From Gemmatimonadales bacterium (lineage in GTDB: Bacteria; Gemmatimonadota; Glassbacteria; GWA2-58-10), in NCBI GenBank assembly GCA_024278175.1, contig JAJRTS010000002.1, positions 62,001 to 126,000 on the forward strand: a stretch of DNA of 64,000 nucleotides, in the 5' to 3' direction. Positions 1 through 64,000 of the stretch are shown here, one piece after another (positions within the stretch are counted from its first letter, which is position 1; each line of letters starts with the position of its first letter). A model generated the notes under the pieces. It saw only the letters and a program-made list of their open reading frames with translations. It was not told where the DNA came from and searched no databases. The position numbers and the translations under genes were made by a program.

Positions 1-1783
1 AGGTTCCGGTGTGCTCAACATTTTCCCCGGCGCCTGGTACGGCAGCCCCGCGGAAATAATCTTGTTCGCAGCTGAAGCGGGCTGGCGAATCAATGTCGAA
101 TCGGGCAAGGTGGAAAAGATAACGCTGCCCGCAGAGATGATACGGGCGGCCGAGGGTGGAAGCGCACAGGGCAAGGCTGTTTTCTACCTGGCAGTCAACA
201 TCAGCGAAAAAAACGGTAAGCTCGCTGGCGGCGTGTATCGCTCCGATGACCTCGGCCAAAATTGGCGGCAAGTGATCGGCGGGCTGGCGGCGGACTGGAA
301 GAGCGGCATGCGCGTACCCAGGTTTTATGCTCTGGCGGTCTGCCAGAGCGCTCCGGACGTGGCTTATTTGTCCTGCGGCTACTACCCGCGGCCGCTGACC
401 GATGGTCAAATCGAGCGTCAGTTCGGGATCTTCAAAACAGTCGATGGCGGCCGGAACTGGAGCTGGGTATACCGCGCCACCAGCGAGGAGATGCTCAGCA
501 AAAACCACAAGGCGGCCTGGATGATGGAAGACTACGGGCCGGAGTGGGGCGAGTACCCGCTGAGCCTGGGAGTCAGCCCCACCGATCCGGATATCTGCTG
601 GGCCAATGATTGGGGCACCACCTACCGTACGTTAGACGGCGGCGGGCTCTGGGAGCAGGTCTACACCGAAAGGATGCCCGATGGCTCGTGGCGTTCCCGC
701 GGCCTGGATGTGACCACCAATTACGGTATCCATTTTGATCCGTTCGATCCGAAGCACGTGTTTATTTCCTATACCGATATCGGCGCGTTCCACAGTTTCA
801 ACGGTGGCCAGAGCTGGGTCCATTCAATCGAAGGCGTGCCGTCCTCCTGGCGCAACACCTGTTACTGGATGGTGTTCGACCCGGACGTAAAAGGCCGTGC
901 CTGGGGAGCCTGGGGGGCGGGCCACGATCTGCCCCGGCCCAAGATGTTCCGCAGCGGGAACTTCGACCGTTACGTGGGCGGGGTTACTGTCTCCGGCGAC
1001 GCCGCCCGCAGTTGGCGCCGGAGCAATGAGGGCCTACCGCCCAATACGGTATGTACCCATATCCTGCTCGACCCCGACAGCCCGGTCGATGCGCGTACAT
1101 TATATGTCTGCGGGTTCGGCAAGGGCGTATTCAGGAGCACCGATGGCGGGCGGAGCTGGACGCTGAAAAACAGCGGGATCGGAGAGAACCTCAATGCCTG
1201 GCGGATCACCCGTACTCCGGACGGGATGCTGTATCTGCTGGTGGCCCGTGGGCTGGAACAGGGCCGGGTGGTCGATGGCGCGATGTACGTCAGCGGCGAC
1301 GGGGCCGAAAGCTGGCGGCCGCTGGCCATGCCGCCCGGCACAAACGCTCCCAACGATCTGGTTTACGATCCCACGGAACCGGCCCGGATGTACCTGAGCT
1401 GCTGGCCGGATACCGCCGGCGGGGCCGAGACCGGCGGCGGACTGTGGCGCAGCGAGGACGCCGGGGCTAGCTGGAAGCCGGTGTTCCGGCAGGATGCTCA
1501 CGTGTACGCCGCGGCTGTCGATCCGGAGAACCCGAACACGGTGATTATCAACACGTTCGACAGCGCGGCGTTTCGCTCCGATGACCGTGGCGAAAGTTGG
1601 CGGCGGCTGGAGGGTTACACTTTCAAGTGGGGTCACCGCCCGGTGTTCGACATCCACAACCCCGGCATGATCTACCTGACCACGTTCGGCGGCAGCGTGT
1701 TTTACGGCCCGGCTGGCGGCGTGCCCGGCGCGTTCGAGGACATTCTGGACCCAACCTGGCAGAAGTGGTACGGCAAGTACTGA
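1..1783 (+). CDS. Sialidase-like Asp-box beta-propeller protein (5' partial)
   Basis: The frame is open to the left edge with no stop, so the N-terminus, including any signal peptide, probably lies outside the window; the first in-window start candidate is a GTG at 11. About nine BNR/Asp-box motifs of the form S/T-x-D-x-G-x-x-W are spread along 590 residues (for example RSDDLGQNW, KTVDGGRNW, RSTDGGRSW, RSEDAGASW, RSDDRGESW). Such repeats mark beta-propellers of sialidases, xyloglucanase-type GH74 enzymes and VPS10/sortilin-like exo-alpha proteins. Repeat spacing and length fit a large secreted propeller of the GH74/sortilin sort. No catalytic residues could be assigned, so the substrate is unknown. 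An intrinsic terminator follows at once, so this is the last gene of its transcript. Confidence 0.8.
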   Translation, partial: GSGVLNIFPGAWYGSPAEIILFAAEAGWRINVESGKVEKITLPAEMIRAAEGGSAQGKAVFYLAVNISEKNGKLAGGVYRSDDLGQNWRQVIGGLAADWKSGMRVPRFYALAVCQSAPDVAYLSCGYYPRPLTDGQIERQFGIFKTVDGGRNWSWVYRATSEEMLSKNHKAAWMMEDYGPEWGEYPLSLGVSPTDPDICWANDWGTTYRTLDGGGLWEQVYTERMPDGSWRSRGLDVTTNYGIHFDPFDPKHVFISYTDIGAFHSFNGGQSWVHSIEGVPSSWRNTCYWMVFDPDVKGRAWGAWGAGHDLPRPKMFRSGNFDRYVGGVTVSGDAARSWRRSNEGLPPNTVCTHILLDPDSPVDARTLYVCGFGKGVFRSTDGGRSWTLKNSGIGENLNAWRITRTPDGMLYLLVARGLEQGRVVDGAMYVSGDGAESWRPLAMPPGTNAPNDLVYDPTEPARMYLSCWPDTAGGAETGGGLWRSEDAGASWKPVFRQDAHVYAAAVDPENPNTVIINTFDSAAFRSDDRGESWRRLEGYTFKWGHRPVFDIHNPGMIYLTTFGGSVFYGPAGGVPGAFEDILDPTWQKWYGKY

Positions 1784-1812
1784 TCAGCACAGAGCAAATG
1801 CTATTCGGAAAA

Positions 1813-1840
1813 GGCCCCCGCCGCTGGGCGGGGGGTTTTT
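1813..1840 (+). terminator. Intrinsic terminator after the Asp-box gene
   Basis: Perfect 8-bp GC stem CCCCCGCC / GGCGGGGG with a 4-nt loop, followed by a G and five T. It lies 30 nt after the stop codon of the preceding gene. Confidence 0.9.
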
Positions 1841-1860
1841 GTTGGCGGTCATCATCTATA

Positions 1861-2091
1861 GAGACCTTTGAAAATTGAATTGTTATGAGGAAGTTTTTCA
1901 GCTCTCTCGTTTTTGTGTATCAAAAGAAAATTCAGAGGTTGTTAATTGTAACAACATGATCTTACTTAAAGATATGTCCCTTGATAAGAAGTTTTGGAAA
2001 AAGAGAGGGGGAGTGTGAGGGGGAGAGAAAAGAACCTTTTTTAAAAGGTTTTGTCTCTCCCCCTCACAATTCTGTGATTAAATCAAAGGTC
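1861..2091 (+). repeat. MITE-like repeat family 1, copy A
   Basis: A 231-bp non-coding element, homologous along its length to 20583-20825 (inverted) and 29486-29733. It starts GAGACCTTTGA and ends with a decayed copy of the inverted terminus (TCAAAGGTC then AT instead of TC). Positions 2015-2067 form a long palindrome whose arms read GTGAGGGGGAGAG and CTCTCCCCCTCAC around an AACCTTTTTTAAAAGGTT core. No clean target duplication is visible at this copy, which fits an older insertion. It fills most of the spacer between two convergent genes. Confidence 0.85.
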
Positions 2092-2150
2092 ATCCTGCTC
2101 AAACCGGACAATACGCTGGACTTAGCGGAGTTTCTTATTAACGATAGCAC

Positions 2151-2954
2151 TCAATCCCTCCCGGGCAATGCCCGGGTGGCCCCGGTGGATATCCCGCCGT
2201 CGACCAGCAGGGTCTGGCCCGTAACATAGCGGCTGCTCTCGGAGGCCAGGAATACCACCGCGCCGTCGAGGTCATCGGGATTGCCCGGGCGCTTGAGCGG
2301 AATCCTGTCGGTCAGGTAGTCCACCCACTGAGAGTCCTCGTACATCACGGCGTTCTGCGCGGTTTTGAACCAGCCCGGCGCCAGGCAGTTGATAGTGATC
2401 CCATACCGGCCCCACTCGTCGGCCAGGCTCATCGTAAGCTGACGGGTTCCGCCACGGCTGGCGCAGTAGGGGGCCAGCCCCGCGTAGCCGAACACGCTGG
2501 TCACGCTGCCGATATTGATAATCCGCCCGTAACCGGCTGGAATCATTCTCCTTGCCACTTCCCGGGCGGTAAAGAACGTGCCGCGCAGGTTGGTGTCCAG
2601 CACCAGGTTCCAGTCGTCCCAGCTTATTTCGACAGAGCTTTTGCGCACGTTGCAGCCGGCGTTGTTCACCAGGATGTCGATCCGGCCGTAGTGGTCGTAC
2701 GCCGCTTGCACCATCGCGGCAATACTCTGCTCCCGGCGCACGTCCAGTGCCAGCGGCAGCACCCGACAGCCGGTTCCTTTTACCTCTGCTTCGAACTCCG
2801 CCAGCGAATCAAGGTCGCGGCTGGTAACCACCAGGTCGGCCCCGGCCCCGGCCAGCGCTCGCGCAAAATACTGGCCCAGCCCGCGGCTGCAACCGGTGAC
2901 GAGCGCCACCCGGCCCGTGAGGTCGAACAATCCGGAGTGTTTCTCGTCAGTCAT
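2151..2954 (-). CDS. SDR-family oxidoreductase with Arg in place of the catalytic Lys
   Basis: Classical short-chain dehydrogenase/reductase of 267 residues, resembling gluconate 5-dehydrogenase or 3-oxoacyl-ACP reductase types. Visible are the cofactor motif T-G-x3-G-x-G at residues 20-27, NNAG at 97-100, Asn122, Ser150 and Tyr163. The active-site motif reads Y-C-A-S-R, so the Lys of YxxxK is replaced by Arg at about residue 167. Start: the ATG at 2954 is preferred over longer versions because GGAG lies 10 nt upstream and SDR homology begins a few residues later. The next gene upstream on the same strand is a zinc alcohol dehydrogenase about 157 nt away, so the two may act on the same polyol or sugar acid. 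Substrate unknown. Confidence 0.85.
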   Translation of the reverse strand: MTDEKHSGLFDLTGRVALVTGCSRGLGQYFARALAGAGADLVVTSRDLDSLAEFEAEVKGTGCRVLPLALDVRREQSIAAMVQAAYDHYGRIDILVNNAGCNVRKSSVEISWDDWNLVLDTNLRGTFFTAREVARRMIPAGYGRIINIGSVTSVFGYAGLAPYCASRGGTRQLTMSLADEWGRYGITINCLAPGWFKTAQNAVMYEDSQWVDYLTDRIPLKRPGNPDDLDGAVVFLASESSRYVTGQTLLVDGGISTGATRALPGRD

Positions 2955-3111
2955 AAGGACAGTTCTCCGAGTTTGTAAGGTTCCGTAGGGACGAACCTCG
3001 TGTCCGCCCGTGAAGAAAGACACACCCCGCCCCGGCAATCCGAGGCACCCCTCTTGTTAGCGGGGAATTTATTCGGTGTAGGGGCGGCGCATGCGTCGCC
3101 CACAGGCTCTT

Positions 3112-4146
3112 TCAGGGTTTCAGGATCACTTTCAACAATCCCGGCTCGCCGTTCCGGAGCCGCTCGAACCATCGTGGGCCGTCATCAAGCGGGGCCACCG
3201 CGCTGATCAACGGGTCCACCCTTACCGCGCCGGATTCCAGCAGCTCCAGGCATTCGGGATACTCTCCGGCGGAGGCGCAGCTTCCGCGCAGTGTTATCTC
3301 GCGCACCACCGTCCGTTGCAGCGGCAGAGCGGCAACCGGCCGGAAATTTCCCACCATCACGCAGATGCCCTGTTTGGCCAGGCAGTCAACCGCCGCGCCC
3401 AGCGTCTGGTCCACACCCACCGCGTCAATCGATAACGCGGCCCCGTTGCCGGCGGTGAGAGCGTGGACGTGTGCCGCTATATCCGTCTCCCGCGGGTCGA
3501 ACGTTTTATCCGCGCCGCGCCTGGCGGCCAACGCCAGCCGGTGGCTGTCGAGGTCCACCGCCCAGACATCCTCGACACCTCGGGCTTTAAGCACCTGAAC
3601 GACAAAAATACCGATCATCCCCGCGCCGAATACCACCACCGGTCCATTGCGCCCGCCGCCGCCCGCCCGGCTCACCGCATGTACGGCTACGCTCAGCGGC
3701 TCCACGCAGGCCGCCTGCTCAAACGTGACGCTTTCGGGAATAGGGTATACTCCGCGCGCGGGAACGGTAACAAACCCGGCGAACGCTCCGTCCCGGCGGT
3801 ACTCATCGCAGCTCACGCCCAGCACCTGCCGCGAGGCGCACATGTTAACCAGCCCGGAGCGGCAGTACTCGCACGCTCCGCAGTAGATCGTGGAATCGAA
3901 CGTGACCCTCTCTCCCGGCCTCAGGCCGCTGACCTCGCTGCCGCAAACCTCTACGGTTCCGGCGGCCTCGTGGCCCATCACCACCGGCGGCACTCTGCGG
4001 CCTGTGCCGCCGCCGGCCCCGTGGACGTCGCTGCCGCAGATACCCGCGGCCCGCACCCGGATCAGGACCTCGTCGGCGGCCGGTTCCGGTTCGGGCCGCT
4101 CGACAATTGTCAGCTTGTTGTATTCTGCCAGCAGCAGCGCTTTCAT
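3112..4146 (-). CDS. Zinc-dependent alcohol dehydrogenase (MDR family)
   Basis: A 344-residue medium-chain dehydrogenase of the sorbitol/threonine dehydrogenase type, oxidising an alcohol with NAD(P). Catalytic zinc ligands are seen as Cys37 (GICGSD) and His59-Glu60 (GHE). The structural zinc lobe has Cys89, 92, 95 and 103 in C-x2-C-x2-C-x7-C spacing. The Rossmann motif GAGMIG lies at about residues 174-179. The ATG at 4146 is chosen over one 15 nt upstream because GGAAGGACAGGCA sits directly before it. It reads away from ridA across about 190 nt. It probably forms a unit with the downstream SDR; the exact substrate cannot be read from sequence. Confidence 0.87.
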   Translation of the reverse strand: MKALLLAEYNKLTIVERPEPEPAADEVLIRVRAAGICGSDVHGAGGGTGRRVPPVVMGHEAAGTVEVCGSEVSGLRPGERVTFDSTIYCGACEYCRSGLVNMCASRQVLGVSCDEYRRDGAFAGFVTVPARGVYPIPESVTFEQAACVEPLSVAVHAVSRAGGGGRNGPVVVFGAGMIGIFVVQVLKARGVEDVWAVDLDSHRLALAARRGADKTFDPRETDIAAHVHALTAGNGAALSIDAVGVDQTLGAAVDCLAKQGICVMVGNFRPVAALPLQRTVVREITLRGSCASAGEYPECLELLESGAVRVDPLISAVAPLDDGPRWFERLRNGEPGLLKVILKP

Positions 4147-4337
4147 TGCCTGTCCTTCCATAGCAGCTTGGTTAAGCTCAAAATACGGAGGGCCGCGGTG
4201 AAGGTCAACTGTCCAGGAAACATCGGGGCGGTTGACACGACGGGGTTGATGGTGTTAGGGTTTTCGGAAGCTGATTCGATTGCAAACTTGCAGGATACTG
4301 ATCAACACTATCGTAACGAGCGCAGGAGGAACTGAAG

Positions 4338-4733
4338 ATGGGCAAGGTACCCGCACCTCAAGGACCCTATTCGCCGTGGGTCAAGGCCGGTGGTTTTATC
4401 TATGTTTCGGGCCAGGGGCCGGTGGATATCGATACCGGCGAGCCGTTCCTGGGCGATATCGCCCGGCAGACCGGGATGACTCTGGACAATGTGGCAGCCG
4501 TGCTGGCCGATGCCGGCGCGGGGCTGGCCGATGTGGTCAAGACCACGGTGTTCCTGACCGACATCAACGATTTCGCGCCCATGAACGAGGTCTACACCAG
4601 GTATTTCGGGCAAAGCAAGCCCGCCCGCAGCACGGTCCAGGTGGCAAAGCTGCCGCTGGGGATCAATGTCGAGATCGAGGCGGTGGCGGCGGACCCGGCC
4701 GCCGGGATTGGTATCGAGCGGTTGGGCGGCTGA
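4338..4733 (+). CDS. RidA/YjgF-family enamine/imine deaminase
   Basis: A 131-residue member of the RidA family, which hydrolyses reactive enamine/imine intermediates released by PLP enzymes to 2-oxoacids and ammonia. The C-terminal signature carries the substrate-binding Arg (Arg97, in PARSTVQV) and the acidic pair in VEIEAVA (Glu112, Glu114), so it should be of the active RidA type. AGGAGG precedes the ATG by 8 nt. It is the first gene of a co-directional run with a D-aminoacylase-like lipoprotein, a creatininase-like hydrolase and an unknown exported protein, suggesting a part in amino-acid or amide catabolism. It has no signal peptide, unlike the next three products. Confidence 0.9.
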   Translation: MGKVPAPQGPYSPWVKAGGFIYVSGQGPVDIDTGEPFLGDIARQTGMTLDNVAAVLADAGAGLADVVKTTVFLTDINDFAPMNEVYTRYFGQSKPARSTVQVAKLPLGINVEIEAVAADPAAGIGIERLGG

Positions 4734-4767
4734 TTTTTTATCGTGGCAACCTCCACCGGAGGGATAG

Positions 4768-6495
4768 ATGAAGTCCAGGCTGATCGTGTCAGGAATGCTG
4801 ATTCTGGCCGTGGGGCTGGCAGGGTGCGCGCCCCGGCCCGGTCCCCGCTTCGATATCCTGATTACCGGCGGGACCGTAATCGATGGCTCCGGCGCGCCGC
4901 GAATCAGGGCCGATGTGGGCATAGTCGCCGATACGATTGCCGCGGTGGGTATTTTTACCGGTGCTGTCGCTGTACGCACGATTGACGCTGCGGGATTGAT
5001 TGTAGTCCCCGGCGTGATCGACATCCACGGCCACAGCGACTACAGCCTGCTGGTCGACGGCACCGCGCAGAGCAAGGTCCGTCAGGGCGTGACCACCGAG
5101 ATTCTCGGCGAGGCCCTGAGCGCCGGACCGATCAGCGGCAGCGGCAGGAATTTCAAGCGGGTCGAGGCCCCATTGTGGGGTGCCGGTATCAGTTGGAACA
5201 CCCTCGGCGAGTATTTCGAGGTGCTCCGGGAAAAGGGTATCTCGATCAATATCGGCTCGTTTGTCGGGTCGATGAGCGTGCGGCGTTATGTGATCGGCGA
5301 CACCAACCGCAAAGCCACCGCCGGGGAAATCGACAGCATGGCCGCGCTGGTGGAAGCGGCCATGGGCCAGGGAGCGCTGGGCGTGTCCTCGGCGCTGCTG
5401 GGCAGCCCGCTCACAACCGGGGAACTGATCGCGATGGCCCGGGTGGCCTCGCGCCACGGCGGTATTTACAGCACTCATATCCGCGATGAGGGCGCGCTGA
5501 TCTTTCCCTCGCTGGACGAGGCGTTCCGGATTGCCCGCGAGGCGGATATCCCGGTGGACGTGATCCATCTCAAGGTGGCCGAGCGCGCCCTGTGGGGCAG
5601 GATGGACAGCGTGCTGGCCCGGTTCGAGAGTGCGCGGGCGGAGGGAATCAGGGCCACCGCCAACATGTACCCGTACATCGCCGGGCAGAACGATCTGGCC
5701 GCGCTGATCCCGCCCGAGGGCCAGGATGGGGGGCGGGCGAAAATGCTGGAGCGGCTGGGCGACCCGGTCTGGCGGGAGAGATTCAAGAGCGCGCTCTACG
5801 CCGGCGGGCGGCCCGACTGGTACAATCACTATACCTCCAGCGCCGGCTGGGAAAGCATGCTGGTGGTCTCCGTCAAAACGGAGCAGAACGCGGAGCTGGT
5901 GGGTTTGCGGATGAACGAAGTGATCGGTCTTCGCGGCGGGGAGCCAACCGACGTCCTGTTCGACCTGCTGCTGGAGGAGGGCGGCTCCGTGCCCACTGTC
6001 TATTTCCTGATGAGCGAGGACGATGTCCGCACGGCCCTGGTCCATCCGCTGGTCTCGTTCTGCAGCGATGGGGTGGCCGTGCGCCCGGACGGCCCGCTGG
6101 GCAAGGGCAAGCCCCACCCCCGCTGGTACGGCAGTTTTCCGCGTATCCTGGGCCATTACGCCCGTGACGAGGCGGTGCTGAGTCTTGAATCGGCCGTGCA
6201 CAAAATGACCTGGCAGAACGCCGAAAAGCTGGGAATTGAAAACCGTGGGCTGATCAGGCCCGGCATGGCCGCAGACCTGATGCTGTTCGACCCCGCCGCC
6301 GTTGTCGACCGGGCCACGTTCAGCGATCCGCACCAGTACCCGGACGGGATCGAGTACGTGATGGTCAACGGGACCGTGGTTATCGACAACGGAAGTCACA
6401 CGGGCGCCCTGCCGGGACGGATTATCCATGGGCCGGCAACCATGGGCCGGCAAAAGAGTAGCAGTCCCATCAGAATAGAGGAAGCTGGCCGATGA
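4768..6495 (+). CDS. N-acyl-D-amino-acid deacylase-like amidohydrolase, lipoprotein
   Basis: A 575-residue amidohydrolase-superfamily enzyme related to D-aminoacylase, which cuts N-acyl-D-amino acids or D-peptide-like amides. A type II signal peptide ends in LAGC (Cys20), so it should be anchored to a membrane outside the cytoplasm. Metal-binding HGHSD lies at about residues 87-91, with further conserved blocks STHIRDEG, VIHLK and FCSDG. The NCG block with the metal-ligand Cys of classical D-aminoacylases is replaced by GVTTEILGE, as in a common subgroup, so substrate assignment is loose. GGAGGGATAG precedes the ATG. It is 34 nt after ridA, and its stop overlaps the next start (ATGA), indicating translational coupling. 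Confidence 0.85.
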   Translation: MKSRLIVSGMLILAVGLAGCAPRPGPRFDILITGGTVIDGSGAPRIRADVGIVADTIAAVGIFTGAVAVRTIDAAGLIVVPGVIDIHGHSDYSLLVDGTAQSKVRQGVTTEILGEALSAGPISGSGRNFKRVEAPLWGAGISWNTLGEYFEVLREKGISINIGSFVGSMSVRRYVIGDTNRKATAGEIDSMAALVEAAMGQGALGVSSALLGSPLTTGELIAMARVASRHGGIYSTHIRDEGALIFPSLDEAFRIAREADIPVDVIHLKVAERALWGRMDSVLARFESARAEGIRATANMYPYIAGQNDLAALIPPEGQDGGRAKMLERLGDPVWRERFKSALYAGGRPDWYNHYTSSAGWESMLVVSVKTEQNAELVGLRMNEVIGLRGGEPTDVLFDLLLEEGGSVPTVYFLMSEDDVRTALVHPLVSFCSDGVAVRPDGPLGKGKPHPRWYGSFPRILGHYARDEAVLSLESAVHKMTWQNAEKLGIENRGLIRPGMAADLMLFDPAAVVDRATFSDPHQYPDGIEYVMVNGTVVIDNGSHTGALPGRIIHGPATMGRQKSSSPIRIEEAGR

Positions 6496-7289
6496 AATTT
6501 TTCCACTGTGTGCTTTTGCTGATGCTCCTTACCGTTTCGCTGTGCCGGGCCGGGCAGTACATGGATACCGAGCGCCAGTGGGAGAAAATCTACGGCAACC
6601 GTCTGTTCGAGCTTGTCGAGGAGCGTCCGTTGGCCTGGCTGCCTGTGGGCGTGCTGGAACGTCACGGCGAGCACCTGCCCTGGGGTCTCGACGGTGACAA
6701 GGCGCACCTGGTCTGTGTGCGGCTGGCGGGCAGGCTGGGCGGGGTGGTGCTGCCGACAAACAACCTGGCCGGTGTCCACGGCGACCGCTCCCCGCGCCGG
6801 AGCGCCCGTGATTTCCGCGACTCCCAGCGCCGGGCCGGAGATTTCATGTTCACGCAAGACTACCTTCGCGCTTTTCTCTACCAGTCGTTCGATGGCCTGG
6901 CCAACCTGGGTTTCCGCGTGATTGTGGCCTACAGCGGCCACTACCCCGAAATCCAGACCCGTGTTTTGCGGGAAACCGCCGAAGCCTACACCGAGGCCTC
7001 GGGCGGGCGGACAGTGGTGATCCCGTTCTGGGAACCGCTGGCCTGTGGCGAGGGCGACCACGGGGCCAGATGGGAGAGCTCGATCTGGGCCGTGCTGGTT
7101 CCCGGTGGTGTGCGGCTGGACTCGATTGTCGATTACGGCACAGGCCGCGCCGGCTGGTACAGGGGCAGTGAGATCAGGAGCAAAATCAGCGCCGAATTCG
7201 GAGAAAAGGCGCTGGAGATGATCGAAAGCTATCTGGCCCGGCACATTTACGACGCGTTCGAAACCCTGAAAACGGATGGTGACCAATGA
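6492..7289 (+). CDS. Exported creatininase-family amidohydrolase
   Basis: A 265-residue member of the creatininase/formamide-hydrolase family, metal-dependent enzymes that open or hydrolyse amides. The signature VGVLERHGEHLPWGLD supplies metal ligands at Glu56, His58 and Asp67; later YSGHY and ARWES give the remaining His and Glu. A Sec signal of about 20 residues (hydrophobic LLLMLLTVSL, then CRA-G) is unusual, because most family members are cytoplasmic. The ATGA overlaps with both the preceding deacylase gene and the following gene place it in the middle of a coupled operon, suggesting serial processing of amide-linked compounds in the periplasm. True substrate unknown. Confidence 0.85.
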   Translation: MKFFHCVLLLMLLTVSLCRAGQYMDTERQWEKIYGNRLFELVEERPLAWLPVGVLERHGEHLPWGLDGDKAHLVCVRLAGRLGGVVLPTNNLAGVHGDRSPRRSARDFRDSQRRAGDFMFTQDYLRAFLYQSFDGLANLGFRVIVAYSGHYPEIQTRVLRETAEAYTEASGGRTVVIPFWEPLACGEGDHGARWESSIWAVLVPGGVRLDSIVDYGTGRAGWYRGSEIRSKISAEFGEKALEMIESYLARHIYDAFETLKTDGDQ

Positions 7290-8302
7290 AAACGTTGAAC
7301 CGGATATTTTTCCCGGTGATAATCATCGCCACGGCAGTCTTGCTCACCGGCTTCCTTGATGTTTTTTCGCCGGGCGCCGTTTCGGAGTACGCGCGCATTG
7401 CAAAGGTCTACGCTTCGTCAAATGCAACAAATCCCCGGCCGCGGTTATCCACCTATCCGGAAAAGCGGACAGGGGGAGTGCGGGATATCTTTATCCACTC
7501 GCCCTGGGAGCCGGAGCGTTATCTTTCGCTGAGCTTCCCCGAGCACTGCTGGGGAGTGGGCCTGCCCAATACCAGCCACGACAGCAAGCAGCCGATGGCC
7601 TCGCCGTGGCGTTTCAACGCGGACTCCACCGAGGGATGGTATGGGAACACGCCCCGGGCCGGTGTTACCTATCGCGCCCGGGCCCGGGCCGATTCGATGG
7701 CGGTGCGGCTGAGCGCCACGATTGTCAACCGCACAGATCAGCCGATTACTGATATCCGCTCGCTCGTTTGCCTTAAACCCAACTTCCATAAGGGTCCGAT
7801 GGGACGGGCGGACGCGATGGTCGCGTTCCACGACACGAGTTTCAGCCGGACATGGATTGCGGTGGATGGCCGCCCGGTACGGCTTGGCAGGGAGACTACC
7901 TATCACGGTGATATGCCTGACAGGGGCTGGGCCGAGTCCGAAATCAGCAGCAGGATCAACTGGGGCGTTAACGTAAAAGGCGGGCTGGACAACCGTACCC
8001 TGAACGATCTCAACTGGTTCCGCGACAACAACCCGGGCCGGATCGTGGAAGAGATCGCCGACCCGCCGGTTATCGCAATCCGGGATGAGTTTCACGAGGA
8101 TCGCTGGCTGGCGACAATCTGGCAGCCCTCGCGGGTGCTGTTCAGCAACCCGCAAAACCCCTGCTTCCACTCCGATCCCTCTATCCCCGACTGCCCGCCG
8201 CGGGACTCGGTGACAGTGTACGGGGTGGTGCTGTTCCATCAGGGATCGATCGAAGGTCTGATCGAACGGGCCGGGAACTGGCGGGGAAGTGTGCCGGAGT
8301 AA
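7286..8302 (+). CDS. Exported protein of unknown function
   Basis: Not recognised. It is 338 residues with a strong N-terminal hydrophobic segment (residues about 7-24) that is a signal peptide or anchor. The rest is soluble and rich in Trp, Arg and Pro, with blocks such as PWEPERYLSLSFPEH, DQPITDIRSLVCLKPN and VTVYGVVLFHQGSIEGL that suggest a beta-rich fold. It begins at an ATGA overlap with the creatininase-like gene and ends at a bidirectional terminator, so it is the last member of the ridA operon and probably works on the same exported substrate. Confidence 0.7.
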   Translation: MKTLNRIFFPVIIIATAVLLTGFLDVFSPGAVSEYARIAKVYASSNATNPRPRLSTYPEKRTGGVRDIFIHSPWEPERYLSLSFPEHCWGVGLPNTSHDSKQPMASPWRFNADSTEGWYGNTPRAGVTYRARARADSMAVRLSATIVNRTDQPITDIRSLVCLKPNFHKGPMGRADAMVAFHDTSFSRTWIAVDGRPVRLGRETTYHGDMPDRGWAESEISSRINWGVNVKGGLDNRTLNDLNWFRDNNPGRIVEEIADPPVIAIRDEFHEDRWLATIWQPSRVLFSNPQNPCFHSDPSIPDCPPRDSVTVYGVVLFHQGSIEGLIERAGNWRGSVPE

Positions 8303-8349
8303 ACGATAAATCCGCGGGGCCGTGCGTGCGTCGCTACATGGTTTCGGGA

Positions 8350-8387
8350 CAAAAACAGGGACACGGCGTACCGTGCCCCTGTTTTTG
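8350..8387. terminator. Bidirectional terminator between convergent genes
   Basis: A stem of about 17 bp with one mismatch: CAAAAACAGGG-A-CACGG, loop CGTA, CCGTG-C-CCCTGTTTTTG. The A-tract on one arm and T-tract on the other allow termination on both strands between the genes ending at 8302 and 8417. Confidence 0.9.
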
Positions 8388-8416
8388 GATGCATATCTAG
8401 CTCAACCGGCCTGTTA

Positions 8417-9817
8417 TCAGCGTTCCAGTTCGGGGATTTTAATATCGTAGCGACTGCCCTGCACCAACACCTGGCGCGCATCGCTGATCGGCCAGGGCCA
8501 GGGGCAGGGCGGCGGATAGTTAAGGTCGATCTCGGCAAGCGCCACGCCGGGGCGTTCTTTGGCCTCGCCCAGCACGGTACCCCACGGGTCGTAGATCCTG
8601 CTCTCCACGTCGTAGCCGCAACTGAGCAGATAGGCGTGGTTCTCGATCGCCCGTGACGCGATCTGCGTGCTGTTGCCGCCCCAGATCGGCAGGAAAATAA
8701 TCTCAGCGCCGGCGGCCGCCAGAGCCCGGGCCGGGTCGACAAACCAGCTGTCCCAGCAGATCATGATCCCGATCTTGCCGAAATCGGTCTCGAACACCGG
8801 GTAGCTGTCGCCGGAGGTTACTCCCTGGTCGTACTCGCCCTCGGGAAGATGGGTCTTGCGGTACTTACCCTTGATCTCTCCGTCGCGGCCGATCAGCACG
8901 GCGGTGTTGTAGATCACGTGTCCCTCGCGCTCGCCCAGGGCGGCGACAATGTACATTTCGTGTTTCCTGGCGACCTCGGCCAGCGCATCGGTGGTGGAAC
9001 CGGGGATCGGTTCGGCCACATCATAATACTTGCTGGGGCTGCCATCGGACCGGTTCACACCGATCAGGTTCACGCCCTCGCCGAGGCAGACTATGTCCGC
9101 GCCCTGCTCACCGGCCCTGTCGGCCACCGCGCAGAACTCGGCGACCGTTTCGGCCACCGACGGGTTGCCGCCGGGACGGCAGTTGACAGTGGCCACTTTC
9201 ACCTTGCGGCCTGGCGGAGCGGGAATCTGAATCAGGCTGATCAGGTCCCACCAGGCGCGTCCCTGGGGGACCTGGCTGAGGAACAACTCGATCAGCGCGC
9301 TTTTTGCATTCGGCGGGGCCTGGCGGATCATTTCCACGGTGCGCCACCGGTCGGCGGTGATTCCCTTTTGGGCGGCGTATTCGCGTGTGTTGCCGATCCT
9401 GTTGCCCGCGCTGTCTTGCCACTCCAGCCTGGCGAACACCGTGTTGTGGGTCTGCGGAACTCCCTGCACGGTGAACGCGGCGCCGAACCGGTAGAAAGCT
9501 CCGCCCTCGATTCCCTCCACTTTCTTGCGCCAGCAGCCTCTGGCCGCGTTGTTGGAGGCCCCGTAGAGGTACAGGCTGCCTTCGCCGGAGAGGCTCTTAT
9601 TCGGGTCCACGCTGAAATCAGGGCTGATTTCCGGGCGCTGGCTGTGCATTTCCCAGCCGGGAGAGTCAACTGAAAACGAATCCTGATCCAGCAGGGCTTT
9701 ACCCTGGTGCGCAAGCACCGGGCGGGCAAGAGCCAGCAGGATCGCCAGCATGACCAGTGTGCCAATCCGGACCGCCAGGGCGGTCCGGGAAGGTTCGGAT
9801 TGAACAAAGCTGCTCAT
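8417..9817 (-). CDS. Exported carbon-nitrogen hydrolase with N-terminal jelly-roll-like domain
   Basis: A 466-residue nitrilase-superfamily enzyme that hydrolyses C-N bonds of amides or carbamoyl groups. The catalytic triad is visible: Glu247 (CLGEGVNL), Lys321 (KYRKTHLPEGE) and Cys354 (MICWDSW). Residues about 15-36 are a signal peptide or anchor (VMLAILLALARPVLA). Between them, residues about 45-195 form an extra beta-rich domain (GEGSLYLYG, RLEWQDSAGNRIG, WWDLISL) that resembles galactose-binding or CBM4/9-type modules, suggesting attachment to a glycan or cell wall. Such a fusion is not usual for the family. The ATG has GAAGGAGCAGCCG upstream. A second exported nitrilase homologue lies at 14527. 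Confidence 0.85.
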   Translation of the reverse strand: MSSFVQSEPSRTALAVRIGTLVMLAILLALARPVLAHQGKALLDQDSFSVDSPGWEMHSQRPEISPDFSVDPNKSLSGEGSLYLYGASNNAARGCWRKKVEGIEGGAFYRFGAAFTVQGVPQTHNTVFARLEWQDSAGNRIGNTREYAAQKGITADRWRTVEMIRQAPPNAKSALIELFLSQVPQGRAWWDLISLIQIPAPPGRKVKVATVNCRPGGNPSVAETVAEFCAVADRAGEQGADIVCLGEGVNLIGVNRSDGSPSKYYDVAEPIPGSTTDALAEVARKHEMYIVAALGEREGHVIYNTAVLIGRDGEIKGKYRKTHLPEGEYDQGVTSGDSYPVFETDFGKIGIMICWDSWFVDPARALAAAGAEIIFLPIWGGNSTQIASRAIENHAYLLSCGYDVESRIYDPWGTVLGEAKERPGVALAEIDLNYPPPCPWPWPISDARQVLVQGSRYDIKIPELER

Positions 9818-9979
9818 CGGCTGCTCCTTCTTGGGAAAGGAAAAGAAATCCGCATCGGCACGGCCTGCCGGACCGATGTGAAAATAATGAAACCAATACG
9901 CCCTCCGCCGGCGTCATAACAGGCAGAGACAACTGATGTTAACCGGCCTTTGGAAAAACGCGGATGCAAGGGAGGCGCT

Positions 9980-10075
9980 ATGAACAAGCGCGAGTATTCC
10001 TCAGTGATCTGGCACGCGACTGTTATGATAACCATCTATTTCGGGTTGGTCTATCTTCCAGTCGGGATGGCTTGA
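9980..10075 (+). CDS. 31-residue single-pass membrane protein
   Basis: A short gene too small for normal gene callers. The ATG at 9980 is preceded by GGGAGGCGCT, a near-ideal ribosome site. The 31 codons give a short charged head (MNKREYSS) followed by one hydrophobic stretch (VIWHATVMITIYFGLVYLPV), then TGA. A strong rho-independent terminator with six T starts 20 nt after the stop on the same strand. No other plus-strand gene lies between 8302 and 11279, so the terminator needs this gene to explain it. No family was recognised; size and layout resemble small inner-membrane accessory subunits. It could instead be the mRNA-like part of a small RNA. Confidence 0.6.
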   Translation: MNKREYSSVIWHATVMITIYFGLVYLPVGMA

Positions 10076-10094
10076 ACAACAGGCTTCGCACGGA

Positions 10095-10131
10095 GGCCGC
10101 ACTCCCGGATAAGGGAGCAGCGGCCTTTTTT
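10095..10131 (+). terminator. Intrinsic terminator for the 31-codon gene
   Basis: Outer stem GGCCGC / GCGGCC, inner stem CTCCC / GGGAG, short loop, then TTTTTT. The T-tract is on the plus strand only, although the next annotated gene (ending 10133) is on the minus strand. Confidence 0.85.
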
Positions 10132-10132
10132 G

Positions 10133-10807
10133 TCAGTTGTTGTTCAGAACCTTGATTCTGATATTGCGAAAATCCACACCTGTCTGATGGTTCTGCAGGC
10201 CGATATGTCCGCTGCGTGGCCGCCCGGAGAGCGGGGTCAGGCCCTCCCGGCCCACGGTATGCTCGTCCATGTTGGTCCGGACCACTTCCGTACCGTTAAG
10301 CTCGATCACCACCAGCGGCCCGTCGCAGGTGATCCGGTAGCTGTTCCACTGCCCGGGAGGATTGGCCACGCCCTGTTTGGCCGTCGCCTGCAGATAGATG
10401 CTGCCGGTGTGCTGGGCGGGCTTGATATCGCGGTGCCCGGCGGCATCGTCGTCCAGTATCTGGATTTCCATCCCGGCCCGGGAAACGTGGGACCCGGCGG
10501 GAAATCTCAGCCCAACCCCGCTGTTGCCTCCAGGCGGGATTTTCCAGTCCAGTTCCAGGATGTAATCGGAGTAGGTTTTTTTAGTGGTCAGCCAACCGCC
10601 GCCGCCGGCCACGCAACGCAGGATCCCGTCCCCGGCTTTCCACGTGGCGATATCTCCGCCGTCGGCATACCAGCCCTCCAGCGTCCGGCCATCGAACAGC
10701 GCCACGAACCCGTCGTCCCGCGCCGAGCAGCCGGCCACGGATATAGCGGCGATGGATACCAGCAGACAGAATGCAAAAAAAGCAAAAAATGCGAAAGCGG
10801 ATTTCAT
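10133..10807 (-). CDS. DUF1080 (3-keto-disaccharide hydrolase-like) lipoprotein
   Basis: A 224-residue protein with one DUF1080 jelly-roll domain, the fold of 3-keto-disaccharide hydrolases and LamG-like glycan binders. A lipobox SVAGC at residues 23-27 makes it a lipoprotein. Typical blocks are FVALFDGRTLEGW, the Gly/Trp-rich GDGILRCVAGGGGWL, WKIPPGGNSGVGLRF, QHTGSIY and HIGLQNHQTGVDFRNIRI. The ATG at 10807 is preferred because GGAG precedes it by 5 nt and the signal peptide begins there; the open frame runs 102 nt further without other support. It is monocistronic on this strand and probably acts on oxidised disaccharides, possibly with the Gfo/Idh/MocA oxidoreductase at 18027, which is inference. 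Confidence 0.88.
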   Translation of the reverse strand: MKSAFAFFAFFAFCLLVSIAAISVAGCSARDDGFVALFDGRTLEGWYADGGDIATWKAGDGILRCVAGGGGWLTTKKTYSDYILELDWKIPPGGNSGVGLRFPAGSHVSRAGMEIQILDDDAAGHRDIKPAQHTGSIYLQATAKQGVANPPGQWNSYRITCDGPLVVIELNGTEVVRTNMDEHTVGREGLTPLSGRPRSGHIGLQNHQTGVDFRNIRIKVLNNN

Positions 10808-11278
10808 TTTTTCTCCAAGCAAAAAAATTCCTGGAAATTGACTCTCAAGCATAGCCGAGTATGGCAAATACCGATTATTCTGCTTTGCGGCAGGCCGTTC
10901 AGGGCGCACCTGCGGAACGCCGCGGCCATCAGCGCCGTTTCTCCGTCAGCCGATTTTATTACCGCTAAAAGCAGCGGATGGTTTCCCGGCAAAACAGGAC
11001 GCTGGTTTAGGTATATGGGCAGTTCAATCTTAGCATCACGTGGCCCGCCGGGTCAAGCCGAAAGACTTTGGTTATCTCGCATAGTTCCTGGTCGGGTTTC
11101 GGTGTGTTTATTGTCGCTTAGCTTCAGAACACCAGAAGAATTTGTATAAAGCATTGTGCTATGTTAAAATCGTTGCAAACACTGCTGAAAATAATCCTGC
11201 GACCTGTGTTGGAATATAATGAATTACAGCATTTGCACATTCCGCATTTTCAGAGTTGACGCCCGGAAGGAGTTTTAG
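10808..11278. other. Divergent intergenic region, no gene seen
   Basis: 471 bp between the DUF1080 gene (minus) and the Nif3-like gene (plus). It must hold both promoters; I see no convincing -35/-10 pair, riboswitch or tRNA. GGAAGGAG at its right end is the ribosome site of the Nif3-like gene. Confidence 0.5.
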
Positions 11279-12196
11279 ATGACAGCGGACAGAGAAAAGG
11301 GTGCTATCGGACGCCGTGGATTTATTGCATCGGTTCCCGGTTTGGCGGCGGCTATCGCTGCGGCGCCGACCGTGATGAAAGCCACCGATGGCAGTAGCGA
11401 TCCACTGACCGCGGGTAGTGTACGGGATTATCTGAGCTCTCTGGATGGAGGCTGGGTGAACGCCGAGGATACGGTCGACACTTTCAAGGCGGGCGGTCCG
11501 GATAACCCGGTGAGCGCAATAGCCGTGGGTTGGATGTCGTACACCTGGGCGCTGGAAAAGGCTTTGGAACTGGAGTGCAATCTGTTTATCACCCACGAGC
11601 CCACTTACTACAATCACCGCGATAGCGATAAGGTAATCATTCGTTTCGAGCAGGCCAGGCGCAAACGTGAGTTTATCGAAAGCAGCGGCCTGACGATCCT
11701 TCGCTGCCACGACCTCTGGGACCAGTTTCCCGTGGAGGGCATCCCGACCTCATGGGGCAAAACCCTGGACCTGGGAGAACCTGTTGAGGGCGGAGGGTAC
11801 TACTACGTATACGATGGTGGTGGGCGCAAAGCCGCGGATATAGCGCGCCACATGGCGAGCCGCTTGAGTGCGATGGGCCAGCCGGGTGTGCAGTTTATCG
11901 GCGAGGAGGACCGGGCGGTTGAGCGATTGGTGCTCGGCTGCGGCGCGATTACCCCGATGTTCGAGTTTATCGAGAAACTGGGCGCGGAGATGGCAATCTG
12001 CTCAGACGATGGATTCACCTACTGGCGCGATGGCGCGTTCGCGGTGGATACGGGATTCCCGGTGGCGATCGTCAACCATCCGCTGACAGAGGAAAACGGG
12101 ATGAAGCAACTGGCCTTCAGGCTGAAACAGGCTTTCCCGTCGGTACCGGTGCACCATATCCCACAGAAATGCATGTACAAGGTATTCACTGCATGA
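11279..12196 (+). CDS. Tat-exported Nif3-like dinuclear metal protein
   Basis: A 305-residue protein of the Nif3/GTP cyclohydrolase I type 2-like family (dinuclear metal centre). Seen are the signature THEPTYYNHRD (His106), CHDLWD and the C-terminal VNHPLTEENGMKQLA that would complete the metal site. It begins with a twin-arginine signal (GRRGFIASVPGLAAAIAAAP), whereas family members are normally cytoplasmic. GGAAGGAG lies 7 nt before the ATG. It is followed by two strong hairpins and a convergent peptidase gene. The biochemical role of the family is poorly defined; export suggests a hydrolase working on periplasmic substrates with the neighbouring nitrilase and peptidase. Confidence 0.78.
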   Translation: MTADREKGAIGRRGFIASVPGLAAAIAAAPTVMKATDGSSDPLTAGSVRDYLSSLDGGWVNAEDTVDTFKAGGPDNPVSAIAVGWMSYTWALEKALELECNLFITHEPTYYNHRDSDKVIIRFEQARRKREFIESSGLTILRCHDLWDQFPVEGIPTSWGKTLDLGEPVEGGGYYYVYDGGGRKAADIARHMASRLSAMGQPGVQFIGEEDRAVERLVLGCGAITPMFEFIEKLGAEMAICSDDGFTYWRDGAFAVDTGFPVAIVNHPLTEENGMKQLAFRLKQAFPSVPVHHIPQKCMYKVFTA

Positions 12197-12217
12197 CGTT
12201 CTACGGGGGTTGAGTCG

Positions 12218-12304
12218 GGGCGGGCCGGCACGTTCATTGCCCGCATCAGGCGCAGGGGCTAAATCCGCAGTCCGCTGATCCGCAATGAACGTGCCGGCCC
12301 GCCC
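12218..12304. repeat. Perfect 23-bp inverted repeat with 41-nt spacer
   Basis: Positions 12218-12240 and 12282-12304 are exact reverse complements (23 of 23, GC-rich, containing CCGGCACGTTCATTGC). The 41-nt spacer may pair partly with itself. It starts 22 nt after the stop of the Nif3-like gene. No T-tract follows, so it is not a textbook terminator; it may block RNA decay or be a small inverted-repeat element. Confidence 0.85.
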
Positions 12305-12360
12305 GCCGTTTCCCCTGTCGCCAATCGGGAACGAGCTTAAATCCCTTGCAGGTGCATAAA

Positions 12361-12393
12361 CGCCGACAGCCCTGTCGATCAGGGCTGTCGGCG
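12361..12393. terminator. Terminator-like hairpin between convergent genes
   Basis: A perfect 14-bp stem, CGCCGACAGCCCTG with its complement, loop TCGAT. No T-tract on the plus strand; on the minus strand it is followed by TTTATG. It lies 25 nt beyond the stop of the S15 peptidase gene and probably ends that transcript. Confidence 0.7.
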
Positions 12394-12417
12394 CAGGCAG
12401 TCGTATTCTGTGCTGCT

Positions 12418-14211
12418 CTATTGCATTACCGGCAGAACCGGCAAAATAATCCGGCTGGCCATCCCTTTGTTGTGCAGTACTTGCTGCCGGGCCACGACGA
12501 TCTCGGTTTTATCAGCGATATCAGCGCCTGTCGTGTTGAGGTTGCGGGCGAAGCGCGGGAAATTGCTGCTGGAGATTTCAAGGCGAATCCGGTGACCGGG
12601 CAGAAACGTGTTTGCGCTTGGGCGCAGGGTGATAGTGAACTCGTACTCCTTGCCCGGAGTAAGTTCGTTCCAGGTGTCCAGCCCCTCGCGCATGGGAGCG
12701 CGAATAATTCCGCTGCTGATATTGATCGCCCTCCCGTCGGGATAAACGTCCACGAGCATTGCGGTAAAATCAGTGTTTACCGCGCTCGACGCCGCCCAGA
12801 GTTTAACCTCCACCGGACCGATAACGGTCAACGGGCTGCTCAGTTTCTCACCGGTAAATATCAGAATATCGTCACGGTACTCCAGGGGCCGCTGGTCATA
12901 AGGGCCTTCGGGGACAATGTTTTCGCGGCAGCAGTCGTTGCCGCCAAGGGTGGGAACCGGGTTTGCGGGATCGTATGTAAACCGGTCCACTTTTTCTTTG
13001 CCAGCAGGGGGTGTGGTATCGAGCGTACCGTCGCCGAAAGAACTGTTCGCCCCTTTGTTGGAGTGGAGGAAGTACTCGGTGGGTTCGGTCCCCCTGGGGG
13101 GCCAGGATTGGAAATCTCTCCATTTATTCTCGCCCATCACGAACAGCCGCACGGGCGGACGATCCAGCAGGCTGTTTTCTTTGCCCTTGAGCCAGTAATC
13201 GAACCAATCGATTTGAAGCTGGCGACTGTCAATAATCGAGGCTGGCCCGAAGTCCAACTGGCCGACCTCGGTGCCGCTGCTGCCGTGGAACCAGGGGCCG
13301 ATAACCAGCCGGCTGCCCTCGCGGGCTTCCGGTGAGCCGCCCCGGCTGCGCATCCCGGAGAAATTCTCGAGAGTACCTTCGAGAAAAATGTCGTACCAGC
13401 CGCCCACGTTGAATGCCGGCGCTTTGATCTGTTCGTATTTGCGCGCAATGCTGAGCTCTTTCCAGTATTCATCGTATCTCGGGTGGGACAGCCACTGACC
13501 GTACCAGGGAGTCTCGCGTCCCAGCATGGCGGGAATATCGCTCAGGGGCAGAACGTTGAACAGCCCTTTCCAGTCGATCGGTTCCGCTTCCATATTCTGG
13601 CCCACGCGCGCGGAAATACTCAGTGCGCCCCACATCGTGTTAAAACTCAGGGCGAACGCGCCGCCGCTGTAGATCCAGTGACGGTAAAAATCGCTGGCCG
13701 CCACCACCGGGAACATACAGGTCAGGCTTTCGTGGGCCAGCGAGGCGGTCAGCCACTGGGTCGCGCCCACGTAACTGCCGCCGAACGTGGCCAGCTTGCC
13801 GTTGGACCACAGTTGTCTGCTGCACCACTGCTGGGTGTCGTAACCATCAAACGCCTCGTTGACAAACGGGTTGAACTCGCCGTAGCTGTCGTTCTTGCCG
13901 CGCACGTCCTGCAGCACCACGGCGTAACCCCGCTTTGCGAACCAATAGCCCGACTGGGGATCGAAATTGCCGTACGGAGTGCGCATCAGCAGCACCGGCC
14001 ACGTGCCCTGGGCGTCGGGGAGATAAATATCGGCCGAGAGCAGGGTCCCGTCGCGCATCGGTACCTTGACATTGAACCTGGCCTTTACCTCGTAAAGTGA
14101 ATCATCAGTTGTTGCACGTGCCGGAATAGCATAATTCAGGCAAAAAAGAGCGGTGACTATCCAGACGGCAAAATACCTCGTTAGTGGTCCCGGCTGATTT
14201 TTCACAGGCAT
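12418..14211 (-). CDS. Exported CocE/NonD-family (S15) hydrolase
   Basis: A 597-residue alpha/beta-hydrolase of the X-Pro dipeptidyl-peptidase/cocaine-esterase/glutaryl-7-ACA acylase group, cutting ester or amide bonds. The nucleophile elbow is GGSYVG (Ser146); the acid is in GGWYDIF and the His in GPWFHG. The C-terminal jelly-roll domain (PVEVKLWAAS onward, ending in the FLPGHRIRLEISSSNFPRF block) is complete. An N-terminal signal peptide (FAVWIVTALFCLNYAIPARA) sends it to the periplasm. AAGGAGAACAC precedes the ATG. It converges on the Nif3-like gene. Either a peptidase or an acylase would fit the neighbouring amide hydrolases. Confidence 0.88.
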   Translation of the reverse strand: MPVKNQPGPLTRYFAVWIVTALFCLNYAIPARATTDDSLYEVKARFNVKVPMRDGTLLSADIYLPDAQGTWPVLLMRTPYGNFDPQSGYWFAKRGYAVVLQDVRGKNDSYGEFNPFVNEAFDGYDTQQWCSRQLWSNGKLATFGGSYVGATQWLTASLAHESLTCMFPVVAASDFYRHWIYSGGAFALSFNTMWGALSISARVGQNMEAEPIDWKGLFNVLPLSDIPAMLGRETPWYGQWLSHPRYDEYWKELSIARKYEQIKAPAFNVGGWYDIFLEGTLENFSGMRSRGGSPEAREGSRLVIGPWFHGSSGTEVGQLDFGPASIIDSRQLQIDWFDYWLKGKENSLLDRPPVRLFVMGENKWRDFQSWPPRGTEPTEYFLHSNKGANSSFGDGTLDTTPPAGKEKVDRFTYDPANPVPTLGGNDCCRENIVPEGPYDQRPLEYRDDILIFTGEKLSSPLTVIGPVEVKLWAASSAVNTDFTAMLVDVYPDGRAINISSGIIRAPMREGLDTWNELTPGKEYEFTITLRPSANTFLPGHRIRLEISSSNFPRFARNLNTTGADIADKTEIVVARQQVLHNKGMASRIILPVLPVMQ

Positions 14212-14526
14212 GTGTTCTCCTTGTGGTGCTGTTGCTTATACGATGAAAACTGGCAAAAAATACTGTTTCACAACACTGGCAACAGGTGCTTTGAAAAATG
14301 CCACTGAAGGCATTTTAACACCCTTTGAATCCAATTATTATAAGCCTCAGCCGCTTTTCCCGCAACGGAATCCCCTGTGTGAATTCTTAGATGGCAGCGC
14401 ACGGCCGGGGCCCGTTGTGGCGGAGCCCTTGTCCAGCCGGTTTCCGCGATTAAATTAAGATGAAGCGATAAAATCTGTTGGCCTGCCGCGCAATGGCCGC
14501 ATCCACCGTCCCCGAAGGGAACCGAG
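14212..14526. other. Divergent intergenic region, no gene seen
   Basis: 315 bp between the S15 hydrolase (minus) and an exported nitrilase (plus). The left half is AT-rich and should hold the promoters, but I cannot point to a clear one. No RNA structure or repeat recognised. Confidence 0.5.
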
Positions 14527-15408
14527 ATGAGTATTCACAAGGCGTGGAATTCGTTTTTCAGGAGCTTGTGTTCATTATCGCCGCTGCTGCTGTTTTGTGC
14601 CGCGGCGGTGCCAGCCAGTGAGGGACATGCCATGGAAAAGATTAAAATCGCGATCGCACAGCCGCGTTGCACGGATAGCGACCTGGAGGGCAACCTGGCC
14701 CGGATCGCGGCGCTGGTAAAGCAGGCGGCGGACGAAGGCGCGAAAATCGTATTCTTCCCCGAAACGGTTGACCTGGGATGGGTCAACCCCGACGCCCACG
14801 CCCTGGCTGGTCCCGTGCCCGATGGCCAGGCTGCCCGGGCCGTGTGCGCGATGGCCAGCGTGCACGGGATCTGGATCGGGATCGGGCTTAACGAGAAGGA
14901 CGGCGGCAAACTGTACGATACGGTGATACTGGTCAGCAGCGAGGGCAAGGTCGTACTCAAACACCGCAAGATCAACCTGCTGGACTGGCTGATGGACCCG
15001 CCGTACACACCGGGACGGCCCGAGGATATCGGCACGGTCCAGACCCCGTTCGGGCGGGTGGGCCTGCTGATCTGCGCCGACAGCTTCCGTGAGGAACTGG
15101 TGGCCCGGCTGGCGGAACAGAAACCCGACCTGGTCTATATCCCCTACGGCTGGGCCGCAAAGCAGGACGAATGGCCGGAGCACTCGTTCAGCCTGGTGCA
15201 GCGGGTGCAGGTTACAGCCCGCGCTCTCGGCGCACCGGTGATCGGGCCGAACCTGGTGGGACGGATCAGCAAGGGGCCGTGGACCGGCTATACCTTCGAG
15301 GGACTCAGCACAGCCGCCGCTGCCGGCGGGATGAGCCTGGTGCAGGGCAAGTGGAACCGCGAGGACCTGATCCTGCTGGAGATCGAGCCGGGCAACATAT
15401 TTGAATAA
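14527..15408 (+). CDS. Exported carbon-nitrogen hydrolase (nitrilase superfamily)
   Basis: A 293-residue amidase or carbamoylase-like member of the nitrilase superfamily. The triad is Glu79 (FFPETVDLGW), Lys148 (KHRKINLL) and Cys183 (LLICADSF). Residues 14-30 are a Sec signal (LCSLSPLLLFCAAAVPA), so it should act in the periplasm, like the homologue at 8417, but it lacks that protein's N-terminal jelly-roll domain. GAAGGGAACCGAG precedes the ATG. An internal ATG at about residue 36 (HAMEKIKIAIAQ) would give a cytoplasmic form of normal family length, so dual localisation cannot be excluded. The M32 carboxypeptidase follows after 67 nt on the same strand. Confidence 0.87.
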   Translation: MSIHKAWNSFFRSLCSLSPLLLFCAAAVPASEGHAMEKIKIAIAQPRCTDSDLEGNLARIAALVKQAADEGAKIVFFPETVDLGWVNPDAHALAGPVPDGQAARAVCAMASVHGIWIGIGLNEKDGGKLYDTVILVSSEGKVVLKHRKINLLDWLMDPPYTPGRPEDIGTVQTPFGRVGLLICADSFREELVARLAEQKPDLVYIPYGWAAKQDEWPEHSFSLVQRVQVTARALGAPVIGPNLVGRISKGPWTGYTFEGLSTAAAAGGMSLVQGKWNREDLILLEIEPGNIFE

Positions 15409-15475
15409 GTTGGCGAGTTGATTTACCTGATCATGGAACTGCTGGGAGAGGATTATCCGGGGGAGGAGAAATAAA

Positions 15476-16984
15476 GTGGGCAAGGCGGAAAAAGCATATC
15501 GGGAATTGACAGCACTGGTGCGCGAATCCGGCGTTCTCCAGTCCGTGGCCGAGCTGCTGGAATGGGACCAGGAGGTTTGCATGCCCCCCGGCGGCAACGC
15601 CCACAGGGCGGAGCAGATGGCGCTGCTGGCCGGGATGGTTCACGAGAAAATCACCTCGCCGCGAATTGGCGAGCTGCTGGCCGTGTGCGAGCAGGCCGAG
15701 TACCGCGCGGGCAGCGCGGAGGCGGTCAATATCCGCGAGATCGGCCGCAGGTACCGCAAGAAAACCTGCCTGCCCGCGAAGCTGGTCAGGGAAATCGCCA
15801 GGGTTACGGCCAACGCCCACCCGGTATGGGTAGAGGCGCGGGAGAAAAATGATTTTGCCCTGTTCCGTCCGCACCTGGAGCGGATCGTGGCGCTCAGGCG
15901 CGAGCAGGCCGAGGCCGTGGGCTACGAGCACAGCCCCTACGACGCCCTGCTGGACGACTACGAGCCGGGAGAGCGCACGGCCCGGCTGACCGGGCTCTTC
16001 GGTGCGCTGGCTCCAAAGCTGACCGACCTGCTGCGGAGAATCACGGATGCGCCGCTAAGGCCCGATGGCTCGGTCGTGCGGCGCCGTTTCCCGGCCGCTG
16101 CCCAGCGGGCGTTGGGGATCGAGGCGGCCCGGGCAATCGGGTTCGATTTCAACTCCGGCAGGGTGGACCCGGTGGTCCATCCGTTCTGCCTCACGGTGGG
16201 CCCCGGCGATGTGCGGATCACGACCCGCTACAACGAGAACTTTTTCAACGAGGCGTTTTTCGGTTTTATGCACGAGACCGGCCACGGGCTCTACGAGCAG
16301 GGCCTGCCTGCCGCTGATTTCGGCCTGCCCACGGGCGAGAGCGTTTCGTTGGGAATCCACGAGTCCCAGTCGCGGATGTGGGAGAACTGCGTGGGCCGCT
16401 CAAGGCCGTTCTGGGAGTTTTTCTTCCCCCGGCTGGCCGAAACCTTTCCGCGGGCCACCAGCGGCGTGAGTATCGAGCACTGGCTGCGGGCGATCAACCA
16501 GGTGCAGCCCTCTTTTATCCGCGTGGAAGCCGATGAGGTGACCTACAACCTGCATATCATCCTGCGTTTCGAGCTGGAACGGGCGCTGATCGAGGGTACG
16601 CTGGCTGTGGCGGATTTACCCGCTGCCTGGAACGAGCAGTTCGAGCGGATGCTGGGTCTGGCGGTTCCCGACGATGCGCAAGGCGTGCTGCAGGACGTGC
16701 ACTGGTCGGCCGGGCTGTTCGGTTATTTTCCCACTTACTGCCTGGGCAACCTTTACGCGGCCCAGTTTTTCGCCGCCGCGCAGGAGCAGATTCCGTTACT
16801 GGAACACGGTTTTGCAGACGGAAATTTCCTGCCGCTGCTGGCATGGCTGCGGGAGCAGATCCACCGGCGCGCAATGAGCCTTCCCCCGCGCGAGTTGGTG
16901 CGCGAGGTTACCGGTCACGAACTTTCGCCGTCGTACCTGCTGGATTACCTCGAAAGCAAATTCAGTACTTTATATGGAGTATAG
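15476..16984 (+). CDS. M32-family metallocarboxypeptidase (carboxypeptidase Taq type)
   Basis: A 502-residue cytoplasmic zinc carboxypeptidase, the usual length for family M32. It shows HPF, DVRITTRYNENFF, the zinc motif HETGH (about residue 266) followed by GLYEQGLP, HESQSRMWEN and the long block IRVEADEVTYNLHIILRFELERA cut here only by position, all typical. It starts with GTG after GGAGGAGAAATAAA. It removes C-terminal residues from peptides, which fits recycling of peptides imported after periplasmic cleavage. Its stop lies just before the start of the DUF6528 lipoprotein gene, so the three genes 14527-17912 form one operon. Confidence 0.92.
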   Translation: MGKAEKAYRELTALVRESGVLQSVAELLEWDQEVCMPPGGNAHRAEQMALLAGMVHEKITSPRIGELLAVCEQAEYRAGSAEAVNIREIGRRYRKKTCLPAKLVREIARVTANAHPVWVEAREKNDFALFRPHLERIVALRREQAEAVGYEHSPYDALLDDYEPGERTARLTGLFGALAPKLTDLLRRITDAPLRPDGSVVRRRFPAAAQRALGIEAARAIGFDFNSGRVDPVVHPFCLTVGPGDVRITTRYNENFFNEAFFGFMHETGHGLYEQGLPAADFGLPTGESVSLGIHESQSRMWENCVGRSRPFWEFFFPRLAETFPRATSGVSIEHWLRAINQVQPSFIRVEADEVTYNLHIILRFELERALIEGTLAVADLPAAWNEQFERMLGLAVPDDAQGVLQDVHWSAGLFGYFPTYCLGNLYAAQFFAAAQEQIPLLEHGFADGNFLPLLAWLREQIHRRAMSLPPRELVREVTGHELSPSYLLDYLESKFSTLYGV

Positions 16985-16988
16985 ACCT

Positions 16989-17912
16989 ATGGGCGAAATG
17001 CGTTTTTTCTCCATGGCGTTTTTTCTGTTGCTGATGCTGGCCGCCTGCGGCAAAGACAAGACAAGTTCCGAGAGTGCGGAATCGTCCGAGCTGGCTGTCT
17101 GCGGCTGGGACGAGGTGTTTGTATTGAGCTTGAGCGGTCCCACGGACAGTGTCGGCACAATAACCTGGAGCTGGCGGGCGGAAGATTCGCCGGGACTGCC
17201 GGACTCGATGCGCGCTAAATTCGCCACCACCGACGAGTGCAAGCCGGTCGATAACGGCCGGGCGATCCTGATCACTTCATCAGCCGATGGAGTGGCGCTG
17301 GTGGAACGCTCCAGCAAAAAAATCCTGTTCTGGGCCTCGGCGGTCAACGCCCACAGCGCGGCGTTGCTGCCCGGCGGACTGGTGGCCGTGGCCGCCTCGC
17401 ACCGCCCGGAGCAGCCCGGCGACAGGCTGATCCTGTTCGCTCCCGGAACGCCGGGAAGGGAGATCGCCCATTACGAGCTCAACCGGGGCCACGGCGCTGT
17501 CTGGGACAGCGGCCGGGAGTTGCTCTACGCCCTGGCCGACGACTACGTGCGCGTGTTCCGGCTTGTGGGCGACGGCCCGGACCATGCGCTGCTTGAGGAC
17601 GCCGGCCGGATCGAGCTGCCGGAGCAAGGCGGCCACGACCTTTACCCGCTGCCCGGCCAGCGCTACCTGAGCATCAGCACCGGTACAAAATGCTGGCTGC
17701 TGGACAGGGATACCGGCGAAATCTTACCTCATCCGGAACTGGCCGGACAGGCCAGAGTCAAATCCATGAGCGTCAATCCTCGCGGCGGGCAACTGGCCTG
17801 GACACAGGCCGAGGGTGATAACTGGTGGGCTACGCGGCTCGGGATGCGTGGGCCGGAAAATGAAATCAGGCTGCCGGAGCGCAGAATCTACAAGGTGCGC
17901 TGGCTGGAGTAG
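16989..17912 (+). CDS. DUF6528-like lipoprotein
   Basis: A 307-residue lipoprotein, Cys20 in LLLMLAACGKDK. The mature part looks like a beta-propeller (repeated blocks of the style AVCGWDEVFVL, WSWRAEDSPGLP, AAGHR-like turns, HDLYPLPGQRYLSIST, KSMSVNPRGGQLAWTQAE) and resembles DUF6528 proteins, whose function is not known. Start: ATG at 16989 or 16998; a further upstream ATG at 16974 overlaps the M32 gene and only adds residues before the signal. It ends about 50 nt before a bidirectional terminator. The role is unknown; a surface propeller that binds or senses a ligand is a guess. Confidence 0.72.
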   Translation: MGEMRFFSMAFFLLLMLAACGKDKTSSESAESSELAVCGWDEVFVLSLSGPTDSVGTITWSWRAEDSPGLPDSMRAKFATTDECKPVDNGRAILITSSADGVALVERSSKKILFWASAVNAHSAALLPGGLVAVAASHRPEQPGDRLILFAPGTPGREIAHYELNRGHGAVWDSGRELLYALADDYVRVFRLVGDGPDHALLEDAGRIELPEQGGHDLYPLPGQRYLSISTGTKCWLLDRDTGEILPHPELAGQARVKSMSVNPRGGQLAWTQAEGDNWWATRLGMRGPENEIRLPERRIYKVRWLE

Positions 17913-17963
17913 GACGGACAGGGTGGTAGCTGATCAGTATCTCGAGTATCCGGCTGAGTAACA

Positions 17964-17994
17964 CAGAGGGGCCGCGCGAGCCGCGGCCCCTCTG
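17964..17994. terminator. Bidirectional terminator-like hairpin
   Basis: A perfect 13-bp stem CAGAGGGGCCGCG / CGCGGCCCCTCTG with a 5-nt loop between the convergent genes ending at 17912 and 18027. No T-tract. Confidence 0.75.
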
Positions 17995-18026
17995 CCATGG
18001 TATCATGCTGTTCCGCCGCCTGCCGG

Positions 18027-19013
18027 TCAGCCGCCGATCAGCAACAATTCCCAGTCCTCGCTGTGCACCGAACGCTCCATCGCCTCCAGCGCCGCGATAG
18101 GCGGAATCAGGCTGGCGTGGCTGCGAGGCTCCACTCCCGTCTGGAACATTTTGACAATAGCGGAATACATGTAGGCCGTGCCGTTTTCCACCTTGAAACG
18201 GGGCTTGATCTGCCGCATGCCCTGGCTCATCGCCACATGAACGTCCCAGTTGCGCACCGGCACGTAGGTGACAATCTGTCCGGCCGCGTACTTGAACTGG
18301 AACGTGTAGCGGCCGCCGTTGCGGGTGGCCCGCACGGCTTCCACGTCGTCGCCGAAAATCCTGAACAGCCTCTCCACCGTGTGAATGCCGTAAAAGAAAA
18401 TCCCACCGTACTTGCTGGTGATATCGCTGGGGCCGGTGACCACCACCGAGCGGATCTCGTCCGGATCAAGGGCGGCGACCTGGGCGGCCATGTCGTCAAC
18501 CTCCGGGCCGTAACCCACTCCACTCAGCGAGGTGACAGGGGTGCCCTTGCTCTCGGCGATCTCGATCAGCTTCAGCCCGTTTCTCACCCGGTAGCAGAAC
18601 GGCTTGTCCACGAAAGTGGGGATTCCGGCCTCGACAAACGGGATCGCCGCGGGGACGTGGTACCGGGCGTGACGGTGGTCGACAATCAGGGCGTCGATCT
18701 TGCCCATCAGCTCGCTCTGGTGTTTGACTATCTTGGGGATGCCGCCTTTTTGGGCGGCGTTGCGCGCGAACTCGTCGGTCTCGCCCCAGAGCGCCACCAC
18801 TTCCACTCCCGGAAACATCTTCTGCTCGTTGAACGTCTTGCCGATCCCGATCGTGTGGCTGTTCTCGGCGCCGATAATGCCGATGCGGATTTTTTTACCC
18901 GTTCCCTTGTCCGGAGCTCCCGGTGCGCTCCGCGCCCGGCCCGTGGCCGCCAGCGCCAGTGCGCCCAGCGCTCCCGCGCCCAGTGTGTGCATGAATTTTC
19001 GGCGGTCTGTCAT
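18027..19013 (-). CDS. Tat-exported Gfo/Idh/MocA-family oxidoreductase
   Basis: A 328-residue NAD(P)-dependent sugar oxidoreductase of the Gfo/Idh/MocA family. A twin-arginine signal (DRRKFMHTLGAGALGALALAA) comes first, then the Rossmann start KIRIGIIGAENSH and the family block VDKPFCYRV, matching the EKP catalytic motif with Asp for Glu. Tat export suggests it carries its folded cofactor across the membrane, as glucose-fructose oxidoreductase does. The ATG is preceded by CAGGAGGCTTAA. Such enzymes make 3-keto sugars, the substrates proposed for the DUF1080 family present at 10133, but that link is inference. It is monocistronic. Confidence 0.85.
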   Translation of the reverse strand: MTDRRKFMHTLGAGALGALALAATGRARSAPGAPDKGTGKKIRIGIIGAENSHTIGIGKTFNEQKMFPGVEVVALWGETDEFARNAAQKGGIPKIVKHQSELMGKIDALIVDHRHARYHVPAAIPFVEAGIPTFVDKPFCYRVRNGLKLIEIAESKGTPVTSLSGVGYGPEVDDMAAQVAALDPDEIRSVVVTGPSDITSKYGGIFFYGIHTVERLFRIFGDDVEAVRATRNGGRYTFQFKYAAGQIVTYVPVRNWDVHVAMSQGMRQIKPRFKVENGTAYMYSAIVKMFQTGVEPRSHASLIPPIAALEAMERSVHSEDWELLLIGG

Positions 19014-19072
19014 TTAAGCCTCCTGGCTTGTATTGATCTGGAATGCTGGTAAGTCCGGCAAAGAATAAACAG

Positions 19073-19100
19073 CGAGGGGGTCCGCTGCCGGACCCCCTCG
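19073..19100 (-). terminator. Terminator after trpB
   Basis: A perfect 12-bp stem CGAGGGGGTCCG / CGGACCCCCTCG with a 4-nt loop, 24 nt after the trpB stop. On the minus strand the hairpin is followed by a T-rich stretch (CTGTTTATTCTTT). Confidence 0.8.
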
Positions 19101-19124
19101 TGCAATAGACTCAACCAGTTAGCT

Positions 19125-20480
19125 TCAACCTACTTCCGGTACTTCTTTCAGCGCCTCGGTAATCATTTCCTCGGGATAGGCGTAGTCCTCGAGTTTATTT
19201 TCGTGGAACTTCTCGTAGGAGGAAAGGTCCAGGTGGCCGTGGCCGCTGAAATTGAAGGCGATACATTTTTCCTGCCCGCTTTCCTTGCATTTGAGCGCTT
19301 CGATGATTGCGGCGCGCACCGCGTGGGTGGTTTCCGGCGCGGGAATGATACCCTCGGTCTGGGCGAACAGCGTACCGGCCTCGAAACACTCGATCTGGTG
19401 CAGGCTCGTTGCCTCGATCAGCCCCAGGTCTTTCAGATGGCTCACCAGCGGAGCCATGCCGTGATAGCGCAGGCCACCGGCGTGGATTCCGGGCGGCACG
19501 AACACATGGCCCAGCGTGTGCATCTTCAGCAGCGGAGTCATCTGGCCAGTGTCGCCGAAATCATAACGGAAGGGGCCCTTGGTCAACGTGGGGCAGGCGG
19601 CCGGTTCGGTGGCGATAATCCGAATGTCCCTGCCGCCGAGCTTGTCGGGCACAAAGGGGAACACGAACCCGGCGAAATTACTGCCGCCGCCCGCGCAGCC
19701 GATCAGGATGTCGGGGAAGTCCCCGGCCACTTCGAACTGCTTTTTCGCTTCCTGGCCGATCACCGTCTGGTGGAGCATCACGTGGTTGAGCACGCTGCCC
19801 AGTGAGTAGTTGGTGTCATCGTGGGTGGCCGCGTCCTCCACCGCTTCGCTGATCGCCATCCCCAGGCTGCCGGTGGTGCCGGGGTAACGCTCGTTGAAAG
19901 CGCGTCCGGCCTGGGTCCGATCAGTGGGACTGGAATAAACCTCTGCGTTCCAGATGTGCATCAGGTTCTTGCGCATCGGTTTCTGCTCAAAGCTGACCCG
20001 CACCATGTAAACCGTGCACTCCAGGCCGAACCTGTGGCAGGCCAGCGCCAGCGCGCTGCCCCACTGGCCTGCGCCGGTTTCGGTGGCGATGCGCGTGATA
20101 CCGGCTTCCTTGTTGTAATAGGCCTGGGCCATGGAGGTGTTGGGCTTGTGGCTGCCGGCCGGGCTGACACTCTCGTTCTTGTAGTAGATCCTGGCCGGGG
20201 TACCGAGGGCCTTTTCCAGGTTTACTGCTCTGTGCAACGGAGTGGGGCGCCAGAGCTTGAGCGCTTCGTTAACCGGGTCGGGGATATCGATCCAGCGCTC
20301 GGCGGACATTTCCTGCTCGATAAGCGCCATCGGGAAAATCGGCGCCAGCGCTTCGGGGCCCAGCGGTTTACCGTCGGCCGGGTTGAGCGGCGGGGCCAGC
20401 GGCTGGGGCAGGTCGGCGGCCACGTTGTACCAACTCTGTATCATCTCGTTCTGAGAGAGGGTAATTCGGAAATCCGGCAT
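19125..20480 (-). CDS. trpB: Tryptophan synthase beta chain, TrpB2 type
   Basis: A 451-residue PLP enzyme that joins indole and serine to tryptophan. The PLP Lys112 is in AGSHKPN and the phosphate-binding loop is GCAGGGSNF. Length and blocks such as [20 protein letters not shown]-like [10 protein letters not shown], and the C-terminal [17 protein letters not shown] are those of the TrpB2 group, which often occurs without a TrpA partner; none is next to it here. The ATG at 20480 follows GGAGAAACGAA; the open frame continues 63 nt upstream without support. Monocistronic, with its own terminator. TrpB2 members may salvage indole or act on phosphoserine, which cannot be told apart here. Confidence 0.92.
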
Positions 20481-20582
20481 TTCGTTTCTCCGTGATATGC
20501 GTAACTGAATGGATTCGGACAGGCTGATCAAGTAGGAATGCAATAGTTAACATGCGCTACAGTCCGTGTCAAATATTTTTCA

Positions 20583-20825
20583 GAGACCTTTGATTAAATC
20601 AAAGCATGGTGAGGGGGAGAGGCAAAACCTTTTTAAAAAGGTTCTTTTCTCTCCCCCTCACACTCCCCCACTCTTTTTCCAAAACTTTTTATCAAGGGGC
20701 ATATCTTTCGGTCAGATCATGTAGTTATAATTAACAACCCCTGCATTCTCTTTTGATCCACAAAGATGAGTGAGATGAAAAAACTTCCTCAAAACAATTC
20801 AGTCGTCCAATTTTTCAAAGGTCTC
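20583..20825 (-). repeat. MITE-like repeat family 1, copy B, with target duplication
   Basis: A 243-bp element in inverse orientation to copies A and C. Perfect 11-bp terminal inverted repeats GAGACCTTTGA / TCAAAGGTCTC. It is flanked on both sides by TTTCA (20578-20582 and 20826-20830), a 5-bp target duplication. The long internal palindrome is at 20609-20661. Non-coding. Confidence 0.92.
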
Positions 20826-20938
20826 TTTCAATTCAAGCCTGAGTTCCGCTCCGGGGCGGCCGCAATTGCGGATGGGAAGGTGTTTGCTGAAAACAACGAT
20901 CAGCTTACAGGCAATACAATTCACCGGACAAACAGCCA

Positions 20939-23252
20939 TCAGAACTCCCATTCGAACCCGAACACCGGCAGAAGACTCCACTGGTCATACCTGTCACGCT
21001 GGTTTTCCAGTTCGTTCCAATAGTAAGCCGCCAGGTTCTTCCGGTTGTAGAGGTTCCAGATGTCCAGAAAGACGATCAGGTTCGAGTTGCGGAAGTTGAA
21101 GCGCCGGTCGATCCGGAAGTTCAGCGAATGGTAGGCCGGCAGCCTGCTTCCGTTGATCCGGCTCAGATCGTAGATCCCCGAGTTGCGCGCAGTCGATTCC
21201 TGGATGTCAAAGGGTGTATAAGGCCGTCCACCGGCCGCCACCCAGCGCACACTGTACTCCCACTTCTCACTGGCGATATAGCCGCCCTCCATGCTCATCA
21301 GCCATCTGTTGCCGAACACCCTGTCGCGCCAGACTTTGTCGTATCCGCGGTAACGGGACTGATAGAGCGAGCCACTGAGAAGCCCGTAAAAATCCTTCGC
21401 CAGTTTTTTCTGCAGCACCAGCTCCACACCCCGGGCCGAGGCCCGCCCGTTATCGGTAAGCTTCTCGTAGCTCCCGCCCTCGTCGGCCACGAACAGCGCC
21501 GGTTTGGCCGGATCCAGCGGAAAGTTATGGTACTCCTTATCGTAGACCTCCAGGGTCAGCCTCGTGTTCTCGGTGAGCAGATGGTTGATTCCGGCTATGT
21601 AATGGTAGGCCACCGGGTCGCGAAGTTTCTCGAACTCAGGGTTGACCGAAAGCATGGCCAGCGGCAGGGTCTGGAAGTAGACTCCCGCCGAACCGGTGAA
21701 CGAGGTCCTGTCCGTGAACTTGTAGTTGAACGAAAAACGCGGGGAGACGTGCGTTTTGCCGGCCAGTGAAAAATAATCGACCCGGAGACCGGGATTAAGC
21801 TCGAACCTGTCGGTGGGGTTGTAGATCCAGGTAAGGAACCCGCCGAGCCTGACCGCTGTAATTTTGCGCTCGATATTCAGCGATGGCAACACGTTTCCAT
21901 ACTGGTCGCGGTAGGCTTTGGAGTACGAGTCATAGTCGTTGGACACATGGCTGGCCTCGAAGCCGAACTTGATCCGGTTGGCGCTGTCGAACCGGTAATT
22001 AAGTAACATTGCGCAGGTTAAGCGAACGCTCGCTCGTGTTGTCCCGGAACAGCAGGCTGTCGCCGGCGGTCTTGCGGTACGTGTCCTCATAGGAGGTGTA
22101 CATGTTGGACAGGCTCGTCTCCATCCGCCAGTTCCGTCCTCCGCTCCAGCGCCAGTTGGCTCCGATCAGGTTCTCCACGTTGTCTGTTTTGCCGTAGGCC
22201 TGGTCGCTCTCATCGAGCGCGGTTTCCTTATCGAAATTGATGTGATCGATTCCGGCCACGCCGATTATCGCCAGTTGGTTGTTGGCCGAAAGATCGAACA
22301 CGGCCTTGCCCTGGTAGTCGCTGTACTGGGGCGCCACACCAGTGCCGATCGCACCGACCAGCAGGTCCAGATAGCTCTTACGCGCCGAGAACATCCACGA
22401 GCCGCGGCCGCCGGAGAGCGGTCCCTCTCCAATGAAACCCAGCCCGGCCAGGTTCATGTCCACCTGAGCGTCGAACTGTTCGCGGTTGCCCTCGCGAAAG
22501 CGTAACTCCATCACGGAGGAGAGCCGGTTGCCGTAGGCGGCCGAGAATCCGCCCGCACTGAAATTGACATCCTGCAGGAAGTCGACATTGAGCAATCCAA
22601 TCGGCCCCGACGAGTTGCCCTGCTGAGGGTAGTGGTTGATATTGGGAATCTGCATGTTATCGAGATAGAACGCGTTCTCGGCCGGGTTGCCCCCGCGTAC
22701 GATCAGTCCATTGACATTGTCGTTGACCTTGGCGATACTGGGCAATACGCTCACAATCCGGCTCACGTCACCGGCAGAGCCCGGTGCGCGGCGGATTTCC
22801 TCGTGGGAGAAGTTGACCGTGCTCACCGGTTCCTGCTCAGCCTGAGCGAAATAGCCGGCCTCCACGGTGATCCCTTCTATCTCGAACACGGTCATCCGCA
22901 GCACGGCGCGCAGCACCGTGCTGCGGCCAGAGCGCACGATCACGTCCGAGCGCGTCAGAGTTTCGTAGCCCGTGAAGGAAAACCGCACGGAATAGCTGCC
23001 CACCGGCACGCCCTCGATACGGAACCGGCCCCCGCTGTCGGCCACCGCGCCGAAGGAGGTACCGGCCATCGTTATGCTGGCCCCGGCCAGGGGGTAACTT
23101 GTTTCCGCGTCCAGCACGCGCCCGGAAATTGTGCTTCGCCGGGTTTTGCCTTCAGCGTCAGCGGCCGGCACTTCGCAGCGGGCAAGCCGCGCCTGCCCCG
23201 CCAGCAGCAGCGATATCACCACCGCCCGGAAAAGATGTGTCCTTAGCGTCAC
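20939..23252 (-). pseudogene. TonB-dependent receptor with a frameshift
   Basis: Two overlapping frames together make one complete receptor. The N-terminal part (23252 to about 22000) has a signal peptide, a carboxypeptidase-regulatory-like domain (STISGRVLDAETSYPLAGASI) and a TonB plug (GLIVRGGNPAENAFYLDNMQIP). The C-terminal part (about 22009 to 20939) is the beta-barrel and ends in the aromatic FGFEWEF expected of an outer-membrane protein. Reading must shift by one base near 22001-22010, where the first frame meets TAA just as barrel sequence (LLNYRFDSANRIKFGFEAS) begins in the other frame. This is a recent mutation or a sequencing error, since both halves are otherwise intact. The start is GTG with AAGGAACTTATC before it. 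A TetR gene lies 120 bp upstream. Confidence 0.85.
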
Positions 23253-23372
23253 GATAAGTTCCTTAGTGTAGTTGGTTGGCTTCCTCAGGTGCCGGTCACT
23301 CCGGCGAAGGTTGTCACTGCTGCCCTGCTTTTTCGTCCATGGATAAAAATTGTATAGTTATGATATAAGCCC

Positions 23373-23939
23373 CTAGTTACCGCTGTTCTTCAGGGCAGCT
23401 TCGATTACCACACCCCCCACCTCGGTCAGTGCATCGACAATCTCCTCATCGCTGTTCCGGGTGATAATGCCCGACCAGATCAGGGTGGCAAGGCCGTGAG
23501 TGTATGTCCACATTTTGGAGAGCAAGCCGTATTTTTCTTCGGTGGTCAGCGAGGTCAGCCGCTCGTCCCGGCCCATCTGCCCGATAAAGACTTTCATGAA
23601 ATCATCGACTTTCCCGTTCAGCGCATCACGCTCCAGGAACATGGCCCTGAACAGCTCCCGCTCCTCGCGGGCGAACACGGCATAGCCGGTGCCGATATTT
23701 CTGAACACCATGGCCGTGTAGGGTCTGGCCGTGTACTCCAGCAGCAGGTTCCCGGCCATGATCAGCACCTCCCGTTTCAGCTCCCGCATCGAGGCGTAGT
23801 GCTGGTAGACCGGGGCTGTGTACGAGTTGAGCTTTTTGGCGATATTGCGCGCGGTCAGGCTGGCCATGCCGCGCTTGCGGACGATCTGGAACGCGGCGGC
23901 GGCGACTGCGTCTTTGCTGAACCTCTCCGGGGGGGGCAT
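23373..23939 (-). CDS. TetR/AcrR-family transcriptional regulator
   Basis: A 188-residue regulator. The N-terminal helix-turn-helix is typical (DAVAAAAFQIVRKRG, then SLTARNIAKKLN, then APVYQHYASMRELKREVL); the C-terminal ligand domain (about residues 75-188) contains a WTYTHGLATLIWSG block common in TetR proteins. The ATG at 23939 is chosen because GAGGAAAACCAG precedes it; the frame extends to a TTG at 23972 that falls in the probable operator. It lies directly upstream of, and codirectional with, the TonB receptor gene, which it probably controls along with itself. Ligand unknown. Confidence 0.88.
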   Translation of the reverse strand: MPPPERFSKDAVAAAAFQIVRKRGMASLTARNIAKKLNSYTAPVYQHYASMRELKREVLIMAGNLLLEYTARPYTAMVFRNIGTGYAVFAREERELFRAMFLERDALNGKVDDFMKVFIGQMGRDERLTSLTTEEKYGLLSKMWTYTHGLATLIWSGIITRNSDEEIVDALTEVGGVVIEAALKNSGN

Positions 23940-23971
23940 CTGGTTTTCCTCGTTGACGCAATAGGATAACA

Positions 23972-24005
23972 ATCGTTAGATAACATACGATATATAACAT
24001 ACGTT
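23972..24005. promoter_or_regulatory. Candidate TetR operator
   Basis: Upstream of the TetR start lies an imperfect palindrome with outer arms ATCGT and ACGAT at 23972-23991. It overlaps a direct repeat in which TAACATACG occurs twice, 13 nt apart (from 23981 and from 23995 approximately). Position and repeat layout suit autoregulation. Confidence 0.45.
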
Positions 24006-24222
24006 TTTTATAATGTCAAAGTTTTTTCTTCTTTTTTTCAACCAGTGCGAATTTAACGTGGAATATCTTTACGCATTAGTGGAAAACGTGGCGGGGGAGC
24101 GGGCGATAAGGGCGATCGGCCGCTTCCCGGCAGAAGGGAAGCTAACTCCTTGACCGGAACAGAAGAGTCCAGTCCGCGGAAAGACCGACCGCCCTGACCA
24201 CAAGCCGGTTTTTCTCTCCCGG

Positions 24223-25194
24223 TCATGCTATCGACACATCGTCCGACCGGGTAGACTCCAGGAAGAAGTTATAGCAGTTGTCCTTATTCTTTTTGTCCGC
24301 TCTCAATTTCATGGCCTGCCGCGGATGCTGATTCAGGTATCCGCTGATGCCGTAGATGTCGTTGAAGCCCCATTCGATAGAATTGCGCAGCGGCACGAAC
24401 TGTTCCTGGATAACCTTATATACCGGGCGCACGTCGAATTTGGGATTCTTCAGGAAATTCAGCAGCAGTTCCAGGTTGCAGTTGCCCGCTCCCCGGCCGA
24501 TACCGTTAACCGTGGCGTCGAGCAGATTGACCCCGTCGATAATCGACTGCTGCGTGTTGGAGAAAGCGAGTTGTTGATTGTTATGGGCGTGGAAACCGAG
24601 CTCTTTGTCCGGGGCGTATTTCCGATATAATTCCAGGTAATATGTAATCTGTTCAGAGTAGAAGGCTCCGAAACTGTCCACCAGATACAGGTAGTCGATT
24701 TCCTCGATCTCATTGGCCTGGCTCAGCGCTTCGATCAGGTCGCTTTCTATCGCCGCCGAGATGGCCATGATATTGATCGTGGTCTGGTAGCCCAGGTCCT
24801 TGCAGCGCTTAACAAGGTCGATACCCTTGTCGATGTCGGGCACGTAACAGGCCGTGCGGATCATGTCCATCGGGCTTTCATCGGCGTGGTTCAATTTCGA
24901 GACATCCACGCGGCCCACATCGTACATCACGGCCACGGCCGGGCGAAAATCAGACTCGCAGGAGTCGATAACTTCCTTGAGGTCGTCCTCATCGCAGAAA
25001 TTCCACTTGCCGTATTTTTCCCTGGTGTATTCATCACTCTCTTCCAGTTTTTTCCCGAGCTCGATTATATCAACGCCGGCTTCGCAAATTGCGCGGTACA
25101 CCGCCTTGACGAAATCGATTGAAAACTGATAATTGTTTATCAATCCTCCGTCGCGGATTGTACAGTCGAGAACCTTGATTTCCTCACGATACAT
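24223..25194 (-). CDS. HMGL-like aldolase (DRE-TIM metallolyase family)
   Basis: A 323-residue member of the family that includes 4-hydroxy-2-oxovalerate aldolase, HMG-CoA lyase and isopropylmalate synthase. The DRE motif is DCTIRDGG at about residues 9-16, and the metal-binding HAHNN and GIGRGAGN follow in the right order, so a divalent metal and a retro-aldol or Claisen reaction are expected. It is closest in style to 4-hydroxy-2-oxovalerate aldolase-like proteins found in polysaccharide or nucleotide-sugar clusters; the partner acetaldehyde dehydrogenase is absent. The ATG at 25194 has AAGGAG nine bases upstream, whereas the frame extends 72 nt further without a ribosome site. Monocistronic. 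Product unknown. Confidence 0.83.
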   Translation of the reverse strand: MYREEIKVLDCTIRDGGLINNYQFSIDFVKAVYRAICEAGVDIIELGKKLEESDEYTREKYGKWNFCDEDDLKEVIDSCESDFRPAVAVMYDVGRVDVSKLNHADESPMDMIRTACYVPDIDKGIDLVKRCKDLGYQTTINIMAISAAIESDLIEALSQANEIEEIDYLYLVDSFGAFYSEQITYYLELYRKYAPDKELGFHAHNNQQLAFSNTQQSIIDGVNLLDATVNGIGRGAGNCNLELLLNFLKNPKFDVRPVYKVIQEQFVPLRNSIEWGFNDIYGISGYLNQHPRQAMKLRADKKNKDNCYNFFLESTRSDDVSIA

Positions 25195-25697
25195 CTGAGA
25201 AGTCTCCTTTTGGTAATAGTCCGTAATTGCTGAATTGAGCTGTTGGAGATCTGATAATCGGCTCAAGTTATAGTTTGCCAGAACAGAAGATTAGTCAAAT
25301 TGCGCAAAAACATCAAGAGTATGTAAAAAAGCAGATAACCAATAGTTCGTTCCGATATTCTCGGCCCCACCCTGGCCCGGCTTGAGATAATTTAACGTTC
25401 CTGCGCGCCGTTTACACCCTCGTCCGTCTCATCGGGATATTGATATTGTTCCCGCACGGAACGGGACACGTACTGGGCATAGTCGGGGATTGCAGACTTA
25501 ACGCTGAAATCCGCGCTGCTAATGCATTTGTCGAGGAGTGCTCAGAGGGAGCGGTTGTTATCAGTCCGTGTGGAAGAAACAGATCGTGCAGCCGGTATCC
25601 TACAACAGCCAGGGATAAAACTACTAACAGGGAGGGTGTTGAAAGTTTTTATACGTTCCTTATATAAGCTCTGAGATATCGTTCCAGCTTGGTTTGC
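25195..25697. other. Intergenic region, no gene seen
   Basis: About 500 bp between the aldolase start and the hairpin behind the porin gene. Short open frames occur on both strands, but none has a ribosome site or recognisable sequence. It should contain the aldolase promoter. Confidence 0.5.
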
Positions 25698-25734
25698 GGC
25701 AGCCGCGGCGGCAATCCATGCCGTCGCGGCTGCC
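25698..25734. terminator. Terminator-like hairpin after the porin gene
   Basis: A 16-bp stem with one mismatch, GGCAGCCGCGGCGGCA / TGCCGTCGCGGCTGCC, loop ATCCA. It begins 50 nt after the porin stop on the minus strand. No clear T-tract follows. Confidence 0.7.
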
Positions 25735-25783
25735 GGATTACCACCCACTCATCATAATCCGGGGACCAGCAGAGTTGTTTCCG

Positions 25784-27016
25784 CTAGAAAGAAACGGTCA
25801 GCATACTGTAGAGCCAATATGCTGTCTCATCTCCCTTTAGGCTCTTGAAAGCATCGCCGGGAGAAAAGACTGAAAAGCCCAGAACTGCGTTATAATTCTT
25901 CCTGGTATTAAATACCAGAGTAAGGTCCAGCTCGTTCCCGAGTGAATTTTCTCCGGCGGCATTATCCTCCGCATAGCGGAAAATGTGGAAATCTCCCTTG
26001 AGCAAAACCTTGGGATGGAGCTTGGTCTGGGCTTTAAGCATGATATCCACCAGTCCAAGGCCATTCGTTTGGGCGGGGATATTGGTGAAATAGTCCATAT
26101 AACCATAGAATTTATGGTTAGTGGCATACAGGGTGTTGAAAGTATTGATCTTGTTATCAGCGGGGTTGTCATCACCGGAGAGGTAGTCCAGGCCAAAACC
26201 CAGCCGGGACTTCCGGTCATTGAAACGATAACCGGCGTCCAGGGCAAAAAGACTGGTGCTGATATCGGCGGCCCCCAGGCTGCCACGCTGGAGGGCGGCC
26301 TCGATGTCGTAATTAAAACCACTTGATTCGCCAATAAGATGTACCCCGAAGGTCTGCCTGCTGAGCATTTTGTCGTTAGCCGGGTTCCGCTTGTTGTTGC
26401 GTTCGGCTATCAGGTAGAACCGGGGTGCGAACGCCTTCTTGCGGCCAATCTCCAGATCGAGACCGGCAATCGAATTATCACGGCTCTCATTCGACTCATA
26501 TCTGTCGTTCAGAGTCGCTCCCCAGACTTCAGCCCGGACATCCGGATTTTCATAGTACAGCCTGGCGCCGTCGAATGAACGCCCTACGTTGCTCCAGCCC
26601 ACCGGACCGATCAGGCGTTCCCCTCCGAAAGCTATTTCCATCCGTCCGGCTTTCATGGTCAGGCCGGTCGCCCCGAGCAGGTTGTCCAACTGGATATAAC
26701 CCTGGTGGAGGTCCAGATTGCTTGTACTGCCAAGGGTGGATGGCTCCGAACCCAGCCTGCGTGAATCCTGAAACTGAACAAATGACTTTACGTTATCCGC
26801 AAGCTCCATGCTCAAGCCTATCCTGGTGCGCAGCAGGGAGTAATTGTCAGCCTTATTCGCTGAATTAAAACTCCTGTCGTCCACTTCCGAGCGCAACCGA
26901 ACCTGGCCACTGATAGATACGGCGTCGGACAATTGCTCGGCTTTCAATCCGGAAGGAAGGAACAGGCACATGGCTGCTATGAATGAATAAAACAATACTT
27001 TTGCCTTTGACAACAC
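25784..27016 (-). CDS. Alginate-export-type outer-membrane porin
   Basis: About 410 residues with a signal peptide (VLFYSFIAAMCLFLPSGLKA) and alternating beta-strands to a C-terminal Phe (YSMLTVSF), as in outer-membrane barrels. Family blocks are LRTRIGLSMEL, KAGRMEIAFGGERLIGPVGWSNVGRSFDGARL and repeated GLDLEIG/GFGLDYLSGDD strands, which match the alginate export (AlgE-like) porin family. It probably passes anionic or neutral oligosaccharides. Two GTG codons compete for the start; the second, at 27016, is preferred because AAGGAG lies 5 nt before it. The long leader contains a Fur-box-like sequence. Monocistronic. Confidence 0.83.
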   Translation of the reverse strand: MLSKAKVLFYSFIAAMCLFLPSGLKAEQLSDAVSISGQVRLRSEVDDRSFNSANKADNYSLLRTRIGLSMELADNVKSFVQFQDSRRLGSEPSTLGSTSNLDLHQGYIQLDNLLGATGLTMKAGRMEIAFGGERLIGPVGWSNVGRSFDGARLYYENPDVRAEVWGATLNDRYESNESRDNSIAGLDLEIGRKKAFAPRFYLIAERNNKRNPANDKMLSRQTFGVHLIGESSGFNYDIEAALQRGSLGAADISTSLFALDAGYRFNDRKSRLGFGLDYLSGDDNPADNKINTFNTLYATNHKFYGYMDYFTNIPAQTNGLGLVDIMLKAQTKLHPKVLLKGDFHIFRYAEDNAAGENSLGNELDLTLVFNTRKNYNAVLGFSVFSPGDAFKSLKGDETAYWLYSMLTVSF

Positions 27017-27179
27017 GGACACTCCTTACTCTTTTGTTAATGAGACTTATTTGAGCCAACTGGAATTGATGAGAACGCACAACGTTATCTCAGAGAAAAA
27101 CCCCTCCTTTCAACCGGTTTTCAATAGGTAAAAAAGTTAAAACGGCTAAAAATAGCTTTTGTTTCGATTCCAGGTAAAA

Positions 27180-27207
27180 CTTTTGTCCTTTTGATTCTGG
27201 ACAAAAG
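27180..27207. promoter_or_regulatory. Inverted repeat upstream of the porin gene
   Basis: A perfect 9-bp inverted repeat CTTTTGTCC / GGACAAAAG with a 10-nt spacer, about 165 bp upstream of the porin start in AT-rich DNA. It may be an operator; the regulator is unknown. Confidence 0.4.
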
Positions 27208-27228
27208 ATTCCCATATTCGATGACATA

Positions 27229-27243
27229 TAATAATCATTCTCA
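27229..27243 (-). promoter_or_regulatory. Fur-box-like sequence
   Basis: The minus strand reads TGAGAATGATTATTA, matching the 7-1-7 Fur consensus TGATAATNATTATCA at 12 of 14 specified positions. It is about 215 bp upstream of the porin start, farther than usual, so regulation by iron is only possible. The rest of the gap 27017-27422 shows no gene. Confidence 0.35.
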
Positions 27244-27422
27244 TCGGTAATGTCAATAGTTGAGCCGGGCCTGAGCAAAACAGGGAGTTGTACTGGAAAA
27301 ATATCACAAATGAAGGGGCTATAAGCGGGCCGGTGTGTTAGGTTTAGCGGGTGGCGTGTTCCACCGGTTTTTCATCAACGCCAGGGAAGCGGCGGGAGCG
27401 GTTTTTTGTCGTTGAACCCGTC

Positions 27423-28706
27423 TCACCGCTCCACAGCCAGGAATTTTTTCTTTTTGGCATAGCTCCCCTCCCGCTCCGCCCGCGCCAGCCCCTCGCGCAG
27501 CAGTCTCGCGTTGACAAAGGTTCTGTTGGCCAGGTAAAGATAGACCGGTTTTTTGCCGTCGTCCGGGGTTGGCTGCAATGAATCCTGACGAACGTACACT
27601 TTTTTGCCCGCGGTAAGCTGCCGGATATACTCCAGCGCCTGTTTCTGTTTGTTCTTGAGCGGCCTGAGCCCGATCAGTTTTACCGTGTCGCCGTTGTCCA
27701 GCTCCAATTCGGTAGCGGAGATGACACCGGCAACACGGTAAAAATCCTCGCGCGGGCGGGAGCCTTTGTGTACCCGTGAACCGTAGTTTTCCCCCCGCTG
27801 GTCGGTTTTGACAGTCAGGCCCACCGGGTCCCGGAAACTGTACGGCAGACTGCCTTCCAGTTCTCGTGGGTCCACCGGCCCCCGGCCCGGACGCTCCACG
27901 GTCAGCGCCGCCGGAGGATCCAGCCCGCCAAGGCGACCCTGGATTGCATCCACGAACTCCCCGTTGATCTCGTAGCCCGTGGAGTCGCGCCCCAGCCGTG
28001 CCGCCGCCGCCAGCGTGGTGCCGCTGCCCGCGAACGGGTCCAACACGGTTTCGCCGCCAAAGGTGAACATCCGGATCAGCCTGCGGGGCAGTTCCTCCGG
28101 GAACGCGGCCAGATGGCTCCGGGCCCTCTCGCCGGGGAAAGACCAGTGGCCGCTGAAATATTCCGACCATTGCTCTTTGCTCAGCCGGGCGGCTTCTTTT
28201 TGCTCTTTACTGACTATTGGAGCTTTGCCCGGCTTCTTGAACAGCAGGATGAATTCGTAGTCCAGCTTCAGGATTCCGTTGCGTGGGTAGGGGTAGCTGC
28301 CCATCACCGTGCCGCCGCCGGTGGTGTGCGTGCTGGTCACCTTGCGCCAGATCACCGCACCCATGTAGTCCAGCCCCACGCTTTCGCAGCAGCGGATTAT
28401 TTCGCTGCGGATCGGGATCACCTTGTAGCGGCCGTAGTGGGCGGCCCGGGCGAACTGGTCGCCGATATTGACGCACAGACGGCAGCCGCCGTGCAGCACC
28501 CGCGCGCACTCGCTCCATACCAGGTTGAGGCTGTTGACATACTGCTCGTAGCTCTGGCCGAACCCGATCTGTCCCGGCTCTCTGCCGTACTCCTTGAGCT
28601 GCCAGTAGGGGGGCGAGGTTACGATAAGCTGCACGCTGCCCTCCGCCAGTTCGCTCAGTTGCCGGCTGTCCGCCACTATTATTCGCTTACGTGTTTTCAT
28701 GTTCAC
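27423..28706 (-). CDS. DNA methyltransferase fused to a degenerate SNase-like domain
   Basis: A 427-residue protein. Residues about 8-260 are a beta-group DNA amino-methyltransferase (N6-adenine or N4-cytosine): the catalytic TSPPYW (30-35) precedes the S-adenosylmethionine motif DPFAGSGTT (223-231). Residues about 322-415 resemble a thermonuclease (SNase) barrel: VKLIGLRPL, ALEYIRQLTAGKKVYV, YLYLANRTFVNARLLREGLARAE. The SNase catalytic Asp, Glu and Arg positions are not conserved (LRPLKN where VDTPE is usual), so this tail is probably a binding module. No restriction enzyme gene is adjacent. The GTG start overlaps the stop of the DUF2461 gene (GTGA); ATG at 28700 is the alternative. Confidence 0.85.
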   Translation of the reverse strand: MNMKTRKRIIVADSRQLSELAEGSVQLIVTSPPYWQLKEYGREPGQIGFGQSYEQYVNSLNLVWSECARVLHGGCRLCVNIGDQFARAAHYGRYKVIPIRSEIIRCCESVGLDYMGAVIWRKVTSTHTTGGGTVMGSYPYPRNGILKLDYEFILLFKKPGKAPIVSKEQKEAARLSKEQWSEYFSGHWSFPGERARSHLAAFPEELPRRLIRMFTFGGETVLDPFAGSGTTLAAAARLGRDSTGYEINGEFVDAIQGRLGGLDPPAALTVERPGRGPVDPRELEGSLPYSFRDPVGLTVKTDQRGENYGSRVHKGSRPREDFYRVAGVISATELELDNGDTVKLIGLRPLKNKQKQALEYIRQLTAGKKVYVRQDSLQPTPDDGKKPVYLYLANRTFVNARLLREGLARAEREGSYAKKKKFLAVER

Positions 28707-29416
28707 TCAAACCTGTTGCGGAAATTCTCCATGTCCGCCGGCAGGGAAAGCGAAGTCGCGAACAGGAACAGGGGGTAGAGCCGGATGAAGGTTTTCTCGA
28801 TCAGCCCGGTGTACTCCGCTCCCAGCTTCGCAACTTCCCGCGGGGGAGTGAGAAGTCCCAGGTAGAAGAACTTGCGCTGCGCCCAGCCGTAAGCCGGCTG
28901 GGTCAGGCCCTCCACACGGGGCCTGACGTAGCTTTCGCCGTGGAGGTCCATGTCGCTGAAATTATCGTTGGCGGCCAGGTAGCGGTTGAACAGGTCGCGA
29001 TAGGCGTCGATATTGGCCTCGAACCGGTCCCTGAACTCGCTCATCCCCGCCCCGATCCACGTGCCGATATAGGAGTGCTTGCGCCCGAGGCCCACGGCGA
29101 ACCCCGGCGCGGTGGTGCGGCGGTGCTCGCGGGGGAAGAACATGATGTCGATATACTCCTTGTAGGGGCGCTTGTCCTTGCTGAAGCGGGTGTCGCGGTT
29201 GATCCGGCCCAGGCAGCGGCTCGTTTTGGGAGCCGTTTCCAGTTCCGGGTCCAGATCGGAGACGAAAGGGGTAAGCTCCACGCAGAGCGCGCGCAGTTTT
29301 TCGCGCAGGTTGTCCCAGCGCTCACGATGAGTGTCGAACCATACCTTGTTGTTGTTGATCTGCAACTCATCCATGAAGCCGAAATCAGCGGTTGCAAAAC
29401 CCTCGAAATCCGCCAT
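28703..29416 (-). CDS. DUF2461-family protein
   Basis: A 237-residue protein of family DUF2461 (TIGR02453). The hallmark INRDTRFSKDKRPYKEY lies at about residues 72-88, and the terminal region with PREVAKLGAEY and a Pro/Leu-rich tail also fits. No enzymatic function is known for the family. It starts at ATG after TTGGAGCGTGTGAC and its stop overlaps the methyltransferase start by four bases, so the two are translationally coupled and probably work together, perhaps on DNA or a modified base, which is inference. MITE copy C lies just upstream. Confidence 0.88.
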   Translation of the reverse strand: MADFEGFATADFGFMDELQINNNKVWFDTHRERWDNLREKLRALCVELTPFVSDLDPELETAPKTSRCLGRINRDTRFSKDKRPYKEYIDIMFFPREHRRTTAPGFAVGLGRKHSYIGTWIGAGMSEFRDRFEANIDAYRDLFNRYLAANDNFSDMDLHGESYVRPRVEGLTQPAYGWAQRKFFYLGLLTPPREVAKLGAEYTGLIEKTFIRLYPLFLFATSLSLPADMENFRNRFE

Positions 29417-29485
29417 GTCACACGCTCCAATTAGATATTGAAAGACCGGGTTTGAAAAAAACTAACCTGATCCGAATCATATTAC

Positions 29486-29733
29486 GAGACCTTTGAAAAA
29501 TCGGACGACTGAATTGTTATCAGGAAGTTTTTCAGAGCACTCATTTTTGTGTATCAGAAGAAAATTCATGCCTGTTATTGTAACTGCATGATATTGTTGC
29601 AGATATACCCCTTGATAAAAAATTTTGGAAAAAAAGTGGGGGAGCGTGAGGGGGAGAGAAAAGAACCTTTTTTAAAAGGTTTTGTCTCTCCCCCTCACTA
29701 TTTTTTCAATCCTTTGATTTAATCAAAGGTCTC
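29486..29733 (+). repeat. MITE-like repeat family 1, copy C, with target duplication
   Basis: A 248-bp element with perfect 11-bp terminal inverted repeats GAGACCTTTGA / TCAAAGGTCTC, flanked on both sides by ATTAC (29481-29485 and 29734-29738). The internal palindrome is at 29646-29698. The right end also holds CCTTTGATTTAATCAAAGG, a near-perfect smaller palindrome. It separates the DUF2461 and metallophosphoesterase genes. Non-coding. Confidence 0.93.
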
Positions 29734-29818
29734 ATTACAGTTGCCAGAGATAGACCGACAGTATTAGAATCTATTAAATTGCGGCCGGTTTTCCATTGTT
29801 TTAACTCGAGGAGTGAAA

Positions 29819-30733
29819 ATGCAACGCAGAGATTTTTTCCGTAGCGCCGCCGGGGCTGGGTTGCTGGCGGCCGGATTGAACATAGACCGGCTGCAGGGAG
29901 CAGCGGAACATAAATTCAGGTTTGCCCATCTCACCGACCTGCACCTCAAACCCGAGGACGGAGCCGAGCAGGGTGTGCTCAAAGCCGTCGCCGCGGTTAA
30001 TGCTCTCGACCCGGCCCCGGATTTCGTGATCACCGGCGGGGACCTGGTGTTCGACGTGTTAGAGGTGGATTTCGAGCGGGCGGACATGCTGTTCAAGCTC
30101 TACCGAAAATGCATCGGTCAGCTCGACTGTCCCGTGTATCACGGTATCGGCAACCACGACATCCTGGGTTGGTATCCGGAGAGCGACGTTGCGGAGAGCC
30201 ACCCGGAGTACGGCAAAAAAATGTTCGCCAACAGGCTGGGCGACGGGTCGACCTGGCGCAGTTTCGACCACAAGGGTTGGCATTTCGTGCTGCTCGACAG
30301 TATCGAGTACGATGAGGACAGTGAAGATTACCTCGGGATGATCTGCGAAGAACAAATGGCTTGGCTTGAGGACGACCTGGCCGGCGTGGACAGCAACACC
30401 CCGATCGCCGTCATGACCCATATCGCGTTCGTCTCGATTGTGGAGCAACTGCGCAGCGGAGCCAATGTCGCTTTAAATAAAAAAATTGGCGTTACCAACA
30501 GCCTTGAAGTATTGGAGCTGTTCGAGGGTAAAAGGTTGCAACTGGTCCTCCAGGGCCACCTGCACCGCGATGAGCAGCTTCGGCTCGAGGGCCGCAAGTT
30601 CGTGATGAGTGGAGCAATTAGCGGCGAATGGTGGAAAGGCCCGCACCTCGATACGCAGGAAGGGTTCGGGGTGTTCGATGTGGACGGGGCCGATGTGCAT
30701 TACCGCTACCACGACTACGGCTGGGAGGTCTGA
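29819..30733 (+). CDS. Tat-exported metallophosphoesterase
   Basis: A 304-residue calcineurin-like phosphoesterase. It opens with a twin-arginine signal (QRRDFFRSAAGAGLLAAGL). Metal motifs appear in order: DLH (Asp40, His42), GGDLVFD (Asp75), GNHD (Asn112, His113), MTHI and GHLH. A dimetal phosphomonoesterase or phosphodiesterase acting in the periplasm is expected. The ATG at 29819 follows GAGGAGTGAAA; a GTG six bases earlier is less likely because it lies inside that site. Monocistronic, following MITE copy C and followed by a hairpin repeat. Substrate unknown. Confidence 0.9.
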   Translation: MQRRDFFRSAAGAGLLAAGLNIDRLQGAAEHKFRFAHLTDLHLKPEDGAEQGVLKAVAAVNALDPAPDFVITGGDLVFDVLEVDFERADMLFKLYRKCIGQLDCPVYHGIGNHDILGWYPESDVAESHPEYGKKMFANRLGDGSTWRSFDHKGWHFVLLDSIEYDEDSEDYLGMICEEQMAWLEDDLAGVDSNTPIAVMTHIAFVSIVEQLRSGANVALNKKIGVTNSLEVLELFEGKRLQLVLQGHLHRDEQLRLEGRKFVMSGAISGEWWKGPHLDTQEGFGVFDVDGADVHYRYHDYGWEV

Positions 30734-30822
30734 CAGCGGGGAAAGGGCAGCGTCCGCGGCACGGTGAGCACGGAGGCTGTCATGTTGCGGTATAACCACA
30801 GTCGTTTTATAGTATTTAGAGT

Positions 30823-30934
30823 GGCGTTGAAATAAAATTTTCAACGCCCTCGAATGAAATATTTTGTCTGGGCGGGTTGTCAAGGGCAAGACAAACCGTT
30901 TTTTACCGTTTCCGCTATTCGTTTTATTTTAAGC
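30823..30934 (-). repeat. Hairpin repeat family 2, short copy
   Basis: On the minus strand it matches the 3' two-thirds of the elements at 46939 and 58151: AATAAAACGAATAGC, GGTAAAAAACGG, GCCCTTGACAAC, then a terminal hairpin with arms GGCGTTGA / TCAACGCC (30823-30830 and 30841-30848). The outer GTTGTCAAGGGC end is missing. Confidence 0.8.
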
Positions 30935-30944
30935 AGGACGATGA

Positions 30945-31160
30945 TGTCCAGGGGAGGGCACCATCGATCAGTTCAAAGCCGATTTCGTCAGCAGGCAGAA
31001 AATCCTGGGTATTCCGTTGCTGCACATTTCCAGCGGATCGGCTAAAGGTGTGATCGCAATCGGGGAAAAAGCGACCGGCCTGCTGGCCGTGGGCCGGCTG
31101 GCGATGGGGCTGGTTTCCGCTGGTGCGGTCAGTATCGGCCTGATCAGCGCCGGGTCCGAA
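30945..31160 (+). pseudogene. Fragment of a glycine-rich membrane repeat protein
   Basis: The frame from 30945 has no start codon but reads QKILGIPLLHISSG, followed by repeated hydrophobic units of five to six residues (GVIAIGEKATGLLAVGRLAMG, and so on to about GLISAG). This matches a family of uncharacterised membrane proteins with LLGLPLVHVxxG followed by AIG/AVG repeats. Upstream is a stop and repeat family 2; downstream the frame runs into the 3' end of the convergent FGE-sulfatase gene, where the pattern stops. It is therefore taken as a remnant cut at both ends. Confidence 0.5.
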
Positions 31161-33228
31161 GATTGCGGGCGCAACGGAACCCCGTGTAGCTGTTGCCGCT
31201 CACCGGGTAGAGTCCATCGCGGCTGTAAAGCGAGGGCTCCTGCTGGTTCACATAGAAACTCCCGCCCCTGAACACCCGGTAGGTCCGCTGCTCGTCGCTC
31301 CAGCCATCCACCCATTCCGCCACGTTACCCGCCATGTCATGGACACCGTACGGGCTGACGTCCTCGGTATATTCTCCCACCGCCCCGGCGGCGCCCCGGC
31401 CCTCGCTCCAGATGTTGGCCGCTCCCGGACGGTAGTTGTCGCCCCAGGGGTACATCCGCTCCGAAGGCCCCATCGCGGCCAGTTCCCATTCCGGTTCGGT
31501 CGGCAGGCGCTTGCCGCACCAGGCGGCGAACGCCGCGGCGTCCTCGTAGCTCACTCCTGTCACCGGATGGTTTCCCTCGTCCTCGGCGAATTCCCCGTCT
31601 TTCCAGTGCCGGGGTGCTTTGCGCCCTGTTGCCTCGACAAAAAGGGCATATTGCCGGTTGGTGACCTCGTAGGTGTCGATATAAAATGAGTCCACCCACA
31701 CCGAGTCGCCGCCGGCCACCAGCGTTGCAGCGGGTATCAGCTTCATCCCGGCCGGGATGAAGCCGAACCAGCCCTCGCGTATTTCCTGTTCCAGGGTAAT
31801 GTCCTGCCCCGGCACCACAAGCACCGTATCCACCGCCGCCCCCTGGCCGGGGATCACGGTTCGCACAACGTGCGGTCCCGGCTGAAGGCGCACCATCCGC
31901 CAGGGAGTGGTTTTACCCAGGAACGTCCCGTCCAGAACAACACTCGCGCCCGGCGGGCTGCTGGTGACCAGCACGCTGCCGGGATAGGGAACCAGCTCGA
32001 TATGCAGCACGCTGTCGGCGCGCAGGTCCACGTCCACCTTGCGGCGCCAGGTCTCGTAACCCGGCTTGCGCGCGGTGATATGGTGCTCTCCCGCCGGGAA
32101 ATCCTCCAGGGTCACCGTGGCCGTGCCCTCCAGCTTAAGCTCCAGGGTGTCCACGCGCAGGCTCACATCCGGCTGGCTGGTGACAATTGTCAGCCGGCCC
32201 GTGCGACGCTCCAGCTTGAAGTCGTACTCGCGGACCTCGCCCGGCACGGCCAGGATCGAGTCCCAGACCTGCTCGTAGCCCTCCAGGCCCAGCAGCAGCT
32301 CGTGACGGCCCGCCGCCAGTTGCGGTACTTTCAGCGGAGTGCGGCCCACGTCCAGCCCGGACACTATCGCCAGCGCGCCGGGAGGGTCCGAGGTGATTGA
32401 GACCGCGCCGAAGCCCTGATGTTCCAGTTCGGGCACCTCCCCGCTTCTGCGCGAGCTTGCCAGCAGTTCATCCGCTCCGCCGGGCGAGAGCACCGTGGCG
32501 CCCACCCCGAACCAGCGCGAGGAACTCTCCAGCAGCGGCACCAGCGCGCAACGGTTCCCTCGGGGTTGCTCGGCCCTGTAGCGCGCGCTGCGGACCCGCT
32601 TGGACTCAAATCCCCGTGCTCCGGGTTCCAGGTCGGCCACTGTCAGTTCCTGCCCCGGCAGCACGCCGTCGTCCAGGCCGATATCGGCGATCAACGTGTC
32701 GCCCCGCTGCTCGATCACTCGTCCCGCCAGCGGAAAATAGGCCAGCACTCTGCGCGCAAGCGTGGCTGCCGCCGCAGCTATCGTGGAAACCCCGCCGGTG
32801 TGCTCCACTGTCTCGGCGGCAAGCACGCGGCCGGTTTCGCCGTCCACTATCCGCGCGGCCAGGATAATCGCGTCCCCCGGCGTGGAAACCGACCCGGTGA
32901 GCACGTAGCGGCTTTCCAGCAGCTCGCCCAGCCGGCGCAGGCTGCCCTCGCGGAACAGGTCGCGCCAGCGCACGCTCTGGCGCTGGATACGGTAGAGCCT
33001 GCCGGTCTCCTCCAGCACGGAAAGGCGGCTGGAACGGGCCAGCTCATTGCGCACCAGCTCGCTTACGGTGGCGGCCAGCGCCCCGGCCGTGCCGATCGCC
33101 TCGAATTGCTGTACCGACAGCAATACTTTGGGCTGGGATGACTGAGCGGGACAGGTATTTACGGACAGGAATAACAGGAAGATAAAAATCCCCGGCAGCG
33201 GAAGAATGTATCTGGTATCAGCTTTCAT
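31144..33228 (-). CDS. CsgG-like / PEGA / FGE-sulfatase protein
   Basis: About 694 residues with a signal peptide and four parts. Residues about 25-180 resemble a CsgG/FlgO-type domain (KVLLSVQQFEA, LVRNELARSSRLSVLEE, YVLTGSVSTPGD, AARIVDGETGRVLA). Residues about 260-470 contain three PEGA-like modules (TSDPPGA, TSQPDVS, TSSPPGASVVLDG). The C-terminus is a formylglycine-generating-enzyme-like domain (FYIDTYEVTNRQYALF, NHPVTGVSYEDAAAFAAWCGKRLPTE, YPWG, DMAGNVAEWVDG, FRGGSF, GFRCAR). Such domains in surface proteins usually do not make formylglycine. ATG at 33228 is chosen from three close candidates. It is the last gene of an operon with two LPP20-like genes, suggesting an envelope assembly. 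Confidence 0.85.
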   Translation of the reverse strand: MKADTRYILPLPGIFIFLLFLSVNTCPAQSSQPKVLLSVQQFEAIGTAGALAATVSELVRNELARSSRLSVLEETGRLYRIQRQSVRWRDLFREGSLRRLGELLESRYVLTGSVSTPGDAIILAARIVDGETGRVLAAETVEHTGGVSTIAAAAATLARRVLAYFPLAGRVIEQRGDTLIADIGLDDGVLPGQELTVADLEPGARGFESKRVRSARYRAEQPRGNRCALVPLLESSSRWFGVGATVLSPGGADELLASSRRSGEVPELEHQGFGAVSITSDPPGALAIVSGLDVGRTPLKVPQLAAGRHELLLGLEGYEQVWDSILAVPGEVREYDFKLERRTGRLTIVTSQPDVSLRVDTLELKLEGTATVTLEDFPAGEHHITARKPGYETWRRKVDVDLRADSVLHIELVPYPGSVLVTSSPPGASVVLDGTFLGKTTPWRMVRLQPGPHVVRTVIPGQGAAVDTVLVVPGQDITLEQEIREGWFGFIPAGMKLIPAATLVAGGDSVWVDSFYIDTYEVTNRQYALFVEATGRKAPRHWKDGEFAEDEGNHPVTGVSYEDAAAFAAWCGKRLPTEPEWELAAMGPSERMYPWGDNYRPGAANIWSEGRGAAGAVGEYTEDVSPYGVHDMAGNVAEWVDGWSDEQRTYRVFRGGSFYVNQQEPSLYSRDGLYPVSGNSYTGFRCARNLRTRR

Positions 33229-33276
33229 CGTCATTCTCTTCACTCTGCCCGGGGGCGGTAGCGGGAAATGGATTTG

Positions 33277-34428
33277 TCAGAAAGATCCGTGGGCGTTGGC
33301 GCTGCCCTCCCCGGCCAGTTGGTAATCGAATCGCTCCATGGCCTGCGCGGCGAACTGCGTGAACACCTCGGTGTTCAGTTTGCGCATGGCGTCCAGCGCG
33401 GCGCGCTCCGGGTCGGCCCCGAAACCTTTGACAGGGTATTCAGCCGAAAAAAGAATATCACGGTCCCGCGGATCGCGGATGCTCAGGGCGGCGTGCCAGC
33501 GGCTGAAATAAAATCCCGGCTGCATCCGGTAGGCGTTCAGTTCACTCAGCCTCACGCTGACAACGCTCAGCGCGCCGGCGGCGGCGGCCTCGGTGCCGCG
33601 CTCCACGGCGAACCCCTTGTTCCGCAACGCACTCTCCAGCGCATGCGACATGGCCTGTCCGTCCCGGCCGGCGCCATCGGGGAATTCTATAACCCCTACG
33701 CTCACTCTGCGCAAGGGTACGCTGAGTTCACGGGCACAATCCACAAGCCGCTGACGGACCACCGCCAGGCGGCTGGAAGTGGAGGGATCGGCCACCACAC
33801 TTGGCGTGCCCGTTATTTCAAGGCCCCGGGCTACACGCCCCCAGGCTCGCTCGCTGAATCCTGAAGCGGCCAGCCGCCGGCCCTGGGCCAGCAGCTTTTC
33901 GGCTGTAGATACCCGTGCCTGGCCGAGCTGTTCCAGGCGGTCGGACTCGTTTTGCAGCGATTCCACGGGGTAGCGGGCAAGTACGTGTGCGTTCCAACTG
34001 TTTTTCACCGAGTTACCCTCTTGGGCGGTCTGTTTTTCGTAGTAAGTTTCAATCCGCTTGAGTCCGACAATCCTGCTGTCCCCGGCCAGCTTGATCCTGT
34101 CGGTAAGCAGCAGGCCGGCCTGGCTGCGGACGCGCTCGTAGTTGAACGAGGCCTCCAGCCCTATCAGCGAGACTATCTGGCGGATAATATCGGCGGCGGC
34201 GTCGTTCTCGGCGGCCTCCAGGCTGGCTGCCCCGCCGGCGCGGCCCACAAAGTAGAGATAGCGCCCGTCCGTCTCGGGCGGGCGCACTGTCCAGCCGGGC
34301 GCGGAGCGATGGGAGCGCTCCACCACCTTCGGGTTGCCCGCCCCTTCGGCGGCAACGGCCGCTGTCAGCCCCGCCACGGCCAGCAGCAGCAGCCGGCGGT
34401 TGCAGGTAAATCGAAATCTGCCCGGCAT
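33277..34428 (-). CDS. LPP20-like exported protein
   Basis: A 383-residue exported protein. A signal peptide follows the ATG at 34428 (CNRRLLLLAVAGLTAAVAAEGA), which has GGAGGGAGAAAGGGCAG before it. The first 170 residues (GWTVRPPETDGRYLYFVG, AAADIIRQIVSLIG, YYEKQTAQEG, WNAHVLARYPVE) resemble LPP20/LPP20-like lipoproteins and the lipoprotein encoded just upstream. The second part (VSVGVIEFPDGAGRDGQAMSHALESALRNKGF, LSVVSVRLSEL) resembles CsgG/LpoB-type domains, though no lipobox is present. Between a lipoprotein gene and the PEGA/FGE-sulfatase gene with spacings under 50 bp. Function unknown; a periplasmic part of an envelope complex is likely. Confidence 0.75.
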   Translation of the reverse strand: MPGRFRFTCNRRLLLLAVAGLTAAVAAEGAGNPKVVERSHRSAPGWTVRPPETDGRYLYFVGRAGGAASLEAAENDAAADIIRQIVSLIGLEASFNYERVRSQAGLLLTDRIKLAGDSRIVGLKRIETYYEKQTAQEGNSVKNSWNAHVLARYPVESLQNESDRLEQLGQARVSTAEKLLAQGRRLAASGFSERAWGRVARGLEITGTPSVVADPSTSSRLAVVRQRLVDCARELSVPLRRVSVGVIEFPDGAGRDGQAMSHALESALRNKGFAVERGTEAAAAGALSVVSVRLSELNAYRMQPGFYFSRWHAALSIRDPRDRDILFSAEYPVKGFGADPERAALDAMRKLNTEVFTQFAAQAMERFDYQLAGEGSANAHGSF

Positions 34429-34475
34429 CTGCCCTTTCTCCCTCCCGCGCGTAACGTCACCCGCGTCGATAGCCG

Positions 34476-35078
34476 TCAATACGTGGGCAGGCCCTTATCC
34501 AGACCCTCTAACACTTCCCGGGCCTGGGCGTTGCTCTGCGCCCGCCCGACGGCGTTGGATTCACGGGCGGCCAGGGCCACGGCCTTGTCGTACTCGCTCC
34601 TGGGGTAGCGCACCAGGGTGTAGACGTTGAAGAAATAGCGGATGCCGCCGGGAGTGTAGCGCTCCACTTTTTCGGTGTAGCTCTCCAACTCCTTGACCCC
34701 GCTGGCGACGGTTTTGCTCAGGATTTTAAGCCCGTCCTCGGTGACGCTGCCCACATCCTCGCGGCTTTCGGCCAGGCCGGTTTCCACTCTGGCTTTCTTG
34801 TAGTCGATCAGCCCCTGGGCCTGGATCATCTCCAGCACCTGGCGGATGGCGTTGCTGCGCGCGTCTGTCAGGCCGTCCTCCAGCGAGAGGGCTCCGGTCT
34901 TAAAGCCGCGGAAGAAGTAAAACTCGTCGCTTTCGCCGGGGATTTTCTTGACCCAGCCCGGTTTGTTCCCGCTGTTTTCGATTATCCTCTCGCTGCCGAC
35001 AACGCTGAGCTGTTGGCGGCTGCAACCGGTGGCGATAACACCGGCGATCATTACCGCGATCAGGATTCTGAACATCAT
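34476..35078 (-). CDS. LPP20-family lipoprotein
   Basis: A 200-residue lipoprotein with lipobox VIATGC (Cys19). The mature part has the LPP20 pattern KPGWVKKIPGESDEFYFFRG, ARSNAIRQVLEMI, VERYTPGGIRYFFNVYTLVRYPRSEY, and shares it with the N-terminal part of the next gene product, so the two look like paralogues from a tandem duplication. It is the first gene of a three-gene minus-strand operon ending at 31144. Two ATG codons in tandem follow CCTGGGAGGA. The family is of unknown function; members occur near flagellar and curli-like secretion proteins. Confidence 0.83.
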   Translation of the reverse strand: MMFRILIAVMIAGVIATGCSRQQLSVVGSERIIENSGNKPGWVKKIPGESDEFYFFRGFKTGALSLEDGLTDARSNAIRQVLEMIQAQGLIDYKKARVETGLAESREDVGSVTEDGLKILSKTVASGVKELESYTEKVERYTPGGIRYFFNVYTLVRYPRSEYDKAVALAARESNAVGRAQSNAQAREVLEGLDKGLPTY

Positions 35079-35422
35079 TCCTCCCAGGTGAAAATATTTA
35101 GGGGATACCAGAACTTTGCTTACTTAACGAAAGAGCAAGAGATATGCCACCCCGAAGCGGTGGACGGTGGGTGCGGAAAACGGTTTGCCGTTGCGGGGTT
35201 AGCCCCGGCCGCGAATTGCATTTTCGCCGATGGCCGGGTAAGATTAGCCGCGAGTGGTATAAATTTCCGCCCCCATGAATTCTTCTTCCATATATCGCGA
35301 AACCGGGGAGCGGTACTGCAAAAAAATCGGCTTGCCAACGGGGGAGCCATCCTGTATTATTCGCATTGCTAAGTTGGACTGGAGCCAGCGACAAACGCGG
35401 ACAATGAGCCGAGGTAAGGGCT
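35079..35422. other. Divergent intergenic region, no gene seen
   Basis: 344 bp between the LPP20 operon (minus) and the oxidoreductase operon (plus). Overlapping short frames on both strands lack ribosome sites. No riboswitch or repeat recognised; both promoters must lie here. Confidence 0.5.
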
Positions 35423-35983
35423 TTGACGGAAATAATAATCCACGGACGAGGCGGCCAGGGCGCGGTGGCCGCCGCCCACGTACTTGCAATGGCGCTGTTT
35501 GCCGAGGGCAAGTACGTGCAGGCTTTCCCCCATTTCGGTGTCGAGCGGCGAGGCGCGCCGGTGGCCTCGTTCGTCCGTTTCGACAAGCAGCCGATTGAAC
35601 TCCGCTGTCACATTTACCATCCAGATTACGTTATCATACTTGATCCCACGCTTTCAGATTAGGCGGCGGTTGCCAAGGGGCTTGTGCCCGGGTGCTCGGT
35701 GTTGCTCAATGCGCCGGGTGGCCCCGAGGAACTGGAACAGTTCGGCGCATTTCGCACCGCCACGGTGGATGCCAGTTCAATCGCGCTCCGGCACAGGCTG
35801 GGGCAGCCCGCCAACCCGATTGTCAACACGGCAATCCTGGGGGCGTTCGCCCGGTTTTCAGCCGTGGTGGCCCTGGACAGTGTAATCAAGGCGGTGCTGG
35901 AACTGATCAAGCGCAAGCAGGACGCGAATGTAGCCGCGGTACGGGCTTCCTACGACAGCCTCCGCCTGGCGGCGGAAGCTTGA
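35423..35983 (+). pseudogene. porG: 2-oxoacid:ferredoxin oxidoreductase gamma subunit with an in-frame TAG
   Basis: A single reading frame of 187 codons gives a complete gamma subunit ([49 protein letters not shown] ... AKGLVPGCSVLLNAP, NPIVNTAILGAFARF), but codon 80 is TAG at 35660-35662. Homology continues without a gap on both sides. TAG is the normal stop of other genes here (for example 17912, 38847, 42117), so systematic recoding is unlikely; a nonsense mutation or base-call error is more likely. The start is TTG with GAGGTAAGGGCT before it. A GTG at 35684 preceded by AAGGGG could restart translation of the C-terminal half. First gene of the operon. Confidence 0.82.
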
Positions 35984-36010
35984 CCAGCAGGTGGTGCGAG
36001 AGGTGATTTA

Positions 36011-37693
36011 TTGAGTTCCAGGCAGGATAAAAATAAGCGGCAGTCCCTTCCCGAAGTCTCCGCCAGTACATCGGATATGAGCTGGAACCACACCGGAGAC
36101 TGGAGTTTTATTGCCCCGGTTTATGCAAGCCGCACGGCCCCGTGCGCGGTGAAATGTCCGCTCAGGGTGCCGGTCAACGACTATATGCACCTGGTCAACG
36201 AGGGGCGGCACCGCGAGGCGTGGCAGATTCTGGCGGCAGCCAACCCGCTGCCTTCGGTAACGGGCCGGGTCTGCTACCACGACTGCGAGAACGGCTGCAA
36301 CCGGGCCGGGTTCGACGAGACGCTGAACATCCACGCTATCGAACGTTTCCTGGGTGACACGGCGATAGAAAAGGGCTGGGAGCTGCCCGTGCCGCCGGCG
36401 GACGCAGCGCCCGCGCCGGTGGCGATCCTGGGCAGCGGTCCGGCGGGCCTGGGCTGCGCTTACGCCCTGCGTCTGGCCGGTTACCCGGTGGAGATATTCG
36501 AGCGCGAAACCAGCCCCGGCGGGATGCTGATGGTGGGTGTGCCCGAGTTCCGCATGCCGCGCAAGCTGCTCGCTGCCGAGCTGACCCGTCTGGAGCGGAT
36601 CGGGGTCAGGTTCCGCTGCGGGGAGAAGGTGGAGGACATTAAGAGTATCAGCCAGCAGGTGATGGGCGTGTTCCTGGCCAGCGGCGCACATGGTTCGCGC
36701 GATGCCGGGGTGGCGGGGGCGGACCTGGAAGGCGTGCATTTCGGCCTGGACTACCTGAAAGCCTACAACGGCGGCAAACCCCATGACACCGGCGGCAGGG
36801 TGGCAGTGATCGGCGGAGGCAACACCAGCATCGATGTGGCCCGCGCCAGCCGTCGCCTGGGAGCCGAGGTGGACCTCTATTACCGTCGCACGGAAGCCGA
36901 GATGCCGGCCCATCCCGAGGAGCTCGAGGAAGCCCGCGCCGAGGGCGTGCGGTTTCATTTCCAAGTGGCCCCGGAAGAAATTTTTGCTGATTCAGATGGT
37001 AATGGGAGACGGGTCGGGAGTGTGCGCCTGATCCGTATGGAGCAGGGGGAGCCCGACGAGAGCGGGAGGGCGCGGCCCGTGCCGGTGGCGGGCAGCGGTT
37101 TTGAGGTGGAGGCCGCCACGGTGGTGTTCGCAATCGGCGAGCAGCCTGAGTTTGATTACCTCAGGGGCGACGGGGCGCTGAACGGTGGACGGCTGGCCGT
37201 GGACGCTTTCGGGCGCACGAGCATCCCCGGCGTGTTCGCCGGCGGAGATATCGTTCCCGGCGAGAATTCGGTGAGCCACGCCCTGGCCGATGGGATAGCA
37301 GCCGGGCGCAACATGGCCGCCATGCTCCGGAGTTTCGGCCCGGAAAACCTGAAAAAAGCGCTTGATGAGGGAGTCCCGGCCGAAAAGATCAATTTCGATT
37401 ATTTTACCAAAGCGCCGCGGATTGAGCCGGCAACCAGTCTTAAGGCCAACCCCGCTGGAACCGATGAGGCCAGCGCCACGCTGGCCGACGCCGCCGCCCG
37501 CGAGGAAGCGGGCCGGTGCTTTAGCTGCGGGACCTGCACTGACTGCGACGTCTGCCTGGTGTTCTGCCCAGATCTGGCGATCCGCCGTAGCGAGGGCTCC
37601 TACGTGGTGCGGACCGAATACTGCAAGGGCTGCGGCATCTGCGCCGAGGAATGCCCGCGCGGGGTGATCTCGATGGAGAGGAAGGACAAGTGA
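36011..37693 (+). CDS. GltD-like flavoprotein fused to a 2[4Fe-4S] ferredoxin domain
   Basis: A 560-residue protein standing where a ferredoxin-like delta subunit gene would be. Residues about 40-120 hold an iron-sulfur domain like that of glutamate synthase small subunit and dihydropyrimidine dehydrogenase (CAVKCPLRVPV, CYHDCENGCNR). Then come an FAD-binding GSGPAGLGCAYALRLAGYPVEIFERE, an NAD(P)-binding GGGNTSIDVARA with YYRRTEAEMPAHPEE, and a C-terminal double cluster (CGTCTDCDVCLVFCP and CKGCGICAEECP). This would pass electrons between NAD(P)H and ferredoxin or the oxidoreductase itself. The start is TTG after GAGAGGTGATTTA. The stop overlaps the alpha gene start (GTGA). Confidence 0.9.
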   Translation: MSSRQDKNKRQSLPEVSASTSDMSWNHTGDWSFIAPVYASRTAPCAVKCPLRVPVNDYMHLVNEGRHREAWQILAAANPLPSVTGRVCYHDCENGCNRAGFDETLNIHAIERFLGDTAIEKGWELPVPPADAAPAPVAILGSGPAGLGCAYALRLAGYPVEIFERETSPGGMLMVGVPEFRMPRKLLAAELTRLERIGVRFRCGEKVEDIKSISQQVMGVFLASGAHGSRDAGVAGADLEGVHFGLDYLKAYNGGKPHDTGGRVAVIGGGNTSIDVARASRRLGAEVDLYYRRTEAEMPAHPEELEEARAEGVRFHFQVAPEEIFADSDGNGRRVGSVRLIRMEQGEPDESGRARPVPVAGSGFEVEAATVVFAIGEQPEFDYLRGDGALNGGRLAVDAFGRTSIPGVFAGGDIVPGENSVSHALADGIAAGRNMAAMLRSFGPENLKKALDEGVPAEKINFDYFTKAPRIEPATSLKANPAGTDEASATLADAAAREEAGRCFSCGTCTDCDVCLVFCPDLAIRRSEGSYVVRTEYCKGCGICAEECPRGVISMERKDK

Positions 37694-38847
37694 GGGCGCT
37701 CATTACAGGCAACGAGGCGGTATCAACGGCCGTGCGTCTGGCGCGGGTGGAACTTATCGCCGCCTATCCGATTACCCCCCAGACCAGCATCTCCGAAAAG
37801 CTGAGCCAGTATTGCAGCGAGGGTACGCTGGACGCGGATTTTGTCAAGGTGGAGAGCGAACATAGCGCCATGGCCACTGTTATCGGCGCGGCCAGCACGG
37901 GCGTGCGCACGTTTACCGCCACCAGCAGCCAGGGCCTGGCCCTGATGCACGAGCTGCTGCACTGGTCGAGTGGGGCGCGCTTGCCGATAGTGATGGCCAA
38001 CGTGAACCGCGCGCTGGGCGCACCGTGGAATATCTGGGGCGACCAGAGCGACAGCCTGGCTCAGCGCGACACAGGCTGGCTTCAGTTTTACTGCGAGAGC
38101 TGCCAGGAGGTGCTGGACACCACCCTGATGGCGTTTGCCGTGGCCGAGAGAGTGAACACGCCGGTGATGGTTATGTTAGATGGGTTTATCCTGAGCCACA
38201 CCGCCGAGCCGGTTCAGATCCCGGAGCCCGACGCGGTGGACTCGCTGCTGGGCGGCGGGCCAAGCCCTCCCGCGCTGGTCGATCCGGAGAACCCGCGCAC
38301 ACTGCACGCGGTTACCAGCCCGGACCATTTTATGGAGTTCAAGCATCACCAGTTTCAGGCGGCGGCCGGGGCGGAAAAGGTGTCCGTAGAAGTTGCAGAG
38401 GAATTCGGCAAAATATTCGGGCGCAATTACCCTGGAACGGAAGAATTCATGTGCGGGGACGCCGAGACGATCCTGGTTGCCAGCGGCACGGCCGCCGGCA
38501 CGGTGCGCCATGTGGTGCGCAAGTACCGCGAGCAGGGCAAAAAAGTGGGCATGATGCGCGTGCGGATGTTCCGGCCCTATCCGTTCGACGAGGTAAGGCG
38601 GATAGTGAGCGGGGCAAAGCGGGTGGCCGTGCTGGAGCGGGCGATATCCCCGGGCAGCGAGGGGACTATGGCCCAGGAACTTCGCTCGGCCGCGTACAGT
38701 GCGGGCGGTGGCCCGCAGGTCTATGACTTTGTGGCCGGCCTGGGCGGGCGGGATATCGTGCCGGAGGATATCGAGCGGATGCTGGAGCTGGTGGAGAATG
38801 GCGCCGACAAGCTGCAGCGAGTCAACTGGCTGGGGCTGAAGGAATAG
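37690..38847 (+). CDS. porA: 2-oxoacid:ferredoxin oxidoreductase alpha subunit
   Basis: A 385-residue alpha subunit of pyruvate- or 2-oxoisovalerate-type ferredoxin oxidoreductase, which turns a 2-oxoacid and CoA into acyl-CoA, CO2 and reduced ferredoxin. Typical blocks: TGNEAVSTAVRLARVELIAAYPITPQT, KVESEHSAMATVIGAASTGVRTFTATSSQGL, QFYCESCQEVLDTTLMAF and VMVMLDGFILSHTAEPV, most like PorA. Translation from GTG at 37690, overlapping the previous stop by four bases and preceded by AAGGACAA, fits the family N-terminus; a longer in-frame start at 37651 would lie inside the previous gene. The exact oxoacid cannot be fixed. Confidence 0.9.
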   Translation: MRALITGNEAVSTAVRLARVELIAAYPITPQTSISEKLSQYCSEGTLDADFVKVESEHSAMATVIGAASTGVRTFTATSSQGLALMHELLHWSSGARLPIVMANVNRALGAPWNIWGDQSDSLAQRDTGWLQFYCESCQEVLDTTLMAFAVAERVNTPVMVMLDGFILSHTAEPVQIPEPDAVDSLLGGGPSPPALVDPENPRTLHAVTSPDHFMEFKHHQFQAAAGAEKVSVEVAEEFGKIFGRNYPGTEEFMCGDAETILVASGTAAGTVRHVVRKYREQGKKVGMMRVRMFRPYPFDEVRRIVSGAKRVAVLERAISPGSEGTMAQELRSAAYSAGGGPQVYDFVAGLGGRDIVPEDIERMLELVENGADKLQRVNWLGLKE

Positions 38848-38865
38848 GAAATCAAGTGAGGAACC

Positions 38866-39765
38866 ATGCAAACCACTGACTACACCAAAAACAAAGACCT
38901 CAAAACGGAGTCGTTCGGCTGCGGCAACCTGGCCTGCCCGGGCTGCGGTGAAACGATCGCCATGCGCGGGGTGCTCAACGCCCTCGATGGCGACGCGGTG
39001 ATAGTGATCCCAGCCTGCTGCGGCAGTATTATCGACGGGCTGTTTCCCTTCTCCAAAGCCCGCGTTCCAGTGCTGCACACCCCGTTCGCCACCGCGGCCA
39101 GCACCGCCGCCGGGGTTCTTCACGGACTCAGGCGCCGGGGTAACAAGCACACCACCGTGGTGGCCTGGGCGGGTGACGGCGGCACCTACGATATCGGCCT
39201 TCAGGCGCTCAGCAGCACAGTCGAGCGCAACGAGGATTTCCTCTATATCTGCTACGACAACGAAGCCTACATGAACACCGGTATCCAGCGCTCGAGCAGC
39301 ACCCCGCTGCTGGCCTGGACCACCACCACCCCCGAGGGCGACCTCAAAAAGGCTCCCAAGAAAAACATTATCGACATCATGAGCGCCCACCGGATCCCAT
39401 ACTCGGCCGCCGCCACGGTGGCGTATCCCGACGATCTGGTGGCCAAGGTGCGCCGGGCAAAGAGTACGCCCGGCAGCAAGTTCGTCAACATCCTCGCTCC
39501 CTGCCCCACGGGCTGGAAGAGCAAGCCCAGCCTCTCGGTCAAGATCAGCCGCCTGGCCGTGCGCAGCAACGTCTACCCGCTCTACGAGGTATTCGACGGC
39601 GAGCGGCTGGTGCTGCGCGACAACCCGGACCCCGTGCCGGTTGGCAAGTACATGGAGTTGCAGGGCCGGTTCCATGGCCTGAGCGAGCAGGAGGTGGAGC
39701 TGGTGCAGCGGCATGTGGACCATGCCTGGGAGCAGCTCCGCAAGCGGGCGGACGAGATTATCTGA
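38866..39765 (+). CDS. porB: 2-oxoacid:ferredoxin oxidoreductase beta subunit
   Basis: A 299-residue beta subunit that binds thiamine diphosphate and a [4Fe-4S] cluster. CPGCGE near the N-terminus and later single cysteines (ACCGS, LAPCPTGW) supply cluster ligands; the ThDP motif is GDGGTYDIG with NEAYMNTGIQRSSSTP about 30 residues on. It follows the alpha gene by 18 nt, with GAGGAACC before the ATG. Gene order is gamma, GltD-ferredoxin fusion, alpha, beta. A T-rich terminator overlaps the start of the convergent gene behind it. Confidence 0.92.
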   Translation: MQTTDYTKNKDLKTESFGCGNLACPGCGETIAMRGVLNALDGDAVIVIPACCGSIIDGLFPFSKARVPVLHTPFATAASTAAGVLHGLRRRGNKHTTVVAWAGDGGTYDIGLQALSSTVERNEDFLYICYDNEAYMNTGIQRSSSTPLLAWTTTTPEGDLKKAPKKNIIDIMSAHRIPYSAAATVAYPDDLVAKVRRAKSTPGSKFVNILAPCPTGWKSKPSLSVKISRLAVRSNVYPLYEVFDGERLVLRDNPDPVPVGKYMELQGRFHGLSEQEVELVQRHVDHAWEQLRKRADEII

Positions 39766-39789
39766 CCCGTGTTATTGATAGAAATATCA

Positions 39790-39830
39790 GGCGGTTATTC
39801 CGGTAAGAACCAGAGACCGCCGATTTTTTT
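39790..39830 (+). terminator. Possible terminator of the oxidoreductase operon
   Basis: Stem GGCGGT / ACCGCC with a 20-nt loop, then GA and seven T. It overlaps the last codons of the convergent lipoprotein gene, so part of the signal may be coincidence. Confidence 0.5.
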
Positions 39831-40184
39831 GTCCTTGTCGAACATGCACTTGAAGATGATTTTCTGCTTTTCGAACCGGCAGACTATGCTCACTGTATCA
39901 AACCCTTTATCTCTGGTATAAGCGGCATCTCCCCGGTCTTGATACTTTCCCAATTGTGAAGGCAGGCTGTTCCAGACCCCGGCCAGTTTGTCCGCGCTCA
40001 GGCCATCCTTCACCTGTTTGTTGAAAGTTTCCGTGACTTTTCCAAACTCGCCTTTTTCCAGGTTTTCCATCACTCCGACGGCGATGGTTTTCAGTTCCCG
40101 CTGTGTTGCTTCATCGGCGTTTTGGCCGGATGCCCCACAGGCGGCAACACCAGAGAGTAAGAGCAGCATCAGCAAGGTCCTCAC
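39795..40184 (-). CDS. DUF3887-like lipoprotein
   Basis: A 129-residue lipoprotein, Cys16 in LSGVAACGASG. The mature domain (VMENLEKGEFGKVTETFNKQVKDGLSADKLAGVW cut at the usual helix, then VSIVCRFEKQKIIFKCMFDKDKKIGGLWF) has the NTF2-like DUF3887 pattern, of unknown function. GTG at 40184 is chosen as start because AAAGGATATTGCA precedes it and the signal peptide begins there; the open frame extends into the gene upstream. It is the last of three minus-strand genes 41143-39795 and may be cotranscribed with the YIP1-like membrane protein. Confidence 0.75.
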   Translation of the reverse strand: MRTLLMLLLLSGVAACGASGQNADEATQRELKTIAVGVMENLEKGEFGKVTETFNKQVKDGLSADKLAGVWNSLPSQLGKYQDRGDAAYTRDKGFDTVSIVCRFEKQKIIFKCMFDKDKKIGGLWFLPE

Positions 40185-40218
40185 TGCAATATCCTTTCGG
40201 AACAATGAAAAAAACGGA

Positions 40219-40845
40219 TCAGGGAACAATGTATAACAGGACTACTTTCGAGAGTATTTCTCCGGCCAGGATGACGCCGATAAAGGTGAGTATAGCTTTA
40301 GCGCCTTTGACATTGGACGAAACGGTGAACGCGCGGTACATCAGCGCGACCATCCAGATTATCAGCAGCACGATGATCAGGTAGGAAGCGAGTGAAATCA
40401 TAAATTCAACGGTAGAAACTCTGGCGCCGGCAAATTTGGGATATATGAACCGCAGATAGCTCTGTACAACCGGTATCTTCAAGAACAAAGCAATTGCAAA
40501 AGCCGGCCAGCGGGCCAGCGCCTGGGTGCCGAAAATATCGATTGCCCGGACCCGGCTGATAGAGATTATTTTACCGCTGGAGAGCAATAAGGCGGACATG
40601 ATTATCCAGGCTATAAAGCCATCGGCTAAATACACCCATGCCGGGATATTGCTGGAAGCAGTTGTATGAACGTCCAGAACACCGTCGAAACGGAATCCGC
40701 CGGTATAAGAGAGCGCGCCGGTTGCGAGAATCAGTACAATTCCCGCCGCCAGCGCCTTGCCGCCCGCAAGGTAGTAAAACGGATTGAACAGCCAGCGGGA
40801 GAAGTCGTATCGATTCCGAGAATGCGCAGTTAGTGTTCTATTCAT
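40219..40845 (-). CDS. YIP1-family-like integral membrane protein
   Basis: A 208-residue protein with about five membrane segments (KALAAGIVLILATGAL, VYLADGFIAWIIMSALLL, RWPAFAIALFLKIPV, MISLASYLIIVLLIIWMVALMY, AILTFIGVILAGEILSKVVLLY). Starting NPFYYLAGGKALAAG and the central Ala/Leu-rich segments match the bacterial YIP1/DUF1282 group. It overlaps the DUF2089 gene by eight bases, so the HTH protein and the membrane protein are coupled. Function unknown. Confidence 0.75.
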   Translation of the reverse strand: MNRTLTAHSRNRYDFSRWLFNPFYYLAGGKALAAGIVLILATGALSYTGGFRFDGVLDVHTTASSNIPAWVYLADGFIAWIIMSALLLSSGKIISISRVRAIDIFGTQALARWPAFAIALFLKIPVVQSYLRFIYPKFAGARVSTVEFMISLASYLIIVLLIIWMVALMYRAFTVSSNVKGAKAILTFIGVILAGEILSKVVLLYIVP

Positions 40846-41143
40846 CGCTACTCTCCGGGTTAGAGGCGCTTTCCCCGGTCAGCCGGTCGACTTTCAGGAT
40901 CAGGTTATCCAACCTGTTTCTGATAGTGGGATAGGAGATCCCGTAGATTGCCGAGAGTTCTTTCAGGCTGCCTCCGGCTTTGAGCAGGTTTAAAATGAAT
41001 CCCTGATCCTCCTGATCCAGCCGCGCCAGCAACGGCAGTTCAAATGAACCCTCGACAGATGTGGAGCACGAGGGGCACTCCAGGCGCTTCGCTTTCATCA
41101 GGCCCCCACAGCAAGGGCAGATACTTGGCAGGTTTTTTTTCAT
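40838..41143 (-). CDS. DUF2089-family zinc-ribbon/HTH protein
   Basis: A 101-residue protein. An N-terminal zinc ribbon with two CxxC pairs (CPCCG, CPSC) precedes a helix-turn-helix (GGSLKELSAIYGISYPTIRNRLDNLI), the arrangement of DUF2089. It probably regulates the coupled membrane-protein gene downstream. ATG at 41143 (MKKNLPSICPCC) is taken as start; the frame is open to 41242 through AT-rich DNA with no ribosome site, and even 41143 has only a weak one. Confidence 0.82.
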   Translation of the reverse strand: MKKNLPSICPCCGGLMKAKRLECPSCSTSVEGSFELPLLARLDQEDQGFILNLLKAGGSLKELSAIYGISYPTIRNRLDNLILKVDRLTGESASNPESSDE

Positions 41144-41484
41144 GATAGTCGTATCTTTCGTTTCAGGGCAAAAGCAAAATGAATCTTTAATAATATTAAT
41201 GTAATACTGAGAAAATTCAATATGTAAATAAGAAAAATACATTTTATCAATGCTCGAAGAAAAAATCAGCTACCATTGCACGGATGCAGGTTTTTAAAAT
41301 TCTGTTTATTCTCTTGAGAAATTATAGGATAAAAATAAATCAAGAAAAACGTTGCGACTTTTTTTGTAATTTATCTGCGGCAATAAAGAATTTTTTAGGA
41401 ATTAGTATTGCTTTACGGCTTAAAGATGAGTAGAATAACAGAAAGGATGAGTCCTTTTTTAAATTATATTTCTGATAAGGAGTT
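41144..41484. other. AT-rich divergent intergenic region
   Basis: 341 bp, far more AT-rich than its surroundings, between DUF2089 (minus) and a membrane-protein gene (plus). It should hold both promoters. TAAGGAG at 41476-41482 is the ribosome site of the right-hand gene. No gene or RNA recognised. Confidence 0.5.
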
Positions 41485-42117
41485 GTGCAATTGGTGGCTC
41501 CGGCTAAAAATGCCTTGCGTTCAATGGGCTTGAACGTGCTGGGTGGAATATCAGCCTATTTTATCGCCCAGGGTTTCGCCATGGCGGCGGAATCGTTTTT
41601 TGCCGCTCCTCAGGCCGTGGCCACCACGATTTTTGTCACCAGCTACTCGGGGATGGTAGTTGTTTGTGTGTTCAGGGTCTGGGAGGATGCCAAAGTGCTG
41701 ACCCAGAACCTGAGTATTGTAATTATTGCCAACGAGCACGAAACCCTGCCCGTCGATTCCGGCAGCGGAAAGATTCAGCCGACCCTGTTTGATCAGGAAA
41801 CCTTGGAGGATTTTCAGGCGCTGATATGCTCTATGCCGCGGGAGTATACCGTAATCAAGCTCAACCGGTTGTATTTTCTGGATAAACTCGCCGCGTTTCC
41901 CAATCTGAAAATGCAGGAGTTGGTCAACGATCAAAAAGCCTTTTCGCAGTTGCTGGCCTGCCTGAAATCGGATGATTTCATCCGGACCGATGGGTTCTCG
42001 TTTTCGATTCAGCCCGGCATGTGGGCGTCCAAACGGCAGGAGTTGAAAGCGAACGGCGATGAGTTCGGCAGGTGGCAGCGGGTGGCGGATGATTTGACCG
42101 GCGTCAGAGTCAACTAG
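41485..42117 (+). CDS. Unknown membrane-anchored protein
   Basis: Not recognised. It has about 208-210 residues with two membrane segments near the N-terminus (residues about 13-35 and 40-63) and a soluble C-terminal domain of about 140 residues (IQPTLFDQETLEDFQALI, YTVIKLNRLYFLDKLAAFPNLKMQELV). Starts compete: GTG at 41485 is only 2 nt from AAGGAG, so TTG at 41491 or GTG at 41494 may be used. It is monocistronic, downstream of the AT-rich spacer. A sensory or anchoring role cannot be shown. Confidence 0.65.
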   Translation: MQLVAPAKNALRSMGLNVLGGISAYFIAQGFAMAAESFFAAPQAVATTIFVTSYSGMVVVCVFRVWEDAKVLTQNLSIVIIANEHETLPVDSGSGKIQPTLFDQETLEDFQALICSMPREYTVIKLNRLYFLDKLAAFPNLKMQELVNDQKAFSQLLACLKSDDFIRTDGFSFSIQPGMWASKRQELKANGDEFGRWQRVADDLTGVRVN

Positions 42118-42243
42118 GGCTTGGTTGCTTTAATCGATGTTCTGTTTTTTTGATATCAGTATTAACCAAACTGCCACCATACAGCATTTTGGCGGAATCC
42201 GGTTTCCCCTGGAAGTGGTATCCTAACTTCCGCAACTAAGCAC

Positions 42244-44211
42244 TTAGGACTGCTCTTCTTTCCCTTCTTTTTCTTCCTCCTCGTTCAGGCTTTCCATAAC
42301 CACTCCGTTTTCACCGTAGCGGAAAACCACGCTCTTGAGCGGGTCATCCACCCCGACATGTCTGTTGCAGAGGGTGACCGCCACGCCGGGGTAGACAACG
42401 TTGTAAGCCTTGATCGAGGCATCCTCGCAGATATTATCCGCGCTTTCGAGGTTTTTCAGTTCCGTTCCCAGTGCGGTGGCGATCTCCTGCTTCTTGTCCC
42501 TGATCTTGCTCAGTGTCTCGATCAGTTCCAGCCTGTCGGGCGGCAGCGGCTTCTTGACCAACCGCCTGCGGGAGTACTTGTTGAGGATTTTATTGATTTC
42601 CTTGATGTGTTCCGCATTTTTCCACAGGCTGGTGCGGATCTCTTTTATTTTCCTGCCGATTTCCCGGTCCACTCCGGCGATCACCGTGGTGTGGACGAAA
42701 TTTTCGTTGCCGATGATATTGGCTTCGATACCCTTTAACGCACAGTACTCACCGCCGACTATCAGGCCTTTTTTCTCGGTGACCACCAGCTTGCCGCCGG
42801 CAAATACATTGCTGTGCATGAAATACTCGCCGATATTTACATCTCCCTGGCAGAGGATGTGCTGGTTGACGCAGTACTTGGCCGAAACGTTGCCTTTGGC
42901 GCTGATTTTCCCCTCGCCGTGGCCGATAAAACCCATCTTGAGCAGCACGTTGCCCTCCGACTCGATTACCGCGTCCTCCACTATCCCGTTGACTTCCACA
43001 TCGCCCGAGGCCTTGACCCGGAACCCGCTTTTCACATCGCCGTTGATCACTACCGCGCCGACAAAGTCGATATTGCCCACCGAGTAGTCGATATCCCCCT
43101 TGACCGCGAATACCTGATCCACCGACACGCTTTCGCCCACCTTTTTCACGGTCCCGTCCATATCGGCCACCAGCACGTCAGGGTTGTCCGGGCTGCGCGA
43201 GGTGTTTTCTCCCATCGGCAACTCCGGCTTCTTGCCCTGGACCGGGCTTACCGTTTCCCCGTAGATCGTCTTACCTTCCTTGCCCGGCACCGGTTCGGTG
43301 ACTTCGGCCAGCTTGTCGCCCTTCCTGACGTTCTGGATCAGGTTGAGTTCCTTGAAATTAACATTGCCGTCGTCGTCGAACTTGGGCCTGATCTCGGTAG
43401 CGAAATAGAACTTCAACTCTCCGTTGGTGTCGTTCACCGGCGGCTGGCCGCGCGCCACCAGCAACGGCTGCTCGAACTTGTCCTCCTTGAACGCCCACTC
43501 GATGACATCGTCCAGCACGCCGAAAACGATTCCGCTGTCCTGGAGATACTTGCGAAGATCGTCGGGGCCGAAATCATCCACCTCCAGCCGGGGCGTGATC
43601 ACAACCGATGCCTCGTACTGGTCGGACACTTTTTCCATGCTGAAAAACGGCTGGACCTTGATACTGTCCGGCTCGATATGCAGATAGCCGTCGATCGTGG
43701 CCACCAGCACCTTGCTCTCCTGCGGGGAGTAGTCCACATTGACCAGTACCGGTACCGTGGCGGCTATCACGTCGTCCACTTCGCACGGTACGCCGAAAAC
43801 ATCGGTGCCTTCCTCGCCATCCACGGCGGGATGGATCTCGCCGATTCGCTGGCCCGGCGCTACCTTGGCGGGTTTGCCGGAGTCAAACGCGTACTCGATC
43901 CATCCGTCCTTGCCGGGTTTGGGGGCCTTGCCCTGGGCTATCAGGATCCGCTCGTTGAACACCGGCTTTGTTGCCAGTTCGTCCAGGACGTCTTGCTGAA
44001 TCCCGTAGACGATGTCCTTTTCGGCCATCGTCGCCCTGATTTTCTCCAGGGGCGCTTTCGCCGATTTGTTCAGCGTGATCAGGGTTAGGTAGGCCGCCAG
44101 CTTGTCCTTGGTTATCTCCAGCCGGAGTTGAAGTTGCTCACCCTTCTTTTCCCCGTCCGGCTCTGGAGTCTGCCCGGCGTTGCCGCTGTTTTGTTTTTTC
44201 GCTTCAGTCAT
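42244..44211 (-). CDS. FapA (DUF342)-domain protein
   Basis: A 655-residue flagellar-assembly-protein-A-like (FapA/DUF342) protein. Long N-terminal FapA repeats with IYGIQQDVLDEL, GKAPKPGKDGWIEYAFDS and GEIHPAVDGEEGTDVFG are followed by a beta-helix built of VVINGDVKSGFRVKASGD-like turns and a C-terminal coiled coil (about residues 540-620). Such proteins are soluble polymers near flagella or chemosensory systems; neither is seen nearby. ATG at 44211 (MTEAKKQNSG) is chosen because the further 24 codons come from an inserted repeat. No ribosome site is visible, as the repeat abuts the start. Confidence 0.88.
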   Translation of the reverse strand: MTEAKKQNSGNAGQTPEPDGEKKGEQLQLRLEITKDKLAAYLTLITLNKSAKAPLEKIRATMAEKDIVYGIQQDVLDELATKPVFNERILIAQGKAPKPGKDGWIEYAFDSGKPAKVAPGQRIGEIHPAVDGEEGTDVFGVPCEVDDVIAATVPVLVNVDYSPQESKVLVATIDGYLHIEPDSIKVQPFFSMEKVSDQYEASVVITPRLEVDDFGPDDLRKYLQDSGIVFGVLDDVIEWAFKEDKFEQPLLVARGQPPVNDTNGELKFYFATEIRPKFDDDGNVNFKELNLIQNVRKGDKLAEVTEPVPGKEGKTIYGETVSPVQGKKPELPMGENTSRSPDNPDVLVADMDGTVKKVGESVSVDQVFAVKGDIDYSVGNIDFVGAVVINGDVKSGFRVKASGDVEVNGIVEDAVIESEGNVLLKMGFIGHGEGKISAKGNVSAKYCVNQHILCQGDVNIGEYFMHSNVFAGGKLVVTEKKGLIVGGEYCALKGIEANIIGNENFVHTTVIAGVDREIGRKIKEIRTSLWKNAEHIKEINKILNKYSRRRLVKKPLPPDRLELIETLSKIRDKKQEIATALGTELKNLESADNICEDASIKAYNVVYPGVAVTLCNRHVGVDDPLKSVVFRYGENGVVMESLNEEEEKEGKEEQS

Positions 44212-44213
44212 GA

Positions 44214-44364
44214 TGATGTCGTAAAAAGTTTGATTTGCCGATGGCAAAGTAAAAAGCTTCAGATACGAGGCGCGCAGACGCACGAGAAATGAAGCGTACT
44301 TGCGGTACGCTGTAGTGACGAGATAATCTTACGCAACGAAGTGGATGGACTTTTTATGAAACCA
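44214..44364. repeat. Inverted-repeat element between the CBS and FapA genes
   Basis: About 150 bp with inverted ends GATGTCGTAAAAAGT / ACTTTTTATGAAACCATC and a central GCGTAC-TTGCG-GTACGC hairpin. It looks like the short REP/MITE-type element that recurs in many bacterial genomes. It exactly fills the space between the CBS stop codon and the FapA start. One copy in this window. Confidence 0.7.
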
Positions 44365-44832
44365 TCAGTCATTCTTCTTTCTGCCGGCCACGTAGGAGAT
44401 GATATCGATCGTGCTGACTATGCCGGTCAGCTTTTTGCCCTTGGTGACAACCAGGCGATGGACCCGGTTATCCAACATCGCCTCGGCCAGTTTCTCCACG
44501 GTCCAGCTCTCCCTGGCGGTAATCGGGTCGGGAGTCATGATCTGGCCCACGTCGAGCTGGATCTCGCTGGTTATCGAAAGATTTTCCAGGTCGGGCGTGG
44601 AGTCCATCAGGTCCTTGAGGCCCATCTTCACTGTCAGGTCCAGGTCCAGGTCCATGAAATGGCCGATAATGTCCGTCTTGGTCACGATCCCGATCAGCTT
44701 GCCTTTTTTATCTACCACCGGCGCGCTGCTGATCCCGTTGTCGATAAACAGGTCGATCAGGTCGTTGACCTTCAACTCCCCGCGCACGGTGATTACGTTG
44801 CGGGTCATGATGTCCTTGGCTTTGATTCCCAC
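44365..44832 (-). CDS. CBS-domain-pair protein
   Basis: A 155-residue protein made of two CBS domains (residues about 7-60 DIMTRNVITVRGELKVNDLIDLFIDNGISSAPVVD, shown by its pattern and second domain IMTPDPITARESWTVEKLAEAMLDNRVHRLVV). Tandem CBS pairs bind adenosyl nucleotides and regulate partner proteins. GTG after AAAGGAGACAAG is the start. It is upstream of and codirectional with the FapA gene, separated only by the repeat, so the two were probably once directly coupled. Confidence 0.9.
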   Translation of the reverse strand: MGIKAKDIMTRNVITVRGELKVNDLIDLFIDNGISSAPVVDKKGKLIGIVTKTDIIGHFMDLDLDLTVKMGLKDLMDSTPDLENLSITSEIQLDVGQIMTPDPITARESWTVEKLAEAMLDNRVHRLVVTKGKKLTGIVSTIDIISYVAGRKKND

Positions 44833-45076
44833 CTTGTCTCCTTTCGGGCGCGTGTAAATGCGGTTGTATTTGCCTGACTGCCGCTATTGGACCTGACTGA
44901 GGCGCCGCTGCGAAAGCATGTTCAATCCGTCTCGTGCGCAAGGGTAGCATTTATCCCGCCGGATTTCAAGAGCACTTCGCGCGCGGATACCGCGCGCGGA
45001 TACAATAAACTCCCCGGATGCGTACGTCCGCGCAAATATTCACGGCCAAAAACGCCACAGCCGGCTTGCGGCGTGC

Positions 45077-46807
45077 TCATGCCGCCGCGACGTTTTCGCC
45101 GCCCGCGGGCCGGAAAATTCTCTCTCCCGCTTCCACCACCATCCAGCCGGCCAGCACCAGCGTAAAAGCGTTGATCGCCGCCAGCAGGTACTGCCCGCCG
45201 GAGATAAAGCGCCACTCGTTGATCAACATCGCCCAACTGGTTGTCAGCACCATGAAAGCGCAGGGAATGCCGCTGATCATCCAGTAGCGCCCGCCCCTGG
45301 CGCGAAGATAGATCGTCACCACCAGCAGTGCCAGGGCCGCCAGCAACTGGTTGACCGCCCCGAACATCGGCCACAGCGCCAGGGCCCCCGCGCCGTTGGC
45401 CCCGCTGGCGAACGCCAGAGCTGCCGCGCTCAGCACGGCGATAGCGGTGGTGACGTAGCGGCCCGAGAGTTTTTCCAGGCGGAATTCGCTGAACAGCTCG
45501 CTGAGAATATAGCGCTGGGTGCGGGTGGCGGTATCAAGCGTGGTGCCCGCGAAACTGGCGATAAACACACCCATGATCGCCTTGCCGATTGACTGGGGGA
45601 TCCCGATGGCCTGCATCATGTTGGCGCTGCCCACCACCACGGCGTCGATCTTGGAGGCCAGCCCGCCGGCGGCGCTCCAGGATTGGTAGTGGTGCTGCCA
45701 GGCGGCCGCACCGGTGAGCATCACTCCGCCCTCGCCCGTGTAACCCAGCCCGATTCCCGCGCTGACAGCCACCAGCACCAGCACGGCCAGGGCCGACTCC
45801 AGCAGCATCGAGCCGTAGCCCACGAACAGCGCGTCAGGTTCGCAGGAGGTCTGCTTGCTGGTGGTGCCGCTCGACACTATGCAGTGGAACCCGCTCACCG
45901 CCCCGCAGGCGATAGTCACGAACAGGAACGGCCACATCGGCGGCGCTCCGCTGGCGTGCGGGTTGAACGCCGGGGCCACTATCTCCATCCCGCCCCAGCC
46001 GCCGGCCACCATCGCACCCACGCTCAGCAGGCCCATCGAGATAAACAACTGCCAGGCGTTGATATAGTCGCGGGGCTGAAGCAGCACCGTTACCGGCAGG
46101 ATCGAGGCCACGAACGCGTAGGCCAGCAGCAGGATCGTCCACACTCCGGTGGCGGGAATCCCGGCAACAGCGCCGAGCGACATGGGCAGCAGCGTGCCGA
46201 GCCAGATCGTCACGTACATCGTCGCCACCGCCGCCACTGTGGAGAGCGCGATACTGGCGGTGGTGCGATACATCACGAATCCCGCTCCCACCGCGATCGG
46301 GATCTGCAGCCACACCGGCAGCACGGCCGAGGGGAAGATGTCGAAAATCAGGGCGATCACCAGTCCGAAAATCGCGATCACGATCCACAGTTCCAGGAAC
46401 ATGATCAGAAAGAAAATCATCCGCACCCGGCGGTTGACATACTTGCTGGTAACCTCGGCCAGTGTTTTGCCCTGGTTGCGAAGCGAAACCACCAGCGCGC
46501 CCAGATCGTGCACCCCGCCCATGATCACCGCCCCCAGGAACACCCACAGCAGCGCCGGCACCCAGCCCCAGATTATCCCTATCGCCGGGCCGACAATCGG
46601 GCCCGTGCCGGCTATCGAGGTGTAGTGGTGGCCGAAAATGACGCTCTTGCGCGTAGGCACGAAATCGATCCCGTCGCGAAAGGTGTGCGCGGGGGTCTCG
46701 GCCGCGCTGTCCAGGCCGAACACCTTGCGCCCCAGGAACCGGCCGTAGGTGTGGTAAGCAAGAATATAGCCCAGAAAAGTAACCAGGATCAGCAGCAATG
46801 TATCCAT
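45077..46807 (-). CDS. cstA: Carbon starvation protein CstA
   Basis: A 576-residue peptide/pyruvate transporter family member with about 15 membrane segments. The family block FVPTRKSVIFGHHYTSIAGTGPIVGPAIG lies at about residues 49-77, followed by GWVPALLWVFLGAVIMGGVHD and, later, GFHCIVSSGTTSKQ and FAGTTLDTATRTQRY, all typical. It probably imports peptides or pyruvate and would feed the ferredoxin oxidoreductase, which is inference. GGGGGAGACATATCACG precedes the ATG. Monocistronic. Confidence 0.95.
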   Translation of the reverse strand: MDTLLLILVTFLGYILAYHTYGRFLGRKVFGLDSAAETPAHTFRDGIDFVPTRKSVIFGHHYTSIAGTGPIVGPAIGIIWGWVPALLWVFLGAVIMGGVHDLGALVVSLRNQGKTLAEVTSKYVNRRVRMIFFLIMFLELWIVIAIFGLVIALIFDIFPSAVLPVWLQIPIAVGAGFVMYRTTASIALSTVAAVATMYVTIWLGTLLPMSLGAVAGIPATGVWTILLLAYAFVASILPVTVLLQPRDYINAWQLFISMGLLSVGAMVAGGWGGMEIVAPAFNPHASGAPPMWPFLFVTIACGAVSGFHCIVSSGTTSKQTSCEPDALFVGYGSMLLESALAVLVLVAVSAGIGLGYTGEGGVMLTGAAAWQHHYQSWSAAGGLASKIDAVVVGSANMMQAIGIPQSIGKAIMGVFIASFAGTTLDTATRTQRYILSELFSEFRLEKLSGRYVTTAIAVLSAAALAFASGANGAGALALWPMFGAVNQLLAALALLVVTIYLRARGGRYWMISGIPCAFMVLTTSWAMLINEWRFISGGQYLLAAINAFTLVLAGWMVVEAGERIFRPAGGENVAAA

Positions 46808-47337
46808 CGTGATATGTCTCCCCCGGTGCTCCGCCGTTTGCCGGCGGTTGCAATCGTAAGTCGCTCTCGATCAAGCTGAGGCCAGTTTGTTGATACTAAC
46901 AGCAGCGTGTTGAAAAAAACAAAAGAATGGGAATAAGGGTTGTCAAGGGCCGTTTTCCGCTAGGCCATCCCAAAATGGCGTGAGCGATGCAACTGCCTGA
47001 TATAACGTAAGTAACGGGATCAGCAAAAGAAACGGCTTGCCTTGCCCTTGACAACCAACTAAGCAAAATATTTTATTCGGGGGCGTTGAGAGTTTTATTT
47101 CAACGCCCCTAATAATAACCGCGTCCTGATTCAAAGGGCAAGTGCGGTAATAAATTGTGCTGGCCTGAATTATGCATATTCCGGCTGACGGATAATGTCG
47201 AATGACCAACAGGCAAAATATGCCTGTCGATATGATTTGGCGTAAGAGCTAATAATAGCAGGCGGTTAAGTCTGTATGGGCGGTGGCGGCTGAAGTGCTG
47301 TCGCCGCCGTATTGAAAGTACACCGGGGGGTGAGAGT
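46808..47337. other. Divergent intergenic region holding repeat family 2
   Basis: 530 bp between cstA (minus) and the SH3b gene (plus). The middle is the repeat at 46939-47109; the rest should contain both promoters. No gene recognised. Confidence 0.55.
46939..47109 (+). repeat. Hairpin repeat family 2, complete copy
   Basis: 171 bp. Begins GTTGTCAAGGGC, which is the exact inverse of GCCCTTGACAAC at 47044-47055, and ends in a hairpin GGGGCGTTGA / TCAACGCCCC (47080-47089 and 47100-47109). Homologous to 58151-58320 and, over its 3' part, to 30823-30934. Confidence 0.85.
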
Positions 47338-48195
47338 ATGTCGGAATCCGGCAGCTATTTCCGCTTGACTTTATTCTTTCTCGCACTGATCTTCGCGGCG
47401 AGCGCGGTGCAGAGCGCCGATGCCCTCGCCCAGAGCGGCACGGTGGCCGTGGTCACCAGCCGCTACGCCAATATTCGCTCCGGACCCGGCATTGGTTATA
47501 CCAGGCTGGGCAGGGTCTACCAGAACGAGCGCCTGCCGGTGACCGATATCCGCGCCGAATGGATCGAAGTTGCTTATCGCGGCCGCGGCGCCTGGATTTT
47601 CGGCAAGCTGGTCAGCCTGGAGACCACCGGGCCGAGCCAGGCGGAAATCGACCGGGTGGAACTGAAGGTTCGCGACCTCAACAACCGTCTTGACCAACTC
47701 ACCGGAAAAATCGAACAGGCAGCCGAGGTTGTGCAGCGCAGTTATCCCGCGCCGCCACCGGAAACGACGATCACCGCGACGGCGCGTCCGCGGAAAAAGA
47801 AACTGTCCGTGGTCAGGGTTTCACCCGCCTGGATTTTTATCCCCGGCGGCCCCCGGCTGGCCGCGGGCGACAGGCTTCGCGGCTACGGGCTGCTGGGTCT
47901 TAGCGCCGCCTGCGCCGGCGGAGGTTACTATTTCCACGACCGCTACCGCGGCTACCGGGACGACTACCGGGCGCTGGACGCCTCGGCGCAGGCCGAAGAG
48001 TTCAGCACGCTGTTCGACAAGGCCGACAACCGCCGCAAGGTGAGCGAAGCCCTGCTGTACGCGGCGGCCGGGATGTATGCGCTCAACGTGCTGGACTATT
48101 TCTTCTTCCTGCCCCGCGCGATGGCCGGAGTGAGTGTCCAGGGCGCACAGCCCGGCAGCGGCAGGATTAAACTGAGCATGAGTACCGAGTTTTGA
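47338..48195 (+). CDS. Exported SH3b-domain protein with DUF5683-like tail
   Basis: A 285-residue exported protein. Signal peptide (LTLFFLALIFAASAVQSADA), then one bacterial SH3 domain at about residues 35-90 (SRYANIRSGPGIGYTRLGRVYQNERLPVTD), a coiled coil (about 100-130, QAEIDRVELKVRDLNNRLDQL), and a C-terminal region with IPGGPRLAAGDRLRGYGLLGLSA and YALNVLDYFFFL like DUF5683 membrane-associated proteins. The SH3b domain suggests contact with peptidoglycan. Its stop overlaps the TTG start of the next gene (TTGA), so the two are coupled. Confidence 0.75.
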   Translation: MSESGSYFRLTLFFLALIFAASAVQSADALAQSGTVAVVTSRYANIRSGPGIGYTRLGRVYQNERLPVTDIRAEWIEVAYRGRGAWIFGKLVSLETTGPSQAEIDRVELKVRDLNNRLDQLTGKIEQAAEVVQRSYPAPPPETTITATARPRKKKLSVVRVSPAWIFIPGGPRLAAGDRLRGYGLLGLSAACAGGGYYFHDRYRGYRDDYRALDASAQAEEFSTLFDKADNRRKVSEALLYAAAGMYALNVLDYFFFLPRAMAGVSVQGAQPGSGRIKLSMSTEF

Positions 48196-50249
48196 GCGGC
48201 CGCGAATCCATAAGAGCAGTTTTCCTGCTGGCGGCGGCCGCCCTGTTCCTGACCTGCCGTGGTACGCCGCGCGATAACCCGTTCGACCCCGAGAGCGAGG
48301 TGCTGATTGTCGAGGTGCTCTCCCCGCCGGAGGGGCGTGCTTTTACCACCGGGCGCCCGATTACATTCGAGGTGGCCGCGCGCACCGGTTACGACGGCCA
48401 GGCGGCCGGCGATACCTACCTCTGGACGAGCGACATTTCCGGTATTCTTTCCCGCCAGCGCAAATTCAGCGCTTCGCTGCCCGCGGGCGCCCACCGGATC
48501 GAGGTTATTGTCAGCGACAGCCTGGGGCGCAAGGGGGGCGGCTCGCTGCTGGTCCAGATCCGCTCGGCAACAGAATTCGGCGTGGAACTGCTGGTGCCCT
48601 CGGCGGACACGGCGTTTATCGTGGGTACGCGGCTGACGCCCCAGGCGGCGGAATATATCCCCGAGGGCTTCAGCGTGGTCGGCAGGCTCTGGGATTTCGG
48701 CGGCAGCGGGATTACGCAGTCAACACAACAGGAACCGGGAGAGGTGGTTTTCAGCCAGAGCGGCGTGTTTGCGATCAGCTACCAGATTTTCGACTCCCAG
48801 GGGCGCACGGCCGCCGATACGGTGCGCGTGGAAGTAGTCGCTTTCTCGCAGCCGCCGGAGGCCGGAATAATCTCTCCCGGGGCGGATACGACTATCTCGC
48901 TCGGCGACAGCCTGTGGCTCCAGGCCCAGGCGGGGGAGGGAGCGGTCAAAATAGCATACACAAGCTGGCTTTATCCCGAGGGCAGCGGGCTTGAAAACAG
49001 GGCCGACACGCTCGAAACTCCGGGCTGGATCGTGTTCGTGCGCCCGGGAGATTTCCAGTTGCGCTTCCGCGTTTCCGATATCCTGGGCGTGGCGTCCGAG
49101 GACACGCTGCGTGTGACTGTCCACGACACGCTGCCACCGCCCGTGGGCCGGATAGTCCGTCCGGCCGCCGACACCACGGTTGTCGAGGGGGACAGCATCT
49201 TTTTCTCGGGAGAAGTCACCCCGGCTACTTTGAGCAATCTGAGCCATCTCTGGACCTGGGGCGAGGGTAGCGCCCTGCCCGCCAGCTCGTTGCGCGAGCC
49301 GGGCTGGAAGGTGTTTGACGTGCCGGGAACTAATACGGTGGTTTATCTGGCCCGCGATCTTTCCGGGCGGGGAACGCCGGACAGCCTTAACGTAAACGTA
49401 ACGGCCAACCAGCCGCCCACGGCCGCTATTGTCAGTCCGGCCGGGGATATGGCAATCGGGCTCAACGGAGAACTCAGCTTCGAGGGCGACGACTCCGACC
49501 CGGAGGGCCGGGAGTTGACAAGGGTCTGGGTCTGGGACCCGGCCAGCGCTATCGCGGCCTCCGCGGCCGACAGCGCCAGGGTGGCCGGAACGCGCACTTT
49601 TACGGTCACGGGCACCTTTCCGGTCATCTACCGGGTAACCGACGATAAGGGGCTGGTGACCGAGGATACGATAACTGTAGCGGTCTCGAACAACGAGCCG
49701 CCGCTGGCGACGATTGCCGCCCCCTCGACAGACACCACGGTCTACGCCTGGGTGCCGGTAACGTTTTCCGGGACGGATTCGGACGCCGACGGGACAATCG
49801 CATCGCGAAAGTGGGATTTCGGCCAGAGCGGACTCAGTGTGGAGGGCGATACGAGCAGCGCTCCGGCGGATGTATATTATTCGACGGCCGGGGATTACAA
49901 CGTGATCTATTCGGTATTCGACGACAAAAGCACCAGGGCTGCGGACACGATTGCGGTATCCGTGCTGGCCAACAACCGGCCCCAGGCGATGATTCTCTCG
50001 CCGGTGGGCGACGTTTCCATCGCGGCCGGGGACAGTATCAGCCTGCTGGGCACGGCTTCCGATTTGGGCGGCAGTGTTGTGCTGAGCGTATGGACCTACG
50101 GGGCGGGCAGCGGATTGCCGCCGGACTCGGTGGCAATCCCGGACTACCGTACTTTCCCCAACACGGGGTCTTTCACGGTGATTTTCAGGGTCACGGACAA
50201 CGTGGGCGCTGTGGCCGCCGACACGCTCTCCGTAACCGTTACGCCCTGA
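48192..50249 (+). CDS. PKD-like repeat lipoprotein
   Basis: A 685-residue lipoprotein (Cys22 in LFLTCRGT) built of seven repeats of about 85-95 residues, at roughly 37, 122, 214, 303, 394, 487 and 580, each with a start like AIISPGADTTISLGDSLWL and an end like YRVTDNVGAVAADTLSVTV. This is the PKD/Ig-like pattern of surface adhesion or scaffold proteins. A TTG start overlapping the stop of the SH3b gene is the only upstream option. Its end faces the DUF502 gene at 14 bp. Ligand unknown. Confidence 0.82.
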   Translation: MSGRESIRAVFLLAAAALFLTCRGTPRDNPFDPESEVLIVEVLSPPEGRAFTTGRPITFEVAARTGYDGQAAGDTYLWTSDISGILSRQRKFSASLPAGAHRIEVIVSDSLGRKGGGSLLVQIRSATEFGVELLVPSADTAFIVGTRLTPQAAEYIPEGFSVVGRLWDFGGSGITQSTQQEPGEVVFSQSGVFAISYQIFDSQGRTAADTVRVEVVAFSQPPEAGIISPGADTTISLGDSLWLQAQAGEGAVKIAYTSWLYPEGSGLENRADTLETPGWIVFVRPGDFQLRFRVSDILGVASEDTLRVTVHDTLPPPVGRIVRPAADTTVVEGDSIFFSGEVTPATLSNLSHLWTWGEGSALPASSLREPGWKVFDVPGTNTVVYLARDLSGRGTPDSLNVNVTANQPPTAAIVSPAGDMAIGLNGELSFEGDDSDPEGRELTRVWVWDPASAIAASAADSARVAGTRTFTVTGTFPVIYRVTDDKGLVTEDTITVAVSNNEPPLATIAAPSTDTTVYAWVPVTFSGTDSDADGTIASRKWDFGQSGLSVEGDTSSAPADVYYSTAGDYNVIYSVFDDKSTRAADTIAVSVLANNRPQAMILSPVGDVSIAAGDSISLLGTASDLGGSVVLSVWTYGAGSGLPPDSVAIPDYRTFPNTGSFTVIFRVTDNVGAVAADTLSVTVTP

Positions 50250-50263
50250 GCGGCGGAGTGCGC

Positions 50264-51022
50264 TCAGCCGTCCCGGCTTTCATCACCCTGCCCGGTTTTC
50301 GGCAGGCTCTCCGGTTTGATCGTCGCCGGCCGGGCCGTGGGCATCCGGCCCAGGTCGTAGTTGTCCGGATGGATCATCCCCAGGCTCAATACCAGCTTCA
50401 AACCCTCTTCCACGGATATTTTCAGTTGAAGCAACTCCTGCTCCGGCACCAGGATGATATAACCGGAGGTGGGGTTGGGCACGGTGGGAACGAAAACGTG
50501 GATGAAGTTTCCGTCGCTGTTTTCCCCCTTAATCCGGAACGGCACTTTGCGGCGGCTGGTAACAAAGCCCACCGCGAACAATCCCTTGCGCGGATATTCG
50601 ATCAGGGCCACCTGCTTGAAACTGCTGGCGTCCATTTCCAGGAACCCGTCGCTGACCTGCTTGATCGCGCCAAAAATAGCGCCCACCAGCGGGATATGGG
50701 TGATTGCCATATCTTTCAGCGCGTTGAGCCTGCCGCCGATATAGGTCCGGCTGATTATTCCGGTCAGCCAGATCAGCAGCAGCAGGCTGATGAACCCGGC
50801 GCCGTGGATATATTCGCCGGAAAACCTGGCGAAATACTTTCCCAGGATCCCATCCAGCACCCGGAACAGCCAACTGACCAGGAAAACGGTGGTGATAACG
50901 GGCAGCAGCACCAGGATGCCGGTGGTAAGCTGTTTGCGCAATGTACGGAATATGCTGTCGTCGGCCAACTCGCTGCTCCGGATATTGTGAAAATGCGTGG
51001 CGCGGGGTTGCCGTGTGCTCAC
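50264..51022 (-). CDS. DUF502 membrane protein
   Basis: A 252-residue protein of family DUF502, with two membrane segments (TTGILVLLPVITTVFLVSWLF and GAGFISLLLLIWLTGIIS) and the conserved blocks IPLVGAIFGAIKQVSD, GFVTSRRK, VFVPTVPNPTSGYIILVP. It is soluble at the C-terminus, rich in Pro. The GTG start at 51022 has no ribosome site, so the true start may differ. Function unknown. Convergent with the PKD-repeat gene. Confidence 0.87.
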   Translation of the reverse strand: MSTRQPRATHFHNIRSSELADDSIFRTLRKQLTTGILVLLPVITTVFLVSWLFRVLDGILGKYFARFSGEYIHGAGFISLLLLIWLTGIISRTYIGGRLNALKDMAITHIPLVGAIFGAIKQVSDGFLEMDASSFKQVALIEYPRKGLFAVGFVTSRRKVPFRIKGENSDGNFIHVFVPTVPNPTSGYIILVPEQELLQLKISVEEGLKLVLSLGMIHPDNYDLGRMPTARPATIKPESLPKTGQGDESRDG

Positions 51023-51194
51023 AAATAATAATAACCGTCAGAGGTACTCGGGGTAAAGGGCAATAAGCGAGCCTGTCAGCAGCACCTGCAAGATTTCTTG
51101 TTTAATTGACAAAGCGGCGGGGCCGGATTAATTTTCTTCGATATGTCATTAATATATATGGGGGTGATTGGAACCCTGCCGCCGGAGAGCGAAG

Positions 51195-51740
51195 ATGGAT
51201 AAGGGCTACAGTGTTGTCGTGGGAATGACCCTGGCTTACGCGGTCAGTTTTTTCGGCATGTTGCTGGCTTATATCGTCTATCAGCGCAACAACAACCACA
51301 ACGAACTCTGGCGTCGGCGGCCGGTGGGCGTATCGTTTTTCAGTGCGGTCTACGGTTATATCCTGCCCGCGGTGCTGGTGCTCAACGCGCTGCTGACCCT
51401 GGTGATCAAGATTTTCCGCGGCTGGGATTTCAACGCGTTCGTCTGGACGAACGCCGCGTTGGGCTGGCCTTTGCTTATTGCCGCGTTGCTCTACCTGCTG
51501 GTGGGCCGGTTCTCCTGGAAGCTGGACCGCTGGGGCTACAGGGTCTGCCTGCTGCTGGCGCTGTCCGGTGCTCTGGCTCTGCTGGCGGGAATCGCTTCGC
51601 TGATCAGCAGCGGATATTTTGACCTGCATAAAATCGGCTCCTACGTTACCGGGTTGATCTGGCACGTTCTCTGGGCGGTGTATTTTTTCCGCGGCAGCAC
51701 GCGCATGGCGTTTTTTCAGAACGGCGCGGCTGCTTCCTGA
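51195..51740 (+). CDS. Unknown membrane protein (DUF2569-like end)
   Basis: 181 residues with five membrane segments (VVVGMTLAYAVSFFGMLLAYI, FFSAVYGYILPAVLVLNALLTLVI, NAALGWPLLIAALLYLLV, VCLLLALSGALALLAGIASLI, YVTGLIWHVLWAVYFF). The C-terminal WAVYFFRGSTRMAFFQN resembles the last segment of DUF2569 proteins, but assignment is weak. ATG at 51195 is favoured by GGAGAGCGAAG before it. It stands alone between the DUF502 gene and the DapA-like gene. Confidence 0.6.
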   Translation: MDKGYSVVVGMTLAYAVSFFGMLLAYIVYQRNNNHNELWRRRPVGVSFFSAVYGYILPAVLVLNALLTLVIKIFRGWDFNAFVWTNAALGWPLLIAALLYLLVGRFSWKLDRWGYRVCLLLALSGALALLAGIASLISSGYFDLHKIGSYVTGLIWHVLWAVYFFRGSTRMAFFQNGAAAS

Positions 51741-52157
51741 AGGTTCACCCAACCCCTTTCCTCCGATTCGATCCCGATGATTCCACATCGTCCCTGTCGG
51801 GCGGCCATGACCACCTCATCCGCAGGGCGCGGGGATTTGCGCTGCGAGGTGCGCTTGACATCCGCTGGGGGGATGCATATGTTTAAGTCCATAAAGATTA
51901 AGACTTTCGGTAATTGGTCCGCGGCCGCAGTGGAACGAAAACGGAATTCGAGCGTATTGATGAGTACCGTTGGCGGACTCCCCGTAGCGGCAGGATGAAA
52001 GCGGCCGGGCCTGTTGTAGCCCTCGGCGGGGATGCTCTCTGGAGTCAGGTGGGACAACACCGGCGGCCGGGGGTTGAAGTCGGATGATAACGGGCGGGGC
52101 TTGACCGGCCGTGGCGCCGTTCGAATGGCAAGACGTGAAACGGGAAGGGAAGCGCCG
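51741..52157. other. Intergenic region, no gene seen
   Basis: 417 bp before the DapA-like gene. Open frames on both strands lack ribosome sites or recognisable sequence. The only signal noted is AAGGGAAGCGCCG directly before the ATG at 52158. Confidence 0.5.
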
Positions 52158-53291
52158 ATGTCCAGAGCGGTACTCGGCTCTCAGGTGCTGGAGAAAATGA
52201 GGGCTGCCGATGTGATGGTGCCCTCGGTGCTGGCGGTGAATGGCCGGGGCAGGTTGCTGGAGGACCAGCAGAAGCTGTTAACCCGTTACTACCTGGAGGC
52301 CGGTGCGGCTACGGTTATCCCCGGTGCTCATACGGGGCAGTTCGCTCGCGGTGATATTGAGCTCTACGTGCGCTGGCTGGAGTTGAACGCGGAGGTTATC
52401 GACACGTGGGGCAGCGCTGAGCGCACGTTCAAGATGGCCGCGGTGGGCGGAGCGAAAGCGTTCGAGATGCTACGCGCTGCCGCCGCTGCCGGTTACGATA
52501 TCGTGCTCGTGGCCCCGACCGCTTTTGTCAACGCGCGGGGCGGGAAGCTCAGTGAGAGCGACTCTCTGAAGATGCTGGCCGAGATGGCCGAAGTGGCTCC
52601 GCTTTACGGATTTTACCTTCAGGAGGCGGTGGGCGGACAGGAGCTGGGCGGCGAATTCTGGAGCGGGTTGTTCGAGATCGCCTACGGGGCCAAGGCCGCT
52701 GCTTTCAACAGGGCCAGGACCGATGTGATGATGCGCGCTGCTGTTACCTCGCCGCGCCTGGACGAGTTGGTGATGGTTACCGGCAATGACGACTACATTG
52801 TGGGCGACCTGCTGAAAACGTGGTACGACCCGGCGGATAAATCGCGTAGCCTCAGGTTCTCGGCAGGTTTGCTGGGCCATTTCGCCAGCGACACCCATGC
52901 GGCGGTAAAGATGGTGCGCAAGGTCAAGCAATACCGCGACGCCGGCGCGAGGGCTGGCCGGAGCCGGCCCTCGGATGAAATCCTCAAGCTTGCCGGTGCC
53001 GTTACCGCGATGAACCATGCGCTGTTCGACACGGCCGAGTTGCCCGGGTCCCCGCCGTTCGAGTGTTGTGTGATCGGCGTGGAACATCGGTTGCGTCATC
53101 TGGGCGTGATCTACGAGCGGACCGATATCCGCTGGTTCGGTCCCGATGGCGCTCTGCGGCTGGAAACCGGACGGCCGGGTCTGGAGGAGGAGATCGCTCT
53201 CGCGTACTGCTCCCGGCCGGAGTTGAGCGACGATTCGTTTGTCAATCCGGCAAGAATACAGCGGTGGAAGCAGGAAATGGGAATAGTATGA
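52158..53291 (+). CDS. DapA/NAL-superfamily protein lacking the Schiff-base Lys
   Basis: 377 residues with the class I aldolase layout of the dihydrodipicolinate synthase/N-acetylneuraminate lyase family: VMVPSVLAVNGRGRLLEDQ, TVIPGAHTGQF, AAAAGYDIVLVAPTAF, and a C-terminal extension longer than usual. The Tyr of the YxxP block may be in YGFYLQEAVGG. The catalytic Lys region reads AKAAAFNRARTD where the family has V-x-x-I-K-D, so the Schiff-base Lys is not found. It may be an enzyme of different chemistry or a binding protein. ATG at 52158 is preferred over upstream starts for its ribosome site. The extended-SDR gene follows at 16 nt. Confidence 0.72.
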   Translation: MSRAVLGSQVLEKMRAADVMVPSVLAVNGRGRLLEDQQKLLTRYYLEAGAATVIPGAHTGQFARGDIELYVRWLELNAEVIDTWGSAERTFKMAAVGGAKAFEMLRAAAAAGYDIVLVAPTAFVNARGGKLSESDSLKMLAEMAEVAPLYGFYLQEAVGGQELGGEFWSGLFEIAYGAKAAAFNRARTDVMMRAAVTSPRLDELVMVTGNDDYIVGDLLKTWYDPADKSRSLRFSAGLLGHFASDTHAAVKMVRKVKQYRDAGARAGRSRPSDEILKLAGAVTAMNHALFDTAELPGSPPFECCVIGVEHRLRHLGVIYERTDIRWFGPDGALRLETGRPGLEEEIALAYCSRPELSDDSFVNPARIQRWKQEMGIV

Positions 53292-53307
53292 ACGGAGTTA
53301 GCGCTAG

Positions 53308-54396
53308 ATGACGTGGAAAAATCTCGCCGGTATCGACAGTGTGGACCCGGGCGATCTTAACGAATACATGTCCCGTCCCGACGAGCGGGTACTGGAGCTG
53401 GTCCGGCGGCGCACAGATCGGGAGATAGTGATCTATGGCGCAACCGGCAAGTGGACGCTGGACATAACGGAAATGCTGTTGCGCGCCATGCGGGAAACGG
53501 GTGTCACCAGGTGCAGAGTGCACCTGGTTGCCCGTTTCAGCAACGAAGAGTACACCCGCGCGCGGCTGGCCCCCTATCAGGGGTTGTACCGGATGCACAA
53601 GGTGGATTTCCTCAATCTGACGATGAGCGACCTGGTGGCGCTCGATGCGGAGTCGAGCTGGATGTTCTACGGACTGGGTTACAAGTTCCGCACCAACGAG
53701 ACCGTGGAAGAATACCGCCGCTTATGCGACCTGTACGGCAAGGTGATTCCATCGCTGATTTTTACCTACCACAGGAAGAACTCTGAGATTGTGATGATCG
53801 GCTCGGGCAACGCCCTCCCGCCGACTCCCGTGGACCGGCAGGCCTCCGACGAGGCCCCGCTGGTTCCGCTACCCCAGCAGGTTTACGGCGAATCGATCAA
53901 GAACAAGGAAGAGATCCTCAAGCTGATATTGGAAGACGGCGGGGGGGAAAGTTCCCGGGCGGTGATCCTGCGGGCGATGTATATGACCAATCTGACTTAC
54001 GGCGGTCTGGAAAAGCCGATGATCGCGGTGCTCAAGGGCGAACCTGTCGACCTGGAGCAGGCCGGCGTGTTCAACATCATCAGCCATCGCGACGCCAGTA
54101 TCCTGGCCATACTTTCCGTGGACTCCGCTTCGAACCCGGTGACTACTCTCAACCTCTCCGGCCACACCGTGGCCGCGCGTACCGCGGCCGAGGTGGCGGC
54201 CGAGATGTTCGGTGAGCCTGTTAGCTACACCGGAACGATGCGCAGCCTGCATCTGCTGGCCGATGATACCAGGATCAGAAGCATTTACGGCGGTTGCCTG
54301 GATTCGCTGGAGGAATTGCTCGCCGCCCAGGCTTACTGGATCAAGCACAGGGGTGGCTCGCTGAAACTCGATCACAAGGTAGGAATAGCTACCTGA
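53308..54396 (+). CDS. NAD-dependent epimerase/dehydratase-like protein
   Basis: A 362-residue extended SDR. The dinucleotide motif is IVIYGATGKWTLDITEMLLRA at about residues 40-60. The site PQQVYGESIKNKEE resembles the catalytic Y-G-x-S-K of epimerases, but the Lys is displaced, so activity is uncertain. The ATG has GGAG 10 nt upstream. It forms a pair with the DapA-like gene, so the two may process one sugar acid or amino sugar. No sugar-nucleotide genes are adjacent. Confidence 0.72.
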   Translation: MTWKNLAGIDSVDPGDLNEYMSRPDERVLELVRRRTDREIVIYGATGKWTLDITEMLLRAMRETGVTRCRVHLVARFSNEEYTRARLAPYQGLYRMHKVDFLNLTMSDLVALDAESSWMFYGLGYKFRTNETVEEYRRLCDLYGKVIPSLIFTYHRKNSEIVMIGSGNALPPTPVDRQASDEAPLVPLPQQVYGESIKNKEEILKLILEDGGGESSRAVILRAMYMTNLTYGGLEKPMIAVLKGEPVDLEQAGVFNIISHRDASILAILSVDSASNPVTTLNLSGHTVAARTAAEVAAEMFGEPVSYTGTMRSLHLLADDTRIRSIYGGCLDSLEELLAAQAYWIKHRGGSLKLDHKVGIAT

Positions 54397-54505
54397 GTGT
54401 TTTTTTGCGGCGAACGCTCGTCCGGTGTCCATGGAACAGGGGCCCGGCAGCAACTGTATGAAGAGTTGTTTACTCAATACCGGATAATCCTTGCGGGGGA
54501 AAAGC

Positions 54506-56743
54506 ATGATCGAGACGGAAAAAAAACCGGAACAACTCCTCAAGGAAATTCATCGTCTGCGCGAACAGCTTGCAAGAGCGAATGAAGCAGAGGGGAAACT
54601 GAGGGAACTCGAGCGTCTCTATGTCAAGACTTGCCGGGATGTAGACAGCCTGACGCGCGAGGGATACATGATCCGTTGGATAGTTAATATGCCGCAATTG
54701 TACCTGAACGACGATTTGCGGATTGTCGGGCACTCGGCGGATTTTGTCAGGCTGACGAACAAAGTGGCTGAATATGCCCGGCAGAGGGCCGGGCTGAACG
54801 TTTTGATGAGAGATGCGGATGTTAAGAAGGTAAGGGCTTATATGGCATGGATCAATGAACTGGAAGAGCTGCCGTATAAGGACGGTGAACCCTGGGAGTT
54901 GCGATACAGCGGTCCAAACGAGGATGACAGAATTGGCGGCCAATGGATTATGCACACCGGAGATGATAAGTGGGAGATCATCAATCGGGATGGTAAATAT
55001 TTTATTCGGCATAACGCCCATCCGCAGGATAATCAAGACTGCTGTCTGCTGTCTGTCGAGCAGTACGGTGGTTCCACCGAGGATGTGCGGCTGGTATTCA
55101 AGACACGCACCGCCCCAAAAGAGGAAAATATCAGGGACAATACCTGTTTCATCTCGGTTTCCTCGGGCCGGGAAGATGTATTGCCGGACATAAACGGTTA
55201 CACGGTTGCACTCGGTTCCAATTATAATGCACTTGGAAGGCTTCAGAAACAGGGAGCCGATGTGGTCAGCAGGCAGGAAAAACTGGAGCCGGATACCGAT
55301 TACCTGGTCGAAGTGGAGCGGATCGGCGGCAGGATTACGCGCAGGGTGGTTAATCTGAAATCGGGCGAGGAAATGCCGCTGCTTTATTTTACCGATTTCA
55401 ACGCAATTTACGAGAGTGAGAATTATATCGGGTTCTACACTTATAGCGGTGAAGCCGAATTTTACGATATTGAGATATATACCCGTCCCTCACGCTTTAA
55501 AATCGAGCAGTTCATTCTGCCCTTTCAGATCGAAATTACGCCCTGTGCAAATGAACTGGAAGACCGTGTTTTCGAACTGAAGTATGTTCGCAACGAGATC
55601 ATGGGGGCATCAAGGCACACGTTGATTTTCAACGACATCACCACCCGCCAGCATAACGAAATCCGTCTGCGCGAGAGCGAGGAGAAATACAGAAAACTGT
55701 TCGAGGAAGACCGCGTAGCGCGCTCGACCACCACTTCCGACGGCAGATTTATCGACGCCAACCAGGAGATGCTTAATCTGGCCGGATATACACGGGAGGA
55801 ATTTTCCCGGCTTAAGGCCTTAGACCTTTATGTCGACCCATCCGTGCGCCGCAAGTATCTCGATCAGCTCGAACGCGATACGTTCGTCCGGGATTATGAA
55901 ATCGCTTTCAAAAAGAAAGACGGGACACCGATGGACTGCATGATCACTTCCAGCATCCATCCGGCCACCGACGGCAGCGAGTATTTTATTCTGGGCAGCA
56001 TCCACGACATCACAGAGCGTAAGCGGATGGAAGCCAAGCTGAAAGAGTCACAGAAGATGGAGGTTATCGGGCGAATCGCCTCGGGTGTGGCCCACGAAGT
56101 GCGCAATCCGCTCAATGCGATCCTGGCGATCAGCGAGGCGCTGAGCGAGGAAATCGGCGACGAGGAGGCGTACAAACCTTATCTCTATCATATCTGCAGC
56201 CAGGTGGACCGTCTGTCGACATTGATGAAAGACCTGCTGGAGTTGGGCAAGCCGCTTCAAACGGATGAATTCGTGCCCGCGGACATGTTCGATATCTGCA
56301 GCAGCGTTCTGGAGTTGTGGCACCAGAGTTCCGCGTTCAAGAATACGGAGGTGGTTTTAGATAATGCAACCGGGGGCGAAAGATTGCTGGTGCTGTGTAA
56401 CAGTACGAAGTTGAAACAGGTGTTTCTCAATCTGCTGGAAAACGCGGCGCAACACAGCCCCGAAGGCGAAAGCGTGGAACTCAAGCTCATTGATCCGGGC
56501 AAGGGCAAGGTGTTGATCCGGGTTACGGACCGTGGCGCCGGGATCTCCGGAGAGGTGATGCCAGAAGTGTTTAAACCGTTTTTCACTACCAGGGCCAGGG
56601 GGGCCGGACTGGGCCTGAGCATTGTCAAGAATATCGTGGAAACCCACGGTGGCACGATTGAGTTGATCAATAACGACCCCCCGCCCGGATTAAGGGTGGA
56701 TGTCGTACTGCCGGTGTTCGAGGACACAGATAATGAAGAATAA
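54506..56743 (+). CDS. PAS histidine kinase with embedded jelly-roll-like domain
   Basis: A 745-residue kinase without a signal peptide or membrane segment. Order: coiled coil (1-40); PAS-like segment (about 50-125); a beta-rich domain (about 125-330, ELRYSGPNEDD, GGQWIMHTGDDKWEI, YTVALGSNYNALGRLQKQG, LEPDTDYLVEVERIGG, GFYTYSGEAEFYDIEIYTR) that has the look of LamG/DUF1080 jelly rolls; a second PAS-like segment (about 330-385); a typical PAS/PAC domain (about 395-510, ending HDITERKRMEAKL); HisKA with His530 (ASGVAHEVRNPLN); and HATPase with LLENAAQHSPEG, DRGAGIS, TTRARGAGLGLSIV. ATG follows GGGGGAAAAGC. It overlaps the NtrC-type regulator by 11 bp. A cytoplasmic glycan sensor is a reasonable guess. 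Confidence 0.88.
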   Translation: MIETEKKPEQLLKEIHRLREQLARANEAEGKLRELERLYVKTCRDVDSLTREGYMIRWIVNMPQLYLNDDLRIVGHSADFVRLTNKVAEYARQRAGLNVLMRDADVKKVRAYMAWINELEELPYKDGEPWELRYSGPNEDDRIGGQWIMHTGDDKWEIINRDGKYFIRHNAHPQDNQDCCLLSVEQYGGSTEDVRLVFKTRTAPKEENIRDNTCFISVSSGREDVLPDINGYTVALGSNYNALGRLQKQGADVVSRQEKLEPDTDYLVEVERIGGRITRRVVNLKSGEEMPLLYFTDFNAIYESENYIGFYTYSGEAEFYDIEIYTRPSRFKIEQFILPFQIEITPCANELEDRVFELKYVRNEIMGASRHTLIFNDITTRQHNEIRLRESEEKYRKLFEEDRVARSTTTSDGRFIDANQEMLNLAGYTREEFSRLKALDLYVDPSVRRKYLDQLERDTFVRDYEIAFKKKDGTPMDCMITSSIHPATDGSEYFILGSIHDITERKRMEAKLKESQKMEVIGRIASGVAHEVRNPLNAILAISEALSEEIGDEEAYKPYLYHICSQVDRLSTLMKDLLELGKPLQTDEFVPADMFDICSSVLELWHQSSAFKNTEVVLDNATGGERLLVLCNSTKLKQVFLNLLENAAQHSPEGESVELKLIDPGKGKVLIRVTDRGAGISGEVMPEVFKPFFTTRARGAGLGLSIVKNIVETHGGTIELINNDPPPGLRVDVVLPVFEDTDNEE

Positions 56744-58055
56744 CCTGTTGTTGGTCGATGACGACGAGTCTATCCAGTTCGGGTTTTCCAGGTATTTTAC
56801 CAAGCACGGCTTCGGTATCGATACGGCAGGTTCCCTGGCCGAGGCGCGCGAGGCCGTGGAGAAATGCCAGTACGACGCCCTGCTGCTGGACCTGATGCTT
56901 CCCGATGGCAAGAGTGTGGGTTGGATCCCCGAGGTGCGGGACAAGTTTCCCGGCACCGCGATCGTGGTGATCAGCGGCCATGGCGATGTTCCGGAGGCGG
57001 TGGAAGCAGTCAAGGAGGGGGCCGATAACTTTCTTACCAAGCCGGTTTCGCTCAAAGACCTCAAGGTTATTCTGGAAAAAAGCCTGGAAATCGGCTCACT
57101 CCGTCGCCGACATGTCAATTACCAGCGGATGCGCAGCAAGGCGGAACCGTATTTCGGCGACAGCGCGGCGATCCGCAAGGTGCTTGAACTGGCCTCGCTG
57201 GCGATCGAGAACGACTCGACAGTGCTGATTATCGGCGAGACAGGTGCCGGCAAGGGCGTACTTGGCCGCTGGATTCACGACAACAGTTCCCGCAGCCAGG
57301 CCGCTTTTGTCGAGATCAACTGCAGCGGGCTAAAGGGGGAGTTGTTCGCCAGCGAACTGTTCGGACACGCCCGAGGCGCGTTTACTTCCGCCGCGCATGA
57401 CAAACCGGGGTTGATCGAGGTTGCCGATGGCGGGACGTTGTTTCTCGACGAGATCAGCTACATGCCGCTGCCGGTGCAGGCCGAGTTCCTCAACGTGATC
57501 GAAGAGCGCAACTACCGTCGCCTGGGCGAGGTTTCCCTGCGCCGCAGCGAGTTTCGCCTGATTTGCTCCACCAACAGAGAACTGCTTGAGAAAACCAGGG
57601 ACGGCTCTTTCCGGCAGGATTTCTATTTCAGGATTAATGTCTTCCCGATCAGAATCCCGCCGTTGCGTGAGCGCATGGAGGACCTGGAGGGGCTGGCAAC
57701 CTTTCTGTTGCGCTCCGGGAACAACAGTGCCCGGGAAATAGGGCCGGATGTGATGAAGTTGCTCAAATCCTACAGCTGGCCGGGAAACGTCCGCGAGTTG
57801 AAAAATATTTTGGAGAGAGCCTTGCTGCTCTCCAGGGGTGGTGAGTTAAAGCCCGGGCACTTTAGCGGTTTGAGTGCGGACAGGGTTGTCGGGATTCCCG
57901 GAAGCGGTGATGTGATGAATCTGGAGGCGATGGAAGGGATTCATATCAAATCGGTAATGGACCGTTTCAATGGGGATGCCCGCCAGGCGGCCGACGCTCT
58001 GGGTGTTTCGCTTGCCACTCTGTACCGCAAACTCAAGAAAATCGTCACGGTGTAA
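56733..58055 (+). CDS. NtrC-family sigma-54 response regulator
   Basis: A 440-residue activator: receiver (Asp53 in LLLDLMLPDG, Lys in TKPV), AAA+ domain (Walker A GETGAGKG, Walker B GGTLFLDEI, later arginine-finger region RQDFYFRINVFPI) and a C-terminal Fis-type helix-turn-helix (ARQAADALGVSLATLYRKLKKI). The sigma-54 loop is GAFTSA, where GAFTGA is usual. It starts inside the end of the kinase gene (GAGGACACAGATA before the ATG), so kinase and regulator are coupled. Targets should have sigma-54 promoters; none was recognised in the window. Confidence 0.92.
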   Translation: MKNNLLLVDDDESIQFGFSRYFTKHGFGIDTAGSLAEAREAVEKCQYDALLLDLMLPDGKSVGWIPEVRDKFPGTAIVVISGHGDVPEAVEAVKEGADNFLTKPVSLKDLKVILEKSLEIGSLRRRHVNYQRMRSKAEPYFGDSAAIRKVLELASLAIENDSTVLIIGETGAGKGVLGRWIHDNSSRSQAAFVEINCSGLKGELFASELFGHARGAFTSAAHDKPGLIEVADGGTLFLDEISYMPLPVQAEFLNVIEERNYRRLGEVSLRRSEFRLICSTNRELLEKTRDGSFRQDFYFRINVFPIRIPPLRERMEDLEGLATFLLRSGNNSAREIGPDVMKLLKSYSWPGNVRELKNILERALLLSRGGELKPGHFSGLSADRVVGIPGSGDVMNLEAMEGIHIKSVMDRFNGDARQAADALGVSLATLYRKLKKIVTV

Positions 58056-58539
58056 TAGCGGCCGGATGCAAAATCATCTCCATCAAAACGCAGAGCTGTG
58101 TTTCATCCGCGGCCGGCAGCGTGCCAAAAAAACGAAGGGATGAGAATCTTGTTGTCAAGGGCCGTTTCCCGTTATGGCTGTCGAAAGCCGGCATGAGCAA
58201 GCTGACTGTTTGCAATAAAACGAATAGCAGAACCGGTAAAAAACGGCTTGCTTTACCCTTGGAAACTTGCCCGGGCAAAAGATTTTATTTGAGGGCGTTG
58301 AGAGTTCTGTTCAACGCCCCTCTTGCGCCAGTGCTGTTCGGGGTATTCCTCTGTAATGCGGTATTTCATGCTGAAACCGAACCATAAAACCAAAAAATAG
58401 CCGGCTGTAAAATCATCACCTGCTCAGGTCCCCAATAATCCTGTTAACACAGAGGCCCCGTCAGGAATCCCCGTCGGCATACTGCCCTTGATTTTTATCA
58501 TAGCCGGGGAATGTGAGCTGAAACGCCATCTTCAACGCC
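58056..58539. other. Intergenic region holding repeat family 2
   Basis: 484 bp between the regulator and the SGNH/TPR gene; positions 58151-58320 are the repeat. No gene or clear promoter seen in the rest. Confidence 0.55.
58151..58320 (+). repeat. Hairpin repeat family 2, complete copy with possible target duplication
   Basis: 170 bp homologous to 46939-47109. Begins GTTGTCAAGGGC, and ends in a hairpin GGGCGTTGA / TCAACGCCC (58293-58301, 58311-58319). TCTT flanks it on both sides (58147-58150, 58321-58324), a possible 4-bp duplication. The inner inverted copy has decayed (ACCCTTGGAAAC). Confidence 0.82.
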
Positions 58540-60852
58540 ATGGAATACCAGATGGTCAACTATCTGAACAGGCAAAAAGGCATCCGTAATAAAAAACATC
58601 GCCCCACCGGAATATCCCGGGGCAAAAAAGTATTGCTTGTTTTGACGGGCCTTGCGATCATCCTGTTGATTGAGCTGGCGCTCAGGCTGCTCTCCTTTTC
58701 CGTGCAACACACCTCTCAGAGGGACCCATTTGTGGGTTTTTCCTCTATCAATCCGCTTTTCGTGCAATACGTTGCCGATGACGGCAGCGTGAGGATGAAA
58801 ACCTCGCCCGGTAAGCTGACCTGGTTCAACGAGCAGGGTTTCCCTCTGGAGAAAAAGGCTGGTACGTTCCGCATTTTCACCCTCGGCGGCTCGACCACTT
58901 ATGGTCGTCCCTACGCGGACCCGACGTCATTTTCCGGCTGGACGAGAGCATTGCTCAATGCTGACAGCTCTTCGGGCAGACATTACGAGGTGGTCAATGC
59001 GGGCGGGATCAGTTACGCCAGTTATCGGGTCCGGGTAATAGCGGAAGAGTTACTGAACTATTCTCCAGACCTGTTTATTATCTACACGGGCCACAACGAA
59101 TTTCTGGAAGCCCGCACTTACGAAAATCTGCGGGACCAGCCCTCACTTGTATTTAAGGCCCGCAAGTTGCTCTCCGGGATGAAAATTTATCAAATACTTA
59201 AAAAAACAATCGGAGCTGCCGCCGCCGGTGAACCGGACATTAGCCGCAAGCGCTCTATCCTTGCTCCTGAAGTCAGAACCATGCTCGACAGCAGTGCCGG
59301 CCTTGATCTTTACGTGAGGGATACTCTCTTTTCAAGGGGCGTGTTTGAGCATTTCCGCTATAATATCCAGGCGATCAAAAGGATGTGCAAACAGGCGGGT
59401 GTGCCGCTGATTTTTCTCGATCCGGTGGATAATATCAAGGACTTCTCTCCGTTTAAGAGCCAGGGGAATCCGGCCTTAAGTAAATCAGACTCGGAGCGGA
59501 CCGCCAGGCTGGTTTCCGAGGGCGAGCTCCGGTTGCGCGACGGCAGACCCCGGGCGGCAATTGATAAGTTTGCAGAAGCGGCCGGGCTGGATTCACTCTA
59601 CGCCGGCCACTGGTTTATGCTGGGCAGAGCATGCCTTGCCGCCGGAGATACCGCAAGCGCGGCCGGCTATCTCTTAAAGGCGCGTGAACTGGATGTCTGT
59701 CCCTTGCGCGCCCAGTCGCCCATCCACCGGATACTGGGCGAGGAAATGGCCGGCACCGATGCCCCGCCCCTGCTCGATCTGCCGGAGCTTTTTAAAAGAT
59801 TCGCTCCCGGCGGTCTGATTGGCCGGGAATTACTGATCGACCATGTTCACCCCTTGCCGGAGAGCAATCTCCGCATAGCTCTCTTTATCCTCGAGTGGAT
59901 GATAGACAGCGGTTACGCGGATCGACAATTATATCCTGAATCGGAAAGCCGGTTGGCCGACGTGACCAGCAGCGTATACGGCAGTTTGCCCGGGGACTAT
60001 GCCCGGAACGGAATCGTCAAGTTGGCCAGGGTTCTGTTCTGGTCTAAAAAGTTCGCTGAGGCGTTGAGCGTTCTGGACGAACAGTGGGATCTACTGTTCG
60101 ACTCCCCCCGCGCCCAGTTTCTCAGAGGCGAACTGATGCAGTCTCTCGGCGGGGCAACTCAGGCGATAGAGCATTACCGGAAGGCATATGAGCTTGCTCC
60201 CGATGAGAAGATAATAATTATCGAACTGGCCAGTTTATACAACAAAGCGGGCATGACCGACAGTTCCGAAGTTCTGCTAAAAAGAGGACTTGAGCGGTTT
60301 CCTGATGATGCGCAGATTCTGGGTGATTATGGTATGGTGCTGGTCCGGAAAGGAGACACGGACGCGGCGATGAGATTATTGCTCAAGGCGCGACGCCTCG
60401 AACCGGACAATGCGAATATCCAGTTGAATATTGGTAATGTTTATGCCATGAGCGGGATGTTCCAAAGGGCCGGGCAAGCTTACCTTGAATCCATTGAGCT
60501 GAATCCGGCCAGCAGCGATGCCTGGTATAATCTGGCCAATATCAATTATGAATTAAACGATTCGGAAAAGGCTGAAAAACAATTTCTCAAGGCAATAGAA
60601 CTGGACTCCAAAAACGCACTGGCTCAATTAAATCTCGGAAATCTGTACGTGGAGACAGGTCGTTTCCAACTTGCCGAGTCCTACTATAAAATGTCCTTGG
60701 AATCCGACCCGGGTATTCCCGCCACATACGCCAACCTGGTGAAACTATATCTGAAAATGGGGGATGATTCTCTTGCCACCGAAATCTTCACACAGGGGCG
60801 CGAAAAATTTCCTTACAACTCCTTATTGAAAAACATTATTCCCGACGACTGA
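58540..60852 (+). CDS. SGNH-hydrolase/TPR membrane protein
   Basis: A 770-residue protein with one N-terminal membrane segment (about 30-50, VLLVLTGLAIILLIELALRLL), an SGNH/GDSL-like esterase domain (Ser118 in LGGSTTYG, Asn186 in GHNEF, and the D-x-x-H pair in LLIDHVHPLP at about residue 430), then TPR repeats (about 480-765; AWYNLANINYELNDSEKAEKQFLKAIELD and others). Inside the esterase domain a short TPR-like insert is also visible (residues 315-390). Family members hydrolyse ester groups, often acyl groups on glycans, outside the cytoplasm. ATG at 58552 has a better ribosome site (GGAATACCAG) than that at 58540. Monocistronic. Confidence 0.82.
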   Translation: MEYQMVNYLNRQKGIRNKKHRPTGISRGKKVLLVLTGLAIILLIELALRLLSFSVQHTSQRDPFVGFSSINPLFVQYVADDGSVRMKTSPGKLTWFNEQGFPLEKKAGTFRIFTLGGSTTYGRPYADPTSFSGWTRALLNADSSSGRHYEVVNAGGISYASYRVRVIAEELLNYSPDLFIIYTGHNEFLEARTYENLRDQPSLVFKARKLLSGMKIYQILKKTIGAAAAGEPDISRKRSILAPEVRTMLDSSAGLDLYVRDTLFSRGVFEHFRYNIQAIKRMCKQAGVPLIFLDPVDNIKDFSPFKSQGNPALSKSDSERTARLVSEGELRLRDGRPRAAIDKFAEAAGLDSLYAGHWFMLGRACLAAGDTASAAGYLLKARELDVCPLRAQSPIHRILGEEMAGTDAPPLLDLPELFKRFAPGGLIGRELLIDHVHPLPESNLRIALFILEWMIDSGYADRQLYPESESRLADVTSSVYGSLPGDYARNGIVKLARVLFWSKKFAEALSVLDEQWDLLFDSPRAQFLRGELMQSLGGATQAIEHYRKAYELAPDEKIIIIELASLYNKAGMTDSSEVLLKRGLERFPDDAQILGDYGMVLVRKGDTDAAMRLLLKARRLEPDNANIQLNIGNVYAMSGMFQRAGQAYLESIELNPASSDAWYNLANINYELNDSEKAEKQFLKAIELDSKNALAQLNLGNLYVETGRFQLAESYYKMSLESDPGIPATYANLVKLYLKMGDDSLATEIFTQGREKFPYNSLLKNIIPDD

Positions 60853-61275
60853 TATCTGCTATTCCCGCTCCTGTGATAGAGTCCTGATGTTGCAGTATGA
60901 CGCCATCCATCACCGCCGCCCACTGCAGTGCCGGTTATGCTTGAAGCCCGGCAGGTCCTTGATAATAATACGTCAGGTTTTATGAAAATCACGCAGAGTA
61001 CACGGCTCTGTGGGCTGGGTAATTCGCTTTTTAACATTCCCCCGGATGCAATCCGGAATTCCCGGATCCATAAAAGTGCAAGAAGCCGGACAGCACTCAT
61101 GTTTCCGGCCATTCTCAAATGTGATATTTATATTTTGCGGAAATGAGAATCGCCGTTAAGCGTCTCAAAACACAATGCCATGAATGTCAAAGTATTAGGG
61201 AAGCAAGGACCTTTGGCATTCATTCTGCGGATGACTTTACGACCTTAAAAGCACCTAATCATTGGGAACCTCCGG
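60853..61275. other. Intergenic region, no gene seen
   Basis: 423 bp between the SGNH/TPR gene and the lone receiver. A few short hairpins (for example ATCCGG/CCGGAT near 61050) but no clear terminator, repeat or gene. Confidence 0.5.
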
Positions 61276-61719
61276 ATGGCAAAAAAAATATTGCTTGTCG
61301 ATGATGAGTCTGCCGTACTGTTCGCCTATAAAAAGGTGCTCCAGCGTGAGCAGTTCAAAGTTGACGCGATAGATAGCATGGCTGGCACATACGAGTTGCT
61401 CAAGAGCAACAATTACGATGTGGCTATCCTGGACTTGCGCCTGGGAGGAGAGTTGTCGGAGGAGGGATTCGAGCTTCTTCGGCATATCAAAGGCAAACAT
61501 CCTGAAACGGTAATTGTCATGATAACAGCTCACGGCAACAAGGGAATACGCGAACGGGCGTATCAGCTTGGCGCCGATCATTATTTCGAGAAGCCGGTCA
61601 GTACCAACCGTATCCGCGAGGCTTTGACCATCTCTGGTGTGATGCCGGTCGCTGGAAAGGTGGGCGGCCGGATGGTTCAGCCACCGGGAACCGGCTCGCT
61701 CAAAGAGCAGGCGCCATGA
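61276..61719 (+). CDS. Single-domain response regulator
   Basis: A 147-residue receiver with a short Pro/Gly-rich tail. Acidic pair in LLVDDESAV, phospho-acceptor Asp53 in AILDLRLGG, Thr in MITAHG and Lys in FEKPV are all present, so it should be phosphorylated. No output domain, so it probably passes phosphate on or binds a partner. It has no adjacent kinase; the kinase at 54506 is the nearest. CCTCCGG precedes the ATG, a poor ribosome site. Confidence 0.88.
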   Translation: MAKKILLVDDESAVLFAYKKVLQREQFKVDAIDSMAGTYELLKSNNYDVAILDLRLGGELSEEGFELLRHIKGKHPETVIVMITAHGNKGIRERAYQLGADHYFEKPVSTNRIREALTISGVMPVAGKVGGRMVQPPGTGSLKEQAP

Positions 61720-61793
61720 AACAAATATTATGGCTGAGGAGTTGTATACAATAGCAATTTATGGTACAATATGATTATCCGGAGCCCCGAAGA

Positions 61794-61810
61794 GCGGCCT
61801 GATTGGCCGC
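61794..61810 (+). promoter_or_regulatory. Leader hairpin upstream of the last TonB receptor
   Basis: Perfect 6-bp stem GCGGCC / GGCCGC with loop TGATT. It precedes a 25-codon leader frame by 29 nt; TACAAT at 61765-61770 may be a -10 box. CTTTCGAAAG at 61819-61828 can pair and partly cover the leader's ribosome site. Confidence 0.4.
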
Positions 61811-61839
61811 CGGGTAAACTTTCGAAAGGAGGTGCAAGG

Positions 61840-61917
61840 TTGCTTAATGAGGTCATAGTTGGCTTTTTCGCTTCCACTACCATTCACTCGCATCGTACGG
61901 GAGGTCGGCCTATGTAA
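61840..61917 (+). CDS. Possible 25-residue leader peptide ending in a start-stop pair
   Basis: TTG at 61840 has AAAGGAGG 7 nt before it. The 25 codons read MLNEVIVGFFASTTIHSHRT, then GGRPM and TAA. The last sense codon is an ATG that has its own GGGAGG seven bases upstream and is followed directly by TAA, giving a start-stop pair. It ends 62 nt before the TonB receptor start. No homologue is recognised. It may be a regulatory leader that stalls or loads ribosomes, or a chance frame. Confidence 0.35.
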   Translation: MLNEVIVGFFASTTIHSHRTGGRPM

Positions 61918-61979
61918 CTACTCTTCGCTTTCTGCGATTTTCATAAGTTGCAGACTGAACAATTCTTTTGGGGGATTTT

Positions 61980-64000
61980 ATGCAACAAAAATCGTTTATT
62001 ACGAGCATGTCGGCGTTCCTCGTCCTGCTCATGTTGCTGGCTGTCAGCGCGTTCGCCCAGATGACTACCGGTAAGATAGAGGGCGTGGTGCGTGATTCCG
62101 ACACCGGACAGCCCCTGCAGGGCGCACAGGTCGTGGTCGAGGGTACACGGCTTGGTAACGTGACAAATGCCGACGGGTACTACTTTATCCTCAGCGTTCC
62201 TCCCGGACGCCGGGGGGTGACGTTTACTTATACCGGTTATCAGAAAACCACGGTCGCTAACCAGTTGGTGCTGGCCGGTCAGACGTTGACGGTCGATGCT
62301 TCTCTCAGCTCGACAGTGGTGCAGTTGGAAGGTATCACTGTCCAGGGCGAGAGCGAAGTGCTGGTGCCGCGGGATAACACGGTTACCAAGCAGCGCCTCA
62401 CGGCCGAAAGGATCGTGGAGGTACCGAACCAGAGGATCGAAGATATGATGATCCTCGAAGCCGGTGTCGAGATCGGCGGCCGTGACGCCATGTCTCGCGG
62501 TCTTCGTATCCGCGGCGGACGTATCGGTGAGGAAGCCGTGATCGTCGACGGCGTGATGGTCCGTAACTTCACCGCCGACCCGTTCCGCCAGGGACAGGGT
62601 TGGATTTTCGATACCGAAGTCGGATCCCGCAGTGAAGATACATCTCCGCTGGAATTCTCCACCAGCTCGGTAGAGCAGGTGGATATCATCACCGGCGGAT
62701 ACCAGGCCGAGTATGGAAATGCTCAGTCCGGTATCGTCAACATCATCACCAAGGAAGGCGGACCGCGGCTCCGTGGTGCGGTGCGCTATAATACTGACGC
62801 GGTGATGCCGCGTACGGCCGACTGGGGTTACAACCAGATGATGGCCGACATCAGCGGGCCGATCCCGTTGATCCCCAATACCTATTTCAGTGGTTCCGGG
62901 GAAATCCAGGGTGAGACCGACCGCAGCTACACGCATGCCAGCGAAGGGTTCCGCGCTATCGACCAGTCGTTTGTCAACCGGCTCAACGAAGCGGTGCGCA
63001 ACGATCCTTCGGTTATCGCATCGGGCGTACCGCCATATTCGCTTGAGAAACTCCAGACCGGCAGAGAGTTTTTCGCTTCCAAGACCGGTCAGAACGCCAG
63101 TCTGTTCAGCGCTCCCAACCCGGTACGACTGCCCGGAAACTGGGGAGACAGGACGACCGGTACGGTCAAACTGACCTCTTCACCGATATCCTCCCTCAAG
63201 CTGATTGGGTCGTTGAACCGTTCACGTACCCAGTACTCCTATCCGCAGGGATGGACAGGACAGGGCAGCTACTTCCAGGATGGGATTTTCTCCAGGGACG
63301 ATCCTATGTGGGTGAATCGCAACTGGGGTTCGAGTGCGGATACTGAAGTTTATGTTCCGCAATCCTACGCGCGCAAAACCCGCTCCTCCAATCTCCTGTT
63401 CGGCGCCGATTGGGACATCTGGCGTAGCGCCGAGCGCACGGCCGCCCTGCAGGTGCGCTACACGAACTTCCGGGCGGTGGAAAACAACAACTCCAGTATC
63501 AAGACCAACTACAAGCGTGATACGTTCCTGAGCTGGAGCCCGCACGACGTGCCGTTCGAAGTCGAGACTTATCCCAATCGCGAAGGTCCGCCGGATCCGA
63601 GCTATTGGCCGGATGGCCAGGTGGGATGGAAGACAGGCGCCACCATGGTAACTCCGTACGTGCTCGACAGCTACACCGCGTACTACATGAACTACTACTA
63701 CCTGAATGAGAACCAGGACAATTACAAGGCCGACCTGGATTTCCAGTGGGACCGTTACAACCGGGCCAAAATGGGATTCCAGTACACGTCCTTCCATAAC
63801 TTCTCGTTCCGCACCGACTACCGTACGACCATCCGCGATCCGTTCAACGAGTTCAGGTACAAACCCCAGATGTACAGCGCGTATCTGCAGAACCGGACCG
63901 ATCTCGGTGATTTCGTGATCGATTACGGTGTCCGCTACGATGGTTTCTCGCCGATGGACAACTGGGGCATCACCAGCATGGACCCCCGTGCTGAAAGGGT
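61980..64000 (+). CDS. TonB-dependent receptor with carboxypeptidase-regulatory-like domain (3' partial)
   Basis: The frame is open from ATG at 61980 (GGGGGATTTT before it) to the window edge, about 673 codons. Signal peptide (MSAFLVLLMLLAVSAFA), carboxypeptidase-regulatory-like domain (KIEGVVRDSDTGQPLQGAQV), plug domain (RGLRIRGGRIGEEAVIVDG, SSVEQVDIITGGYQAEYGNA) and the start of a large barrel. It resembles the SusC/OMP-TonB type that imports oligosaccharides, peptides or siderophores. It is much more intact than the frameshifted receptor at 20939. The leader with a hairpin and small frame may control its translation. Confidence 0.9.
   Translation, partial: MQQKSFITSMSAFLVLLMLLAVSAFAQMTTGKIEGVVRDSDTGQPLQGAQVVVEGTRLGNVTNADGYYFILSVPPGRRGVTFTYTGYQKTTVANQLVLAGQTLTVDASLSSTVVQLEGITVQGESEVLVPRDNTVTKQRLTAERIVEVPNQRIEDMMILEAGVEIGGRDAMSRGLRIRGGRIGEEAVIVDGVMVRNFTADPFRQGQGWIFDTEVGSRSEDTSPLEFSTSSVEQVDIITGGYQAEYGNAQSGIVNIITKEGGPRLRGAVRYNTDAVMPRTADWGYNQMMADISGPIPLIPNTYFSGSGEIQGETDRSYTHASEGFRAIDQSFVNRLNEAVRNDPSVIASGVPPYSLEKLQTGREFFASKTGQNASLFSAPNPVRLPGNWGDRTTGTVKLTSSPISSLKLIGSLNRSRTQYSYPQGWTGQGSYFQDGIFSRDDPMWVNRNWGSSADTEVYVPQSYARKTRSSNLLFGADWDIWRSAERTAALQVRYTNFRAVENNNSSIKTNYKRDTFLSWSPHDVPFEVETYPNREGPPDPSYWPDGQVGWKTGATMVTPYVLDSYTAYYMNYYYLNENQDNYKADLDFQWDRYNRAKMGFQYTSFHNFSFRTDYRTTIRDPFNEFRYKPQMYSAYLQNRTDLGDFVIDYGVRYDGFSPMDNWGITSMDPRAER

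Follow-up and report, generated by a model that had tools for sequence, protein, structure and literature searches.

The small gene at positions 9980-10075 (plus strand) of the window, that is, of the whole 64,000-nucleotide stretch of Gemmatimonadales bacterium DNA analysed here, is, as judged from sequence comparison, almost certainly a real gene that forms a unit of its own and belongs to a family confined to one lineage, whose members are single-helix membrane proteins of 29-45 residues marked by Tyr-Phe within the helix. We found 23 related genes, which were present in all six genomes of the taxonomic family f1: two in the source genome G000, four in the same-genus genome G001, seven in G002, three in G003, six in G004, and one in G005. 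The best reading of the whole, towards which we lean, is an ECF envelope-stress regulon that makes one-helix accessory peptides, perhaps AcrZ-like modulators. The features of the locus in the window are as follows.

8417-9817, minus strand: carbon-nitrogen hydrolase (PF00795) gene, divergent neighbour (Pfam; also adjoins in G001 and G002)
9888-9894, plus strand: -35-like element TGAAACC, with an A-rich stretch 5' of it (pattern match)
9912-9918, plus strand: -10-like element CGTCATA, separated by 17 nt from the -35-like element and lying 61 nt before the ATG (pattern match)
9970-9975, plus strand: Shine-Dalgarno sequence GGGAGG (sequence; kept as GGGAGGG in G001)
9980-10075, plus strand: 31-codon gene for a one-helix membrane protein (sequence, comparison, AlphaFold)
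10092-10131, plus strand: intrinsic terminator, a GC hairpin followed by T6 (sequence and folding; equivalent hairpin and T run in G001)
10133-10807, minus strand: 3-keto-disaccharide hydrolase (PF06439, DUF1080) gene, convergent neighbour (Pfam)

The window gene runs from the ATG at 9980 to the TGA at 10073-10075 and encodes MNKREYSSVIWHATVMITIYFGLVYLPVGMA, in which Tyr20-Phe21 is the family signature. A preliminary description of this DNA had proposed that a gene for a small membrane protein stands here, complete with ribosome site and terminator, a claim that is now backed by comparative evidence. Its 31-codon frame with one membrane span could be read in the sequence, and AlphaFold predicted a single helix over residues 3-30 (mean pLDDT 88.7). 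The GGGAGG that it placed at ideal spacing is present, but the 4 nt (cgct) between GGGAGG and the ATG are slightly short and not ideal. Behind the stop there is indeed a GC hairpin, with the stem core GGCCGC (10095-10100) and GCGGCC (10120-10125), followed by T6 at 10126-10131, and the 60 nt 3' of the stop fold far more stably than shuffled sequences (-26.4 kcal/mol, z -3.85, 0/200 shuffles equal it). A simple terminator scan of the window did not list this hairpin, presumably because of an internal bulge in the stem. Both larger neighbours, the CN-hydrolase and 3-keto-disaccharide hydrolase genes, lie on the minus strand as described.

Among 61 genomes (the source genome and 60 relatives), the sole close match outside G000 was in G001, with 68% identity over all 31 residues. 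Alignment showed that the G001 ortholog keeps the start, ribosome site, stop, hairpin, T run and both flanking genes, and the upstream non-coding part is far less alike between the two genomes than the gene. Stops and frameshifts were sought in relatives, and the frame proved intact in the one same-genus genome; moreover, two other genera have a member of the family at the equivalent position, adjoining the 3-keto-disaccharide hydrolase gene. Between the G000 and G001 genes, 11 codons differ with a change of amino acid and 7 differ silently. Synonymous bias, a check that had been suggested earlier, was positive for the window-gene pair (pN 0.175, pS 0.512) but weak for a second ortholog pair (pN 0.252, pS 0.209) and moderately positive overall (both pairs combined, P = 0.041 against the same changes scattered at random); by itself, this pattern of changes supports coding only moderately. 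With an intact same-place ortholog in a second species and with paralogs and orthologs detectable by profile, the signals are beyond chance, as had been supposed. A chance open reading frame, in favour of which stands the shortness of 31 codons, is contradicted by the conserved frame, promoter, position and family, and its probability is close to nil.

The preliminary description also stated that the family was unknown, which is true for public libraries; nevertheless, the gene has relatives, at least 23 members in total, and most of these carry a common promoter. Pfam, NCBIfam and PADLOC gave no family for the nine of the 23 members that were scanned at E up to 10, and a PDB profile search gave one match (E 0.32), which was irrelevant. 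Each member is an SD-led single gene with one membrane helix, and a hairpin closely follows the stop in most members (no hairpin with a T run was evident behind the stop of G002:C229:33187 and G003:C308:16090). Tyr is invariant, and the Tyr-Phe pair is found in 22/23 members, with Tyr-Ile in one promoter-driven member, although this count is partly circular, as a profile built with Tyr-Phe favours Tyr-Phe proteins. The pair is likewise found in 8/9 small proteins downstream of promoter matches, three known ones excluded (shuffle P 8e-8), and this promoter-only count is not circular.

A two-row profile, applied to 395 genomes of the phylum, gave many weak matches, mostly inside long frames, together with a paralog in the source genome at G000:C65, MSAREYYQLIGQVAGSVMIYFALVGLMLA, which has its own GGAGG. 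A three-row protein profile detected G001:C37 at E 1.7e-5 and, weakly, G002:C111 at E 0.19, and the promoter stands before both genes. With a 15-row profile, genes outside its rows were found at E 4.5e-5, 2.5e-4, 3.4e-4 and 0.006, all in f1, and one more at E 0.19; three of the four at E 4.5e-5 to 0.006 have a weaker promoter form that the relaxed pattern (see below) did not list. The final profile search added two genes of G003. Over the 395 genomes, the 15-row profile reached E < 0.01 in the six f1 genomes only, and the search of the 389 genomes of the phylum outside f1 gave nothing convincing: matches at E up to 0.1 occurred in 11/389 genomes, with E-values calculated per genome. The weak matches inside long frames of other genomes were dropped, since 11/389 is no more than the chance expectation.

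The contig scan with the two-row alignment gave a single locus, L036 (Terriglobia), whose matched stretch continues into the apparent beginning of a TetR-like gene; we took it to be chance. G196 (L008/L038, E 3.8e-4 with the two-row profile) has a longer frame with two hydrophobic stretches, ends in IYFGLVYLLA and is not a member; it was left out of the family because the later profile did not list it at E up to 0.1. This small protein, from another family of the phylum (L008:1380-1700, G196:C39), closely resembles the window protein at its end, FIGIYFGLVYLLA, apart from its second hydrophobic stretch. In G144 (L125) a similar helix, VYFGFLAMVAWAP, matched weakly (E 0.027 among 395 genomes, which is chance level); unlike the Tyr-Phe family, this frame is longer and has a second hydrophobic stretch, and it may be DUF485, the small subunit of acetate-type symporters.

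Across genera, the flanking genes of several members are retained. No theme unites these flanking genes, and every small gene forms a unit by itself. Group A lies beside a 3-keto-disaccharide hydrolase gene in G000, G001, G002 (C111) and G004 (C191), with the CN-hydrolase gene also present in G000, G001 and G002; the 3-keto-disaccharide hydrolase neighbour was recognized by Pfam in G001 and G004 and by an antisense frame only in G002, and identities to the window protein in this group are 68, 30 and 28%. Group B is near IlvD in G001 and G002 and near a rhomboid-like gene (by eye) in G000 and G001; group C is near an HD-domain gene in G001 (two genes) and G002; group D is near NikR in G002 and G003 and near radical SAM/BatA genes in G003 and G004; and group E is beside a laccase-domain gene in G002 and G005. 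Within groups the proteins are widely diverged and the Tyr-Phe pair stays. In G004, four different Tyr-Phe small genes stand in a row within about 1.2 kb (L096:6438-7655, G004:C143), with the promoter at the first two and not at the last two. At L094:3-878 and 990-1685 (G002:C229), adjoining frames begin near-identically (LSRRARLTPQGLRAKLGRSSGSRRPACN...), indicating a recent duplication or repeat.

The window gene is very probably read from a putative ECF-sigma-type promoter at 9888-9918 (G000:C107:71888-71918), a claim that rests on motif conservation and enrichment; the site scores 12/14 and had gone unseen in the preliminary description. The first clue came from a comparison of three upstream regions, which gave TGAAACC, 16-17 nt, and TGTC(A/T)TA-like boxes. 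The ECF promoter consensus has AAC in the -35 element and GTC in the -10 element, and the sites found here share these features of the class, with near-fixed spacing and occurrence before several transcription units. A strict pattern matched three times in the six genomes and only within genus g1, the relaxed pattern TGAAACN{15,19}GTCWTA found 27 sites in the six f1 genomes vs 10 for the reversed control, and a one-mismatch fixed-gap pattern found 29 sites vs 3 for its control. Among the 27 relaxed-pattern sites, 12 are followed by an SD-led frame of 29-45 codons encoding a strong membrane helix, seven lie before genes for TolC-type (four sites, of which one belongs to an OprM-like gene of a MacAB-like operon), HlyD-type and DUF4097 proteins or before an unassigned gene that looks envelope-related, and eight have nothing evident downstream. 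Small frames of this kind lie 40-100 nt downstream of 0.23% of positions in 527 kb of strand sequence around the sites, family members included, and because this background was taken around promoter sites, the chance rate is overstated; against it, 12/27 has P ~4e-25.

The extended form AAANN-TGAAACC-N16-TGTCWTA occurs seven times in 395 genomes, always within f1; six occurrences lie before small genes of the family and the seventh before the DUF4097 gene. Scored from the side of the family, TGAAACC-N16/17-TGTC(A/T)TA reached at least 11/14 in 17/23 members vs 38/5000 random stretches, and at least 13/14 in 10/23 members vs 0/5000; the gap is 16 in 15 of the promoter-bearing members and 17 in two. 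No convincing promoter was seen at the other 6/23 members, five in NikR/BatA/radical SAM neighbourhoods and one at G002:C35, and the sequences suggest that the NikR/BatA/radical SAM branch may be under different control. The promoterless members of these neighbourhoods are at L094:2182-2667 (G002:C229), L168:5585-5701 (G003:C308) and L096:7295-7655 (G004:C143).

From the promoter at 9888-9918, an mRNA of roughly 200 nt would be made, ending at the hairpin. Its own promoter, short length and strong terminator give the unit an sRNA-like layout, and the E. coli sigma-E regulon includes sRNAs; the short stress-driven transcript might work as a regulatory RNA, with the peptide secondary. We consider this very unlikely, as protein-level similarity and the Tyr-Phe pair are kept between genera, the frames viewed begin behind a ribosome site, and the Rfam search of the region gave nothing near the gathering score (two weak matches, E 0.36 and 0.95). 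A type I toxin with an antisense RNA antitoxin would agree with the small, hydrophobic product and with a sigma-70-like site found antisense in the frame (10053-10025, minus strand; 1 found vs 0.2 expected). However, this site is not kept in the sequence of the G001 ortholog, PADLOC gave no match, and a shared stress-type promoter and dispersed conserved positions are atypical of such toxins, for which we see hardly any likelihood.

The other promoter targets were, by Pfam, OEP (five proteins), HlyD-type (three) and DUF4097 (one) proteins. The OEP/TolC targets are in G000, G001, G002 and G004, plus one in the MacAB-like operon of G004, the HlyD-type targets are in G001, G002 and G004, and the DUF4097 target is in G005; MacB-like permease or ATPase frames stand beside the HlyD genes (by eye). 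In the neighbourhoods viewed, no small gene was seen beside an efflux gene, and the efflux link is therefore through the shared promoter only. MacB-like efflux operons also stand behind TGAAAAC/TGAAACT variants of the promoter at L171:2752-8204 (G001:C17) and L172:1669-8001 (G002:C167), and the last gene of the G001:C17 operon is DUF4097-looking.

The gene of an ECF sigma factor is commonly driven by the promoter class that the factor itself recognizes. In four genomes, 58 Sigma70_r2 matches were found, and upstream scans of 30 of these 58 sigma loci gave no clear promoter match at any. Outside these 30 lies L088:5314-6588 (G000:C23), where an ECF sigma factor, a zf-HC2 anti-sigma factor and an LTXXQ-like gene stand behind a TGTAACC-N16-TGTCTTA variant; this sigma/zf-HC2 operon is a possible source of the regulon. 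In another reading, with MgrB-like logic, the peptide would damp or tune the sigma response by binding to a sensor kinase, to the anti-sigma factor or to the protease that acts on this factor. The promoter common to the presumed sigma regulon and the position of the G000:C65 member near a sensor histidine kinase gene would fit such a feedback regulator, but a sensor kinase is not a neighbour common to the other groups, and it is not obvious why a single regulator should exist as several diverged copies in each genome; we regard it as improbable.

Because the same promoter class precedes TolC-type, HlyD/MacAB-type and DUF4097 genes, we presume that the small proteins are made, probably, as part of an envelope-stress response. 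In the mechanism that we propose, the helix would insert in the inner membrane, and its Tyr-Phe face would pack on a larger membrane protein and modulate that protein as AcrZ does AcrB. A transporter of the co-regulated efflux systems would be the target to consider first, and different paralogs within one genome may act on different partners; we put this forward tentatively. The main competing explanation of the peptide itself is a membrane-active stress peptide (YohP/TisB-like), whose helix would lower the membrane potential or reshape the lipid phase and leave the cell protected and slowed, with no partner. The size, the single helix and the stress-type promoter fit, many diverged paralogs of loose sequence suit lipid-level action, and E. 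coli YohP (27 residues) is reported to collapse the membrane potential and to make cells more resistant to stress (PMC12719787). Against this, the ends are short and nearly neutral and the protein is not a cationic amphipathic helix, and the invariant Tyr, with Phe beside it in 22/23, suggests a specific contact; we rate the membrane-active peptide as unlikely.

Returning to peptides that pack on protein partners, we would further speculate, with little confidence, that many targets of an ECF sigma factor are units of one gene, scattered through the genome and numbering up to about seven in each, whose diverged one-helix Tyr-Phe peptides act as dedicated membrane adaptors, every one tuning a different envelope complex under stress. 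If true, this would be a regulatory layer of paralogous micro-proteins, as sigma-E of E. coli uses small RNAs, and if the adaptor role holds, an ECF envelope-stress response would act through an entire array of micro-proteins. Discoveries of small membrane proteins have mostly come singly and from model organisms; here a family is definable in uncultured bacteria by three signals (promoter, position and Tyr-Phe helix), a definition that makes its regulation and partners testable. Searches that begin with the promoter can, moreover, reach proteins too short for ordinary annotation.

The literature that we searched, which was incomplete, held no report of such a family; searches for small membrane proteins or MacAB/TolC in connection with ECF sigma factors also found none, and those on TGAAACC with ECF found nothing relevant. 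Stress-induced small membrane proteins are already known, and what is new is the promoter-linked, dispersed paralog family with the Tyr-Phe signature. The regulons of sigma-W of Bacillus and sigma-E of E. coli are alike in having an AAC-type -35 and a GTC-type -10 element before envelope and efflux genes and differ in that, here, a substantial fraction of the targets found are tiny one-helix proteins, each encoded by a unit of one gene. YohP of E. coli and similar stress-induced proteins (PMC12719787) resemble the family by description, in size, in the one helix and in the link to stress, but their regulation differs from that of the Tyr-Phe family. AcrZ attaches to AcrB in its membrane region, and resistance to certain AcrB substrates changes as a result of AcrZ action (PMC7267776). 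Like AcrZ, the family consists of single-helix small membrane proteins and is, in the reading proposed here, controlled together with efflux genes; unlike AcrZ, which is one gene and to which the Pfam and NCBIfam scans of nine members showed no sequence relation, it is a dispersed family of Tyr-Phe paralogs under an ECF-type promoter.

Follow-up and report, generated by a model that had tools for sequence, protein, structure and literature searches.

A predicted CTAG methyltransferase with a probably inactive SNase-fold tail is an orphan gene in Candidatus Glassbacteria

The restriction endonucleases MjaI and MthZI cut the sequence CTAG. Domains of the staphylococcal nuclease (SNase) type are known to act as nucleases or, as in the Tudor-SN protein of eukaryotes, to handle RNA, and the addition of a C-terminal module to a beta-class DNA methyltransferase is familiar from the CcrM type, in which a DNA-binding extension that is not of the SNase fold follows an enzyme methylating adenine in GANTC. 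M.MthZI is described in PMC5867850 as an experimentally characterised m4C methyltransferase of CTAG, and the characterised CTAG methyltransferases given there are 303-364 amino acids long; no characterised enzyme with the tail was found, M.MthZI being the one compared here. Orphan CTAG methyltransferases that persist within a lineage, like the one analysed here, have been described in Halobacteria (HVO_0794 and HG1; PMC5867850, PMC10609329), but these are archaeal, shorter (within that 303-364 amino acid range) and had their target assigned by deletion and SMRT sequencing, and the available sections of the two papers do not mention a tail. The methyltransferase class, the RE_MjaI restriction-modification system and orphan CTAG methyltransferases are all already known, and a PADLOC model named simply MTase_II (PDLC03259) already covers the family over its full length. 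A description of an SNase-methyltransferase fusion was not found in the openly licensed literature, which is a weak absence, and a fixed, dead SNase domain in this methyltransferase family seems not to have been described previously.

The gene lies on the minus strand of a 64,000-nucleotide stretch of DNA (the window) from a Candidatus Glassbacteria genome assembled into 113 contigs and 97% complete (G000). It occupies positions 27423..28706 and encodes 427 amino acids, with a GTG start or an ATG start two codons later. An earlier note, made from the letters of the window, had called it a beta-group amino-methyltransferase, and this was borne out. The Pfam family N6_N4_Mtase (PF01555) covers residues 25-256 (E=1.8e-39), the putative modification methylase 2zie is matched in the PDB (E=6e-59), and within the domain (residues 1-260; 27927..28706, minus strand) the catalytic motif IV, TSPPYW, with the SPPY of N4C-type enzymes (residues 30-35; 28602..28619, minus strand), precedes the AdoMet-binding motif I, DPFAGSGTT (residues 223-231; 28014..28040, minus strand), which is the beta-class order of amino (N4C/N6A) methyltransferases. 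Both motifs are intact in the window protein; among 83 aligned sequences TSPPYW is invariant and DPFxGSGT(T) is invariant or nearly so, with A226 as the exception. A linker follows (residues 257-318; 27753..27938, minus strand), in which column entropies show a variable stretch and then a conserved LPYxFxDP...GS at residues 287-310, with P288, Y289, F291, D293 and S310 invariant. The remainder of the protein is a C-terminal tail (residues 319-427; 27426..27752, minus strand).

The window protein resembles the M.MthZI/M.MjaI type of m4C CTAG methyltransferase in its domain, its motif order and its SPPY motif. Plasmid pFZ1 (NC_001337) carries a 355-amino acid methyltransferase next to a gene annotated as an MjaI-family endonuclease, a pair which we take, by plasmid identity, to be M.MthZI and R.MthZI. 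This methyltransferase is homologous to the window protein, to which it is 32% identical across residues 3-260 (E=2e-37 from a pairwise comparison on a small scale; E=6e-29 by tblastn), but at 355 amino acids it has no SNase tail, whereas the window gene has the tail and no endonuclease. PADLOC model PDLC03259 matches over the full length, tail included (window residues 5-423 to model positions 2-420 of 423, E=1.9e-155), but its description as a Type II methyltransferase sequence cluster is silent on the SNase fold, the dead site and the restriction partner. To CcrM-type enzymes the likeness is that of a beta-class methyltransferase with an added C-terminal module; the NCBIfam CcrM model gives the window protein 43 bits against a cut-off of 830.

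That the tail follows the pattern of a thermonuclease had been proposed from the sequence of the window, and profile searches and structure prediction agree. Scanned as a single full-length protein, the window sequence gave only a sub-threshold SNase match in Pfam (residues 355-426, E=0.003, below the curated cut-off), and PF00565 was matched by 79 of 83 homologous tails scanned singly (best 3e-10). Searching the PDB with a profile of the tail returned thermonucleases first (E=6e-4). An AlphaFold2 model built from the tail alignment reached a pLDDT of 84.7, with low confidence confined to the linker at residues 305-318, and by Foldseek it matched staphylococcal nuclease with a TM of up to 0.73 (E~5e-7). 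On these grounds the tail is an OB-barrel of the SNase fold. A putative secreted standalone SNase (L245:1710-2369), found in the genome of locus L056, is 39% identical to residues 323-412 of the window tail and may be the origin of the fused domain or a sister to it; when the tails were aligned by hhalign with two standalone SNases of that family, only a weak local match resulted.

By homology the fused tail is not local to the lineage of the window, with full-length homologues in more than 20 phyla. When a genome collection was scanned using the alignment of the Glassbacteria sequences, at least 588 stretches matched, of which 585 encode relatives; the best 80 loci of these at least 588 encode full-length homologues with 49-57% identity, from more than 20 phyla including archaea (by record titles, mostly of metagenome-assembled genomes, in which single assignments may be wrong). 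As the 80 loci were picked by likeness to the full-length query, tail-less relatives are under-sampled among them. Their commonest neighbour is a protein of about 200 amino acids directly downstream of the methyltransferase, which in all six sampled cases was the endonuclease RE_MjaI (PF09568; E from 1e-28 to 2e-58). A six-frame search with the RE_MjaI profile found the endonuclease at 61 of 79 loci, with 14 lacking it despite room and four at a contig edge; of the 75 loci whose flanks are long enough, 61 thus have it, in most cases directly adjoining or overlapping the methyltransferase gene, and it is the usual partner of the tailed family. On the tree the state with endonuclease and the orphan state change into one another at least 11 times, so that gain or loss of the endonuclease has been recurrent.

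The tailed methyltransferase is present in five of the six genomes of the Glassbacteria family, and these are the only five of 395 genomes of the phylum to have it. All five genes are full-length open frames, spread over four genera. None of the five genomes, which are drafts of 84-99% completeness, gave a match to PF09568. In the window, the region 3' of the methyltransferase (27023..27422), where relatives carry RE_MjaI, contained neither the endonuclease nor a remnant of it by profile search in six frames, and the Glassbacteria loci that were retrieved likewise showed no remnant. Within its methyltransferase family the window gene is an orphan and not part of a complete restriction-modification system, and it is conserved within its lineage, as a regulatory orphan of the Dam/CcrM kind would be. 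The statement of the earlier note that no restriction enzyme is adjacent therefore stands for the window and its Glassbacteria relatives and fails for the family elsewhere, where RE_MjaI is found at 61 of 79 loci. On the tree the five Glassbacteria sequences occupy two positions, with a single clade not rejected (p-AU 0.51), and the window gene and that of G004, a genome of the same genus, share a long branch (1.15). They add a set of bacterial orphan CTAG methyltransferases for comparison with the haloarchaeal ones.

The endonuclease of pFZ1 is 53-55% identical to endonucleases adjoining tailed methyltransferases. G003, the sole Glassbacteria genome without the tailed enzyme, has an M.MthZI-like, tail-less methyltransferase near an RE_MjaI that is 58% identical to an endonuclease paired with a tailed methyltransferase (L118). 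Because closely related endonucleases are paired with either tailed or tail-less methyltransferases, both methyltransferase types should protect the same site. CTAG is a well-supported prediction for the specificity of the window enzyme, with methylation expected at N4 of the cytosine. Counts of CTAG were made on samples of 20-125 kb per genome and, for the window genome, on about 425 kb of its 4.18 Mb. Five genomes that carry both the tailed methyltransferase and the endonuclease gave observed over expected values (O/E) of 0.06, 0.15, 0.21, 0.16 and 0.00, and G003 with its MjaI-family endonuclease and tail-less methyltransferase gave 0.01 (1 observed vs 101 expected in 125 kb; L132, L133, L137-L141). 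Five genomes of the same phylum without a detected match gave 0.24-0.80, and orphan-bearing genomes gave 0.00-0.60, with the window genome at 0.21, not clearly apart from control G018 at 0.24. A shortage of CTAG also has other causes in many genomes. Its avoidance is suggestive of a CTAG target in the genomes that bear the endonuclease and is uninformative for the orphan; given the range of the controls, it was not accepted as proof for the window genome itself. Other palindromes were strongly depleted in one genome each, GATC in G397 (O/E 0.01; L232-L234) and GGCC in G403 (O/E 0.07; L242-L243), which suggests further active restriction systems in those two genomes.

What the tail does can be weighed from its former active site, its charge and its retention. 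In the window tail the catalytic positions Asp21, Arg35, Asp40, Glu43 and Arg87 of staphylococcal nuclease map to T332, K343, R348, K351 and K385, by PDB profile alignment together with a reading by eye against the 39% identical standalone SNase. The loss of the catalytic Asp, Glu and Arg positions, claimed beforehand for the window, was seen across 80 aligned homologues: 71 of the 80 have Lys or Arg in place of Asp40, the Glu43 position is variable, the Arg87 position is mostly Asn, or Lys, and the DGD loop is lost. That the tail nevertheless remains a nuclease, perhaps one of altered chemistry, and makes the protein a self-contained methylase-nuclease is hardly credible against these changes and beside the dedicated RE_MjaI that already accompanies most homologues, even though SNase fold and homology are real, the Arg35 position is mostly kept as Arg or Lys (the only catalytic position so kept) and many homologues have Glu at the Asp21 position; judged by these positions the tail has very probably lost its catalytic activity. 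Homologous tails carry a mean net charge of +9.7 (median pI 9.6), and that of the window +12 (pI 10.0), far more basic than the methyltransferase domains with their mean of +2.7. Between the window gene and that of G004, dN was 0.15 against a dS of 0.74 in the methyltransferase domain and 0.26 against about 2.2 in the tail, where dS is near saturation, and by these values both domains are under purifying selection. A structural or protein-interaction domain, acting in dimerisation or in contact with the endonuclease rather than in gripping nucleic acid, would suit the core-type residues among the invariant positions of the tail (including L344, G346, D375, Y389, L392, N394 and N399) and the family-wide linkage to RE_MjaI. 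We regard this as unlikely, though deserving of serious thought, in view of the strongly basic character of the tail throughout its length and of its retention, with low dN/dS, in orphans that lack the endonuclease, those of Glassbacteria included; since the tail is kept in such orphans, contact with the endonuclease cannot be its sole role, and the tail would serve methylation and not just cooperation with the endonuclease. Charge, fold and retention together argue, with moderate strength, for an extra DNA-binding domain. The suggestion of the earlier note that the barrel binds DNA or RNA finds its support in this charge and this fold, both fitting a nucleic-acid-binding role, with the binding itself as the inferred part.

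Two further accounts concern the gene as a whole. A decaying relic of a lost restriction-modification system, now without function, would lack its endonuclease and might sit on a long branch, as the window and G004 genes do, but we hold this to be very improbable with full-length frames in five genomes of four genera, invariant catalytic motifs and, for each of the two domains, a dN/dS far under 1. The second account is a two-gene modification or defence module, the pair suggested by the earlier note, in which a DUF2461 protein would act as effector or as a partner replacing the endonuclease. The overlap on which it was based is real: a DUF2461 gene (TIGR02453-like, 237 amino acids; 28703..29416, minus strand) lies upstream of the methyltransferase gene and shares with it four nucleotides, GTGA (28703..28706, minus strand), which hold its stop and the methyltransferase start. 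The protein matches PF09365 with 112 bits (cut-off 22.8; E=3.8e-32) and TIGR02453 with 96.2 bits, and since the latter falls under the cut-off of 105.4 it is a divergent member. The order is the same in G001, G002 and G005, giving four of the five Glassbacteria genomes with the methyltransferase (four genera), with a spacing from the 4-nt overlap to about 60 nt. Such overlapping or close genes on one strand, in genomes from which RE_MjaI is absent, fit a single transcript and possibly translational coupling, and the two genes are probably co-transcribed in Glassbacteria. Against a functional pair, G004 retains only the last 88 amino acids of DUF2461 beside an intact methyltransferase, G003 has a DUF2461 gene at an unrelated place without a tailed methyltransferase, and DUF2461 is at none of the tailed-methyltransferase loci outside Glassbacteria. 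Moreover, 241 of the 395 phylum genomes have DUF2461, vs 5 of 395 for the tailed methyltransferase; none of 30 sampled DUF2461 loci had a related methyltransferase within about 1.5 kb, PADLOC gave no match for DUF2461, and its profile found only matches of E~0.9 in the PDB. The search for the pair in relatives thus recovered it in four Glassbacteria genomes and nowhere outside, which largely undoes the proposal beyond one family. We consider the module quite improbable, and DUF2461 as a partner of the methyltransferase was rejected on distribution, the pairing being limited to one lineage and broken in G004 and DUF2461 itself being common across the phylum; the gene is most plausibly independent of the methyltransferase, sharing its neighbourhood in a single lineage. 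The truncation in G004 (L131; G004:C4:72000-80000) belongs to a rearrangement that removed the N-terminal portion of DUF2461 as well as that of a divergently oriented metallophosphoesterase gene, with an unrelated open reading frame of about 221 amino acids between the two. Further along the window, a cluster conserved in Glassbacteria (31144-35078), encoding a PEGA/formylglycine-generating-like protein and two LPP20-like proteins (names given by eye), holds its position relative to the DUF2461 and methyltransferase genes in G001 and G005.

We consider it likely that the window gene encodes an m4C-CTAG methyltransferase of the MjaI/MthZI type, with a dead SNase tail as an extra grip on DNA, which exists as an orphan in Glassbacteria. 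The methyltransferase domain, with an internal target-recognition segment, would make the specific contact and transfer the methyl group, most likely to N4 of the cytosine in CTAG, and the tail with its conserved linker would most likely provide a second, sequence-unspecific grip on DNA, comparable to the C-terminal modules of CcrM-type enzymes. Where RE_MjaI is adjacent, as is usual, the methyltransferase would shield the CTAG sites of the host from it. In Glassbacteria the endonuclease may have been lost or never co-acquired, with the methyltransferase persisting as an orphan; since the endonuclease is absent there, the methyltransferase would no longer be part of restriction, and it may serve as an epigenetic mark or as a shield against incoming CTAG-cutting systems. 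More tentatively, and with somewhat less than even confidence, a dead SNase barrel may have been recruited for DNA engagement by CTAG methyltransferases and spread over more than 20 phyla, with repeated loss of the endonuclease leaving a resident epigenetic methyltransferase in Glassbacteria and several other lineages. The window methyltransferase gains a likely target in CTAG, the idea of a DUF2461 partner is corrected, and a dead SNase domain fixed in a DNA methyltransferase of diverse bacteria and archaea would be a testable case of the reuse of a nuclease fold for DNA handling.

The tailed methyltransferases of three Nitrospirota genomes (Magnetominusculus-like; L053:7977-10339, L062:2559-4927 and L072:7974-10345) are also without an endonuclease. 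Each has a RecA-like gene 18 bp downstream and a cobT-like gene upstream, in a conserved order, and an orphan tailed methyltransferase with a housekeeping role is possible there.
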